A stretch of DNA of 47,490 nucleotides, from positions 1 to 47,490 of IMG/VR virus record IMGVR_UViG_3300046692_000604, one strand, 5' to 3'. Positions 1 to 47,490 of the stretch are shown here, one piece after another. The notes beneath the pieces are model-generated. The model made no database searches and had not been told where the DNA came from. It saw only the letters and a program-made list of their open reading frames with translations. Each line of letters opens with the position of its first letter. Within the stretch, counting starts at the first letter, position 1. A program made the translations under genes and the position numbers. This stretch comes from a virus.

Positions 1-420
1 TTAGTTTTTCGGCGATCCATTGCGCGATTTGCGTAACGACGGCGTTTCCGGCAGCGAAAGCCTCTGCAAGGTTGGACGCATCCAGTCCGAGGCAAAGCCC
101 ATCATCTTCAGACGCTCGCTGCCGCTCAGCCATCTGATGCCATCCGTTCGGTTGAGCGACGAAAGTGGTACAGCCCATAGCGATTTGTGAGCCTGCTTTG
201 TTTGCCAATAGAGTATTGGCAGCCCATGCATCCGCTGGGCGTGGCCACGCGATCTTGCTAGACGCTGGAGGTATTGCTTCCACTGGCGCGGCGTCAGCCA
301 GCAGCTCCATGGGGGGCATTCGTCTGTAACCTGCAACCAGGAATACGCGACGACGTTGCTGGGGGACTCCGAAATATTGAGCATTAAGCACTCGCCAAAA
401 TCCCACATACCCGCATTGCG
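1..420 (-). other. Possible overprinted frame inside the methyltransferase gene
   Basis: A second minus-strand frame, open over 1-792 and ending in TAA at 1-3, looks protein-like in its last ~140 residues. It contains GECLMLNISESPS, WLTPRQWKQYL and then RWLSGSERLKMMGFASDWM, which resembles methyltransferase motif IX (RxLTxxExxRLMGFPxxW). The main frame lacks motif IX at this point but carries motifs VI, VIII and X. Either this is an overlapping gene, or two indels have split motif IX from X, or the resemblance is accidental. No start codon with a good ribosome-binding site is evident for a separate protein, so I list it only as a candidate. Confidence 0.3.
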
Positions 421-838
421 CAAGGGCCCGGATGACTGTTTCAAAGTCTTGGCTATCGTTGATAGCGAGCAGGTTAACGACATTCTCAAGCACCACCCAG
501 CGAGGTTGTGTCTCTTTGAGGATTCGTATGACTTCCCAGAATAGGCCGCTGCGTTGGCCTCGCAGGCCTCGAGTTTCTTTGTTGCTGGGTCTGGCGCCGG
601 CAAGGCTGATGTCTTGGCAGGGAAAGCCGCCGGTGATGACGTCGACGGGACGGAGGTTGTGTGCGCCGCAGTGGCGGACGTCTTCGAACTGGATGGCGTG
701 TGGAAATCGATCGGCAAGGACAGCCCGGTTGATGGGGTTGAGTTCCACTTGCCAGGCGGTGCGGTAGCCTGCGTTTTCGAATCCGACATCAAAACCTCCT
801 ATGCCTGCGAACAGGCTTCCAATGGTGGGCTGGGGCAT
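1..838 (-). CDS. dcm: C5-cytosine DNA methyltransferase, truncated by window edge
   Basis: Reading the minus strand from the ATG at 838 gives an uninterrupted 279-residue frame that runs off the window without a stop. Visible C5-methyltransferase motifs are motif I (SLFAGIGGFD, residues 8-17), motif IV with catalytic Cys74 in GFPCQDISLAG, motif VI ENV (118-120), motif VIII QQRRRVF (160-166) and a motif X-like AGNAVV near the end. It methylates phage or host DNA, probably against restriction. Its start lies inside com (40-nt overlap), the same arrangement as Mu com-mom, so Com may control its translation. The recognition domain is short, and a canonical motif IX is not seen in this frame; one appears in an overlapping frame. 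Function is secure; integrity of the C-terminus is not. Confidence 0.85.
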   Translation of the reverse strand, partial: MPQPTIGSLFAGIGGFDVGFENAGYRTAWQVELNPINRAVLADRFPHAIQFEDVRHCGAHNLRPVDVITGGFPCQDISLAGARPSNKETRGLRGQRSGLFWEVIRILKETQPRWVVLENVVNLLAINDSQDFETVIRALAQCGYVGFWRVLNAQYFGVPQQRRRVFLVAGYRRMPPMELLADAAPVEAIPPASSKIAWPRPADAWAANTLLANKAGSQIAMGCTTFVAQPNGWHQMAERQRASEDDGLCLGLDASNLAEAFAAGNAVVTQIAQWIAEKL

Positions 839-999
839 TTCTGCGCTTCTATGGGCAGATGCTCAGGGCATTCGGATAGGAGGCTCGGGGCCTTCAGGTG
901 ATTGAGTGTCCGACAGCGCGGGCACTTGATTTGTAGTTCGATGAAGCCGCGGACGGCGGCGAGTTTGCGGTGGCATTCGCCACAGCGGATTTCCTGCAT
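799..999 (-). CDS. com: Com-like zinc-finger translational regulator
   Basis: This 66-residue protein begins MQEIRCGECHRKLA and has a CxxC...CxxC zinc-finger pattern (CGEC at 6-9, CPRC about 20 residues later). The size and layout are those of phage Mu Com, which binds mom mRNA and exposes the mom start codon. I chose the ATG at 999 because it has AAGGGG upstream and the Mu-like N-terminus; an ATG at 1026 would add nine residues. Its 3' end overlaps the methyltransferase start by 40 nt, so the inferred target is the methyltransferase mRNA rather than mom. It is the penultimate gene of the last late operon. Confidence 0.8.
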   Translation of the reverse strand: MQEIRCGECHRKLAAVRGFIELQIKCPRCRTLNHLKAPSLLSECPEHLPIEAQKCPSPPLEACSQA

Positions 1000-1110
1000 G
1001 GTTACGCCCCTTGCGTTGTCTCCCATATCCGATCGAGCAAGACCACTGCGTAAGTCCCTTCAGCCACGCAGCAGCCACTGTTGCGCGTTATGTTCGTGCC
1101 CAGATGCTCA

Positions 1111-2055
1111 TCACCATTGGATTGTTACCTGGCCATCTGCGCCATTAGGCGCCGCGCTGCCACCACGTCCACCGCCACCATGTCCCGGAGTCAGGGGTTT
1201 GCGGTTGTCATTCCACGTCGGCCCGGACTCTCCACCGCCGCCAGCGCCCCCGAGAAAGCCTTTGTTGTTGGCAGCGCCAATAGCGTGGCCGGCAAGTCCT
1301 ATGCAGTGGTTCTCATCACCACCAAAACCTTTCCCCCCGTGTGGTGCATTGCCATCGATCAAACCGCCAGACCCACCCGTAGCTACTACGGCGGTGCCAA
1401 ATGAGGAGGCGCCGCCGTCGGCGCCCTTATCACCATCCACTAACGCACCTACACCGCCTGCGCCCACCGTGATCGTTACCGAGGTGGCGCCGCGCAGGTC
1501 AAAAAGCTTTCTGGCTACTCCTCCACCAGATCCACCAGAGGGCCCCGGAATTGATGTAAATCGAGCGCCGCCACCACCACCGCCAATGACAACCACCCAT
1601 GCTTTAGTTACGCCTGTGGGTACGTCCCAGGTGTATACCCCTGGCTCGCTGTAGACCATCCGGCCACGGAACGGGAACATGGCTGCGAGCGTTTCCGGCG
1701 TCACCATTGCGCGGTTGTCGGTGCCCGCTCTGACCATGATTTGAGTCGCAATCCGCGCGATACCCGGCACACGCTCCGTCGCTTGAACCACCTTAGCGCC
1801 GATCGCTTGAAAGACTCTGAGCGCATTCATCGGCTTGTTGGTATCAGAGCCTTTCTCTGCTTCACGTTGGCTGGCAAATGGAATGCCGGTGCCGTCGATG
1901 AACGCGTCGATTTTTTTCTTGAGCCAACCTGTGCGGTTCGCCAGTTGTTTGGCCGGTAGGTTAGTAATGCCTTCTGGCCCACCCAGTACCGGGTCGGATG
2001 TTTCGAGTTGGTAGACGCCAGGCGCCCAGTTGGGGGATTCGGGTAGATCGGCCAT
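1111..2055 (-). CDS. Phage tail fibre protein with glycine-rich tip
   Basis: This 314-residue protein is a receptor-binding tail fibre. The N-terminal ~100 residues (MADLPESPNWAPGVYQLE, then QLANRTGWLKKKID) are typical of the part of Mu/P2-like fibres that attaches to the baseplate. The C-terminal ~170 residues are very rich in glycine (VVVIGGGGGGA, GGSGGG, GHGGGGRGG) and end in GADGQVTIQW, as in glycine-rich fibre tips. The start at 2055 overlaps the stop of tail protein I as TAATG, so translation is probably coupled. No fibre-assembly chaperone follows; com is next. It is short for a fibre, so the tip may be reduced or a partner may be encoded elsewhere. Confidence 0.85.
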   Translation of the reverse strand: MADLPESPNWAPGVYQLETSDPVLGGPEGITNLPAKQLANRTGWLKKKIDAFIDGTGIPFASQREAEKGSDTNKPMNALRVFQAIGAKVVQATERVPGIARIATQIMVRAGTDNRAMVTPETLAAMFPFRGRMVYSEPGVYTWDVPTGVTKAWVVVIGGGGGGARFTSIPGPSGGSGGGVARKLFDLRGATSVTITVGAGGVGALVDGDKGADGGASSFGTAVVATGGSGGLIDGNAPHGGKGFGGDENHCIGLAGHAIGAANNKGFLGGAGGGGESGPTWNDNRKPLTPGHGGGGRGGSAAPNGADGQVTIQW

Positions 2056-2600
2056 TAACTGCTCCCATGGTTGTATTGGCCGTCGTAGCGCGCGACTGCG
2101 TTGTAGCGAATGGCAACTGACTGAAAGTCGAGTGATACCAGGCGGCAGCGTGCCGGGGCGACGGACAATAGAAGGCGGCGCAGTAACACCGCCTGATCGT
2201 TGGTGATGGCACGTTTTAGAACGACCCGGTACAGCGGCCAGGTCGAAGACTCGGTGCTCGGTTGAGCGTTTAGCCCTTCCATGAGGGTGACCTCGCCAAA
2301 GCCGAGTAATCGAATGACCTCGCGGATGGCCCACGGCGTGCCCTTGAAACGATGCAGTTCGGCGGCGTTTTTAATTAAGTTGCGTTTGGCTTCTTCGGAT
2401 TCGGCCAACTCCCAGGCCGCTTCATCGAGCAGCGAGAATTGATCGGCCAATGCCGGTAGTAGCGAGGGTTTCACCAGGTCAATCAGGTAAACCAGCATCA
2501 CGTTGAGATCGAGGTCGGCTAATGCCTTGTCGAGCAGCTCACAGAGCAGCGAAAAACGCTCATCACCGGCCAGCGCGGGTGGCAGTGGCTGATCAGCCAT
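2055..2600 (-). CDS. Phage tail protein I (baseplate)
   Basis: This 181-residue protein matches the P2 gpI family, a baseplate component between gpJ and the fibre. Family-typical segments are ALAGDERFSLLCELLDKAL near the N-terminus, LPALADQFSLLDEAAWELA and the FKGTPWAIREVIRLLGFG core. I chose the ATG at 2600 because it overlaps the end of gene J by 8 nt (ATGGCTGA); an ATG at 2615 is possible. It ends in TAATG with the fibre gene. The order J-I-fibre is the canonical P2 baseplate order. Confidence 0.88.
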   Translation of the reverse strand: MADQPLPPALAGDERFSLLCELLDKALADLDLNVMLVYLIDLVKPSLLPALADQFSLLDEAAWELAESEEAKRNLIKNAAELHRFKGTPWAIREVIRLLGFGEVTLMEGLNAQPSTESSTWPLYRVVLKRAITNDQAVLLRRLLLSVAPARCRLVSLDFQSVAIRYNAVARYDGQYNHGSS

Positions 2601-3714
2601 AAGCCACCCCGGCATCGATCAGTTGGATGGATGAGCAGTTCGCCCATTCATTGCTTTGCAACTCGCGCAGGCCTGACGGTAACTTCAGATTGGCGCGGTA
2701 CACACCAGTGACTTGAAGCAAAGCGGTCAATTGTTCCGGTACCAGATCGCGCCCGAGCCCGGCCCGAGATTCGACGGCATAGGCGTGTGCGGCGGCTTGC
2801 GCGGCTGCCATGGCGGCGCTGCGGTCTGCGTTGGCGTAGAACGTGATGTTTGCCTTGATCTGATAGACGACTTCAGTTGGGGAAAATGCATTGACCGTGT
2901 CGCACAGCGGACGGAGTTTTTCGCCGCTGACCTGATCTTCTATGCGTTGCAGTAGATTGTCCGTTGGCAAGCCGGTGGTCGTCAGCGGGTACAGCGCAAC
3001 GTGGCCGTCCGGCTGACCTTCATCTGGGCCATGTACGGCGACGTCGATGATGGATTGGTGCACAGCCAACGTGTGGTAGCGATAGGCGGCGCGGCTGCCG
3101 GCGTTGCTGAAGGCTTCGGGGGCCAGGATGATTCGCTCGCGGTAGCGGTCATCGTCTTCATCCGCTACCCCATTGGCTGTGGCCGTTGTGTTGCTGGCTG
3201 TCAGGCCTGGTGAAGGTGAGCTGCTCAGTGCGCTGATCTGGCCGATGGTCCAGCCATTACCTTGTTCGCCGACAGTCAAGCACGTCGCAGTGGCGGTCAC
3301 TTGTGTTTGGCCGACGGCTATGACTACGTCCAGATCCGTGATGAAGGTCAGCTTGGCATCCTGAGTGCTGACCCGCGTGCCGATCGGGATGAGTAGTAGC
3401 TGCGTCACCGCCGTGGGCATGCTGAAACGCAAGGTGCAACGGGCGGCCTGTGCCAGCAACCGGGGTGTGGCTACCAGCTCGCCGAGGTAATCGAGGATCG
3501 GGCCGCGGGCGAATCGCACTAGCAGCTGTTCGCCGGCATTCTGAATGCCCATCTGCAACCGGGATACCGCGTAGGCAATCTGGTCGATGTATAGCCGCTC
3601 GATCTGGGCCGGGTACAGGGTTTTGCCCGACTTCTGTTCGTAGCGGGCAATCAGTTGGGCTTCTAGCGCGGCCGGGTCAATTTTGATGAATTCGGGTTTA
3701 GGCAGCTCGCGCAT
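2593..3714 (-). CDS. Baseplate assembly protein J
   Basis: This 373-residue protein is a gpJ/gp47-type baseplate wedge component. It has the typical N-terminus (KPEFIKIDPAALEAQLIA), LLVRFARGPILDYLGELVATPRL, and the DRYRERIILAPEAFSNAGSRAAYRYHTLAV segment of the family (about residues 209-238). It overlaps gpW upstream by 17 nt and gpI downstream by 8 nt, so the three are translated as a unit. Length is normal for the family. Confidence 0.92.
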   Translation of the reverse strand: MRELPKPEFIKIDPAALEAQLIARYEQKSGKTLYPAQIERLYIDQIAYAVSRLQMGIQNAGEQLLVRFARGPILDYLGELVATPRLLAQAARCTLRFSMPTAVTQLLLIPIGTRVSTQDAKLTFITDLDVVIAVGQTQVTATATCLTVGEQGNGWTIGQISALSSSPSPGLTASNTTATANGVADEDDDRYRERIILAPEAFSNAGSRAAYRYHTLAVHQSIIDVAVHGPDEGQPDGHVALYPLTTTGLPTDNLLQRIEDQVSGEKLRPLCDTVNAFSPTEVVYQIKANITFYANADRSAAMAAAQAAAHAYAVESRAGLGRDLVPEQLTALLQVTGVYRANLKLPSGLRELQSNEWANCSSIQLIDAGVAYG

Positions 3715-4075
3715 AGGGCACCTCGGTCAATTGGGACACTTCGCCGGCTACGCGCCAATGCACCTGCACGATGATCTGCGCCGCGTTGATCTGGACTTTC
3801 ACCTGGGCCACTGAGACGCGGGGTTCCCAGTGGCGAATCGCGTCGACCGCCTCGCGCACCAGATGCGGCGTGACGCGGTTGGTGGGCCAGTCGAGGTACA
3901 GGTGCAGGTCGCTGCCAAACTCTGGGCGATGGGGGTCGCTGCCTTTGGGTGTGCTCAGGATGATGTGAATGGATTGGTCAATATCGCGCAAACCCTCGAC
4001 GACCTCGCCGGAAGTACCGAGAGCGGGCTGCCAGTGAGCGGCGGTGATGCTGGTGTGGGGGATGGGCGTTGTCAT
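3698..4075 (-). CDS. Baseplate protein W (gp25/lysozyme-like)
   Basis: This 125-residue protein belongs to the GPW/gp25 family, a small baseplate wedge protein that starts sheath assembly. Recognisable parts are EVVEGLRDIDQSIHIILSTPKGSDPHRPEFGSDLH and the WEPRVSVAQVKV segment. It is the first gene of the last late block. The 23-bp late motif lies 30 nt upstream (4106-4128), and an accessory cassette on the other strand begins just beyond it. Confidence 0.9.
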   Translation of the reverse strand: MTTPIPHTSITAAHWQPALGTSGEVVEGLRDIDQSIHIILSTPKGSDPHRPEFGSDLHLYLDWPTNRVTPHLVREAVDAIRHWEPRVSVAQVKVQINAAQIIVQVHWRVAGEVSQLTEVPYARAA

Positions 4076-4105
4076 GGGCCCATGGTGCGGAATTCGAAGA
4101 GCCTC

Positions 4106-4128
4106 GACTTTTAATCGAGTTTAAGGAG
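4106..4128 (-). promoter_or_regulatory. Putative late promoter/activator site A
   Basis: On the minus strand this reads CTCCTTAAACTCGATTAAAAG plus two bases. It matches three other sites (11643, 24346, 39601) across 23 positions. It lies 30 nt upstream of gpW. The roughly dyad CTYYTTAA...TTAAAAG arrangement suits a dimeric Mor/C-type activator such as the one encoded at 47128. The promoter role is inferred from position and repetition. Confidence 0.65.
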
Positions 4129-4183
4129 TCCTTCCGCTATAAGGAAGATCGCTGATTAGTTCCTCAATTTTAGAGAGTACGTC

Positions 4184-4834
4184 ATGTCCAAGAATTATCA
4201 TCCGCCCGTATATGATGCTCAAAGATTCACATGTCCACATTGCATGGCCTACTCATCCATGGACTGGGCAGCATCAAACTCAGGAAAGTACCCTCACAAA
4301 TACGTAATGATGGCCGTCTGCCAAGGCTGCGATGATTTCAGTCTCTGGGTCCGTACTGATGGAAACGCGCCTAAATTTACGTTAGGGCTAATTTCCATGG
4401 ACTACCAACTCGTATTTCCAGCGGTTTCTCAGGCACCGATACATGAAGAGAATATGCCCGAGGATATTAGGATCGATTTCGAGGAAGCTCGGCAGGTATT
4501 CGGCTCATCCCCCCGGGCCGCAGCTGCATTATTACGACTCTGCGTGCAAAAACTATGTCATCACCTTCTCGGAAAGAAAGGCGACATCCACAAACAGATT
4601 GGCGAGCTTGTAGACCAAGGGCTCCCCCCGCGCGTGCTGAAGGCGTTTGACACCATCCGCATCTTCGGAAATGAGTCTGTACATCCCGGGACCGTAAATC
4701 TCAACGACTCACCAGAAGTCGCCTTAGCGCTTTTCAGCCTATTGAACATGGCAGTTCGTCATTGCATCACCGAAGAAAAGGAGTTGGAGGCCATCCGGGC
4801 CCTCACTCCTGAACATAAACGCCGCGAAATTTAG
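4184..4834 (+). CDS. DUF4145-like protein, cargo gene
   Basis: This 216-residue protein has an N-terminal zinc-binding-like part (CPHC at about 18-21, CxxC at 45-48 in VCQGCDD). A DUF4145-type helical domain follows, with FEEARQVFGSSPRAAAALLRLCVQKLCHHLLG and IRIFGNESVHPG. DUF4145 occurs in restriction and other defence proteins and is related to HEPN-type helical bundles, so a defence role is plausible but unproven. It starts at ATG 4184 after GAGAG, opposite to the late genes, and is followed by a second cargo gene 68 nt on. GC content is lower than in the phage genes. Confidence 0.65.
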   Translation: MSKNYHPPVYDAQRFTCPHCMAYSSMDWAASNSGKYPHKYVMMAVCQGCDDFSLWVRTDGNAPKFTLGLISMDYQLVFPAVSQAPIHEENMPEDIRIDFEEARQVFGSSPRAAAALLRLCVQKLCHHLLGKKGDIHKQIGELVDQGLPPRVLKAFDTIRIFGNESVHPGTVNLNDSPEVALALFSLLNMAVRHCITEEKELEAIRALTPEHKRREI

Positions 4835-4902
4835 TCAAAACGATTCTTGTTGGGACGATAGGCAAGGACATCTGGCTGAATCACTAAGATTGGAGTAGAG
4901 CT

Positions 4903-5667
4903 TTGAAGGGAAGTATCAAGCGCACAGCATCCCAGCTCTTTAAAGAATTCAGCGTTCCTCTATTTGCTTCCATTGCGTGGACAGCATACGTCTTGGATGA
5001 CATGACTGTTCAATCCATTGGTGCGAATTTCGGTGGTGCATTCTTTTTTGCCAGCTGGATGACAGGGCAGTTTTTCAGAGTGCGTAAGCAAGCTGGAGTT
5101 GAAAGCAGCCTGTCTATGCTTGAGAGCAGAGTCAGTCATGTAGTTTCTCAACTGGAGACGCAGACACAGGAGCTCACCAGTCACATGAACGGCGGCAATA
5201 GCTTCTGCGCATTTAGCATCAACCTACAAGGTACTGATCAATCCTATTGGCTTGCTGAAATCCACGGCAAATACCCAATGTACAACGTGTCCGCAAGAGT
5301 CATTGACCTTGATCTCTATGATGAAACGAGTAGCGAGCCGCAGAGGGAAGGTGCGGAAACCTACATCGAGATAGGAGACCTTTCGCTCAACAGCGCCCAT
5401 ATATCAAAGCTATTTGAGCTTGGTAATAGCGGTTCTCGCAGATTTAATGTGTTTATTCTTGCCAAGAACGGGGTGATTGTTCAAAACATAAAATATAAGT
5501 TGGTTGATGGTGAGTGGACCTGGGCTACCAAGGTATTCGATGATTCTGGCGAGTTGGCAAGGCAAGATCATAATTTCCCACCGGATGACGTGGGCAACAT
5601 CTGGCCCGTTAATGCTGATGATGGTTTGAGTTCCCCTCGGTATCCAATATCGCACCGCTGGAATTGA
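4903..5667 (+). CDS. Membrane protein of unknown function, cargo gene
   Basis: This 254-residue protein begins at a TTG with GGAG seven bases upstream; the first in-frame ATG is 31 codons later and would remove the first membrane segment. Two hydrophobic stretches (FSVPLFASIAWTAYVL, about 16-31; GGAFFFASWMTGQFF, about 44-58) suggest a 2TM anchor. A coiled-coil-like segment (SSLSMLESRVSHVVSQLETQTQEL) and a soluble beta-rich C-terminal domain of ~170 residues follow. The layout resembles sensor or effector proteins of defence systems, but I do not recognise the family. Its last 59 nt overlap the 3' end of gene V on the opposite strand. Confidence 0.6.
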   Translation: MKGSIKRTASQLFKEFSVPLFASIAWTAYVLDDMTVQSIGANFGGAFFFASWMTGQFFRVRKQAGVESSLSMLESRVSHVVSQLETQTQELTSHMNGGNSFCAFSINLQGTDQSYWLAEIHGKYPMYNVSARVIDLDLYDETSSEPQREGAETYIEIGDLSLNSAHISKLFELGNSGSRRFNVFILAKNGVIVQNIKYKLVDGEWTWATKVFDDSGELARQDHNFPPDDVGNIWPVNADDGLSSPRYPISHRWN

Positions 5668-6142
5668 TATTGCCATTCACTCGCAGGTCGCCATTCAAGG
5701 TGACCTGCGGGATGTCCAACGTCGCCGAAGGCGCTTTCACTGTCACCGCTTCACCCGACTCAACCGTGATGTTGCGCCCGCACTTCACCAGCAAAGCCCC
5801 CACGCAGTCCAGCGTCATCACCCCGGCCGCACGGTCGTAGGTCGAAATCGTCCCGTCACTGAAACGCACATAGTCCGTGTCCTCATCCACAATCGGCGAT
5901 GGTTCGGCGGTTGAGTAGATGCCGCCTAAGAACACACCACCCACACCATCAGCATCGAGTAGCACTGCGACTTGTTCGCCCAGTTCGGGCATTAGCGGTC
6001 GGCGTTGTGTGCCTTGGGTATTGCGCTGAGGGACGTTGAGCCAGTAGCTCTCGACGCCGTCGCGGTCGTCGAGGCGGACTCGGAGGCGGCAGGTTTTGTG
6101 GTCGAGGGCTGTGACTTCGCCGTATTCGAGTTGGGTGGTCAT
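5609..6142 (-). CDS. Baseplate assembly protein V (spike)
   Basis: This 177-residue protein is a gpV-type baseplate spike. It has the OB-fold start (LEYGEVTALDHKTCRLRVRLDDRDGVESYWLNVPQ in outline), PELGEQVAVLLD, then a short beta-helix part ending NGNINSSGAILDTEGNSNHHQH; the terminal histidine-rich motif is the metal-binding apex of P2-like spikes. I chose the ATG at 6142; one at 6151 is also possible, and neither has a strong ribosome-binding site. Upstream codons in this frame are only a REP element read through. Its 3' end overlaps a cargo gene tail to tail. Confidence 0.88.
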   Translation of the reverse strand: MTTQLEYGEVTALDHKTCRLRVRLDDRDGVESYWLNVPQRNTQGTQRRPLMPELGEQVAVLLDADGVGGVFLGGIYSTAEPSPIVDEDTDYVRFSDGTISTYDRAAGVMTLDCVGALLVKCGRNITVESGEAVTVKAPSATLDIPQVTLNGDLRVNGNINSSGAILDTEGNSNHHQH

Positions 6143-6188
6143 GGGGCTCATTTTAGTCTGGTGAACAGGGGGTGAATTTGCTGGCCTA

Positions 6189-6213
6189 TTCGCGGGCAAG
6201 CCCGCTCCCACAG
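6189..6213. repeat. Pseudomonas REP element
   Basis: The minus strand reads CCTGTGGGAGCGGGCTTGCC then CGCGAA, the classical Pseudomonas repetitive extragenic palindrome. The stem is GCGGGC/GCCCGC (6192-6197 with 6200-6205). It lies between genes V and D in the late operon. Confidence 0.85.
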
Positions 6214-6231
6214 GTGTTGTGGTGTGTTGGG

Positions 6232-7263
6232 TTAATGGGTGGCGATGCGGCTGACTGATTGGCTTACGGTGTAGCCGGTGCGGGTCATGCGGTGTTGTGA
6301 GGATGTGATGAGGTAGTGGCCACCGAGTTTTCCTGCTGCGACCAGGGTGACGACGTTGCCGCTGACCAGGTTAGGCCGGCCCATGGCTGACCAGTTGCCG
6401 GTGGTGCGTTCGCGGTTGGCTTGGGCCAGTTGGGCTTGGGCTTTTGCTTTGGATTCTTCGGTCGAGGCGCTGCGTTTTCGGCTTTTTTGGGTGTCACCGC
6501 TGGTGGTGGTTTTGCTCATGCTGCTGGGTACCGCGACGGTTTGGTTGTTTTCGATCTTGTAGGTCACCAGTGTTTTTGTGGCGGGGTCTTTGTGTTTGAC
6601 CTCGACGGCGTGGGGCACGTTTTTGATTTGGTCGCGTAGGTTCACATTGCTTAGGTCCTGGAGTACCAGCGTTGCCACTGGCGCCGCTTTGGCTAATGTG
6701 CTGATGGCATGGAAAACCATGCGATGGCCGGTGATTTTGAAGGCGTAGTCGTACTCGGCTGCCAGGTTGCGCAGGAAGGTCAGGTCGGTGTCTTGCTGGG
6801 TCAGGCGGTCGAGTGGGATGGGTTGGACGGTGCCGATCAGTTGTAGGCCCTGGCGTGCGGCGATCTGTTGGGCGATGGCCTGCAGCGTGGTGTTTTCATA
6901 GGCGTGGTGTGAGGGTGTGCGCAGCGCCGCTTTGATGCCGGTGGCCAGGCCATGGATGGTGATGGTCGAGGGTGGGCCGTTGAGTTCGACTTCGTCGATT
7001 TCGAAACGGCCAAGGGCGCGCAGTGGCTGACCTTCCCAGCCCATGGACAAGGTGAGGCTGTCGCCATGGCCTGGGTACCACTGATCACGCCATTTGCCTT
7101 CGGTGTCTTCCAGTTCGACGGCCAGGCTGTCGGCTTGACCGGTGAGATAGTCGTCATAGGACACCGAGTGCAAATGCTGGCTGACGTTACGGGTGATGTT
7201 GTGCTGTTGATAGGTCAGTACGAAGCGCGCTTGCGGTACCTGGGTGGGGATTATCGCATCCAT
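6232..7263 (-). CDS. Phage late control/tail hub protein D
   Basis: This 343-residue protein is a gpD/gp45-type tail hub protein at the tail-baseplate junction. Typical segments are YDDYLTGQADSLAVELEDTEGKWRDQWYPGHGDSL, FEIDEVELNGPPSTITIHG, and LRTPSHHAYENTTLQAIAQQIAARQGL. The C-terminal part (SRKRSASTEESKAKAQAQLAQANRERTTG) is the charged linker seen in this family. The ATG at 7263 overlaps the stop of tail protein X by 13 nt. Confidence 0.9.
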   Translation of the reverse strand: MDAIIPTQVPQARFVLTYQQHNITRNVSQHLHSVSYDDYLTGQADSLAVELEDTEGKWRDQWYPGHGDSLTLSMGWEGQPLRALGRFEIDEVELNGPPSTITIHGLATGIKAALRTPSHHAYENTTLQAIAQQIAARQGLQLIGTVQPIPLDRLTQQDTDLTFLRNLAAEYDYAFKITGHRMVFHAISTLAKAAPVATLVLQDLSNVNLRDQIKNVPHAVEVKHKDPATKTLVTYKIENNQTVAVPSSMSKTTTSGDTQKSRKRSASTEESKAKAQAQLAQANRERTTGNWSAMGRPNLVSGNVVTLVAAGKLGGHYLITSSQHRMTRTGYTVSQSVSRIATH

Positions 7264-7457
7264 GGGGGCAGGTCCTGGGCGGAGGTCACGGGTTCGAGGA
7301 TGGGGATGGCCAAGGTCAAACCTGACGGCAAGATGGCGGTGATCGGCACATGAGGGTTGGCTTGGACGATCGGTAAATAGCGATGAGCATCGCCGTAGTA
7401 ACGCCAGGCCAATTGGTCCCACCGTTCGCCTTCGGTGGTGACATGGGTGATAAACAT
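7251..7457 (-). CDS. Tail protein X (LysM-like)
   Basis: This 68-residue protein has the gpX pattern EGERWDQLAWRYYGDAHRY...LPSGLTLAIPILEP, a LysM-like fold that helps terminate or stabilise the tail. It sits between U and D as in P2-like tails. Its start overlaps the stop of the upstream gene by one base (TGATG). Confidence 0.9.
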   Translation of the reverse strand: MFITHVTTEGERWDQLAWRYYGDAHRYLPIVQANPHVPITAILPSGLTLAIPILEPVTSAQDLPPWMR

Positions 7458-8338
7458 CAGGCCTTCCTCGTCAAGACTTGGCCTGCCAAGCCCGCCAGCC
7501 GGGTACGGGCGCTGTGCAGTGTGGTGAGCGCCTGGTCGAGCGACTCGTGAGATGCTGCGAACCGGTCGATGATGTTGCCCAGGTCGACCGGATTGAGAGC
7601 CGATCGAGCGCCCATCATACTGCCCAATACGCTTTCACCCCATTGCGACAGGTCGGCGCCGTCTTCGAGTAACCCGGCGGCTGACTTCAGCCCTTGCAGC
7701 GGTGCTATGGCCCGGGCCGTGACGCCTAACAATTGCGGAACCTGGCCGAGGACCATCGAGGCGTTGCCGCTCTTGATCGTCTGATACACATTCTGGCCAG
7801 CCTTGAGGATGTTGCCGGCTGTTTTTGCGTGACCGATCACCGCTTGGACGGTACTGGGCGTGGGCATCAGCCGCGAGATTAGACCGGGCTTACCGGCGGC
7901 GGCTGCCGATGTCCCGTTAACGGCTGAATCGAGCAGGCCCGGTCGGGCGACTTTGCGTATAAACGCCCCGGTGTACTCCTTAAGGCTCAGTTGAACCGTG
8001 GCCGCCTTGATCTGGCCCACGGCCGTTGCGCGACGGATTGCATTGGACATTTGGGTGATGACGTAGGCACCCAGGTACTCGCCGCTGCCCATCACAAACG
8101 CCAGCGGTTGATGGTCACTTTTGGCTTGGCGCAACGCCCTCAAGCGCTGCTCTGGATTGCCCAGCACGGGGTGCAGTTCGATGGTCAGGGTGCATTCATC
8201 GAGCCCTTCACCGATCCATTCCAGCAAGGGCTTGCCCTGGATACGTGCGTGCTCTGCCCAGTCGGCCGAGCCGCTTTGCTCCATGCCACTGATGCCGCCG
8301 GCCACTGTGAATTCGATATCGCCTAGGATGGCAAACAT
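7457..8338 (-). CDS. Phage tail protein U
   Basis: This 293-residue protein begins MFAILGDIEFTVAGGISGME, typical of gpU-type tail proteins, followed by HARIQGKPLLEWIGEGLDECTLTIELHP. It is longer than P2 gpU because of a C-terminal helical, Ala/Leu-rich extension of ~150 residues. The start at 8338 is fixed by the 1-nt TGATG overlap with the tape measure stop. Confidence 0.88.
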   Translation of the reverse strand: MFAILGDIEFTVAGGISGMEQSGSADWAEHARIQGKPLLEWIGEGLDECTLTIELHPVLGNPEQRLRALRQAKSDHQPLAFVMGSGEYLGAYVITQMSNAIRRATAVGQIKAATVQLSLKEYTGAFIRKVARPGLLDSAVNGTSAAAAGKPGLISRLMPTPSTVQAVIGHAKTAGNILKAGQNVYQTIKSGNASMVLGQVPQLLGVTARAIAPLQGLKSAAGLLEDGADLSQWGESVLGSMMGARSALNPVDLGNIIDRFAASHESLDQALTTLHSARTRLAGLAGQVLTRKA

Positions 8339-10926
8339 CAGACGACCCCCTGATTGGATGGGCCATAGCTGCGGCGGCGCTGGTCGTGGATATAGCGCTC
8401 CATCATGCGCATCCATTCGGTGTAGCTGGCCTGTAATCCTTGATTGATGGGGCCCATGTCTGCGCCTGCCGGTACGTTGATTTGAGGTGAGAAATGGAAA
8501 TTCACTTGGCCCGCGGCACTAGGGCCTGCACTTGGGGATGGACCCCGAGCGTTGCCCATCATGCTGGCCTTGGAGACCTGCGCCGGGTTTGGCGGGGCTA
8601 AGTCGACGCTTGATTGCGCGGCCATATCGAGTGCGGCCGTGTGTACCCGACCTGCCTGAGCACGGATGCCAAGGGCGGCACCTTCGCTGATGTTGGCGCC
8701 GTAGCCGATGAACACGCGGCTGGGCGACTGGATGCCTAGGGTTTCGGTAAACCAGCCTTTAACGGATGACCCGATGCCCACGACGCTGTCTTTGAGGGCG
8801 CCGGCCATGTTGCTGATGCCATTGACCAGACCCGTGATCAGCAGGCCGCCGAACTCGGTGAACTTGCCCGGTAGCTCTATGCCGAAGTAGCTCATCACGC
8901 CGGCAAAGGCGCGGTAGACCAGGCCCAGCGGCGAGAAGTTAGCCAACAATCCGACGATGCCGGACAGACCACCGCTGAAGCCGGCTTTTACCTCGTCCCA
9001 CAGGCCGGTGAAGAAGGTCTTGATCGGTGCCCAGTAGCGGTAAATCAGGTAGGCACCCAGCGCGATACCGGTGATCAACAGGCCGATGGGGTTCATCATC
9101 AAGGCCCTACCGAGCCAGATGACTGCCTGCCCGGCGAGCTTCAACCCGAACAGCAAGGCACCGCTCAGGATCTTGCCCAGAAACACGCCACCGCGAGCGA
9201 TCATCATCAGCGGTGCGCCCAAGGCGTTGGTCATGCCACGCAAGAACAACCCGCCGTACCGGGCCACCGTGCGCATACCACCACCGACACGGGTTAAGCC
9301 GGTTATGAGTGGCTTGAACTTGCCCATCTGCCACATCCCCTGCAGCAGCGTCCATTTGGCGGAGAGCATGGTGATGGTGCGGGTCATGGCGACAAAGGGA
9401 GACATGACCAGGTTGGCCCCATAAGCAACGCCGATGAAGGCCATTTTGCCCAGTAACAGACCGCCCACCAAGCCCACCACACCCCTGATGAGATCAGGGT
9501 TTTGCGCTGCCCATGCCGAGAACGACCGCATGAGCGGGACCACTGCACGGCTGACATCGACAATCGCGGGGAGCAGCGCGTTGCCGACCGAGATACCGAT
9601 GTCGGTCAGGTTGTTGCGCAGCTCTTTCAGTTGCTCCTTGGAACTGCCCATACGCTGGGCCCAGTCCTGATCCAGCACGCCTTTATCCGCGGCGTCTTTG
9701 CTGCCTTGCTTGATGTCGCTCAGGTCTTTTTGGTTGGCCAATGCGGGGCGGACAAAGGACAAGACTTGTTGGTCGGCAAACAACGCGCCGAGTTTGTAGG
9801 CTTCATCCAACCGGGCCAGTGCGATGTGTCGTTCTTGCTCGTCCCTAATGTCCAGCGCCTTGCCGTACTCGGCGGCTGCGGCCGGTGCTTTTGTGCCCAG
9901 GTGTGTGGTGAGGATTTTGATCATCGACTCCGCAGGGGAAAACCCTTCGCTGACCAGGTTCTTCATGCTGCCTTTGAGATCGATGCCAGCCTTTTCAAAT
10001 GACTTGAGCGTCTCGGGCGCGGTGATCTTTGAGAGGAAGTTTTTGAAGTTGTTGGCAGCCTCGTCATTGCTACCGGCACCACGGCGGGCAATCTGTAACG
10101 ACGCGCCGATCTCTGCCACGGCACGCTCCCCGGTAATGCCCAAGGCGGCAAACTGGGGTGTTAACTGCGGCAGCCATTTGGCCATGTCGGCGAGTTCGAA
10201 CTGGCCGCTTTTGCCCGCGAACGCGAGCATGTTCATGGACCGCTCGAGACCTGCGGCGCCAATGCCCAGGTTGTCGTTGAGCGCGATGGCCACCGAACCC
10301 AGGTCATTCATGCTGGCGCGAGTGGCGGTGGCGGTTTTGGCCATGACGGGTGCGTAGGCGGCCAGCTCTTTTGCGCTGGCAATACCGCCCGCGATCAATA
10401 TGGCGGTGCCATTGGCGACATCAGTTTGCGTCTGGTTCCACCGCAGCGCCGCCTTGCGCATCACCTGGCTGAGATCGGCTTCTTGTGCCAGGTCGAAGCC
10501 GCCAGTGATGGCGATGTCGCGGGTCTGGTCCTGGAAGTCGACGGCTGTTTTCATCGATTGAAAAATCGGCGCGCCCAACGCCGCCCCGGTGCCGGCCACT
10601 TCCATGGCCTGACCGCGCAATTCACCACGTCTGGTCTTCAGGGTTTCACCGCGGGCGATGCTGGCGGTGAGGCGATCCTGTTTAACCTTTAGCTGATCAA
10701 GGGTGCTGCCCACCGCCGCGTATTGCCGGCGCAGGCGCTCGACACCCGTGCCGCCACGGGCCAACGACGCCGACAGTTCATTGCCCATCTGCTGCTGCTT
10801 GGCCGTGAGGCCATGGAGGGCGCGACCCAATTGCTGCACGGTCGATTTAGCCGACCCGAATGCCGCGTTCAAACTGCCAGAGACAACTGCTCCAATTTTT
10901 AACCCGACGAGGACTTCGTTAGCCAT
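8338..10926 (-). CDS. Tail tape measure protein
   Basis: This 862-residue protein sets tail length. It has an N-terminal coiled-coil region (about 15-110), a TP901-type core (QVMRKAALRWNQTQTDVANGTA...TATRASMNDLGSVAIALNDNLGI), and several hydrophobic stretches from about 450 to 660 (GVVGLVGGLLLGKMAFIGVAYGANLV; PIGLLITGIALGAYLIYRYW). These are typical of tape measures that cross the host membrane. The GYGANISEGAALGIRAQ segment near the C-terminus is also family-typical. It is preceded by the chaperone pair. Confidence 0.93.
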   Translation of the reverse strand: MANEVLVGLKIGAVVSGSLNAAFGSAKSTVQQLGRALHGLTAKQQQMGNELSASLARGGTGVERLRRQYAAVGSTLDQLKVKQDRLTASIARGETLKTRRGELRGQAMEVAGTGAALGAPIFQSMKTAVDFQDQTRDIAITGGFDLAQEADLSQVMRKAALRWNQTQTDVANGTAILIAGGIASAKELAAYAPVMAKTATATRASMNDLGSVAIALNDNLGIGAAGLERSMNMLAFAGKSGQFELADMAKWLPQLTPQFAALGITGERAVAEIGASLQIARRGAGSNDEAANNFKNFLSKITAPETLKSFEKAGIDLKGSMKNLVSEGFSPAESMIKILTTHLGTKAPAAAAEYGKALDIRDEQERHIALARLDEAYKLGALFADQQVLSFVRPALANQKDLSDIKQGSKDAADKGVLDQDWAQRMGSSKEQLKELRNNLTDIGISVGNALLPAIVDVSRAVVPLMRSFSAWAAQNPDLIRGVVGLVGGLLLGKMAFIGVAYGANLVMSPFVAMTRTITMLSAKWTLLQGMWQMGKFKPLITGLTRVGGGMRTVARYGGLFLRGMTNALGAPLMMIARGGVFLGKILSGALLFGLKLAGQAVIWLGRALMMNPIGLLITGIALGAYLIYRYWAPIKTFFTGLWDEVKAGFSGGLSGIVGLLANFSPLGLVYRAFAGVMSYFGIELPGKFTEFGGLLITGLVNGISNMAGALKDSVVGIGSSVKGWFTETLGIQSPSRVFIGYGANISEGAALGIRAQAGRVHTAALDMAAQSSVDLAPPNPAQVSKASMMGNARGPSPSAGPSAAGQVNFHFSPQINVPAGADMGPINQGLQASYTEWMRMMERYIHDQRRRSYGPSNQGVV

Positions 10927-10944
10927 AGTTGCTACGCTTTGGGC

Positions 10945-11205
10945 ATGTTTGAAAAAGCCGCTTTACGCACCGCCAAGATTCTCTATGCACTGGCCATCGG
11001 CGCCGGTGTGATCTGGCTTGCCTGGCTGTGCCTGGTGCACTTGCCGGTGTGGGCGGCGGTGCTGGTGTTTTGTTTGGCGCTGCCGCTGCTGGCCCTGGCG
11101 GCCGCCCCTATTGCTGCGGGCGGCGCGTTGCTGGCGGGGCTTGTGGTTGGCTTGGTGACGGTGGTCAGCTACTCGATTGCTCGGCGAGTTCGATCCGGCG
11201 ATTGA
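10945..11205 (+). CDS. Small membrane protein antisense to tail genes
   Basis: This 86-residue hydrophobic protein has three predicted membrane stretches (AKILYALAIGAGVIWLAWLCL, WAAVLVFCLALPLLALAAA, AAGGALLAGLVVGLVTVV in outline) and a basic tail. It occupies the only gap in the tail operon, between chaperone extension and tape measure, on the opposite strand. I chose the ATG at 10945; a TTG lies six bases upstream, and no strong ribosome-binding site is visible. Its 3' end overlaps the chaperone extension by 41 nt. It may be a real moron or a hydrophobic shadow in GC-rich sequence. Confidence 0.4.
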   Translation: MFEKAALRTAKILYALAIGAGVIWLAWLCLVHLPVWAAVLVFCLALPLLALAAAPIAAGGALLAGLVVGLVTVVSYSIARRVRSGD

Positions 11206-11326
11206 TCTCGCGCTTGCACACGTCTACCCAGCGCCAGTAATCCACCATGTCTAGCCGTTCGATTTCAGACGGCTGCAGGCGCAGGACCAGCAGCAGTGCT
11301 TCGTCCCAGGATTGCAGCAACGTCAC
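11165..11326 (-). CDS. Tail chaperone C-terminal extension (GpE+E'-type), +1/-2 frame
   Basis: In the frame +1 (equal to -2) to the chaperone gene, the sequence LLQSWDEALLLVLRLQPSEI, ERLDMVDYWRWVDVCKREIN and RRIELAEQ is read before TGA at 11165. This is the usual downstream partner of tail chaperones, normally made as a fusion by programmed frameshifting (Mu uses -2). The frame is open back to a TAG about 40 codons upstream of 11265. An independent GTG at 11326 is also possible. I could not pin down the slip site; a TGGGACGA tract in the overlap loosely resembles the Mu slip sequence. Confidence 0.65.
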   Translation of the reverse strand: MTLLQSWDEALLLVLRLQPSEIERLDMVDYWRWVDVCKREINRRIELAEQSSS

Positions 11327-11579
11327 CTGCGGCTGCCATTTCCCGCAACACCTCGGTGGCGAGTTTGGAGTCGGCTATGTCGAACTCGCCGAGGTCTTCC
11401 AAGGTGATGCCCAGCATCTTGGCCACCAGCATGTCTTCCATCACGCCTTCGTCTTTGGTCGTTGCCTGCGCGGCGGTGATGTCTTTGCGTTTGAGGCGGG
11501 TGATGGACAGGTTTGTGAGGGTGTCGCCGCTGGCGCTTTTGAAGGGGAATTTGAGGGTGAAGCTGAGTGTGTCGGCCAT
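11265..11579 (-). CDS. Phage tail assembly chaperone (gp41-like)
   Basis: This 104-residue protein (MADTLSFTLKFPFKSASGDT, then LTNLSITRLKRKD, then MLVAKMLGITLEDLGEFDIAD) is a gp41-type tail assembly chaperone that binds the tape measure during tail assembly. GGAGC lies seven bases before the ATG. The last ~20 codons overlap the extension frame, consistent with a frameshift fusion. It is the first gene of the third late block; the late motif is 63 nt upstream and a 7-kb cargo island lies beyond. Confidence 0.85.
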   Translation of the reverse strand: MADTLSFTLKFPFKSASGDTLTNLSITRLKRKDITAAQATTKDEGVMEDMLVAKMLGITLEDLGEFDIADSKLATEVLREMAAAGDVAAILGRSTAAGPAPAAV

Positions 11580-11642
11580 TGTGGGTGCTCCCGGTGGGGT
11601 TGCTCTTTGAGAGCCCTGATGATGTCGACTGTGGCAGGCACT

Positions 11643-11665
11643 GGCTTTTAATCGGATTTAAAGAG
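11643..11665 (-). promoter_or_regulatory. Putative late promoter/activator site B
   Basis: The minus strand reads CTCTTTAAATCCGATTAAAA then GCC, matching the sites at 4106, 24346 and 39601. It is 63 nt upstream of the tail chaperone and directly beside the cargo island. This is where late transcription would need to restart if the terminator at 18755 stops reading after the tail tube gene. Confidence 0.65.
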
Positions 11666-11725
11666 AGGATCCGGGTTGCATTGGAACCTGTTAACCAGAC
11701 CCGAAAACACAAGGAAAATGGATTT

Positions 11726-12019
11726 ATGAGTGAGTCAAACAGAGAAAAATTTAACGATCTGATTGATAAAGTAATGAGCTTATTAATCGACGCTTGCCCG
11801 GTGTACAGAGGCATCGGGCCGGAAGATTTTGGCTTCCCAAAAGGCGAGACAGACCCTGAATCTTTCTACTACATCCCTGCGGCAGAGGAGGCATTTTTAA
11901 ACGACTGTATTCAGTGGCTTAAGGATGAAGAGCTTATCCGTGGAGAACACGAATACGTAGCGACCAGCTACGGCTTGGAAATGTTTAACAGCTTGCCTGA
12001 CTGCTTAAAAACGAACTGA
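11726..12019 (+). CDS. Small cargo protein, paralogue of the 12300 gene
   Basis: This 97-residue protein (MSESNREKFNDLIDKVMSLL...) is of unknown function. It aligns with the first ~100 residues of the protein at 12300: FN.L, PV, DF, then F...I.WL.D...I.RGE, a T, and GLE..N.LP.CL. The pattern suggests an alpha-helical domain followed by a small winged-helix-like part. The ATG at 11726 follows AAGGA at about 11 nt spacing. It is first in a three-gene + strand cassette and has lower GC than phage genes. Confidence 0.6.
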   Translation: MSESNREKFNDLIDKVMSLLIDACPVYRGIGPEDFGFPKGETDPESFYYIPAAEEAFLNDCIQWLKDEELIRGEHEYVATSYGLEMFNSLPDCLKTN

Positions 12020-12025
12020 TTGCAT

Positions 12026-12057
12026 GCGCTCGTTCCCGGCTCTGTGGGAACGAGCGC
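12026..12057. terminator. Perfect 12-bp hairpin between cargo genes
   Basis: GCGCTCGTTCCC (12026-12037) pairs with GGGAACGAGCGC (12046-12057). Only CCCC and TTCATG follow, so it is at best a weak intrinsic terminator; it may instead stabilise or process the mRNA between two cargo genes. Confidence 0.5.
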
Positions 12058-12094
12058 CCCTTCATGAACTAAAGCGAGAAGATCGGAGACCGTA

Positions 12095-12298
12095 ATGGAA
12101 GACGAACTCACCATTGAAATCGACGGTGTGCAATACACCGCACTGTACAGCGTATTTGGCGACACATTGACGGTATCGTTACCTGATGAGAGCCAGCGTT
12201 ATACGGAGCTTCGCGGGCTTAACCCCATCAGCGCAGCAAGGGTCCATTTGCGCGCCTACGTGGGCAGTGTTACGAAACAGAAAAAGCAGGAGGTTTAG
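12095..12298 (+). CDS. Small acidic cargo protein
   Basis: This 67-residue protein (MEDELTIEIDGVQYTALYSV, ending SVTKQKKQEV) is beta-rich at the N-terminus and basic at the end. No family is recognised. The GGAG of the next gene's ribosome-binding site falls in its last codons, and its stop is 1 nt before the next ATG, so the two are very probably co-translated. It could be a partner or antidote of one of the flanking paralogues. Confidence 0.55.
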   Translation: MEDELTIEIDGVQYTALYSVFGDTLTVSLPDESQRYTELRGLNPISAARVHLRAYVGSVTKQKKQEV

Positions 12299-12299
12299 C

Positions 12300-12737
12300 A
12301 TGTCGGCACCCAATATTGAGCGTTTTAACGCATTGGCTGGCGCAATTTTCGCCAAGCTTTATGAGGAGTTTCCGGTCCCCGTTGAACTCTCTGCTCACGA
12401 CTTTGCTGACCAGATGATTGCTTCTGACGCTCCTCGATTTCTCGACCTGCGATTTTTTACCTCAACCGTTATATGGCTGGGTGATCATGGCTACCTGAGC
12501 AGGGGGAACGCTGTAAGCAATGGCACGGTTTTGAATTGCTCGTTAACTGCTCGCGCTTTGGAATTGCTCAACGCACTACCTTCTGCCCTTGAAAACAAAG
12601 GCACTTCCTTGGGTGATGAGTTGATCAGTGCAACGAAGGAAGGGTTGACCGGAAAGGTCAAAGAGCTCGCGTCTGACTTCTTAAGTAAAGCCGTTGTTTT
12701 TGGCACCAAAGCCGCGACCGAATGGGCAACTTCCTAA
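12300..12737 (+). CDS. Cargo protein with paralogous N-domain plus C-terminal helix
   Basis: This 145-residue protein shares its first ~100 residues' layout with the protein at 11726 (IERFNALAGAIFAKLYEEFP; FTSTVIWLGDHGYLSRG; TARALELLNALPSAL). It adds a ~45-residue C-terminal tail (LGDELISATKEGLTGKVKELASDFLSKAVVFG) that looks amphipathic or membrane-interacting. The ATG at 12300 has a strong AGGAGG. Function is unknown. Two paralogues flanking a small acidic gene suggest one functional cassette. Confidence 0.6.
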   Translation: MSAPNIERFNALAGAIFAKLYEEFPVPVELSAHDFADQMIASDAPRFLDLRFFTSTVIWLGDHGYLSRGNAVSNGTVLNCSLTARALELLNALPSALENKGTSLGDELISATKEGLTGKVKELASDFLSKAVVFGTKAATEWATS

Positions 12738-12795
12738 ACCCGGCCCAGCGTTAGCCTGGCTATGGTTACAGTAGCGACCATTGAGTGGTTCTTGT

Positions 12796-12823
12796 ATAGC
12801 GAGGGCGCAAGCGCCCTCGCTAT
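12796..12823. terminator. Strong bidirectional hairpin between convergent genes
   Basis: A perfect 13-bp stem, ATAGCGAGGGCGC (12796-12808) with GCGCCCTCGCTAT (12811-12823), has a 2-nt loop. It lies between the convergent genes ending at 12737 and 12835 and probably terminates both, although no clear U-tract follows. Confidence 0.6.
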
Positions 12824-12834
12824 CCGTCTGGCTA

Positions 12835-13203
12835 CTACCCAGGCTTGTGGTTATCCAGTACACGATTGACCGCTAACTCACCCAACATGATGACCCGTTG
12901 CAGCACCAGCATCGTTTGGCGTCGTGGGCCGTCGGTCAAGTCGGTGAGATCGTTGACCATGGCGCTGGCGGATGCCAACGATTCGCAGGCCTCGACGAGC
13001 AACGTTTCGTCATCCACCGCTGCGTCGATGGTGAAAATGGTGCTGGGCTTGCGGGGCGGTATCTGCGTTTTCGACACCCCGGGGTCGAGGTAGAAGCTGA
13101 GTGCGCGGTCGGCCGCCTCTTTCATTTTCTTGGGGTCAAGATCAAGAAAGGCGTCGTAGGGTAACGGACTGGTATTCGGGGGGTTGGGCGTAACTTTGAA
13201 CAT
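12835..13203 (-). CDS. DUF6124 family protein, copy 1
   Basis: This 122-residue protein begins MFKVTPNPPNTSPLPYD and is a clear paralogue of the one at 30057 (MFKVTPNPPDTDPISPYEPD): both have KK(M/L).EAA(D/E)RAL, a divergent middle, ETL and a C-terminal VMxxEL(A/T)xNRxLD-like helix. The DUF6124-type family is common in Pseudomonas and has no assigned function. The gene follows the ~320-nt structured leader (13204-13525) shared with copy 2. GGAG lies 9 nt before the ATG. Confidence 0.75.
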   Translation of the reverse strand: MFKVTPNPPNTSPLPYDAFLDLDPKKMKEAADRALSFYLDPGVSKTQIPPRKPSTIFTIDAAVDDETLLVEACESLASASAMVNDLTDLTDGPRRQTMLVLQRVIMLGELAVNRVLDNHKPG

Positions 13204-13525
13204 AGATGAAACTCCGATGCAGCTTAATTGGAGCCATCACCATCTCGCTACCAAACGGAGGGTGGCGGCCATACGGAGGTTGGTAGACCGGGCATCGGAA
13301 CCGGCGCCCCCGGAGGAGCCCTACGCATAGCCACCATAAAACCGCAGCCCTGGGAAAGGACCGCCAAAGGTGACGCTTTGCGTCGATGCTACGGGTCTAC
13401 CAAACCCGATCACTGTTTTTCAGTGACAGGGAAACGATATAGCCCGCCCCACAGCCGCACAAGCCGGCGAATTCTGGCGCACGCGTAGGTAATGGCGCAA
13501 GGTGTTGTAGCCGTTAGGACGTAAC
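13204..13525 (-). promoter_or_regulatory. Conserved structured leader of DUF6124 gene, copy 1
   Basis: Read on the minus strand, this aligns with 29737-30056. Conserved blocks include GTTACGTCCT, GCTACAA.ACCTTGCGCC, TGCGCCAGAAT.CGCCGGCTT, two adjacent hairpins (TCACTG-AAAAA-CAGTGA and CGGGTTTGGTAGACCCG, 13391-13427) and GCGCCGG. TTTGGTAG occurs in the second hairpin's loop and again at 13247-13256, and its complement CTACCAA lies between them at 13279-13288. In copy 2 all three elements have changed together to TTTAGCAG/CTGCTAA. This points to RNA pairing that is either alternative or loop-loop. Whether it is a 5' leader or an independent RNA is unknown. Confidence 0.65.
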
Positions 13526-14204
13526 AGCGGGTGTCTTTAAACGCGTACGTTAAACGCGTGAAAGCTTTCCAAAGATCGAGGAAGCGTCCAACATTTTTCT
13601 GGGGGCGCGACCTTACCCGCTGGCCGCTTTAAATCCTGCCGGACTCGCGTGGCGACGTAGTGTTTTTGAAGAGGTTTTGGTAGGCGGATGCCGGATTGGT
13701 CACCGGCTGATGGGGACGACGCTGATCGCTACGGCGCTCCCTTTGAATGGAACCGTGCGGGGGTGAAAAAAGATGGTAACTGTACGCCGGTAATGGGACC
13801 GAGTAGGAGCTTTGCAATGCCGGCTTGCCCGAGGGCACCCGGCGTACAGTTACGATCAAAATCAGGCATGGAGCTGCCTGTCCTGTCAAAGAGGCATGTA
13901 CAACTTAACGTGCTACGGGCTGCTCCGCCCGGTCACTGCGAGTGGTGACGGGAGACAAGATACCGGTGAGCTTACAGGTGCGCAGCCGGGGGATTCTGTA
14001 GCCGATGTAGGCGATTACGCTGGGTGTTGTAGCCTTCCGAACTCACGCTGAGAGGCGCTGAATACTGTCCTACGACGAGTGAGCATTATCAAGTTGTAAG
14101 CCCGTCCTTCAGCGCCCGCCACTTACTTGCTTTCGGCAGAGATCTTTTTTAAGGAAGCTTTTCGGACATGGATATACTTGATCTGAACCTATTCACATGG
14201 ACGA
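13526..14204. other. Non-coding region with decayed third leader copy and a 15-bp inverted repeat
   Basis: On the minus strand 14050-13910 resembles the other two leaders: GGCTACAACACC, CCTAC, CAGAAT, CCGGCT, then GTCAC..GTGAC and CGGGC-loop-GCCCG hairpins. The loop (GGAGCA) is not complementary to the CTACCAA found further on, so this copy seems decayed. No DUF6124 gene follows, only a 46-codon frame at 13729-13869 (MPDFDRNCTPGALGQAG...). A perfect 15-bp inverted repeat, GTAACTGTACGCCGG (13776-13790) with CCGGCGTACAGTTAC (13839-13853), frames 48 nt inside that small frame. I see no other convincing gene here. Confidence 0.5.
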
Positions 14205-15779
14205 ATGATGACCGCCGCCGCCGATGCCGCAACAACTGAAATTCTCCGAGCTCAAGCATTCGCTAAGCTTCGCTCTGAGCTCACCAAAGATATTGCTTTG
14301 ACCGCAAATGTAGCTACCGGCTGCGGTCTTTGGGATCTTTTACGATTGTGCTTTCTGCTGAGAGTCACCCGAATGCTCAGCATGCCTGTTCCCGGTGCTG
14401 AGAAATTGAGTCACGCGGCACAGGTTTCCTTGGATCTGGGCAGTGAGTCCCTGAAATACGCAATCGCGTTGGTAGCAAAGCACGGACAATGGTGTGATGA
14501 CACCTCTGCGGACAAACCTCTTGACGGGTTTGACAACAAACGTGTTAACGCCATTTTCCAATATACGCGGCATATCAATACCAAGTTCGAAACCGAAATT
14601 GTTTTGCACTTCGCGAACGTGCACCTTGTAGGGGACCGTGGCCAGAACTGTATGGTCGACTATGCCGCTGGCCTTAATGATCCGCGGCGTACAGAGTACT
14701 TGCGTTACGGATTGCGTGTTGAGTCTGCATCAGGAGGAAACGACGGTATCGTTCCAATAATTGACCTGATGAAAAAGCTTCATGACGAGTACTCGGACGT
14801 CGCAGATTTGTTTGCAGCCGCTACGGGGGTCACCCTGGAGGTCTATTGTAAAGGAATGCTTGACCTACATGCTGCGCTTGTTGCGCGTCTGCAGGAAGCT
14901 GAAGGTAGATGCGGTCTCCATGAAGGTGGCGGCGTAGATCTAACGCACGCGGAGTCTTTCATCGCCATTGCGAAAGCTATGTTGTTCACAGACTCAGAAT
15001 TGGAAGCCGCATTCAGTCCAGAGTTCGTGACCTACCTGCGTGATCATCCTTTTGACAGAACTGCTTTCAGCGACACTGAGCTGCGATTCCATTATTTATC
15101 CAGGCGCCCTTTCTTATTTGGTGAAGGCTTCGCCATTTTCAGCCCTGAGCTAATCTTCGATAGTGTCTTGGGCAATGCGCATTTTACCTTGCTAGAAAGC
15201 CCTGTAGCTAAGGCCAAGTACATGGAGCGCAGATCGGCCCAATTCATAGATAAAGTGGCGATGGTCGCCGCGGGTGCTGGTTATGAGGAGGTGGATCGGG
15301 AGTTTGACTTGAAGGAAGGCAGGTACGACATAGGAGACATTGACCTGATTTTGCGCCATCCAAAAACGGGGCACACTATATTGGTTGAAGGCAAGGGCCA
15401 TTCATTGCCCCTTCCTGTCTATTTTAGGGTGCCAGATGCTGTTGACGAGCATGTGAAGCGTACCCGAGACTGGGAAAAGAAGGTTCAGCGCAGAATCGAT
15501 CATCTCAAAGGTAGCTCTTCAAGCTACCCCATCCCAGGAGCTTGGGATTATGTAATCGTCACTCTTATGCCGGAGCCGCTTTCGCAGCGCACCCCCTTAT
15601 TGGTACTCAGCATCGATGAGTTCAAGTGCTGGTTAGATCAGGATCCACGGCCAACTGTTTTTGCTGACCTTTTTAGTGTTTTTTATGATCGTGCAAAAAC
15701 GCCTCTCTCTATGGCTGAGTTGCAGGAGCTCCAGGAAAGTGGTTTTACTCTGATCGGTCCGAACTCGCCTCCTGAGTAA
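14205..15779 (+). CDS. Large cargo protein with PD-(D/E)XK nuclease-like C-domain
   Basis: This 524-residue protein has an all-helical N-terminal ~330 residues of no recognised family. The C-terminal domain (about 345-440) has the order expected of a PD-(D/E)XK nuclease: a helix (FIDKVAMVAAGAGYEEVDREF), IGDIDLIL with Asp378/Asp380, then ILVEGKGHS with Glu395-x-Lys397. This is the fold of many restriction and defence nucleases. It lies in the cargo island upstream of the tail chaperone. Starts at 14205 or 14208 are equivalent; the ribosome-binding site is weak. It is a plausible stand-alone anti-phage effector, but the substrate is unknown. Confidence 0.65.
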   Translation: MMTAAADAATTEILRAQAFAKLRSELTKDIALTANVATGCGLWDLLRLCFLLRVTRMLSMPVPGAEKLSHAAQVSLDLGSESLKYAIALVAKHGQWCDDTSADKPLDGFDNKRVNAIFQYTRHINTKFETEIVLHFANVHLVGDRGQNCMVDYAAGLNDPRRTEYLRYGLRVESASGGNDGIVPIIDLMKKLHDEYSDVADLFAAATGVTLEVYCKGMLDLHAALVARLQEAEGRCGLHEGGGVDLTHAESFIAIAKAMLFTDSELEAAFSPEFVTYLRDHPFDRTAFSDTELRFHYLSRRPFLFGEGFAIFSPELIFDSVLGNAHFTLLESPVAKAKYMERRSAQFIDKVAMVAAGAGYEEVDREFDLKEGRYDIGDIDLILRHPKTGHTILVEGKGHSLPLPVYFRVPDAVDEHVKRTRDWEKKVQRRIDHLKGSSSSYPIPGAWDYVIVTLMPEPLSQRTPLLVLSIDEFKCWLDQDPRPTVFADLFSVFYDRAKTPLSMAELQELQESGFTLIGPNSPPE

Positions 15780-15818
15780 CCTGACGGAGATAAGCCGGTG
15801 ATGTTTTTAATTTGAGGA

Positions 15819-15878
15819 AGGCAACCGCCTTGTAGTTCGGCTAATAATGCTAGACAGCCATCTGCAATGCGGTTGCCT
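15819..15878 (+). repeat. 10-bp inverted repeat upstream of membrane gene
   Basis: AGGCAACCGC (15819-15828) is repeated inverted as GCGGTTGCCT (15869-15878), framing 40 nt. It falls between the nuclease-like gene and the proposed start at 15907, so it may be a weak terminator or an mRNA leader structure. Confidence 0.35.
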
Positions 15879-15906
15879 ATCTATACCTTTTTTGAGAGTG
15901 AAACGC

Positions 15907-16722
15907 ATGCAGCGCCTGCGAAAAAAAAAGCTTACTGAAGAAAAGCCTGATATCCCCAAGAACCATACGAATAAAAATATTCACCCAAGCAATATGGATG
16001 TTTGGCTTTCTCGGCTGAGCCACATCTCTCAATTTGGTCTTTTTGCGCTCACCATAGGTGCGCTTTATTTTACCGTAATACCTCTGTACAAAACCGCGGC
16101 TTTAGAGGAAAGCATCGCACGTCGTGAGTCAGAGTTAAGCGCGACAAATGCGAAGCTTGAAGCGGCAACTGCTGCGCTTGTAAAGGTAAAACTTGAAATC
16201 TACGAGCGTAATAGGCACGATTTGGTTAAAGGCATAATTTCCGCGGCACCACTCTGCTCAGGGCTCATGGAGCCACCGCGTGCTCTAGGCTCAGATACGA
16301 GCAATCATTATGCAGAAAGCTTACTAAGGGTCGACGCAGGCCAATGTTTACAGGACGCGTTTCAAGGAAGTAACGCCGAAACGAAACTCACACCCGACGA
16401 CCTTTCTAATCTAAAAGGAGCTATCGAAACCATCTTGACTAACCTAGCGCAGATGCAGAAACAGGCATCGCTTGAAATAGACTCTGTTCCAGAGCTAGCT
16501 GCAAAAGATCCGTCCATTTTGGTTACAGAAGGATCAGAGATAGAGGACGTGAATCGTTTGGATAGGCTAATTAACGGAATTGCACCTAGCTTTATTAACG
16601 AGAGTATGAAGTTACAGGTCGCGATAGATAGTGCGCGCAGTAAAATTTATTTTGATTTCTCCAAGGCCGTCGTCAACGAAATTCTTAAGCTTAGGGATTT
16701 GGATTGGCCAAAAAACAAGTAG
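15907..16722 (+). CDS. Single-span membrane protein with coiled coil, cargo gene
   Basis: This 271-residue protein has a basic N-terminus (MQRLRKKKLTEEK), one membrane span (about 44-63, ISQFGLFALTIGALYFTVIP), a coiled coil (LEESIARRESELSATNAKLE) and a soluble helical C-domain of ~180 residues with two cysteines. I chose the ATG at 15907 because GAGAG precedes it; an in-frame ATG at 15847 has no ribosome-binding site. No family is recognised. It converges with the gene ending at 16788. It may partner the upstream nuclease-like protein. Confidence 0.55.
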   Translation: MQRLRKKKLTEEKPDIPKNHTNKNIHPSNMDVWLSRLSHISQFGLFALTIGALYFTVIPLYKTAALEESIARRESELSATNAKLEAATAALVKVKLEIYERNRHDLVKGIISAAPLCSGLMEPPRALGSDTSNHYAESLLRVDAGQCLQDAFQGSNAETKLTPDDLSNLKGAIETILTNLAQMQKQASLEIDSVPELAAKDPSILVTEGSEIEDVNRLDRLINGIAPSFINESMKLQVAIDSARSKIYFDFSKAVVNEILKLRDLDWPKNK

Positions 16723-16787
16723 AATCTATGCATCCAACCACTTTCTGGCTAACGGCGTAGCTGTTTGGCGGAGCGCCACGCTCGACA

Positions 16788-17816
16788 TTAAAGATAAACT
16801 AAATCGGCGTAATCTTTCATTGAACCTACGGAGAGAAACAACGGTTCTAAATTTGTCGAAATAGGACGGCGTGGTCGAAATGCTATTCTAAACTCCTTCT
16901 GGTAGGCATAGCCGAAATGCTTGGCCATCTCAGGAATCTTAAATTTTGTATAGTCTCGATACGGGTCATAATAAATAACCTTTCCCACCATAGGTTCCCA
17001 ATCAGCAAAACGAGCCAAGAAGGTGGAAATTAGGCGCTGATTGAAAATCTGTGGGTCTCTGATGACGATGGCAGCATCAGCATCAAAGTCCGTTGGCATC
17101 CGATAGTGAATATGTTCACAAAGGCTGAAGAGATAGTAGTCGTTGTAAATTAGCGGTAGAACGATGTCATCATTGGAGAATTCAAGCCGATTGCCCTGAA
17201 AATCAATATGAGTTTTACCCGCAAGTCTTTCCCTATACGTCGGAATGAAAAACGTTCTACTGGTTTCATCGTCACGAACGGCATCGAGTAGTCCCGCATC
17301 ATTGTATAAGCCAGCGTTGGCTAATCGCAGATTGCCTGTTTGAAACATTGGTTCAAGAAATTCGCGCTTCCCGTATTTGACTAGAACCGGCGAGGTTGGA
17401 GGTTTGTAGCCTTCAAACAATGTTATCCCGGTAGGCGTGCCATGCTCGAAATATTTGAAGAGGGGGGCTCGCGCAGATTGAATAATATCACTCGGTGGCA
17501 TGCCATCTGCCCTAGCCCCATACTCTTCTAACATATGTGTGAATACTTGCATGAACTCATCGGTTTCCGCCATTGGCACAGGGCAGAGCGTGCCCTCTGG
17601 CCCGATTTCCATTACGTTCAGGAATATATTTCGAAAGCGTTCTGCCACTCGATCTTCTGACGCTCCTAACAAATATGGGCGCGCCAGATAATCGTGACGC
17701 CATACCTCATGGCGCGCCAAGCGAGTGGGCTGCGCCGACTTCCATTCAAAATACTGTCGACGTTGATCAATTTTTGAAAAGCGCTGGCGTAGCTGGTCCA
17801 AATTAACCTTGATCAT
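16788..17816 (-). CDS. DUF2971-like cargo protein
   Basis: This 342-residue protein has a segment (VLVKYGKREFLEPMFQTGNL, then RLANAGLYNDAGLLDAVRDDE) and a late KHFGYAYQKEFRIAF motif. Both resemble DUF2971-type proteins, where a conserved N-D pair and a C-terminal K..y.yE.EFR are seen. Such proteins occur near defence genes and may be ADP-ribosyltransferase-like, but that is inference. The ATG at 17816 has no strong ribosome-binding site. It is the only minus-strand gene in the middle of this island. Confidence 0.5.
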   Translation of the reverse strand: MIKVNLDQLRQRFSKIDQRRQYFEWKSAQPTRLARHEVWRHDYLARPYLLGASEDRVAERFRNIFLNVMEIGPEGTLCPVPMAETDEFMQVFTHMLEEYGARADGMPPSDIIQSARAPLFKYFEHGTPTGITLFEGYKPPTSPVLVKYGKREFLEPMFQTGNLRLANAGLYNDAGLLDAVRDDETSRTFFIPTYRERLAGKTHIDFQGNRLEFSNDDIVLPLIYNDYYLFSLCEHIHYRMPTDFDADAAIVIRDPQIFNQRLISTFLARFADWEPMVGKVIYYDPYRDYTKFKIPEMAKHFGYAYQKEFRIAFRPRRPISTNLEPLFLSVGSMKDYADLVYL

Positions 17817-18205
17817 AGGTAAATTGCAGCCTAATAGAAGTGTTTCGTGATTCGTTGCCAGCGTTGCTTTGGCAGACCTTGCAATTCGGCATCAGAAGGT
17901 AAGGTGTCGATAACACCCGCTCATAATCAATTCGTAGGCGGGCTATTGAGATGATTCCGGCGCTTCTTTGAGCATGCCACCCAAATAATGTCACGTTTTT
18001 AATCAGCTGAGCTAGTCTCTGGGCTACTCAACCACCCACACGTAAAAAATCACGTCATTATGGGTATCAGCTCACTCGTTCCCCCTTCACGGCCCTAGCA
18101 CCTTAGCTGCGTATTACGTTTTTAAAAAAACTCAAGGTTCAATCAGGGGACTGCCCGTTTGATGCCTTTTTTGTTTAGACCGTTCACTACTCCAGGAAAA
18201 TAATC
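17817..18205. other. AT-rich intergenic region, no gene seen
   Basis: This ~390-bp gap between divergent genes must hold the promoters of the DUF2971-like gene (minus) and the repeat protein (plus). I see T-rich tracts (TTTTTAAAAAAA near 18120; CTTTTTTG near 18166) but no repeat matching the late motif and no convincing reading frame. Confidence 0.5.
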
Positions 18206-18577
18206 ATGCCTAGGCCGGTAATTCCAAACATGAAGTTGTGGCCGCGTAATTTAAGCACCCGACAAGGTGGTGGCTTGTCCACCTCTCAGTATGGTGGCAT
18301 GTCAACGTCACAATATGGAGGCATGTCGACTTCGCAGTACGGCGGCATGTCCACATCTCAATATGGAGGTATGTCCACCTCACAGTACGGAGGTCTATCC
18401 ACCTCACAGTACGGTGGCCTCTCAACATCTCAATATGGTGGGCTGTCCACCTCGCAGTACGGCGGTCTGTCAACGTCTCAATACGGTGGCCTATCGACGT
18501 CGCAGGGAGGTGGTTTGTCTACATCCTCAAATAATGTCTATACGAGCAATATTCCACCTTGGCCGGTTTGTTCGTGA
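18206..18577 (+). pseudogene. GG[ML]STSQY octapeptide-repeat protein, C-terminus frameshifted
   Basis: The frame encodes 123 residues: a short leader (MPRPVIPNMKLWPRNLSTRQ), about ten tandem octapeptides GG[ML]STSQY, then YTSNIPPWPVCS and stop. In the +1 frame directly after this the sequence continues FVRELEARGYRAQADLIRQH...ENFFNY to 18668, which reads as the natural continuation of IPPWP. One missing or extra base near 18567 explains the break. AGGA lies 9 nt before the ATG. Repeats differ mostly at synonymous positions, which suggests selection on the protein. I recall similar GGG-L-ST repeat proteins ending in IPPWP plus a helix, of unknown function. Confidence 0.7.
18266..18529 (+). repeat. 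Tandem 24-bp coding repeats (about 11 units)
   Basis: Eleven 24-bp units encode GG[ML]STSQY, with the last two degenerate (QGG, SSNN). Neighbouring units differ at many third positions (GGTGGC, GGAGGT, GGCGGT; TCAACG, TCCACC), so they are not recent slippage copies. Confidence 0.85.
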
Positions 18578-18668
18578 GCTAGAGGCTCGGGGTTATCGAG
18601 CACAAGCTGATTTGATCCGCCAGCATTTACCAAATTTTTTATGGCCTGAAAATTTCTTCAATTATTAA
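18578..18668 (+). pseudogene. Detached C-terminal helix of the repeat protein
   Basis: In the +1 frame from about 18565, GRFVRELEARGYRAQADLIR then QHLPNFLWPENFFNY ends at TAA 18666-18668. It has no start of its own and completes the repeat protein across a one-base shift. Confidence 0.6.
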
Positions 18669-18754
18669 ATGGCGAAGAATTAATTGGTCGCATCTGGTAT
18701 CGGATACGCTGAGTTGCATCGGCATACACGGACTTATGGTTTTGCCTTGGCCTG

Positions 18755-18780
18755 AAAAGCCGCTTTCAGAGGCGGCTTTT
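18755..18780. terminator. Bidirectional terminator after tail tube gene
   Basis: AAAAGCCGC (18755-18763) pairs with GCGGCTTTT (18772-18780), giving an A-tract/stem/T-tract hairpin on both strands. On the minus strand it lies 11 nt past the tail tube stop and should end the second late operon. Confidence 0.8.
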
Positions 18781-18790
18781 GCGGGTTAAA

Positions 18791-19315
18791 TCACGCGATT
18801 CCAAGGTTTTTGTTGTACTTGGCCAGCTGATCCTCGCCACCCACCCGAAAAATATTCGCCAAGTAATCCAGCAACACCACCTCATCCCCATTGATCATCT
18901 GCCGCACATACGTGGCAGAAAACGGCGTCTCATACTTCGTCGGATCTCGTGGTTTGTGCGTACCCAGCTGATACTCCTTACCTGTAATGGTCATGGTCGT
19001 AACCAGCGGAATCTCGTTCACCAGCCCTCCATTATTGAACACCTGAACGTTCGACCGACACTGCAGCTGCACGCTCTTGAACGGCGTCACAAGCTTCTTC
19101 ACCGCCTCAAAATACAGACTGTTCCAGGTGATTTTCCCTTCCAGCTTGTCGATCCCATCCGGCAGTTCGATCAGTCCCACCATCCCCAACCCCTGAAAGT
19201 CACTCATCACGGTTTTGATGGTGCCCAAATCAATCTCTTCACACTTGCCAAAGAAGCTACTGCCATCCAGATAAACGTTAGCGTTGGAGATGCGGTGTGC
19301 GCTAAAGCCTGCCAT
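18791..19315 (-). CDS. Phage major tail tube protein
   Basis: This 174-residue protein is a P2 FII-type tail tube subunit. Typical parts are MAGFSAHRISNANVYLDGSS, GKCEEIDLGTIKTVMSDFQGLGMVG, and TMTITGKEYQLGTHKPRD. The start directly follows the sheath stop with no gap. It is the last gene of the second late block and is followed by a terminator and the cargo island, so tube and chaperone, normally adjacent, are 7 kb apart. Confidence 0.92.
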   Translation of the reverse strand: MAGFSAHRISNANVYLDGSSFFGKCEEIDLGTIKTVMSDFQGLGMVGLIELPDGIDKLEGKITWNSLYFEAVKKLVTPFKSVQLQCRSNVQVFNNGGLVNEIPLVTTMTITGKEYQLGTHKPRDPTKYETPFSATYVRQMINGDEVVLLDYLANIFRVGGEDQLAKYNKNLGIA

Positions 19316-20740
19316 TTATGCGTTCCCTAGGTTGACCAGGTAATCCCCGGTGATTTCGGTTTCAAAGGTGCCGCGTTCAAACGGCAGCGGCACGGTGAGT
19401 TTGTAGTTGAACAGTGCGTGGCCCTGTTCCAGTTCGGTTTGTGGGTTGCGGGCCGGGTCGTACCAGCATTCACCGCCGAGCAAGGCGCCGTCGCCGATGA
19501 GTTTGCGCAGGAACAGGTTGACGCTTTCGGTGATGCTGGTGATGAGCGAGGTGGTGATGGGCTGGTCGACGAATTGCAGCGCGCTGTAGCGGATGGATTC
19601 GTCGACGACGTCTTTGGTGCGGCGCACGTTTTCGAAGTTGCGCATGTGGGTGACGCTGGGCCAGGCCGCGGTGCGGTTGCCCCATAAACGCAGGCCGGTG
19701 CCATACGAGTTGAAGACGGTGGTGATGCCGTTTTCGTTGAGCAGGTTGACCTCGCTGGTGGCGTCGTCGATGCGTGCGGTGAGTGGCCGTTCCAGGCCGA
19801 TGACGCCTAGCAGTGGTTGGTTGGAGCTGCTCCACCAGTAGCCCTGGTCGTGGTCGACTTTGGCGCGCAGGCCGGCGGCGCGGATCGACAGTGGTTGCAA
19901 GCGTTCGCCATTGGTGGCGGCGTCGTAGACCTTTACGTGTGGGTAGCACAGGCGGACCCGGTCGCTGCTGGTGTTGAAGTTGATGGCGCCGGACGGCCCA
20001 CGCCCAGCCAGCACTTGTTGCACGGTGGCGCCGATGGGGGCATCGACGTAGGCCACGCCACCGACTTGACCGGCCGAGGTGGCGAGGTCAACTGTCACTG
20101 CTTTCAAGGTGCTGAAGCCCGGGGCGATGAAGATTTTGGGGAAGAAACCCAGCTGGTTGTAGCTGTCTTGAAAGGCCTTCAAACCGGTGCGCCGCCCCGC
20201 GAGCGTGATGCCGCCGATGATGTCGGCCGGGGTGACTTGGCTGGGGTCGGCGTGGGTGTAATCAGCCTTGATCTGGGCGTTGGCGGCGATGCTGCCGGTG
20301 GCCAGGCGCCTGATTTGGCCGGTGAGCATGTTGACGGTGTAGTCAGTGCCTAGCCCGTGGGTGACCGATCCGTCGGCGGACTTTAGTTGCAGCGTTTGCA
20401 GCGCGCCGTGCGCCAGCTGCAACAGGTCGTTGTCGGCGAACTGTTGGGGTTGGTCGGTGACCTTGGCGTTGTGGATCGCCGGGTCGAGCACGTTGACGAC
20501 CAGCACGGTACCGGCGCCGAAGTCGTAGATACCCTGCAGCGCTTCGGGGATGCTGAAGCCGCTTTGGTGTGCGCCGAATTGGGCGGCGTGGGTGTCGTTC
20601 AGGCACAAGGTGAGTTCATTGACGGGCCCGACCGGCGCGGTGCCGACCAAGGCGATGACCGCCGATTTGACTACCCGAACAGGACGAGGCCCGCGCTCGA
20701 CTTCGGTGGTTTCTATGCCGTGCAGATAGTTGGCTGGCAT
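19316..20740 (-). CDS. Contractile tail sheath protein
   Basis: This 474-residue protein is a P2 FI/Mu L-type sheath subunit. It has HGIETTEVERGPRPVRVVKSA near the N-terminus (with GTAPVGP), YNQLGFFPKIFIAPGFST in the middle, and a C-terminal sheath domain (GIRRLWGNRT-like GLRLWGNRTAAWPS, then FRNFENV-like MRNFENVRRTKDVVDESI). It shows that the virion is a myovirus. Length is normal. Confidence 0.93.
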   Translation of the reverse strand: MPANYLHGIETTEVERGPRPVRVVKSAVIALVGTAPVGPVNELTLCLNDTHAAQFGAHQSGFSIPEALQGIYDFGAGTVLVVNVLDPAIHNAKVTDQPQQFADNDLLQLAHGALQTLQLKSADGSVTHGLGTDYTVNMLTGQIRRLATGSIAANAQIKADYTHADPSQVTPADIIGGITLAGRRTGLKAFQDSYNQLGFFPKIFIAPGFSTLKAVTVDLATSAGQVGGVAYVDAPIGATVQQVLAGRGPSGAINFNTSSDRVRLCYPHVKVYDAATNGERLQPLSIRAAGLRAKVDHDQGYWWSSSNQPLLGVIGLERPLTARIDDATSEVNLLNENGITTVFNSYGTGLRLWGNRTAAWPSVTHMRNFENVRRTKDVVDESIRYSALQFVDQPITTSLITSITESVNLFLRKLIGDGALLGGECWYDPARNPQTELEQGHALFNYKLTVPLPFERGTFETEITGDYLVNLGNA

Positions 20741-20746
20741 GGGCGT

Positions 20747-20980
20747 TTATTCCTTCTCTGGTTTTAGAGACGCGACAGCGGTTTTGTTGGCCGGCTTTGT
20801 GTGGGCCGGTAGCGGTGTCAGGTGTTTGAGCGCTAACAGCACGACGGTGTATTCGTGATCGGCCGGCAGCTCGACGGGCTTGCCTGGCAGCAGCTGGACG
20901 TCGAGTGGTTCGGCGGTATCGCCCACGTGCAGGGAGGCGGCACTTTGCGGGCCGGTGTAGCGATAACGGGTCAGGTTCAT
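20747..20980 (-). CDS. Small Mu gp38-type protein (DUF2635-like)
   Basis: This 77-residue protein (MNLTRYRYTGPQSAASLHVG, then LPGKPVELPADHEYTVVLLA) sits between tail terminator and sheath, the position of the small DUF2635-type protein of Mu-like phages. The start at 20980 overlaps the upstream stop as ATGA. Its role in tail assembly is unknown. Confidence 0.65.
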   Translation of the reverse strand: MNLTRYRYTGPQSAASLHVGDTAEPLDVQLLPGKPVELPADHEYTVVLLALKHLTPLPAHTKPANKTAVASLKPEKE

Positions 20981-21465
20981 GGGTGTTCCTCGAAGGCAGC
21001 GTGTTTGAGCAGCAGCCCGTGTTCGGGAGGCATGAATTGCAGTTGCGTGGCGCGGATGGCGAAGTCCTGGGCGTACTGCCACACGCCGTTTTGGTGGCCG
21101 ATGAACTGCTCGGACAGTGGGCGGCACGGCTGGTCGGCGTTGGGCGGATACCACCCGGTGAGGCAGGCGCGGATGCGGTCGAGGTAGCTGACCACGCCGG
21201 TTGTGCCGTTGAGCTGGCGGAAAATCAGCGTGAAGCGCAGCACCACGTTGCGGGCTTGAAAGGTCGCGTCGGTGCTCTCCGAGACGCCAAAGGTGGACTT
21301 GCCGTAGGCCAGCAAGACGGCACCGCGTGGGTGGTTGAGGCGGTATTGCAGTGGGTTCTCGGGGAACAGCTCGACCATCAGCTCGTGGCCGACGTCGTGC
21401 TGCAGTTTGGCGAGCACGGTGTCCATCAGTTGCTCGGTTTGGGTTTTAGGGATCACCTGGGTCAT
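20977..21465 (-). CDS. Gp37-family tail/neck protein
   Basis: This 162-residue protein (MTQVIPKTQTEQLMDTVLAK...) matches Mu gp37-type neck or tail-terminator proteins by position and by FRQLNGTTGVVSYLDRIRACLTG. The start at 21465 overlaps the gp36 stop as TGATG, and the stop overlaps the next gene as ATGA. It probably joins head and tail. Confidence 0.8.
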   Translation of the reverse strand: MTQVIPKTQTEQLMDTVLAKLQHDVGHELMVELFPENPLQYRLNHPRGAVLLAYGKSTFGVSESTDATFQARNVVLRFTLIFRQLNGTTGVVSYLDRIRACLTGWYPPNADQPCRPLSEQFIGHQNGVWQYAQDFAIRATQLQFMPPEHGLLLKHAAFEEHP

Positions 21466-21896
21466 CAGTAGCGTTCCCACGTGTCGGCGCTGAATTGTTG
21501 AGGGCGTGAGCGCACGCGGATCTCGCCCGGTTCCGGCGCGGCGTGGCCGGTGGGCAGGCCTAAGGTGACGACGCCGTCGCGGATGTTTTCCAGCAGCTTG
21601 AGGGTGTCTTTGCGGCTGTCTTTTACGGCGTCGGGTAATGCGCCTTCGGGGCGGCGCTGGTACAGCCAGTGCCGCGCCAGGTAGACCACGGCATCGCGCA
21701 GCATGGTGGGCACCGGGTCGAGTGGCAGGTGGTAGCGCCCGCGCAGGTAGCCATCGACCAGTTCTTGCGCGTGGCGCACGCCGTCGTCGATGACGCTTTC
21801 GTTGGGCTGCGTGGCGGCCGGGTCGTCGTTGGAGAGCTGAATGAGCGTCATCTGCGGGATGGCGTGGCCGAGGTCGGCGCGGGTGCAATAACGCAT
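21465..21896 (-). CDS. Gp36/DUF1320 head-completion protein
   Basis: This 143-residue protein begins MRYCTRADLGHAIPQMTLIQ and has AQELVDGYLRGRYHLPLDPVP and LRDAVVYLARHWLYQRRPEG, the DUF1320 signature of Mu gp36. This is a head-to-tail connector made of helices. It follows the capsid gene by 3 nt. Confidence 0.9.
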   Translation of the reverse strand: MRYCTRADLGHAIPQMTLIQLSNDDPAATQPNESVIDDGVRHAQELVDGYLRGRYHLPLDPVPTMLRDAVVYLARHWLYQRRPEGALPDAVKDSRKDTLKLLENIRDGVVTLGLPTGHAAPEPGEIRVRSRPQQFSADTWERY

Positions 21897-21899
21897 GGG

Positions 21900-22880
21900 T
21901 CAGCCCGCCTTCAACTCGACCAGGGCTTCGGGGAACAAGCACATGGCCAGCGGGTTGGCCTGGGCTTCGAGGTCCCAGCCTTTGCCCATCTTGCGCGGCT
22001 CGGCCTTGCTGTAGAACGGCTGGCCCAGGGTGTTGACGGTTTCGTTGTAGTTGGCCGGGGCGTTGAACAGGCGGAACACGCCGCGGGCCATGGGAAAGAC
22101 CTGGGCGATGTCGGCCGGGATAAAGCGCTGGCCACTGACGGTGACGTCGTATTCGATGAACTCGATGCCGCCGAAGGTGAAGCCGGTGCGCAGGTCGCCG
22201 CCGAGGCGGTCTTGGGCTTCCTGGTAGTTGGCGAATGCGGCTTTGACTTTCTCGTGATCGATGAAGGCGTCGAACCAGTCCGGCCCGCACAGTGCGCGGA
22301 AGCCGGTGACCATCACGCCGCCGAGCTTGGATTCGGAATGGCGTTTGGCGTCGAGGCAGGCTTTGCGCACGTTAGTGCCTGCGGCGCTGAGGGCGACGGT
22401 CATTTTCTTTTGGCTGACTTCGAACTCCTTATAAAGGTCGAACATAGTCTCGCCGTCGGCGTCGAGCAATTTGCCGCGCAAGGCGCCGACACGCTGAAAC
22501 TCGCGGGTGGCTTCGATGCTGTTTTTGAGGTCTTGCAGGTGGTCGTTGATGACGGTGGCGATGGGCGTGGTGGCGCTTTCCTGGCCGAAGGCGGCGATGC
22601 CTTGCAACTGGCTTGGCAGCAGCGGCCGGTTAATGGGCAGGTGCAGGGTTTCGAAGGTGCGGCGCTTGCGTTTGTTGCCTTTGATGGGCGCCGGGTCGTC
22701 GTTGCGCGAGGTGTTGGGCACGAGTACCAGACGGCCTTCACGTTCATCGATGATGACAGTGGTGCTGGTGACGCCTTTTTCGTCGAACAGCCCCATGGCG
22801 CCGACCTTGCCGGGCATGACCGGGAGTTTGTTCACGGCAGCGGTGAGGTTGGCGACGCTGAACAGGTCTTGCAGGTTCAT
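21900..22880 (-). CDS. Major capsid protein (lambda gpE type)
   Basis: This 326-residue protein belongs to the lambda-type major capsid E family. It has MPGKVGAMGLFDEKGVTSTT, VLVPNTSRNDDPAP, RVGALRGKLLDADGETMFDL (a strong family signature), and C-terminal RLFNAPANYNETVNTLGQPFYSK. Mu itself uses an unrelated-looking gpT in this place, so the head gene has been exchanged for the lambda form together with the decoration protein upstream. Confidence 0.9.
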   Translation of the reverse strand: MNLQDLFSVANLTAAVNKLPVMPGKVGAMGLFDEKGVTSTTVIIDEREGRLVLVPNTSRNDDPAPIKGNKRKRRTFETLHLPINRPLLPSQLQGIAAFGQESATTPIATVINDHLQDLKNSIEATREFQRVGALRGKLLDADGETMFDLYKEFEVSQKKMTVALSAAGTNVRKACLDAKRHSESKLGGVMVTGFRALCGPDWFDAFIDHEKVKAAFANYQEAQDRLGGDLRTGFTFGGIEFIEYDVTVSGQRFIPADIAQVFPMARGVFRLFNAPANYNETVNTLGQPFYSKAEPRKMGKGWDLEAQANPLAMCLFPEALVELKAG

Positions 22881-22893
22881 GGGTGGCTCCTGA

Positions 22894-23262
22894 TTAGAGG
22901 GTGGCGCGGGCGACGATGCCCAGGGCGTTGAGTTCGTCGAGGGCGATGGTTTTTTGGGGCTCGGTGATGCCGGGCGGCCAAGTGAGTTGGTCCAGCGCGA
23001 GGACGGCGCCGCGGGCGATGACGATGCCGGGTTGGTCGCCTGCGGTGGCGTCGATGGGTTCGGCCAGTACGGCGGCGGCTTTCTTGGCGGCGCCGGTGCC
23101 TGCTGGATCGAGCCGTTGGTATTTGCCGGCGACCTTGGCCAGCACTTGGCCTAACGGGTAGTCGGTGCCGGCCAGCAGCGTGGCCTTGGATCGGGTCCAG
23201 CCGGGGCTGACTTCGACCAGCAGCAAGTCGCCCAGGTCTTTGGGTTGGATGAAGGTGGCCAT
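22894..23262 (-). CDS. Head decoration protein (lambda gpD type)
   Basis: This 122-residue protein (DLLLVEVSPGWTRSKATLLAG, then GQVLAKVAGKYQRLDPAGTG and ARGAVLALDQLTWP) is a lambda gpD-like trimeric decoration protein that stabilises the expanded capsid. The pairing with gpE-type capsid is as in lambda. Confidence 0.88.
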   Translation of the reverse strand: MATFIQPKDLGDLLLVEVSPGWTRSKATLLAGTDYPLGQVLAKVAGKYQRLDPAGTGAAKKAAAVLAEPIDATAGDQPGIVIARGAVLALDQLTWPPGITEPQKTIALDELNALGIVARATL

Positions 23263-23271
23263 GGGGTTTTC

Positions 23272-24291
23272 CTATCGTTGGGCGCGGGCTTCGGCGTCGG
23301 CGAGTAAGGGGTTGGTGGTTTGGGTGGTGGTGTTGTCGATGCGGGTTTTGGTGGCGACTTCGGCGAAGCTGATGCCGCCGGCGAGCTCTTTGAAGATGGC
23401 TTTGAGGCCTTCGCGTAAGGGTTGGCGTTGGTCGGCTTCGCCGAACTCCAGGGGCGTGTTACTCGACTCTGCGTAATCCAGTGCGGCAATGATTGTTGGT
23501 GCATGTACGGGCTTCATGCCTGCCGCCACCAGCTTCTCGGCGTAGTCGACGCTGGCGGTGTGGATGGCGCTTTGCGTGGCCATGCGGGCGGTCTTGTCGC
23601 GTTGGGCGATGTCGGCCTTCAGGCGTTTGTTTTCTGCCTCCAGGGCGGCGGTGTCTTGCTCGGGCATGTGGGTGACCAGTGTGGTTTGGGCGGGTTCTGA
23701 GAAGGCGGCTTGCAGGGGCTGTTCTGGTTGGCGGGCGGTGTCGGCGAGGCTGTCGATGGCCCACGACGGGGCGACCTGGTCGGCGGTGTCTTTGTTGAAT
23801 TGGCTGATGAGCCATTCGCGGAAGCGGCGCCAGAGGTCGGCGCTGAGGTAGTGGCCGTGGTCGCTGAACTCGATGACGCCTTGTTCGTCGTCGGCCAGTT
23901 CGATGGGGCGTAGGCCTTTCACTGATGGCGGCTGGGCGCCGAGGAAGCCGACGTGGCGCAGGTAGTAGACGCCGGGCACGGGGTTGTTGGCGGCGTCTGG
24001 GTGGTAGAAGGACGCGGAGATTTTTTTGTAGCTGCCCTTGGCGACTTGCTCGGCGAAGGTGGCGTCGACTTGTTGGGGTTCGGCGATTAGGCCTTGGGGG
24101 GTGGCTGACAGGGATTTGATCCAGCCGGCGGCTGGGGCGTCGTGTTGGGGGTGGCCGATGACCATGGGGGCTTCGTGGAGCGATGGGTTGTAGGCGGCGA
24201 CGGTGGCGGTTAGGTCGGATTCGGTGAAGTTGAAGCTGGCGCCGCACATGGCGGTGTGGGTGCCGGGTTTGAAGATGTGGAGGGGTTTCAT
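23272..24291 (-). CDS. Phage head maturation protease with scaffold domain
   Basis: This 339-residue protein is a Mu gpI-type protease. The N-terminal part has HIFKPGTHTAMCGASFNFTE, EAPMVIGHPQHDAPAAGWI and KKISASFYHPD...PGVYYLRHVGFLGA, ending about residue 140. The C-terminal half contains a coiled coil (AALEAENKRLKADIAQRDKT) typical of the scaffold (Mu Z), which may also be made from an internal ATG at the MPEQD position. It is first in the second late block, 54 nt below the late motif. Confidence 0.88.
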   Translation of the reverse strand: MKPLHIFKPGTHTAMCGASFNFTESDLTATVAAYNPSLHEAPMVIGHPQHDAPAAGWIKSLSATPQGLIAEPQQVDATFAEQVAKGSYKKISASFYHPDAANNPVPGVYYLRHVGFLGAQPPSVKGLRPIELADDEQGVIEFSDHGHYLSADLWRRFREWLISQFNKDTADQVAPSWAIDSLADTARQPEQPLQAAFSEPAQTTLVTHMPEQDTAALEAENKRLKADIAQRDKTARMATQSAIHTASVDYAEKLVAAGMKPVHAPTIIAALDYAESSNTPLEFGEADQRQPLREGLKAIFKELAGGISFAEVATKTRIDNTTTQTTNPLLADAEARAQR

Positions 24292-24345
24292 GGTTGAGCA
24301 CTGCGCTGGAGTAATGAGCAGAGCTTGGGCTTGAAGGTGGCTTGG

Positions 24346-24368
24346 GGCTTTTAATCGGGTTTAAAGGG
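24346..24368 (-). promoter_or_regulatory. Putative late promoter/activator site C
   Basis: The minus strand reads CCCTTTAAACCCGATTAAAA then GCC; only three positions differ from site B. It is 54 nt upstream of the protease/scaffold gene. In Mu a late promoter also lies just upstream of gene I, which supports the assignment. Confidence 0.7.
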
Positions 24369-25061
24369 TTTGGGTGGAAGCGCCAGGCGAGATTCGCGGC
24401 GGGTGTGATGGTTTTGATGAGCGAGATGAGATGGGACGTGATGACGAGGAGAGCCAGCGCTGCGCTATGCGGTTGGCTGGCTTTATAAAGCATTTACGTC
24501 GTGTTGTTCGCTCAACCGTGAGCCGACACGCAGGGTGACGTTGCTTGGGCCTTCTAAGGCGATTGTGTAACGCCTTCGGGTTTGGTCTTGGTCTGAGCTA
24601 TATCTAACGGCGTGAGCCTTTGGTTTCAGTGGTGGAAACTGGCCGATTAATGCTGGCTGCAATGGACGGCTGTCGACCCGAATCGGATCGTGATGGAGGG
24701 GACGAGTCGGCCAAAAGCAATGGGATGCCTTCTCACTGTTGACTGTGGTTCGCACTTTCAGTCTGGCACTTGCCGAAATGAGGAGGAGTCCATATACGGT
24801 CATTCGTGAAAGACTACAATCGGCCAAAAGCAGACCGTTCAGCAATGGCCTAACAACAGGTCGACGTTGAGGCTTGGAGGTTTCTTCGAAATCCGTAGCG
24901 CTTCAAAGGGCCGCAATCGACTCTGAACGGATAGGCATACGTGCTGTACCGCTCTTAACGTCCGTTTAAGGGCGGCCATAGACCTGAGTGAACTGCAATA
25001 GCCTGCCTATCAAAAGGCCATTACACTGGAAATCGCCAAACGGAAGCGGAGTCAAGGAACG
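24369..25061. other. Repeat-bearing non-coding region at cargo junction
   Basis: No convincing gene lies here; a 120-codon minus frame at 24483-24845 reads like translated repeat DNA. The stretch has Pseudomonas-type intergenic repeat pieces: GGCCGATTAATGCTGG near 24651 with GAGTCGGCCAAAAGC near 24704, and AATCGGCCAAAAGCAGACCG (24818-24837), which recurs with one extra C at 26167. It probably marks how chromosomal DNA entered the prophage, and it must carry the promoter of the FRG gene. Confidence 0.5.
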
Positions 25062-25988
25062 ATGGCAAATCCAACAGAGATACCTTTCCATACTGCACGC
25101 CAGTTGCTGGACCACTTGTCCCCTCTAAACCCTATTTGGGATGCTGGAAGATTCATCTTTAGAGGTCAGCCAAGTGATGAGTACAAGCTGACACCATCAG
25201 TGTGCAGGCGTGGAACAGGCTCATTCGCCTATGGCTCGCCAAGGAGGATGTTTGATGCCTCAACGGCTGGGCAAGTGGCCTTTGAGCTGGAGATATTGAG
25301 GAAATTTCTGATTGGCTGTGATCGCTCAGGGCTAAATGTTCCGGGTTACACCGAACAGTTGAGCGGAACACTTGCCGATGGTTGGGGTTCGTTCCAAAGT
25401 CCGCATATCCCTTGGCCGTCTACTCAACTATACGAAATCATGGCCGTAGCTCAACACTACGATGTGCCCACTCGCCTCCTAGACTGGACTGAGAGAAGCT
25501 TTGTCGCCTGTTACTTCGCTGCCTCATCGGCAAACCTTGAGATTGATAGCAGGGAGATGCCGAGGCTGGCTATCTGGGCTCTGGACACCACTTATGCGAT
25601 GCACTGGAAAACAGTGAAGGTGATTAGGACTCCAGGGGGAACGAGCAAAAATCAGGCGGCTCAATCTGGTTTATTCACCACGCATGAGGTTAAAGGATAT
25701 AACCCAGACGACTTGTATCAGGTAGAAGCGCTAGAGGATGTTGAAGAGATTTACAGCATGACAGGGAGCCACACACCACTTGTCAAAATGACCTTGCCGA
25801 TTGAGGAAGCCCCCGCTTTACTAGACCTTTGTTCGCGACTTGGCGTTGATGGCTCAACGCTCTTTCCCGGCTTCCATGGTGTGGCAAAAAGCGTAAGAGA
25901 TTGGGCTAACGTTGAGGTTGGTGTGAGGCCGTCTCAGTCACTCATTCAGAAATACAATGAAGACGGCTACGATCCAGACTTCCATTAA
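25062..25988 (+). CDS. FRG-domain protein, cargo gene
   Basis: This 308-residue protein has the FRG-domain signature: IFRGQ (residues 32-36), AQHYDVPTRLLDWT in the middle, and LFPGFHGVAKSVRDW near the end. The FRG domain is named for FRG and is found in many phage-associated and defence loci; its biochemical activity is not settled. It is a lone + strand gene in the cargo island between head genes G and I. A weak AGGA-type site precedes the ATG. Confidence 0.8.
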   Translation: MANPTEIPFHTARQLLDHLSPLNPIWDAGRFIFRGQPSDEYKLTPSVCRRGTGSFAYGSPRRMFDASTAGQVAFELEILRKFLIGCDRSGLNVPGYTEQLSGTLADGWGSFQSPHIPWPSTQLYEIMAVAQHYDVPTRLLDWTERSFVACYFAASSANLEIDSREMPRLAIWALDTTYAMHWKTVKVIRTPGGTSKNQAAQSGLFTTHEVKGYNPDDLYQVEALEDVEEIYSMTGSHTPLVKMTLPIEEAPALLDLCSRLGVDGSTLFPGFHGVAKSVRDWANVEVGVRPSQSLIQKYNEDGYDPDFH

Positions 25989-26063
25989 ATAGCAGTCGCC
26001 TGCGGGGCATTCGAAGCAACAAACTGAACCGCTCCTGATTTCCTGGACGCCTTCGACTGGCTC

Positions 26064-26180
26064 CTTTTGGCCGATTGCTGCATTCCGTGACGGGCAGCTA
26101 TGAGTCGACTGCTGCCGGTGGCGACAGGCAGAAATCGACCCATAGCTGCCCTTCGCGAAAGGCAGCAATCGGCCCAAAAG
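26064..26180. repeat. Large imperfect hairpin, Pseudomonas-type intergenic repeat
   Basis: Nested inverted repeats cover 117 bp. The outer arms are CTTTTGGCCGATTGCTGC (26064-26081) with GCAGCAATCGG and CCAAAAG (26162-26180, one bulged C). The inner arms are GGGCAGCTATG (26092-26102) with CATAGCTGCCC (26141-26151), then GTCGA/TCGAC. It lies between FRG and HEPN genes. The element type appears to be a mobile or repeated intergenic sequence; a related half lies at 24640-24840. Confidence 0.7.
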
Positions 26181-26336
26181 CAGACCGCCGATACGTCTAG
26201 AAAGCCAGCAGTGATTCACTTCCCTGCGAGGTTAGGCCAGACTCTGCTTGTCACGTTGGAAATTTTCATTCGTCCACAAGGACAGGGAACGGTCCAGCGA
26301 ACCCATAAATAAATCCATTCCTCGCCAGTGCCAACC

Positions 26337-26921
26337 ATGTCAATTATTCTCGATCTTGAATACACACCTCTCCACACCTTTAGTAAAAACCTAGTAAAAA
26401 TAAAATACATCCAGCATATCCAAAAGGATTTAACAGATAGCGACGCTAAAAAGCTCGAGCTAAAAATATATTTTCTAAATCAATCATACATATTCCAGTT
26501 GATCGCTTTCTGGCAAGTATTTATCGAAGATCTTGCGAAGTATGGCTTTCGGCAAATCGAAAAATCTGAAGGTAGCCGCTTATTAAAAACCATCGCCAAA
26601 AATAAACTCGACGATTCGCTAAATAGATTCAATACGCCGAATACGAAAAACATAGACATTCTTTTCAAAGACGCCCTAGGCATAAGTAAAATTTCAGATC
26701 ACTGGCAATCGCAAGAATTCACAAGAAATGAAGCAACTACAACGCTAAGCAAGCTTTTGGACGCAAGACATCAAATCGCTCATGAAGGCAAAGCATTGTT
26801 CCCACTTTCTTACAAAAACAATTTCGAAAAAATGGAAACCTTAATGAAGATCGCAGAACTTACCGAGCACGCAGTTCTTGAAGAATTGAAAATGGCTCTC
26901 GGGCACGAAAACCAACGGTGA
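26337..26921 (+). CDS. HEPN-domain protein, putative RNase toxin
   Basis: This 194-residue helical protein ends with the HEPN catalytic pattern Rx4H in LDARHQIAHEG (Arg144, His149). The layout is that of RiboL-PSP-HEPN/MAE_28990-type proteins, which act as RNases in defence or toxin-antitoxin systems. The DNA is strikingly AT-rich compared with the phage genes, a sign of separate transfer. I prefer ATG 26337; a GTG at 26328 would add three residues. No obvious antitoxin is adjacent. Confidence 0.7.
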   Translation: MSIILDLEYTPLHTFSKNLVKIKYIQHIQKDLTDSDAKKLELKIYFLNQSYIFQLIAFWQVFIEDLAKYGFRQIEKSEGSRLLKTIAKNKLDDSLNRFNTPNTKNIDILFKDALGISKISDHWQSQEFTRNEATTTLSKLLDARHQIAHEGKALFPLSYKNNFEKMETLMKIAELTEHAVLEELKMALGHENQR

Positions 26922-27019
26922 ATCCCATGATTTTCGTAGGCGCATTTGAATGGCCACCTTTGGCCGATCGACGAAAAAGGTGACTGACGAAAAATGTGAC
27001 GGATTTATTTTCGGTGCGC

Positions 27020-27835
27020 TTAGTACTTGCCTTTGAGGTGGCGAGTTACTGTAAATGGCTCGAATATTGGTCCGGAGCGAACATGATTCATTAGGTTCCA
27101 ATAGCAGGTTTTGGCATAGGGATCTTCAAGTGCTGTGGGGTATTGGAAACTGTATCTCGGCAAGTCGCCTCCCTCTGGCGTAAAGCTGCGTGAATACTCA
27201 GGACTCAGATAGTTCTGTATCCCCCAATAGAGGCCATTTAGAAATTCCGCAATCGTGCTTGCATGATAAGCACTGAAATCATCATGAATAATGTCGTAAA
27301 TTTCTTGCTGGGCCAACATTGCCTGGTACAGTTCGACGTGCACACCAGCCTTACTCAGGTGCCCCTGTAACTCATTAGCGACATCGACGGAACGTAAAAA
27401 GTTGTGTTTTGAAATGTTCCCGTCGATCTTTAGAAGCATATATCTGGGGACGCGAAGCTCGACTTGACGGTTTATCGAGGGCAACCAGAGGTCGACGGTG
27501 GCTTCTGTGTTTAGCCAATCGGTAAAGTTGTTCACTGCGTCTTCAAGATCTTGAACTGACCCATTCACATCGAAGCTTGGCTCCTTAGTCACGGCTCTCA
27601 ATGCGGCTAGGTAGCGCTTTGCAGGTACAGGAGCCCTCGAATCTGTTGGAGAAAGAAAGTCCACCAGCCCGATAGCAAAGAACTGTTTGTGCGTCATTGT
27701 TTTGAACACGACGTTCGTATGGTCTCCTTCTCCCACCACCTTCATAATCTCGTAGTTGACCATTGACCGGACGAGCTCAATCACCGCGAGTAGATAAACT
27801 ACTTCCTCCTCCATTTTGTTCATGCAGTGATTCAT
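27020..27835 (-). CDS. Hypothetical cargo protein
   Basis: This 271-residue protein (MNHCMNKMEEEVVYLLAVIE...) is not recognised. It has a helical N-terminus, a central part (MTHKQFFAIGLVDFLSPTDS) and a C-terminal region with several aromatic residues (YWGIQNYLSPEYSRSF; CYWNLMNHVRSGPIFEPF). I chose the ATG at 27835 because GAGGGA lies ~10 nt upstream and because a terminator hairpin at 27869 precedes it; upstream codons in frame cross that hairpin. It follows the 133-residue gene on the same strand. Confidence 0.5.
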   Translation of the reverse strand: MNHCMNKMEEEVVYLLAVIELVRSMVNYEIMKVVGEGDHTNVVFKTMTHKQFFAIGLVDFLSPTDSRAPVPAKRYLAALRAVTKEPSFDVNGSVQDLEDAVNNFTDWLNTEATVDLWLPSINRQVELRVPRYMLLKIDGNISKHNFLRSVDVANELQGHLSKAGVHVELYQAMLAQQEIYDIIHDDFSAYHASTIAEFLNGLYWGIQNYLSPEYSRSFTPEGGDLPRYSFQYPTALEDPYAKTCYWNLMNHVRSGPIFEPFTVTRHLKGKY

Positions 27836-27868
27836 TTGGCGTAATCCCTCTGTCCGACGTGAAAAAAA

Positions 27869-27890
27869 AGCGGCCCATTCCGAGCCGCTT
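27869..27890 (-). terminator. Intrinsic terminator after 133-residue gene
   Basis: On the minus strand AAGCGGC-loop-GCCGCTT is followed by TTTTTT (27862-27868). It lies 13 nt past the stop at 27903 and separates two cargo genes that would otherwise look like an operon. Confidence 0.75.
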
Positions 27891-27902
27891 AAAAAGAGAA
27901 TG

Positions 27903-28304
27903 CTACTTTGGCGCTTTGGCCCAACGATCAGTTGCGATACCGACGGCCACACTCAGGTGTTCCATATGGTGGTAATGATCGGATGACTCATCACCTTTAT
28001 CGACCACGGTAACGTCACAGTAGTAGTTACCTGTATCAAAGATGGATTGCAGGATTTCGGTAATTCGCGGTCCCAATGCCGAGTCCGCTTCTTCCGTTGT
28101 GGCTATGTCGACGGCATAAATGCATGCCTTGTCATCGAAATAAACTCTGACTAAACGGGCTTGCATGCTGTGGTGGTCAATGGTCTTGGCAGCTACGGTG
28201 GCGATAAATTTGTGGTCGTCATCCGGGAAGCTTGCTCGGGCTTCCAGGTGAACACGATGCTTGCCAACGGTGAACCATTCAGAGCGGAAACCTTCAATCG
28301 GCAT
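27903..28304 (-). CDS. Hypothetical cargo protein
   Basis: This 133-residue protein (MPIEGFRSEWFTVGKHRVHL...) is probably an alpha/beta single-domain protein with no recognised family. AGGGAG precedes the ATG at 28304 by 7 nt, so the in-frame upstream ATGs are not used. It ends in a clear terminator. The 315 bp between it and the AbiC-like gene (28305-28619) shows no gene and must hold both divergent promoters. Confidence 0.55.
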   Translation of the reverse strand: MPIEGFRSEWFTVGKHRVHLEARASFPDDDHKFIATVAAKTIDHHSMQARLVRVYFDDKACIYAVDIATTEEADSALGPRITEILQSIFDTGNYYCDVTVVDKGDESSDHYHHMEHLSVAVGIATDRWAKAPK

Positions 28305-28619
28305 GGTGAATCTCCCTATAAATACGCGTGAGCTCATTTTATAAAGCCTTTGCAGCACTTTTTCGAGCTTTCTCGACAGTACTGCGCCAGTTCTTTTCAT
28401 CATGATCGATTTTGAGCGTACTAGAGCGCTACCAAGGGCTGGTAGTCCGATCAACACAGATGGCGATCTGGGATTGCAGTAGGATGGAACGGCAAGTAGC
28501 CAGATGTTGCTGGCATAATTGGCAATATGCCATCATGCGGAGGCGCCAGTCACCGATTTTCAACCCTAATATGCAGCACAGGATTGGCGGGATATTTCTG
28601 CGGATGTTATGGAGCACTT

Positions 28620-29639
28620 ATGTCGTTTCGAAATGCTTACTGGTATTGTGAGAGTGCTTTAGAGTCGCTTGTTGAATATATAAAGGAAAATCGCTTCTTT
28701 GTTGGTGTGGCACTCCTTGCGGTCGTTGCTTGCGGTGGCGTGTTTGGTGCTCTATACCTACATTTTTTCGAGGCCGTTGATATCCCTAACTTAGCGGTCG
28801 TCAATCACGACACCGCGAGCTATTGGGGGCAGCTAGGTGATTTTGCAGGTGGATTTTTAAATCCTCTTTTGAGTTTTCTAGCATTGATGGCGGTTTTGAA
28901 AACTATGGCTTTACAGCGAGCAGAGATGAAGGCTGCCCAGCTAGAGGCTAAAAAGGCAACACAAGAGCAAAGACAGCAAACGGCTGTGTATTCTAGGCAG
29001 ATGTTCGAGTCGACGCTGTTCGGTATGCTGGACGTGCATGCGAAGATACTTTCGGATATCAAGTCAATGGGTGGGATGAACGGTGCTTGCGAGGGGCGGG
29101 ATGCAATTAACGTAATTGTGAGAAACTTTAAAGAAACCGATACTTACAGGAGAGGAAACCTTAATATAGAACTACTGACCGACACCGCCCTACACAACGA
29201 AATTTCAAAGTTTTGCAGGCAAAGAGTCAGTTCGACTGGTCATTATTTTCGGAATCTATACTGGATTATGAAAATGATAGATGATAGTCAAGATCTACCC
29301 ATAGACATCATTACCTTCGACTCGCTTGTCAGGTGTGATAATGGGCTTTTCGCGAATTATCGTCGAAAAAGGAATTACACTAACATAGTGCGGGCGCAGC
29401 TTAGTGAGTCGGAAATGGCGCTACTACAAATAAATTGTCTTGGTCCTTACGGTGCAGATCTAAAATATTACGTCGAAAAATATTCTCTGTTGAAACCTTT
29501 GGGTAAAAACTATTTTGGCGGGCTGGCAAAACACATGTCAAAAGGCTTTAATGATATGGCTTTTTTTGGACTGGAAAAGGTCAAGTCTGAAGAGTTAATA
29601 AAACTGAATAATGAACGAATGGCGCGCAACTCCCATTAA
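28620..29639 (+). CDS. Putative AbiC-type abortive infection protein
   Basis: This 339-residue protein has two N-terminal membrane segments (about 24-48, FFVGVALLAVVACGGVFGAL; about 78-94, GFLNPLLSFLALMAVL), a coiled coil (RAEMKAAQLEAKKATQEQRQ), and a cytoplasmic domain with STGHYFRNLYWIMKMIDDS and YTNIVRAQLSESEMALLQIN. This is the layout and key motif set of the putative phage abortive infection family (putAbiC). GGAG lies 6 nt before ATG 28620. It probably acts at the inner membrane to abort infection by competing phages. Confidence 0.75.
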   Translation: MSFRNAYWYCESALESLVEYIKENRFFVGVALLAVVACGGVFGALYLHFFEAVDIPNLAVVNHDTASYWGQLGDFAGGFLNPLLSFLALMAVLKTMALQRAEMKAAQLEAKKATQEQRQQTAVYSRQMFESTLFGMLDVHAKILSDIKSMGGMNGACEGRDAINVIVRNFKETDTYRRGNLNIELLTDTALHNEISKFCRQRVSSTGHYFRNLYWIMKMIDDSQDLPIDIITFDSLVRCDNGLFANYRRKRNYTNIVRAQLSESEMALLQINCLGPYGADLKYYVEKYSLLKPLGKNYFGGLAKHMSKGFNDMAFFGLEKVKSEELIKLNNERMARNSH

Positions 29640-29736
29640 ATGAAAGTTAACTCTGGAATTATACTCTTTGCGTTGTAGGAAGCGGTGCGCGCCAATTAAA
29701 CATCGCGAATTAGGATTTGTTTAAGCGAACCTCAAG

Positions 29737-30056
29737 GTTACGTCCTGAAAGCTACAAAACCTTGCGCCGTTGCCTACGGCTGCGCCAGAATCCGCCGGCT
29801 TGTGCGCCTTGGGGTCACTCGGTAACTTGATTCGTGTCACTGCCCATCAGTGATCGGGTTTAGCAGCCCGTGAGTAACCTAAGTCGCACGACGCTTCTAT
29901 CAGTCAGGTTTTTCGCCTGCATTTTGATGGTAGCTGTGCGCAGGGCGTCCTTGGGCGCGCCGGCTTCTTAGGTTTCCCGGTCTGCTAACCTGCGTGCAGC
30001 TGCCACCCTCTTCGTTTAGCAGCAGGAGGGTTGGCACACCATTAGGAACCTAAGAT
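29737..30056 (+). promoter_or_regulatory. Conserved structured leader of DUF6124 gene, copy 2
   Basis: This aligns block by block with the minus strand of 13204-13525. Adjacent hairpins TCACTG-CCCAT-CAGTGA and CGGG-TTTAGCAG-CCCG lie at 29837-29870. The complement CTGCTAA is at 29982-29988, and GTTTAGCAG recurs at 30014-30022 in the loop of a second hairpin (CCACCCTC...GAGGGTTGG) just ahead of the start codon. Relative to copy 1, two base changes in the element are matched by two changes in its complement. AGGAA lies ~9 nt before the ATG of the DUF6124 gene. Confidence 0.65.
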
Positions 30057-30416
30057 ATGTTCAAGGTCACACCAAACCCACCGGACACCGATCCGATCTC
30101 CCCGTACGAACCCGATTCCAAGAAGCTCAACGAAGCCGCCGAGCGGGCTCTGAACTTCCACTTCCCGTCGATTGCCGACATCAAAGCCACCCCGCGAACT
30201 CGCAGCACTCTGTTTTACGTGGACCCGGAGGCCACGACCGAAACCCTGGCGGTTTTTCTGGTCGAAACCCTGGCCGCGATTGATGTGATGGTCCACGAGT
30301 TGGTGGACCTCTTGGAGGGTTGCTCGCGCTATTCCCTGTTGGGCATTTCCAACAGCGTCATGGTGGCTGAAATTACGGCAAATCGATTGCTGGATCGGAT
30401 CGACCCACCTGCGTAG
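30057..30416 (+). CDS. DUF6124 family protein, copy 2
   Basis: This 119-residue paralogue of the 12835 gene begins MFKVTPNPPDTDPISPYEPD and ends EITANRLLDRIDPPA. It is helical, acidic and Leu-rich in the middle (ETLAVFLVETLAAIDVMVHE). It is followed by a strong terminator 7 nt past the stop, so leader plus gene form one transcription unit. Function is unknown. Confidence 0.75.
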   Translation: MFKVTPNPPDTDPISPYEPDSKKLNEAAERALNFHFPSIADIKATPRTRSTLFYVDPEATTETLAVFLVETLAAIDVMVHELVDLLEGCSRYSLLGISNSVMVAEITANRLLDRIDPPA

Positions 30417-30422
30417 GTGCGG

Positions 30423-30467
30423 GCTTCTGTGGCAAGGGGCTGTTTCCTCGCCACAGAAGCGTTTTTC
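30423..30467 (+). terminator. Intrinsic terminator of DUF6124 copy 2
   Basis: GCTTCTGTGGC (30423-30433) pairs perfectly with GCCACAGAAGC (30450-30460), followed by GTTTTTC. Confidence 0.9.
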
Positions 30468-30566
30468 TTTTGAATGGCTCGATTGCTCGCAATTGAAATA
30501 ATTGGAGGCAATGGAACGTCTAGTCTTACTCGTAAGGTCTAGGTTCAGCGTTTTCAGAAGGAGCAA

Positions 30567-31454
30567 ATGATGCACGGAATGCCGAAGATACGATCACTGC
30601 TGTTCGTTTTATTCCCGCTGGTTGCTGCGTGTACCAGCCCGCAATCGATTGATGTGGGTGGGCGGCCCGAGCGGGTACAGCCTGCGCTGCTTTCGACCGT
30701 TGAGCTTTCTACCATTGATAACTGCGCTGTCGGCTGCCCCTCTGGCGGCAATGAAGTCACCATCACCCGCCATGCCTACACGCTGAACAACAATGGCTCA
30801 ACGAAATTCGCCAATTGGGTCGCCTACAAAATCACCAAGGAAACACCTGCGAGCAATCGCCCGCGCAATTGGAAAACTGACCCCGATGTGCCTGCGGGGG
30901 AAACGCTGAACCCGGTGGACTACAACGGCGCCAATGTCGCCTTGAAGATCCAAAGAGGCCACCAAGCCAATTTGGCCTCTCTGGGTGGTGTCGCCGATTG
31001 GCAAACGCTGAACTACCTGACCAATATCACGCCGCAAAAGAATGACCTGAACCAAGGGGCCTGGGCTCACCTTGAGGATCGGGAACGCAAACTAAGCAAG
31101 GACCCGGCCGTTGATGCGGTGTATGTCGCGACAGGCCCACTGTATGAAAAGAACATTGGTTCGCTGCCTGGGACAAACAAGGTCCACACAATCCCGAGCG
31201 GTTACTGGAAGGTCATCTTCATAGGCAGTACGCCCGCCAATGGCTTTTATGCGGCTTTCATCATGGAACAGAGCACCCCGCGCAAGGCCAATTTTTGCGA
31301 TTACCAGGTGACCGTGAATGAGGTCGAGGAGCGTTCTGGACTGACGCTTTGGAGCGCACTGCCGCCGGATGTTCAGACCGTGTTGAAGTCAAAGCGTGGG
31401 CAATTGTCGCCGAAGATCGGCTGTGCTTTAGCCGTCGATACGCGCACTCCATAG
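30567..31454 (+). CDS. Lipoprotein DNA/RNA non-specific endonuclease
   Basis: This 295-residue protein has a lipoprotein signal (SLLFVLFPLVAAC, lipidated Cys22) and a beta-beta-alpha-metal nuclease core: QRGHQANLAS with catalytic His132 (the usual DRGH is QRGH here) and NYLTNITPQKNDLNQGAW with the metal-binding Asn. Family members cut DNA and RNA without sequence preference. AAGGAG lies before ATG 30567; an ATG follows directly. Export suggests action in the periplasm, for example on incoming DNA. Confidence 0.8.
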   Translation: MMHGMPKIRSLLFVLFPLVAACTSPQSIDVGGRPERVQPALLSTVELSTIDNCAVGCPSGGNEVTITRHAYTLNNNGSTKFANWVAYKITKETPASNRPRNWKTDPDVPAGETLNPVDYNGANVALKIQRGHQANLASLGGVADWQTLNYLTNITPQKNDLNQGAWAHLEDRERKLSKDPAVDAVYVATGPLYEKNIGSLPGTNKVHTIPSGYWKVIFIGSTPANGFYAAFIMEQSTPRKANFCDYQVTVNEVEERSGLTLWSALPPDVQTVLKSKRGQLSPKIGCALAVDTRTP

Positions 31455-31487
31455 AGCTGAATAGAAAGCAATCCCAGAGAACATCAG

Positions 31488-31570
31488 GGAAAGCCCGGTG
31501 GTTTATTGGTCGAAACGCTGGCCAAGGTGGATATGCCCGCCAATTGGTGGATCACCTGAATCGCGGTTGA
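31488..31570 (+). pseudogene. DUF6124 gene fragment
   Basis: The stretch with TTGGTCGAAACGCTGGCC and TTGGTGGATCACCTG resembles the middle of DUF6124 copy 2 (30255-30310: TCTGGTCGAAACCCTGGCC, GAGTTGGTGGACCTC). It has no start or leader. It looks like a remnant left behind the nuclease gene, suggesting that the nuclease lies between a whole and a broken DUF6124 copy. Confidence 0.5.
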
Positions 31571-31645
31571 GCACCACTGCCTGTGATCAGAGTGGCTTGA
31601 GCCAGACAGTCGTTCGCCAAAAGATGAATCGCGATTTATTGAAAT

Positions 31646-33052
31646 CTAGGGTTTGAATTGCCAATACTTATTAGGCTCGCGTCCCGCTCGGCTCAATCCT
31701 GCTCTTTTATCAACGGTGAGCGACTCTTGAATGAGGTAATGCATATCGTCAATTATTGAGCGTACATCTCCATAATACGAATGTCCCAGTAAGCTGGTGT
31801 CTACGTTCGATGCATCGATGGTGTCTACTCCCTTTAGTATGACTAGCCCAGTTCCGCTATCTCCCGCACGTGGGTATCCATGGAGTTTTTGTGATGCAAG
31901 TAATGCTCTATCATTGGACGACGCATACAGCGTAACGCTTCGCTCGGCCTTCAATAGTCTTGGTGCAATCTGCTGTTTAAACAAATCAGCATCTATGTCA
32001 GGGGCGGCGAGTATTACTGCTTTCAGTTTTCCAATTGCTTCCGGATTTTCTACTGCTATTGCTCCAATCGCCTTAGCAAGACCTCGCGTCCCCATGCTAT
32101 GACCTACAACAAAAACGTTTGAAAATTTAGAGTCTGAAAGAATATCAACCAGGAATTCTTTAATATTGCCTTCCGATAGCTCAATATTTCTTTCGTCCGC
32201 CTCATAGGCGGTTAATGACGCCGAGTTTCTAGAGGGCCAACTGTAAAAAATTGGTACGCCATCAAAATTTAGATCGTAAGCCATTTGTGCAGTTCGCTTC
32301 GCGGCATCATCGAATCCAACGTTGAAACCATGAATAAAAACAAAGGCATTACCCGATTTTGACATCTCCGCAAGCCAAGCGATGTCTCGATTGAACGCTT
32401 CGTGTGATTGTAGTTCTGTTTTTAGAATCATAACGTGCTTTTGGGGCGTTTCACTAAACTCAAACCTAAGTATCGATGGCGATTCGATAACCCCAGCTTT
32501 GTGGTGAGGTGGAATACTTACATAGCAGTAGCCATAGCTAAGATTTCCAGGGTCTGAAGTAAAGGTTATTTTGTTGTCATCGGTAGTGTATTGTCGGTCC
32601 GTGGCAAAATTTACTCGGACCCCATGATAGCCTTCGCTATCAATTGCGCGGGGGTCTTGCCAGTTTTGGAGTGTTTTTGGATTGACGGCAGGGGTGACTC
32701 GAGCAACTACGTCTATTGTGGAAAAGTCTAGTTTTGGTCGAATAACATAGGCGTCATAGGTTGTCTTTTTTGTTAGCACACCACCGTATCCTTCGTTTTT
32801 ATCTTCCCACCCATCCGTTTGGGCACCAGAAAATTCCGCTTCGCTGTTGAAAACAATATATGGGCTGTCCGTGGCAATTGTTGCAGATGCGGGCGGAGGA
32901 TCTGGACGCACCTCTGAGTTAGGTAGGGCAGCCACTGGCGGAGATCTCTTATATTGCATATATTGCACTGCTGGTAGCATTACTATAACTATCAAGGCGA
33001 GTGCTATTAATACAAGCAACCAGCGGTGCTTTATTATTTTTCCAAACTTCAT
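31646..33052 (-). CDS. Membrane-anchored alpha/beta hydrolase (DUF900-like)
   Basis: This 468-residue protein has an N-terminal membrane anchor (about 12-32, LLVLIALALIVIVMLPAVQY) and a C-terminal alpha/beta hydrolase domain of the DUF900 type: FVFIHGFNVGFDDAAKRTAQ, IFYSWPSRN, then nucleophile elbow GHSMGTRG and a late D/H (APDID; LLGHSYY). The middle ~150 residues (beta-rich) are unassigned. I chose ATG 33052; ATGs at 33064 and 33133 are possible. It is the last cargo gene before phage gene G, on the same strand as the late genes, so read-through from late operon 1 may express it. Confidence 0.75.
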   Translation of the reverse strand: MKFGKIIKHRWLLVLIALALIVIVMLPAVQYMQYKRSPPVAALPNSEVRPDPPPASATIATDSPYIVFNSEAEFSGAQTDGWEDKNEGYGGVLTKKTTYDAYVIRPKLDFSTIDVVARVTPAVNPKTLQNWQDPRAIDSEGYHGVRVNFATDRQYTTDDNKITFTSDPGNLSYGYCYVSIPPHHKAGVIESPSILRFEFSETPQKHVMILKTELQSHEAFNRDIAWLAEMSKSGNAFVFIHGFNVGFDDAAKRTAQMAYDLNFDGVPIFYSWPSRNSASLTAYEADERNIELSEGNIKEFLVDILSDSKFSNVFVVGHSMGTRGLAKAIGAIAVENPEAIGKLKAVILAAPDIDADLFKQQIAPRLLKAERSVTLYASSNDRALLASQKLHGYPRAGDSGTGLVILKGVDTIDASNVDTSLLGHSYYGDVRSIIDDMHYLIQESLTVDKRAGLSRAGREPNKYWQFKP

Positions 33053-33162
33053 AGCGATCACCATGAGTTTTAGGTTTGAATCCGTAGCGTGAAGATTAGC
33101 AAGAGTGTCAAATTTCGCCACGGCTATAATCATGTATTCGTTTTAGAACGGCATTGAAGGCA

Positions 33163-33639
33163 TTAGAGGCGGGACGTTTTTTCTAAGTGACGCAACGTCA
33201 ACTCTAGGATCGCCTCTGCCGCTTGGGGTTGTAATTGGCCTTCAACACTCATGGGCAGATACGGCCTGCCCGGTATGTCACCCCACAAATGCGGAAAGTT
33301 TGCCTGTTCCCCACCGAACTGCATCATCGCAGCATACGGTTTGTTGCTGCCGACTAGCGCCGAGCTGTCGGTCGCATGGGTGGTGATTGAAGCGGCCAAC
33401 CCGGCGGCGCTGACTTGCAGGATCTGGCCGGGCCAGTTGCCGTGTTTGGCGCGGTGTTCGGTGGTGGTTTCGGAGAGTTCGGCCCATTGAGGGCGGCCTT
33501 CGTTTTCGAAGTTTTCTTCTGTTTGGTTGGCGAGTTCGGCGGCGATGCCTTGCATGAGTGGCGCGAGGTCGCCGATGGCCCATTCCACTTTGTTTAGGGT
33601 TTGTTGTAGGTGGTGGTGTTCTAGTTCGATGGTGAGCAT
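33163..33639 (-). CDS. Virion morphogenesis protein G
   Basis: This 158-residue protein is of the Mu gpG type (phage virion morphogenesis). Typical parts are LTIELEHHHLQQTLNKVEWA, FENEGRPQWAELSETTTEHR, GLAASITTHATDSSALVGSN and PGRPYLPMS. It ends the first late block; the cargo island C separates it from the protease gene that normally follows. Confidence 0.9.
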   Translation of the reverse strand: MLTIELEHHHLQQTLNKVEWAIGDLAPLMQGIAAELANQTEENFENEGRPQWAELSETTTEHRAKHGNWPGQILQVSAAGLAASITTHATDSSALVGSNKPYAAMMQFGGEQANFPHLWGDIPGRPYLPMSVEGQLQPQAAEAILELTLRHLEKTSRL

Positions 33640-33695
33640 GAGGCGTCCAGGATCGGGTTTTGGGCTTCAGGGTCGATGTTGGCTGGGCTGCCGCT

Positions 33696-33722
33696 ATCGC
33701 GAGCAAGCTCGCTCCCACAGGT
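33696..33722. repeat. Pseudomonas REP element
   Basis: The minus strand reads CCTGTGGGAGCGAGCTTGCT then CGCGAT, a standard Pseudomonas REP with stem GCGAGC/GCTCGC. It fills the F-G intergenic gap of the late operon. Confidence 0.85.
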
Positions 33723-33732
33723 ATCGCGGCGT

Positions 33733-34578
33733 TCATGTGGCATGGGATTGGATCGCGGCTTGTTTGTGTTTTAGGGCCTTGGCCAAGCCGATGCCGGGGG
33801 CGTGGTTGAAGCCTGGGTCGGTGCGGAATGTGGCAGCGTGGCCTTGGGCGTTTGTGATGCGAATTCCGGTGACCGAGGCTGTGCGTATTTCGCCGGTGCG
33901 TTTGTCGGTGCCGGTCTCTATGGTTTCTGTGAACATTTTTCCCTCGCTGGATTTGACGGTGAGCCCACGGCGTTTGACGGCGGCTTCGCTCAGGGCGATG
34001 ACGCGACACCGGCAGTTGAAGCCGTTAGGCGGGAAGATCGATGACCAGATGGGGTCATCGTGGCGAAAAACTTGGCCGTGCATCGCTCGGTGACTGGGTC
34101 GCGTCTTTCCGTCGAGGATGGCGATGTACATCCAGTACGGGTGGGTTTGGGCGGTGGCTTCCATGCTGGCTTTGCGGCCGGCCATGTAGGCGCTTTGCAG
34201 GTTGGTTTGGTAGATGGTTTTTAACCTTCTTGGGCTGCCGAGTTGGACGAGTTCGCCGGTGCCTTGGCTGTCGACGATGACTTGTTTCCCCCACCAGCCT
34301 TGGGCTTGCAGGATGGGTTGCAGGTGGGTGGTGAATTGCTTGAGGGTTTGGCCTTGTTGCAGGGCTGTTTCCAGTGCGGCGCGGATGTCGGACAGCAGGT
34401 CCAGGCGCATGGCTTTGGCGACGGTGAAGGCTTGGTCGTGGGCTTGGTCGAGCCTGTCTTGCCAGTGCCAGGTGATGGCGTAGCCCTTGTGTTTTAGGTA
34501 GGCAATGGCGTTTGTCGGTTCTAGGCCGAAGATGGCTTTGAGGTCTGCCGGGTTGAGGCGTTTCGCGGGGGTGGCCAT
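33733..34578 (-). CDS. Minor head protein F (SPP1 gp7-like)
   Basis: This 281-residue protein is a Mu gpF/SPP1 gp7-type head morphogenesis protein involved in portal and DNA ejection. Typical parts are YQTNLQSAYMAGRKASMEAT, YWMYIAILDGKTRPSHRAMHG and a NGFNCRCRVIALSE motif. The ATG at 34578 is the start right after the portal stop at 34580. Confidence 0.9.
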   Translation of the reverse strand: MATPAKRLNPADLKAIFGLEPTNAIAYLKHKGYAITWHWQDRLDQAHDQAFTVAKAMRLDLLSDIRAALETALQQGQTLKQFTTHLQPILQAQGWWGKQVIVDSQGTGELVQLGSPRRLKTIYQTNLQSAYMAGRKASMEATAQTHPYWMYIAILDGKTRPSHRAMHGQVFRHDDPIWSSIFPPNGFNCRCRVIALSEAAVKRRGLTVKSSEGKMFTETIETGTDKRTGEIRTASVTGIRITNAQGHAATFRTDPGFNHAPGIGLAKALKHKQAAIQSHAT

Positions 34579-34579
34579 G

Positions 34580-36028
34580 TCAGTCTTCCCGATCAGCGTT
34601 GGCGCTGAGGCGGCCCCAGGTGTCGGCCATGAACAGCCAGTTGGCGAGTGGTTGTTCAGGTGCCTGGTCTTCGTGTTGTGGCGAGGCTTCGGCCAACACT
34701 GCGTTGAGGGTTTGTTCGCTGTGTTGTTGGAGTACTCCGGCCGGCAGGCTGTCGATGGCCTGGTCGAGTGCGATTTGATCCAGTAGCGGCCGTAGGTTTG
34801 ATTCGGCAAATTCGGCTGAGTCGGTGGTGGCTGGTGCGTCCTGCAGGTCGCCGTCTTGCAGGTTGTAGGTGCGCTGCCAGTAGGCGTTGGTGAATTTGAC
34901 GCCGGAATCGGTCAGGGCTTTGTCGCGCTGGGCCAGGCTTTTGTCGATTTCTTCTTGTTGCCACAGTGCATACAGCGGTGCGACGACGTCGGTGCCGAAG
35001 TTGATGTCGACGACTTGGCGGATGCAGGCGTTTAGCGCGGTGGCGACGATGGCGGCGTCGCCGTCGCGGATGTCTTTGGTGACTTCGGCGCCGGCCGTGG
35101 CGCTGGCATGGTTGCTGTCTTTTTCGGTGGTCTGGTTTTGCCCGAGCATGGCGACGTTGATTTCGCTGCGGCAGTATTCCAGCAATTGGCGGTAGACCTC
35201 GGCGCTGCCGGCTTTGCCGGCGGCTTCGATGATTTGCACGCTGGCATCGTCGGGGATGGCAGCGACGGCGTCCTGGACCATGGCTTCGAGGCTGTTGAGT
35301 AGCAGCTCAGTTTCACCATCGGTGGCGCCGCGTGGGTGTTTGCCGATGACCCAGGGGCTGCCGTATTTTTCCGTGAATTGGACCCAGAACTTGAGCCCGC
35401 CTTTCATGAAGGTGGCTGGCCAGAAGCACATGCTCAGATCGGGAAAACCGTAGGGGTTGGCGTAGGTGGCGTCTTGGCGGGCGACGATGAAGCGTCGAGG
35501 GTCGCACAGCTCCCCATCCTGGCCTGCGTCTTTGGCGCGAAAGCGCAGTGCGTTGTCTTTGTCGTAGAAGAACCATTCGGACGGTTTGCCGAGCAGGTCT
35601 TGTGGCACCTGGTGCAGGCCGAGCGGTTGCCACATGAGTTCGATGGGTTGATAGCCGAATAACGGCGCGTCGAGCAGTTCGCGGATGATGCGGTCCAGGT
35701 CGAGGTCGGTGAGCCAGTCGGTAATGAAACGCTCGACATTCGGCGGCGCCTCGCCGCGTTTTAGGCCGCGCTCCAAGGACAGGACCGCTGCCTTGCGACG
35801 GCGAATGTTGCCGCCGACCAAGGCTGAACTGCGCAGGTCGCGGTAGACGGTGATGTCTTTGCCTTGGGCTTTGAGGATGGGGTCTGGGTTGGGCAGATTA
35901 GCGCCGCTAACGCCGCTTGTTTCGGTGCGGCCACGGGTGGCGATGTGGTGGTTGAGCCTGGTGCTGCGTTTGGCTTCGGCGAAGCTTAAGAATTCGGTGG
36001 GGCTGACCCACAGGCCGGTGGTGTTCAT
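34580..36028 (-). CDS. Portal protein (Mu gp29/DUF935)
   Basis: This 482-residue protein is a Mu gp29-type portal (DUF935). It has the family start (LRSSALVGGNIRRRKAAVLS), DAPLFGYQPIELMWQPLG, KYGSPWVIGKHPRGATDGE and AMLGQNQTTEKDSNHASATA. The start overlaps the terminase stop as ATGA (36028/36025). Confidence 0.93.
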   Translation of the reverse strand: MNTTGLWVSPTEFLSFAEAKRSTRLNHHIATRGRTETSGVSGANLPNPDPILKAQGKDITVYRDLRSSALVGGNIRRRKAAVLSLERGLKRGEAPPNVERFITDWLTDLDLDRIIRELLDAPLFGYQPIELMWQPLGLHQVPQDLLGKPSEWFFYDKDNALRFRAKDAGQDGELCDPRRFIVARQDATYANPYGFPDLSMCFWPATFMKGGLKFWVQFTEKYGSPWVIGKHPRGATDGETELLLNSLEAMVQDAVAAIPDDASVQIIEAAGKAGSAEVYRQLLEYCRSEINVAMLGQNQTTEKDSNHASATAGAEVTKDIRDGDAAIVATALNACIRQVVDINFGTDVVAPLYALWQQEEIDKSLAQRDKALTDSGVKFTNAYWQRTYNLQDGDLQDAPATTDSAEFAESNLRPLLDQIALDQAIDSLPAGVLQQHSEQTLNAVLAEASPQHEDQAPEQPLANWLFMADTWGRLSANADRED

Positions 36029-37629
36029 GCGTACCCCTGGGTGATGTGTTGGCCTTGGCGTGGGCGGCGGGATTTGACGTTGAGTGGGCCACTGGCGACT
36101 TCGAGCGTGGCGAAGTTGGCGAGTGCACCCGCGCCAGCGAAGTCGCCGTGGCGGTAGAGGTCAGGGTCTTTGAGGTCTTGGGTGCGGGCTTTGACGATCA
36201 TGGGGATGCCGTCGACGGTTTCGATGGCGCGGATGTCTTGGTGCAGGGAGTCGTCTTTGGGCAGTGTGAGGGTGGCGTCTTCGAACAGTTGCACGAATTT
36301 GGGCATCCAGGCGCCGTACCAGGCGCGGGTGATTTTCACTTGGTGGATGCGGTTGTGGCCGAACTCGTCGGCGGTGTCTTCGGCGAGTGTTTCGCCACTG
36401 CCGGTGGCGTCGAGTGCGGCACCGACGAAACGCGGCAGCCGGCGCAGGATGTAGAACAGGATCTGCTGTTGTTGCCGGGTGGGCACTTTGTGCATTTCGA
36501 CCACGAACGGCACGTCGCGATGCCGCGCCTGGTCGACGGACATGGGGCAGATGATGGAGAAGTCGCGGTGCCGGGCGTAGTCCATGCCGAGGAAGTGGCG
36601 CAGCTGGGGGTTTAGCGGCTGTAGTAATTGCGCCAGGTAGCGCTCGATCCAGTCGTTGACGTAGGCCTCACGCCGGTAGACCGGCTGTTGGGTGAAGTCG
36701 TCGTCCAGTGCCAGGCGCAGGACGGTGCGACCGGGGCGCATGGCTTCATCGATCCACACGCCGGGGATGCACACGCCGTTGCCGTCGCGCGGAATGGCGT
36801 CGAGTTCTTCGCGCATTTGCGCTTTGCGCGGGCCGTAGGCATTGCGGATTTGTTTGTACCAGGCTTCCTTGCCTTCTGGCGTGGCGACCTTGCCGGCCAT
36901 GAAGCACACCCGCTCAAACAAGCCGTTGGCGACGGCGTCGTCGAAGGTGGCGCGAAAGACTTTGGCGCTGCTGCCGTAGCGCTGGTCGCGGATGTCGCTG
37001 ACCATTTGGTTGAAGGCGTTGGCCTTGCCGTTGTGGGTGCTGATGATGACGATGCGCCCGCCCCAGATCAGCAGCGCCGTGGCAGCGTCGAGCACGGCGG
37101 AGACGTCGCGGTGGAAGGCGGCTTCGTCGATGATGACTTTGCCTTGCAGGCCGCGCACGCCGGCCGGGTTGCTGGACAGTGCGACGATTTTGAAGCCCGA
37201 GGCGTAGCGAATACGGTAGGCGTTGATCTGGCGGGTGTTGCCGGCGTCGTCCTGGTCTTGGAAGAGGAATTCTTCGATTTGGCTGACGCCCGAGGCTTGG
37301 GCTTCGGCGATGACGCGGCTGAACTTGGCGCAGTAGCCGATGAATTCCAGGCCCTTTTCTTTGGTGTCGCCGATGTAGAAGCAGTCCATGCCGCCAGCGA
37401 TTTTTTGCGAGGCGGCGGTGATAACGGAATCGAGTGCTTCGGCGAAGGTGATGCCGGTGCGGCGGCCTTTTTCACAGAGTTTGATGTGTGCATCGATGGC
37501 CAACCATTGGGACTGGTGGGCCATGAGGATGCTGTCGAGCAGTGGGTTGTAGCCCTCGGGGATCTGGCGGACGCTGGGCGGTAGTTCGTCCCATTCGATG
37601 ACGCGCAGTGTGCTGGATGAGGGTTTCAT
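36025..37629 (-). CDS. Terminase large subunit (Mu gp28 type)
   Basis: This 534-residue protein packages DNA. A Walker A-like CEKGRRTGIT lies at about 52-61, followed by VIIDEAAFHRD as Walker B. The C-terminal nuclease region contains LGMDYARHRD, AALDATGSGET and related acidic residues. It overlaps the small subunit by 4 nt and the portal by 4 nt. Confidence 0.93.
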   Translation of the reverse strand: MKPSSSTLRVIEWDELPPSVRQIPEGYNPLLDSILMAHQSQWLAIDAHIKLCEKGRRTGITFAEALDSVITAASQKIAGGMDCFYIGDTKEKGLEFIGYCAKFSRVIAEAQASGVSQIEEFLFQDQDDAGNTRQINAYRIRYASGFKIVALSSNPAGVRGLQGKVIIDEAAFHRDVSAVLDAATALLIWGGRIVIISTHNGKANAFNQMVSDIRDQRYGSSAKVFRATFDDAVANGLFERVCFMAGKVATPEGKEAWYKQIRNAYGPRKAQMREELDAIPRDGNGVCIPGVWIDEAMRPGRTVLRLALDDDFTQQPVYRREAYVNDWIERYLAQLLQPLNPQLRHFLGMDYARHRDFSIICPMSVDQARHRDVPFVVEMHKVPTRQQQQILFYILRRLPRFVGAALDATGSGETLAEDTADEFGHNRIHQVKITRAWYGAWMPKFVQLFEDATLTLPKDDSLHQDIRAIETVDGIPMIVKARTQDLKDPDLYRHGDFAGAGALANFATLEVASGPLNVKSRRPRQGQHITQGYA

Positions 37630-38177
37630 GGTTTGACGCCGAGGAATTTCTGGCGCCAGAACAGGGCCTGGTCTTCGGTCATGCCTTGGGCTTTGACGGC
37701 GTTGTCGAGTTCGGCGGCTTGTTCTTGGAGCAGGCGTTCGCGGGTGGCTTTTTCGATGGCCTGGCGCTCTTTGACGCTGAGGGTTCGGGCTTCCATGGTG
37801 GCTTTGGCGGCGCGGGCCAAGGCGGAGACTTCGGCGATGGTGACGTCGTCTTTTTCGTGGGCACCCATGGCGGCCTGGTAGGTCAAGGTTGAGATGGCTT
37901 CGACCAACAAGACGCCGGTTTTGTCTGAGGCGTCTTCGCCGAAGGCGCCGACGAAGGCTTCGGCCATTTCCCGTTGTTGCCGGGCTTTGTCGATGAGTTC
38001 GTCGAAGCCGAGTTTGAAGCGGCCCAGGGCGCTGCGGCTGGGGGCTTTTTCGTTGGGGAAGCGCCCTTGGATGTCGGCGAGCATGTCGTCGAGGGTCAGG
38101 CGGTCTTCGCGCAAGAGCTTTTGGATGTAGGCCTTGACCACCGGTGGCAGGCGGTTGATGGAGGATTTGCCGGCCAT
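37626..38177 (-). CDS. Terminase small subunit (Mu gp27/DUF3486)
   Basis: This 183-residue protein (GKSSINRLPPVVKAYIQKLL, LADIQGRFPNEKAPSRSALG) is of the DUF3486 type, which serves as the Mu-like small terminase. The N-terminal helix-turn-helix-like part should bind phage-end DNA; the rest is helical and charged, ending ALFWRQKFLGVKP. Confidence 0.9.
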   Translation of the reverse strand: MAGKSSINRLPPVVKAYIQKLLREDRLTLDDMLADIQGRFPNEKAPSRSALGRFKLGFDELIDKARQQREMAEAFVGAFGEDASDKTGVLLVEAISTLTYQAAMGAHEKDDVTIAEVSALARAAKATMEARTLSVKERQAIEKATRERLLQEQAAELDNAVKAQGMTEDQALFWRQKFLGVKP

Positions 38178-38179
38178 GG

Positions 38180-38473
38180 TCAGGCCCCCGGCCGTTTGAT
38201 GCCGGGCACGCGGGCGCGGCCTGCGGCGATGTCTTGGCCGCGCTCGGTGAGGGTGGCGACGAGTACGGGGCCTACGTCGGCGAGGGTCATGGCGCCTTGT
38301 TCTGCGAGCCAGTGCAGTTCGGTTTTGACGTGGTCGCGGCTGGCGGTGTGGCCGAAGTTGTCGAGGGCGGTGTTGAGGACGGAGCTGTTGGCGCGGTAGC
38401 CGGGCATTTCGACCAGTAGCCGCAGGATGACCAGGCGCATGTCTTGGCGTAGGAAGTCGGCGTAGTGGGTCAT
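38180..38473 (-). CDS. Mu gp26-like winged-helix protein
   Basis: This 97-residue protein (MTHYADFLRQDMRLVILRLL...) has the VpaChn25/Mu gp26-type winged-helix look: LNTALDNFGHTASRDHVKTE, LHWLAEQGAMTL, TLTERGQDIAAGRARVPGIK. It lies two bases before the terminase small subunit gene and may assist packaging or head-gene expression. ATG 38473 overlaps the previous stop by four bases. Confidence 0.8.
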   Translation of the reverse strand: MTHYADFLRQDMRLVILRLLVEMPGYRANSSVLNTALDNFGHTASRDHVKTELHWLAEQGAMTLADVGPVLVATLTERGQDIAAGRARVPGIKRPGA

Positions 38474-38775
38474 GTTTTTTCTCGCAGCAGGTAGTCGTTG
38501 ATGCGGTCGAGCGATCGGGCTAATGGGCCGAGGGCGTCTTTGACGCCGGACAGTTCGGCGCGCACGGCTTTCATGTCGCCCAATAGGTCGGTGACGGCGG
38601 TTGGGTCTGGCAGGTGCCGGATGTGTTCTTCGAGGGCGACGATGCGGGTGCGCAGTTCGAGCAGTTCCTGGGCGCTGGCGGCCTGGCGTTTGGTCATGAA
38701 GGTGTAGACGCCCAGTACGGTGAGGATCAGCCACTGGACGGTCTGGAAGCCGAAGTTGAGGTCGTTCAGGTTCAT
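38470..38775 (-). CDS. DUF2730 membrane protein
   Basis: This 101-residue protein has an N-terminal membrane span (about 10-28, FQTVQWLILTVLGVYTFMT) and a coiled-coil tail (AQELLELRTRIVALEEHIRH), the DUF2730 layout found in the Mu-like lysis/terminase interval. A spanin-like role is possible but not shown. Confidence 0.8.
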   Translation of the reverse strand: MNLNDLNFGFQTVQWLILTVLGVYTFMTKRQAASAQELLELRTRIVALEEHIRHLPDPTAVTDLLGDMKAVRAELSGVKDALGPLARSLDRINDYLLREKT

Positions 38776-38800
38776 TCAACACCGCCTGTGGGTTTACGGT

Positions 38801-39019
38801 TTAGCGCAGGGCTGGTTGGTCGGGGCCTTGTTTGATCAGGCGTGCGACGAACAGGAGGATGGCCAGTGCGCTGTTGAGGGCGGCGTACGCTTTGGGTGAT
38901 AGCTGGGTTTGCCAGAGGGGCAACAGGTCCAGTTGGGCGAGCCCGATCAGGGCGATGACCAGGCCGATCTGGATGCTGTAGAGCCTATAGCTGCGACGCC
39001 AGTTGTTGATCAGTGGCAT
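38801..39019 (-). CDS. Putative holin
   Basis: This 72-residue protein has two membrane segments (IQIGLVIALIGLAQLDLLPL; AALNSALAILLFVARLI) with short charged ends, the pattern of small phage holins. It overlaps the endolysin gene by 10 nt. It would make the inner-membrane lesion that times lysis. Confidence 0.75.
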   Translation of the reverse strand: MPLINNWRRSYRLYSIQIGLVIALIGLAQLDLLPLWQTQLSPKAYAALNSALAILLFVARLIKQGPDQPALR

Positions 39020-39516
39020 GCGGGGGCTTCCATGGTCTGGCCGTGGGTGATGCCGCGTTCGATGCCGGCCAGTGACAGGCCTTCGGTGATGACGGCGTCG
39101 CCGTACCAGCGGCCGCCCGGTAAAGGTCCCGCGCCGTTTTCGTGGCGGATGATGACGGTGACCAGGGCGCGCATGACGTCGAAGTCGTAGACGTCGACGC
39201 TGTCGACGTCGGGATCGAGGCCTAAGGCGCGGGCCACGCTGATGACGTAGGCGTCGGTGTTGTTTTCTGTGGGCGGCGCCCAGCGTTCGACGATTTCGCG
39301 CACGGTGTCGATGCGGGTGCCGTTGGTGGCGAGGCGTTTGTCTTGGTAGGTGATGAGGACCCGGGCCATGGCGCGGATGCCCCAGCGGGGGTTTAGGTAT
39401 TGGACGAATTGGTTGTCGTTTTGGGTGGGGGCCATGCCTTGCCAGCGGATGCCGTTGGTGTGGCGGATGTTGCCGGGGTTGTAGTTGCGGATGCCGCGGG
39501 GTTGTTCGGGTCGCAT
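39010..39516 (-). CDS. Putative endolysin
   Basis: This 168-residue protein (RGIRNYNPGNIRHTNGIRWQ...) resembles the phage structural/lysozyme-like family with the NPGNIR motif. It is upstream of the holin in the lysis position. ATG 39516 follows GGAGG at ~10 nt; an ATG at 39570 lacks a site. Residues MARVLITYQDKRL and GRWYGDAVITEGL are also typical. The catalytic glutamate cannot be fixed by eye. It is the first gene of the first late block. Confidence 0.72.
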   Translation of the reverse strand: MRPEQPRGIRNYNPGNIRHTNGIRWQGMAPTQNDNQFVQYLNPRWGIRAMARVLITYQDKRLATNGTRIDTVREIVERWAPPTENNTDAYVISVARALGLDPDVDSVDVYDFDVMRALVTVIIRHENGAGPLPGGRWYGDAVITEGLSLAGIERGITHGQTMEAPACH

Positions 39517-39600
39517 GGGGGGACGCCTCCAGTCAGGGCACCCGGTTGTGCGGGTGCCAGAAATGCACACGCCGCTATGGTGGGCGGCGTGGGCTGGAGG

Positions 39601-39623
39601 GGCTTTTAATCGGGTTTAAGGAG
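39601..39623 (-). promoter_or_regulatory. Putative late promoter/activator site D
   Basis: The minus strand reads CTCCTTAAACCCGATTAAAA then GCC, differing from site C at two positions. It is 84 nt upstream of the endolysin gene. It overlaps the last codons and stop of the SLATT gene (39616), so that cargo abuts the site directly. In Mu the lysis operon is likewise led by a C-dependent promoter. Confidence 0.7.
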
Positions 39624-40179
39624 ATTCTGTTGTGGGGGCTTTAGGTTCCGGGTTTTGAATACTGCTCTCGCAGAAATCAAAAAACTGGGACACCCAAGCT
39701 TGGACGGGACCTATTTTTGGCAAGTCCTCTTTTGCGAATCCCATAGCCCGCATTGTTTCGTTATGGCAGATGGCATTTAAAACATGCAGAACTGGAGGCT
39801 CTTCTGCCTCGATACTCAGCCGAGCCTCTTTCACTTGAAGTAGCAATTCTTCGGACTCGACACCCAGCATGCGCTTTTCTAACTCCACATACTTACGCAT
39901 GAAATCAGTGTGATCGCGTCCGCGTTGTGCGCTGCTGACTACCAAATTGACGGATGAGACAACAGTCACCGTGGCGGAAGCCACCAAGGCCACATTTTTT
40001 GCATTCTCTTGAAGGATGCCGTAAATCGCGGCAGACCCGAATATCAAGGACAACATGTTGGAGAGCTTGTCCAACTTGTCATAGAACCCTCGACGACGTT
40101 GGTGGTACCGGATCGAACGGCGCACGCTGAACAGCGTGGCGTACCATTGATCCGCAAGATCAGCCGTTGCCTCTCCCAT
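39616..40179 (-). CDS. SLATT-like 2TM effector protein
   Basis: This 187-residue protein has an N-terminal helical part (SVRRSIRYHQRRRGFYDKLD), two membrane segments (MLSLIFGSAAIYGILQ; VALVASATVTVVSSVNLVV) and a cytoplasmic helix (RDHTDFMRKYVELEKRMLGV). This is the SLATT layout, a 2TM effector family linked to nucleotide-signalling defence systems. No cyclase or SLOG partner is next to it, so it would be a stand-alone type. It lies directly upstream of late site D. Confidence 0.72.
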   Translation of the reverse strand: MGEATADLADQWYATLFSVRRSIRYHQRRRGFYDKLDKLSNMLSLIFGSAAIYGILQENAKNVALVASATVTVVSSVNLVVSSAQRGRDHTDFMRKYVELEKRMLGVESEELLLQVKEARLSIEAEEPPVLHVLNAICHNETMRAMGFAKEDLPKIGPVQAWVSQFFDFCESSIQNPEPKAPTTESP

Positions 40180-40251
40180 CCCTACTTCCCTCTGCCAGGC
40201 CGGGGTGGTGGGGAAAGAGTGTCTACCACTTCATTATTTCCTTTCCGTCTT

Positions 40252-40388
40252 TGGTCATTCGAGCCTGGTTTGCGGTGTACCTGATCAGATTTGTTGGTGC
40301 TGCCTTGTTCTTTGGAGGGACGATTATTGCCATCGTTATTTTTTTTCAATTCGCTGACTCCGTGCTTTTGTGGTTATTCAGTAAGTAG
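40252..40388 (+). CDS. Possible small membrane peptide
   Basis: From TTG 40252 a 44-residue hydrophobic peptide (VIRAWFAVYLIRFVGAALFF...SVLLWLFSK) is open. A longer frame from ATG 40167 would overlap the SLATT gene's start on the other strand. No clear ribosome-binding site is seen, so this is a weak call. Confidence 0.28.
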
Positions 40389-40449
40389 CTGCGTGACGGT
40401 CTTTTATTTAAGCCAGCACTCTAGAGTGCTTTCCCACCACTTGTTTTTT

Positions 40450-41007
40450 TTATTTTACCGACGCAACGTTTGTCGAAGGATCTGCCTGCTTCAGGCATTC
40501 GGCGTGATTAAGCTTGTACTCATTTAGGCTGCTTTGGATGGCGCCGGGAATAGACTCGGTCCCCCCTTGGCGTGCAGCAATGAGTTGCGCCTGCCACCAG
40601 TTGTTAGCAAAGACGGCCGCTGAGCTGCACGTGCCCAGCGGTTGAAACACGGAACGACCAAACTGGACGTGGCCGGCTTCAAGTAAGGCTTTGAATGCTC
40701 GGCTGTGAGCCGCCAGTTCAGGGAGTTGGTTGGTCTTGAGTAGGTGTATGCCTTCAGCCATGGCGCTGTCCAGTTGCGACAGGTAGTGGGTTGCACTGGT
40801 CAGGGCCTCTGCACTGGCGATGGTGTGCAAGGCTGTGGGAGGTGCTGCTTCAGATACGAGGGTTCGTATGGGGTTGGTCGGTTCGGGTTTACTCGGTAGG
40901 AACCAGTACACCATGAGGATTGCGATGGCACACCAGCCGATAATCAGTGCGATTTTTTCGGCGGTGTGCCGCTCTTTCCAAGGCGTGGTCTGTTTTTTCT
41001 CGGTCAT
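40450..41007 (-). CDS. Membrane-anchored hypothetical protein
   Basis: This 185-residue protein has one N-terminal span (about 18-37, EKIALIIGWCAIAILMVYWF) followed by a periplasmic helical part with two cysteines (CSSAAVF; NHAECLKQ). No family is recognised. It sits between the lysis block and the repressor, the usual place for lysogenic conversion genes, and may be expressed from the prophage. A,G-rich sequence precedes ATG 41007. Confidence 0.55.
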   Translation of the reverse strand: MTEKKQTTPWKERHTAEKIALIIGWCAIAILMVYWFLPSKPEPTNPIRTLVSEAAPPTALHTIASAEALTSATHYLSQLDSAMAEGIHLLKTNQLPELAAHSRAFKALLEAGHVQFGRSVFQPLGTCSSAAVFANNWWQAQLIAARQGGTESIPGAIQSSLNEYKLNHAECLKQADPSTNVASVK

Positions 41008-41085
41008 TGAAACTTCCTTTTAAAGTGTCTTTGGTCGTCCTTGACCAGGTGCTCGGCGGCGTTTACAGCGCTGTCTGCCGGCTGT

Positions 41086-41571
41086 CTATTTGTGTGAGGT
41101 CATGATCATGAATGCAAAGAAGCCAAAGACGCCTGTCAGGCCTACGGCCCAAGGTTTTAACGTTTCAGGCAGAAAGTCTCTGACGAAAAAGCTCAGCACG
41201 GCGATGCCTACGCAGGTGACGCAGATCTTCAACATTTGTAGGTTGTTTCGATCTTTGCGCGCCTGTTCTTTTTCGTGTTCAGCGACTTCGTCGTGGCGGT
41301 GCAGGTTGTAATCGCAGTGCATGCACAGTTGGGTGTAGCGCCAGGTGCCGCGGTGACATTGCGGGCATTCTCGGACGCGGTCGCTGCCTTCTGGTGGGGG
41401 TTCTTTGGCGGTCTTTATGTCAAAGGTCTGGTGGCCGAGGTTGATGTGCCCCCGGTTGCCTTTGATTTTGATGGTGAGTTCGTGATCTTTTCCATCCCTG
41501 GGGAGATTTTCGATTTCCTCAGAAAGCCTGGCTGACAGATTTTTTACCAGGTCTTCGTCCTCGCTTGGCAT
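41086..41571 (-). CDS. Zinc-ribbon membrane protein
   Basis: This 161-residue protein has an acidic helical start, a zinc ribbon (CPQC at about 69-72, CMHC at about 83-86), a charged linker and two C-terminal membrane segments (ICVTCVGIAVLSFFV; WAVGLTGVFGFFAFMIM). No function is known. It lies 16 nt downstream of the repressor on the same strand, so it may be expressed in lysogens. Confidence 0.55.
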   Translation of the reverse strand: MPSEDEDLVKNLSARLSEEIENLPRDGKDHELTIKIKGNRGHINLGHQTFDIKTAKEPPPEGSDRVRECPQCHRGTWRYTQLCMHCDYNLHRHDEVAEHEKEQARKDRNNLQMLKICVTCVGIAVLSFFVRDFLPETLKPWAVGLTGVFGFFAFMIMTSHK

Positions 41572-41587
41572 ACAACTCCTTTTCTAT

Positions 41588-42007
41588 TTAGCGATTTACT
41601 ACCAACTTCAATATTCGCTCAACGCGTGGTTCATCAAATCCTTGATCTTCACCTAGCGCGTTGTAGACCTCTGCGGCCACTTCGGCCAATTTTTTGGACG
41701 GCCAGCGCCGACCGGCTTGTTTGGCTGCCGCTTCTAGCATTTCGATGATTCGACCGAGTTTTTCGCTGTCGATGGGGGCCCATGCCGCGGCTGGCGGTGT
41801 GACGGCGATTTTTTGCCCGGTGATGATGAAGTACAGGTCGGCGCCGGCTTTGGCGATGGCGGCCATGTAGTTGGCGTCGGGTACGCGTTCGTCTGCTTCG
41901 TAGAGCATTTGCGTTTTCTTGGTCACGCCGGCCAGTGCCGCGAAGTCGGTCTGGTTGAGGCCAAGTCGTGTTCGTTCTGCGCGCAGCCGTTCACAAAAAG
42001 AAACCAT
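41588..42007 (-). CDS. XRE-type phage repressor
   Basis: This 139-residue protein has an N-terminal helix-turn-helix (ERLRAERTRLGLNQTDFAAL, AGVTKKTQMLYEADERVPDA) and a C-terminal helical region (EMLEAAAKQAGRRWPSKKLA) instead of a peptidase domain. It is divergent from the early operon and its start codon lies within a dyad operator (42002-42013), so autoregulation is likely. It probably silences the early genes in the lysogen. Confidence 0.82.
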   Translation of the reverse strand: MVSFCERLRAERTRLGLNQTDFAALAGVTKKTQMLYEADERVPDANYMAAIAKAGADLYFIITGQKIAVTPPAAAWAPIDSEKLGRIIEMLEAAAKQAGRRWPSKKLAEVAAEVYNALGEDQGFDEPRVERILKLVVNR

Positions 42008-42053
42008 TCGGTTACCAAAAAGCCTTTCAAAAGGAACCGTTCGGTTCCATTAT
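42002..42053. promoter_or_regulatory. Repressor operators and early promoter
   Basis: Two related dyads are present: AACCATTCGGTT (42002-42013, over the repressor's start codon) and GGAACCGTTCGGTTCC (42033-42048). The second lies wholly within the 17-bp spacer of a candidate + promoter: TTTCAA (42025-42030) and CATTAT (42048-42053). A repressor bound there would block the early operon that starts at 42130. Confidence 0.65.
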
Positions 42054-42129
42054 GGGTTCACACCGTCCGACCACGAACGGCAACTTAATCGGCACCGCAG
42101 CGGGTGCCGGCAGCCCCCGGAGGGACCCC

Positions 42130-42366
42130 ATGGCGCTACGTACTGCAGACCAGGCCCGAGCTGAGCTCAAGGCCAAAGGTATTTCGATTACCCAGTGGGC
42201 AATCGCTAATCGTTTTTCGCCCAACCTGGTGTTTGAGGTGTTGGGTGGGCGCAAGAAATGTGTGCGAGGTCAGGCCCACGAGATCGCGATCAAGTTGGGT
42301 CTTAAGGCCGGCGAAATTTGTACTGACCCGGCGACGGCCCTTGAGCTGAACCGCTGTGTGGCGTGA
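42130..42366 (+). CDS. BcepMu gp16-family DNA-binding protein
   Basis: This 78-residue protein (ALRTADQARAELKAKGISIT, QWAIANRFSPNLVFEVLGGR, KKCVRGQAHEIAIKLGLK) is a helix-turn-helix protein of the BcepMu gp16 family. It is the first early gene and may act like Mu Ner/Cro. GGAGG lies 8 nt before ATG 42130. The region 42054-42129 forms its leader. Confidence 0.8.
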   Translation: MALRTADQARAELKAKGISITQWAIANRFSPNLVFEVLGGRKKCVRGQAHEIAIKLGLKAGEICTDPATALELNRCVA

Positions 42367-42374
42367 GGCTCACG

Positions 42375-42587
42375 ATGAAAAATCATATCGGTTATTTGGA
42401 ATCTACCGCTTTAAAACCCCTGCTGTGTGCGTGTGCAGGGCAAAAAAAGAGATTTCCTACAAAAAACCCACGAACTCACACCGTTTTCAGTGTTTTCAAC
42501 ACGGGCCTGTCCCGTCCGCCGATTAATGCCATTGGTATTGAGGGTGTCAATTTACCTGAATTGTTTGGGCCGGAGGCGAGCTTATGA
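42375..42587 (+). CDS. Small early protein
   Basis: This 70-residue protein (MKNHIGYLESTALKPLLCAC...) has a CxC and a basic middle (GQKKRFPTKNPR). GAGG precedes ATG 42375, and its stop overlaps the next start as ATGA, which supports it as a real gene. No family is recognised. Confidence 0.5.
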   Translation: MKNHIGYLESTALKPLLCACAGQKKRFPTKNPRTHTVFSVFNTGLSRPPINAIGIEGVNLPELFGPEASL

Positions 42588-42886
42588 ATCGCACGGTGTC
42601 GGCTGCTGCGCGGGTGTTGCGTGTGTTGAAGGCTTTGAAGGGGCACACGGTGACGGGGTTGAGTAATTCGGAGTTGGCTTTTTTGACGCAGGACAGCCCC
42701 TGCAATATCACGCGGGCGATGCAGACGCTGATTGAGGAAGGTCTGGCGGTGAAGCTGGATAACGGGCGCTTTGCGCATTCGGTGGGTGTGTTGCAGATCG
42801 CGCAGGCACATGCCGAGCACATGGTTCGTTTGACGGGGCGTATGCAGGAAATCAATCAGCGGATTGCCGCTGGGTCGATCGTTTAA
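42584..42886 (+). CDS. IclR-like winged-helix early regulator
   Basis: This 100-residue protein has a winged helix similar to the IclR DNA-binding domain (AARVLRVLKALKGHTVTGLS, NITRAMQTLIEEGLAVKLDN, GRFAHSVGVLQI) but no effector domain. It is in the early operon before the transposition genes and may regulate or guide them. Confidence 0.75.
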   Translation: MNRTVSAAARVLRVLKALKGHTVTGLSNSELAFLTQDSPCNITRAMQTLIEEGLAVKLDNGRFAHSVGVLQIAQAHAEHMVRLTGRMQEINQRIAAGSIV

Positions 42887-42895
42887 GGAGGTTGT

Positions 42896-43828
42896 ATGGC
42901 ACGGACGAAGAGCTCTCCCGCCGAGGCGCTGGTGTTGCCTGCTTTGAATGGGGCGATGTTGACGGCTGATCAGAATGCGATGGCAGCGCTGCACGCCTCG
43001 CACAGTGATGAACGGGACTTGGTGAATCAGTTGTTGGGCCAGGCGCAGATGGCCGGTGCGTTTGAGGAGTTTTCCCGCACGGTGCGGACTTCGAAGTTGG
43101 CGTTTGTGAAGGAGAACAAGCTGTATCGGGGGATGGCCGGGCGTAAGAGTCTGCACGGTGCAGGGTTGTTGAGTGGTACGTGGGTTGAGTTTTGTGGGCT
43201 GTTGGGCCGTTCGGTTGATCAGGTGGATCGGGATATTGCGAATGTGCGGGCCTTCGGTGAGGAGGCGTTGGAGTCGATGTCGCGGATGGGGATTGGTTAC
43301 CGGGAGTTGGGTCAATACCGGCGGTTGCCGCAGGACCAGCAGGCGGCGCTGATTGAGGTAGCGAAGGCCGGTGATAAGGAGGCGTTTGTTGAGCTGGCCG
43401 AGGAGATTATTGCCCGGCACGCCAAGGAGAAGGAGGCACTGGGTCGGCGCCTTGATGAGTCGAGTGCTGATTACGCCGCGCAAAGTGAGGTGATGGCGAA
43501 GAAGGCTGTTGATTTGGATAAGGCCCGGCGGGAGTTGGAGTGCACGCGTAAGCGGATTCAGGCGATGCCGGCGGATGAGGCGGCGAAGGCGCTGCGCGGG
43601 GAAGTGGCGGCGATTGCTTATGAGGCGGAGGCCAGTGTGTTGGGGCCGTTGCGTGAGGGGTTTGCCAAGCTTGGGGCGTTGGCTGTCGACGGCGAGGATC
43701 ACCGTGCTTTTAAGTCCGGTTTGATTCGGCAGTTGGAGGTGACGCTGGGGACGGTTCGCAGTGAGTTCAATTTGGTTGATCTGGTGGATGGCGCGGCTTG
43801 GCTGACGCCAGTGGAGCTTGATCGATGA
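42896..43828 (+). CDS. Early helical protein (DUF3102-like)
   Basis: This 310-residue protein is mostly helical with a long charged coiled coil (KEKEALGRRLDESSADYAAQ; KKAVDLDKARRELECTRKRI). The N-terminal half (TWVEFCGLLGRSVDQVDRDI, NVRAFGEEALESMSRMGIGY) resembles DUF3102/ParB-associated DNA-binding proteins. AAGGAGG precedes the ATG and its stop overlaps the transposase start by four bases. It is conserved in this place in Mu-like phages of Pseudomonas. Confidence 0.65.
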   Translation: MARTKSSPAEALVLPALNGAMLTADQNAMAALHASHSDERDLVNQLLGQAQMAGAFEEFSRTVRTSKLAFVKENKLYRGMAGRKSLHGAGLLSGTWVEFCGLLGRSVDQVDRDIANVRAFGEEALESMSRMGIGYRELGQYRRLPQDQQAALIEVAKAGDKEAFVELAEEIIARHAKEKEALGRRLDESSADYAAQSEVMAKKAVDLDKARRELECTRKRIQAMPADEAAKALRGEVAAIAYEAEASVLGPLREGFAKLGALAVDGEDHRAFKSGLIRQLEVTLGTVRSEFNLVDLVDGAAWLTPVELDR

Positions 43829-45600
43829 GTCCGATCCACATTCAGCTGTTGATGCAGGTCGCACAGCGCATTGATGCCGCTTCGCACGGCGAGCGTACCG
43901 CTATCTATCAGGCCGGTGCGATGGCGATGGGCGTTTCTATTTCAACCCTACAGCGCCATTTGAAGACGGTGCGTGTGGCTAAGCCGCGTAAACGTCGCAG
44001 TGATTCGGGGTGTAGCGCGTTGCCGATTGAGGAGGCGCGGTTGATTTCGGCGGTGTTGTTGGAGTCGATTCGGGCTAACGATAAGCAGTTGTCGACGATT
44101 GTGCGGGCTGTTGAGCGCTTGCGCAGTAATAGTCTGATCAAGGCTGGCCGGTTAGATGAGGAGACGGGGGAGTTTCGGCCTTTGAGCCGTAGCGCGATCA
44201 GCCGGGCGTTGCGCGGTTATAAATTGCACCCCGAACAGTTACTGCAAGACGCCCCGGCGGTGTCGTTGGCCAGCCAGCATCCTAATCATGTTTGGCAGAT
44301 TGATGCGTCGATTTCGACGCAGTTTTATCTGGCCGATGACGGCGCTCGGGTGATGAATAAGGCTGAGTTTTACGACGGTAAGCCGGCCAATCTGAAGAAG
44401 ATCGAACGCCAGCGGCTGTGGCGGTATGTGATCACGGACCACACGAGCGGCACGCTGTATGTGGAGTATGTGTTGGGCGCGGAGTCGGCTGAGAACCTGT
44501 GCAGTGTGTTGATTAATGCGATGCAGAAGCGCAGTGAGTCAGACCCTTTTCATGGGGTGCCTTGGGTGTTGATGACGGACCCCGGGGCGGCGATGACGAG
44601 TGGCATTTTCAGAAATTTATGCCGGGTTTTATCGATTGATTTGATTATCAATCGGGTCGGTAATGCGCGGGCCAAGGGTCAGGTTGAACAGGCGCACAAC
44701 CTTGTTGAGCGGGAGTTTGAAAGTGCTTTGAAGTTTCAGGCGGCGAGCAGTCTGGCGCAGATTAATGCCTGGGCCGGTCAGTGGATGCGGTATTTCAATG
44801 GGACGTCTATTCATACCCGCACGCGGCGAACTCGGTATGGGGTTTGGCAGTTGATTACGCAGGAGCAGTTGCGTCTGGCCCCGGGTGTTGAGGTGTGTCG
44901 CGAGTTGGCGGTGAGTACGCCGGAAAACCGCAAGGTGAGCAATTTGCTGCGGGTTTCGTTTCGGGGGGCGCAGTTTGATGTGAGTTCGGTGCCGGGGGTG
45001 ATGGTGGGTGAAAAGCTGCTGATCACTCACAATTGCTGGCGGGATAAGGATTCGGCGATTGCAGTTTTGGTGGGTGATGACGGGCGTGAGCGGTATCACG
45101 TGATTGAGCGCATTGGGGTGAATGCGTTTGGGTTTGCTGAGACGGCGGCGATGATTGGTGAGCGGTATAAGCGCCATGCTGAGACGCCGGCCCAGGTGTC
45201 GCGCAAGGTGTTGGAGCAGTTGGCGACGGGGACGACGAATGAGGCCGATGCGCAGGCTGCCCGCAAGGCGAAGGCCGTGCCGTTTGGTGGGCTGATTGAT
45301 CCACATAAACACGTGAACGATACGGTGCTGCCGGCTTATCTGCCACGGCGCGGCATTGCCTTGAATGTTAATGCGCCGTCCGTTGAGTGTGTGCCTCTGA
45401 GTCATGTTGAGGCGGCGAAGTTGTTACGTCCGCGGCTTGGTCAACTTTGGACGGCGCAGACATTTGGCTGGTTGCAGGAGCGTTTTCCCGAAGGTGTTCT
45501 TGAGGAGCAGCTGGACGCCGTTGAGGCTGAGTTGAAACGACCTGTTGAGGTCCCGCGCAATCCGTTCGGCCTGGTTCGGTCGTCGGGTGGAGGTGAGTAA
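43825..45600 (+). CDS. Transposase A (DD35E, Mu-like)
   Basis: This 591-residue protein carries out transposition of the phage genome. The catalytic triad is visible: Asp160 (WQIDAS), Asp252 (LMTDPGAA) and Glu288 (KGQVEQAHN), with 35 residues between the last two. An N-terminal helix-turn-helix (GVSISTLQRHLKTV) should bind the phage ends, and a C-terminal beta-barrel domain follows the core. It is shorter than Mu A and of the BcepMu type. Its stop overlaps the B gene start by one base. Confidence 0.92.
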   Translation: MSPIHIQLLMQVAQRIDAASHGERTAIYQAGAMAMGVSISTLQRHLKTVRVAKPRKRRSDSGCSALPIEEARLISAVLLESIRANDKQLSTIVRAVERLRSNSLIKAGRLDEETGEFRPLSRSAISRALRGYKLHPEQLLQDAPAVSLASQHPNHVWQIDASISTQFYLADDGARVMNKAEFYDGKPANLKKIERQRLWRYVITDHTSGTLYVEYVLGAESAENLCSVLINAMQKRSESDPFHGVPWVLMTDPGAAMTSGIFRNLCRVLSIDLIINRVGNARAKGQVEQAHNLVEREFESALKFQAASSLAQINAWAGQWMRYFNGTSIHTRTRRTRYGVWQLITQEQLRLAPGVEVCRELAVSTPENRKVSNLLRVSFRGAQFDVSSVPGVMVGEKLLITHNCWRDKDSAIAVLVGDDGRERYHVIERIGVNAFGFAETAAMIGERYKRHAETPAQVSRKVLEQLATGTTNEADAQAARKAKAVPFGGLIDPHKHVNDTVLPAYLPRRGIALNVNAPSVECVPLSHVEAAKLLRPRLGQLWTAQTFGWLQERFPEGVLEEQLDAVEAELKRPVEVPRNPFGLVRSSGGGE

Positions 45601-46781
45601 TGTTGAAGCTTAAGCAGATTTTGCAGGCGGTGGGCCAGCCTCAATCGACGTTGGCCAAGTCACTACGCTTGAGCGGTGCGACGGTTGCTCAGTTGGTGAA
45701 TCACGGGTATTGGCCGCGCAGCCTGAACTGTGACGAGTTAAAGGGACGTATTCGGGTGTTTTTGACTGAGTCAGGGGCCAATGATGTCGCTGTCGCCCAT
45801 GCGTTTGATGATGTGGACCCGCCGTGCGCTAACACGGCCGGTCGGGCCCTTTTGAAAGTGCCGTCCGGGGAGGACGATTTGATGTTGCTGCCAAAGCAGA
45901 CGTTACAGGCGATGACTCGTAAGGCTTTTGGTTTGTTTCGGGACCCGTTTGATGAGTTGCAGTGTGCGCAGGATATGTGGGTGAGCCCGGATATTCGGTA
46001 TGTGCGTGAGGTGATGTATCAGACGGCTCGCCATGGTGGTTTCCTGGCGGTTGAGGGGGAATCGGGGGCTGGCAAAAGTACGCTTCGCCGGGATTTGGTG
46101 AATCGCATTGCCGAAAACAATGACCCGGTGATGATCATTGAGCCGTATGTGTTGGCGTCCGAGGACAACGACGTTAAGGGTAAGTCGCTGAAAAGCACGC
46201 ACATTGCCGAGTCGATGATGGCGGCCGTCGCTCCATTGGCTAAGCCCAAGAGCAGTCCTGAGGCTCGGTTCGCTCAGTTGCATAAGGCGTTGAAGGAGTC
46301 GCATGCGGCCGGGTATCGCCATTGTCTGGTGATTGAGGAGGCGCACAGCTTGCCCGTTCCGACGCTTAAGCACCTTAAGCGCATTCTGGAGTTGGAGGTC
46401 GGGTTCACTAAGTTGGTGAGCATTATCATGATTGGCCAGCCTGAGCTGGGGGTGAAGTTGAGTGAGCGTAATGCGGATGTGCGTGAGGTGGTGCAGCGGT
46501 GTGAGCGGGTCACGCTGACGCCAGTTGAGCATTCGCGGTTGAAGGAGTTTTTGACGTTCCGTTTTGACCGGGCGGGCAAAGCGCTCGGCGAGGTCATTGA
46601 TGAGGGTGGTATTCAGGCGATTGCTGCGCGGCTGTCCCAGCCAGCACGTCATGGAGGACGGGACGTGACTGTATCGCTGCTTTACCCCTTGGCGATCGGC
46701 AATTTGGTTATCGCGGCGATGAATCTGGCTGTTCAGCTTGGGGTGCCGATGGTGACTGCCGATGTCGTTAAGGGGGTGTGA
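45600..46781 (+). CDS. Transposition protein B (AAA+ ATPase)
   Basis: This 393-residue AAA+ ATPase selects target DNA and activates the transposase. Walker A is GESGAGKS (153-160) and Walker B is LVIEEAH (about 243-249). The N-terminal ~55 residues (QILQAVGQPQSTLAKSLRLS, GATVAQLVNHG) form a helix-turn-helix, as in Mu B. The segment QPARHGGRDV near the C-terminus is typical of the family. Confidence 0.92.
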   Translation: MLKLKQILQAVGQPQSTLAKSLRLSGATVAQLVNHGYWPRSLNCDELKGRIRVFLTESGANDVAVAHAFDDVDPPCANTAGRALLKVPSGEDDLMLLPKQTLQAMTRKAFGLFRDPFDELQCAQDMWVSPDIRYVREVMYQTARHGGFLAVEGESGAGKSTLRRDLVNRIAENNDPVMIIEPYVLASEDNDVKGKSLKSTHIAESMMAAVAPLAKPKSSPEARFAQLHKALKESHAAGYRHCLVIEEAHSLPVPTLKHLKRILELEVGFTKLVSIIMIGQPELGVKLSERNADVREVVQRCERVTLTPVEHSRLKEFLTFRFDRAGKALGEVIDEGGIQAIAARLSQPARHGGRDVTVSLLYPLAIGNLVIAAMNLAVQLGVPMVTADVVKGV

Positions 46782-46782
46782 G

Positions 46783-47100
46783 ATGGATGCTTTGAATCCG
46801 GCTGGTACGCCGTTATCTGAACCGTTGAGCATTTTGACTGAGGAATTCCCGGCGAGGCTTTCCGCTTTTAATGAGTTGACTCGCGAAATCCGTGAGACCG
46901 GTATTTCGATCAAGCTTTTGGTGCTGCTGGATAACAAGATTTTTATCGAAGAGGACAGTGTCGAGCTGTTTATGGAGCGGTTCGGGTATCAGTTGCGGGG
47001 GATTCGCTATGTTCCTGCGGGGCAATTTACCTGTAACACCGTGACGGTTCGGGGTGTTGATGTGGCTTGGCTTTCGTTGGTGAAGGAGCAGGATTTATGA
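46783..47100 (+). CDS. Early hypothetical protein
   Basis: This 105-residue protein (MDALNPAGTPLSEPLSILTE...) is acidic with a C-terminal beta-rich part (TVTVRGVDVAWLSL). It is in the early operon after B. AAGGGGG precedes the ATG. No family is recognised. Confidence 0.55.
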   Translation: MDALNPAGTPLSEPLSILTEEFPARLSAFNELTREIRETGISIKLLVLLDNKIFIEEDSVELFMERFGYQLRGIRYVPAGQFTCNTVTVRGVDVAWLSLVKEQDL

Positions 47101-47135
47101 GTCTGGCCCTGCTGCGGTGGTGGATGTATGAGTGA
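47097..47135 (+). CDS. 12-codon leader peptide overlapping mor
   Basis: ATG 47097 overlaps the previous stop as ATGA and reads MSLALLRWWMYE before TGA at 47133-47135. It covers the start of the Mor gene (47128), so its translation could couple mor to the upstream gene. It may equally be chance. Confidence 0.3.
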   Translation: MSLALLRWWMYE

Positions 47136-47490
47136 CTTCCGAAGCAAGGGGCCGGAGTTGCTGGTTGATCTGACTGAACACGTTGCGGCTTCGCTGAAGG
47201 AGTTGGTGTCGATGGATGAGGGTTCTGCTCGCCATGTGGCCCAGGAGGTCGCCGATCGTATGGCGGCGCATTGGGGTGGGCAGAATGTGTATTTTCCGAT
47301 GGGACTAGCGGGTAAGTTGAGTCGGCGGGATCGGCTGATCTATGAGGAGTTCAACGGCACCAATCAAAGCGACCTGGCGCGTAAGTGGGGGGTGTCGCTT
47401 CAGTGGATTTATAAAATTGTGAAGGCGGTGCGTAAGGATGATATGGCGCGTCGTCAGGTCGATATGTTTGCCCCGTCAGGCGATGACTGA
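47128..47490 (+). CDS. mor: Mor/C-family transcriptional activator
   Basis: This 120-residue protein (SKGPELLVDLTEHVAASLKE...) is a Mor-type activator: a dimerisation part (about 30-65, with QNVYFPMGLAGKLSRRD) and a helix-turn-helix (IYEEFNGTNQSDLARKWGVS, LQWIYKIVKAVRKDD). Mor/C proteins bind dyads near -43 of middle and late promoters and bend DNA. As the only such gene visible, it is the best candidate for acting on the four late motifs. It ends in TGA at the last base of the window. Confidence 0.9.
   Translation: MSDFRSKGPELLVDLTEHVAASLKELVSMDEGSARHVAQEVADRMAAHWGGQNVYFPMGLAGKLSRRDRLIYEEFNGTNQSDLARKWGVSLQWIYKIVKAVRKDDMARRQVDMFAPSGDD

Follow-up and report, generated by a model that had tools for sequence, protein, structure and literature searches.

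Comparison with described repeat families and defence systems

The ALTTAQ repeat of Pfam (PF20080) is likewise periodic by octads and shares an L[ST]T[AS]Q core with the protein described here; proteins of the STSQ type score 82 bits (the window protein) and 44 bits against its profile, for which the gathering cut-off is 26.4, and the YTGP/STGP copies tested (L042, L041 and L036) give no match. ALTTAQ names a repeat unit only and no function, whereas the present family adds a WPRN head, an SNIPPW linker, a helical tail and a fixed number of eleven units. Bacterial ice-nucleation proteins also carry octad or 16-residue Gly-Thr-Ser repeats resembling the family array; however, the proteins have no Pfam match to that family, their array is short and fixed, and their hosts are not cold-specific. 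HeliScrew4 (PDB 9zem), whose chain of 120 aa is built from L[ST]P[ED]Q-like octads, is weakly similar to the repeats (E 0.02-0.19), but its octads favour helix and lack glycine pairs, and the similarity is not significant; the searches turned up no description of it. The literature searched on octads, PF20080 and HeliScrew yielded nothing relevant.

As for defence systems, the repeat gene lies directly upstream of Gabija, on the same strand, at four divergent loci, but most copies lie elsewhere, and to our knowledge the protein is not known as a Gabija component. The moron or hotspot defence genes of P2-like prophages (PMC9122126) resemble the family in their accessory position: some copies occupy a site by the integrase or portal/terminase genes of P2-like contigs, and the window copy sits between tail genes of a BcepMu-like phage. 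No named hotspot system containing the repeat protein was found in the searches made. The window protein matched 0 families of PADLOC-DB 2.0.0, and neither NCBIfam nor PHROGs, as searched, gave a convincing model for the family; a name in Pfam exists for the STSQ repeat only. Weak CARD-like and Neuro_bHLH matches were judged to be due to chance.

The repeat gene in the window

The window is the whole stretch of viral DNA analysed, 47,490 nt long (IMG/VR record IMGVR_UViG_3300046692_000604). According to its sequence and ORF list, the octapeptide-repeat ORF starts with the ATG at 18206, ends with the stop at 18575-18577 and encodes 123 aa, in the order MPRPVIPNMKLWPRNLSTRQG, eleven octads and NVYTSNIPPWPVCS. 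The features of the locus are as follows.

18206..18577, + strand: octapeptide-repeat protein ORF, frameshift-truncated, 123 aa, with an RBS-like AGGAAAA 5' of the ATG
18206..18268, + strand: N-terminal head MPRPVIPNMKLWPRNLSTRQG, in which WPRN is kept across the family
18269..18532, + strand: eleven octapeptide units GG[LM]STSQY, 24 nt each
18533..18565, + strand: linker NVYTSNIPPWP, where family copies are nearly invariant
18566..18570, + strand: frame-break region, 2 bases shorter than in intact relatives by nucleotide comparison
18567..18668, + strand: two-helix C-terminal module FVRELEARGYRAQADLIRQHLPNFLWPENFFNY, conserved in the family and here displaced to the +1 frame
11500..18790, no strand assigned: accessory region of 50% GC (57% elsewhere), inserted in a BcepMu-like phage with the tail-tube gene on one side and the tail-E gene on the other

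The array consists of ten GG[ML]STSQ units and a degenerate eleventh, GGLSTSSN, and was detected independently by Tandem Repeats Finder (period 24, 9.3 copies, 76% matches). An earlier note had described about ten GG[ML]STSQY units within 18206-18668; the array itself stands, with eleven units instead of ten, and 18668 is where the +1-frame tail ends, the ORF proper closing at 18577. The note's remark that the units vary mainly at third codon positions agrees with our counts: their mean DNA identity to each other is about 74%, with a mean third-position difference of 0.65-0.66 and an amino-acid difference of 9%. Since random synonymous codons would give a value of 0.67, the synonymous sites of the window units are saturated.

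The C-terminal helix was likewise correctly placed by the note in the +1 frame after IPPWP: FVRELEARGYRAQADLIRQHLPNFLWPENFFNY, at 18567-18668, matches the conserved C-terminus of relatives and is therefore not a chance open frame. When 34 loci from viral contigs and GTDB genomes were translated, PPWP continued into the tail without a shift in the relatives with an intact 3' end (L031 is cut or broken at its contig end, and L022 and L023 have divergent tails yet keep the frame), and none of these homologues stops at VCS, so that the break is local to the window copy. Nucleotide comparison showed the window to be 2 bases shorter than its relatives between the PPWP codons and the tail. Among the three causes that the note had offered, recent mutation and sequencing error remain, and the programmed shift is refuted for the family, no relative needing one; that the full protein is made in this phage by programmed frameshifting, as an intact and conserved +1-frame tail might suggest, is hardly credible when the relatives encode the tail in frame and the window is merely two bases short, and we reject it. 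Judged by these alignments, the break arose either by a sporadic deletion or through an error in the sequence. The deletion, if real, would be recent, because the tail peptide is still fully family-like, and the window copy, its tail lost by the two-base deletion (or sequence error), is probably inactive.

Family architecture and the number of units

Intact members of the family are about 110-170 aa long, and their hosts span Pseudomonadota, Cyanobacteriota, Bacteroidota, Bacillota and Actinomycetota among many phyla, although several of the matches are MAG contigs, for which the host label may be wrong. In an alignment of 28 intact copies, WPRNL, SNI..WP.F..E...RG and PEN are invariant. The plasmid search revealed a second subfamily with the octad GGG[LM][SY]TGP, which has the same SNIPPW linker and helical tail as the first, and when full-length members of the two are aligned, no gap falls within the eleven units. 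Exactly 11 units are present in 40 of the 50 copies counted, from Acinetobacter and Nostoc to Enterococcus, Bacillus and Clavibacter, and the other ten have 12, 10, 8, 8, 7, 7, 6, 6, 5 and 1. Single positions within the array are also distinguished: nearly all STSQ copies have Leu in unit 1, Met in unit 2, Ala or Met in unit 3, Met in unit 5, Leu in units 6-10 and Met in unit 11, and in the other subfamily, too, Ala is frequent at the third unit. The octad varies in concert in each lineage, as STSQY, STLQ, STMQ, STLK, STLR, STGPY, STGPG, YTGPG, HTGPG, SMGPG or STGAG.

Synonymous difference between the units of one array is 0.15-0.31 in Acinetobacter (0.15-0.23 in L072, L055, L057 and L014), while other arrays are saturated (0.66-0.73). 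In the earlier note, selection was thought to have kept the peptide while the DNA drifted, and repeats identical at DNA level in relatives were named as a finding that would speak against it. The first half of this view is upheld and the second only in part, because the arrays of some relatives (Acinetobacter) are nearly homogenised. We infer from these sequences that the arrays are homogenised time and again and then drift at synonymous sites, while selection maintains the number of units and the unit-specific residues.

The nearest relative, L002, is a viral contig that carries the repeat gene at the same junction as the window, beside the tail tube. At synonymous third positions, the window and L002 differ by 0.19-0.30 in the flanking late genes, by 0.38-0.41 in the unique ends of the repeat gene (small samples) and by 0.70, a saturated value, in the repeats; some process scrambles the synonymous sites of the array faster than those in the rest of the gene. 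Unit shuffling between the two as the cause of lost orthology was tested, and the result was not significant.

A few copies depart from the common architecture. One Acinetobacter-group genome has two copies (L074 and L075), with about 12 units and a single unit, respectively, and almost the same ends, and the pair looks as it might after a recombination collapse. A copy on a Paenibacillus plasmid (L037) is down to one unit, is unannotated and lies opposite a 753-aa ATPase-like gene. Another member (L064:4818-5285) carries what looks like a leader of the signal or lipoprotein type, and its octads vary (GGLYDGP, GGLYQGP), which suggests an exported offshoot.

Predicted structure

The AlphaFold2 prediction made with 38 sequences reached a pLDDT of 88.7 and a pTM of 0.83, and only two of the five models were that confident; by DSSP, the tail contains three helices and the repeats are free of strands. 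The prediction for a YTGP-type protein failed (42.6) apart from two of the same tail helices. Foldseek searches of PDB and BFVD gave no match (best E 0.95 and 0.77, respectively). AlphaFold2 has been documented to yield confident but unrealistic solenoids for repeat sequences (PMC11795689). Among these predictions, we trust the helical tail, whereas the model of the array is not trustworthy and speaks neither for nor against the beta structure with one repeat per strand that the earlier note had thought possible.

Phage setting and mobility

The accessory region of the window is about 7.3 kb long; at that place, Komp_PAO1_1, a related phage, carries no more than about 385 bp. The repeat gene lies between late genes, on the opposite strand, with deviant GC content, and is missing from Komp_PAO1_1; it is accessory cargo (a 'moron') of a BcepMu-like phage, here a prophage, and a frameshifted copy of a small mobile gene. 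The same cargo region contains a C4 antisense RNA, a phage immunity/antirepressor RNA (RF01695, 71 bits; 13258-13341, - strand). Adjoining the repeat gene, at 14205-17816, are three ORFs (524, 291 and 342 aa) with no convincing family match, possibly further uncharacterised cargo. At the window edge (1-838, - strand) there is an ORF related to one in L013 that resembles a DNA cytosine methyltransferase.

In P2-like phages, other copies adjoin the portal/terminase or integrase genes. The rolling-circle plasmid pJY33 (2,365 bp) has rep and the repeat gene as its only annotated genes, and further copies lie on other plasmids, those of Acinetobacter among them. In the superintegron of Vibrio campbellii (L040), the gene is situated between repeats of about 125 nt, at least six of which occur in 8 kb. 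Sites resembling attC were found on both sides of the gene in Acidovorax (L007) and on its 3' side in the Riflebacteria and Paraburkholderia contigs (L011 and L021), with scores of 49-64 against a background whose 99.9% point is 38 and whose maximum is 50, in alignments to attC reference sequences. A strict motif scan gave one site only, and reference alignment together with self-comparison was more productive; no attC-type site was found beside the window copy by alignment to the references. Some members, then, are flanked by attC-type sites in the manner of integron cassettes.

The tree of the family mixes phyla throughout. The Riflebacteria and Paraburkholderia copies are sisters (support 100/99), and their matching units have a synonymous difference of 0.28, which, if the Riflebacteria bin is correct, would indicate a transfer between phyla. 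Carried by phages, on plasmids and in integron cassettes, the gene moves between phyla. It is rare: it was found in 1 of 369 Gammaproteobacteria; in 6 of 149 and 3 of 349 genomes from the genera of the Acinetobacter and Pseudomonas matches, respectively; in 2 of 145 from the family to which the Nostoc match belongs; and in 3 of 325 from the class of L009, each count including the genome on which the search was centred. Neither the whole protein nor its tail by itself matched any phage record by tblastn, and a search of E. coli genomes was likewise negative. In L028, a direct repeat of 232 bp (90%; 4700-5000 and 6257-6488) brackets the repeat gene and an Ada-like regulator gene.

Neighbouring genes

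Gabija (GajA-GajB) lies directly downstream of the repeat gene, with gaps of about 130-750 bp, in L009, L011, L032 and L034. The four GajA proteins are so divergent (about 20-38% identical in partial alignments) that the pairings, in four phyla, are probably independent. If 15% of genomes carry Gabija, random adjacency can be estimated at about 4e-5 per locus, and four cases in about 35 loci are far above this rough value, even with a hundredfold concentration in islands. Six further loci came from sampled genome searches and were not selected by context. L094 has a CBASS-type pair, SMODS and SLATT_4, directly downstream of the repeat gene; in L095 it is followed by an Mrr-like nuclease and Cas9; in L098 it is preceded by a TIR gene, with a reverse transcriptase nearby; in L099 it adjoins GmrSD_N and FRG genes; and the full contexts of L096 and L097, both from Acinetobacter, contain no defence genes. 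Elsewhere, pAgo (L013), LmuB-like (L022), PDC-S06 (L027), RT_VI (L036), Abi_C (L019) and DUF4062 (L020) genes lie beside or near the repeat gene, and so do HNH and ImmA/IrrE-type genes.

By our own count, made without a matched control set, a defence-type neighbour is present at about 15 of about 37 non-phage loci, and the adjacency to defence operons recurs. Many loci have no recognisable defence neighbour, and an all-against-all comparison of neighbours revealed no universal partner gene, only Gabija and phage synteny being shared. Defence islands are, moreover, general sinks for mobile genes, which counts against a defence reading; we regard the adjacency as strong but not final evidence for a link to defence. 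In three Acinetobacter loci (L010, L014 and L096), a conserved ORF resembling a membrane protein follows the repeat gene.

Possible function

We give about an even chance to the reading, drawn from sequence and context, that the mobile gene encodes a self-contained accessory factor in conflict between bacteria and viruses (or between elements), most likely an anti-phage factor, of which the window holds a frameshifted copy. In a picture built on the unreliable array model, the protein would be a repetitive rod or scaffold inside the cell, with the head and the two-helix tail as its caps. Its array would present an eleven-fold Ser/Thr/Gln (or Thr-Gly-Pro) surface that might bind something periodic or present in many copies, and the fixed unit count would reflect a requirement for length or closure. 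The tail may engage a conserved partner that most bacteria share, which would account for a gene that travels without a fixed partner gene.

Alternatively, the gene may be counter-defence or addiction cargo, benefiting the mobile element by blunting a host system or by stabilising the element itself. Such elements accumulate in defence islands, and the copies on phages, the one on a 2.4-kb plasmid annotated otherwise with rep alone, and the RelE, HipA and ImmA genes that adjoin copies in Acinetobacter plasmids are all consistent with it. We nevertheless consider it rather unlikely, as a place that recurs directly before Gabija and CBASS-type operons would suit a defence partner better, and no conserved toxin or antitoxin partner was found. 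It is also not probable that the gene is an ordinary mobile passenger with an unrelated cellular role (in stress, the envelope, or cold or ice binding) that is found in islands by chance: its Thr/Ser/Gly-rich octads do resemble repetitive solenoid proteins in general, and several hosts are psychrophiles, but the hosts also include E. faecium from human blood, Weissella from kimchi and Clavibacter, no signal peptide is apparent by inspection except in L064, and unrelated defence operons adjoin copies. A structural role in the phage, as a tail or fibre component, is suggested by the adjoining tail-tube gene in the window and L002, but is very improbable and rejected as largely refuted, because the gene is on the opposite strand, with lower GC, within inserted cargo missing from Komp_PAO1_1, and most copies are on cellular contigs and plasmids.

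Returning to the anti-phage reading, a more specific form of it is that the family may represent a new class of mobile protein that acts autonomously in defence (or as the partner of a defence system), namely an eleven-octad rod of new fold with a two-helix tail. Such a protein would function in bacteria of very different kinds, either by itself or inserted before Gabija, CBASS and other systems, and the number of its units would be under strong selection. We put this forward tentatively, being more inclined to doubt than to assert it. If the link to defence holds, it would add a very small and widely portable gene that the defence and family libraries searched do not see. Tandem repeats ordinarily gain and lose units fast; that eleven units are held across phyla while the unit sequence shifts in concert indicates a strict requirement for length or closure, and makes the family a clean system for the study of selection on repeat number.
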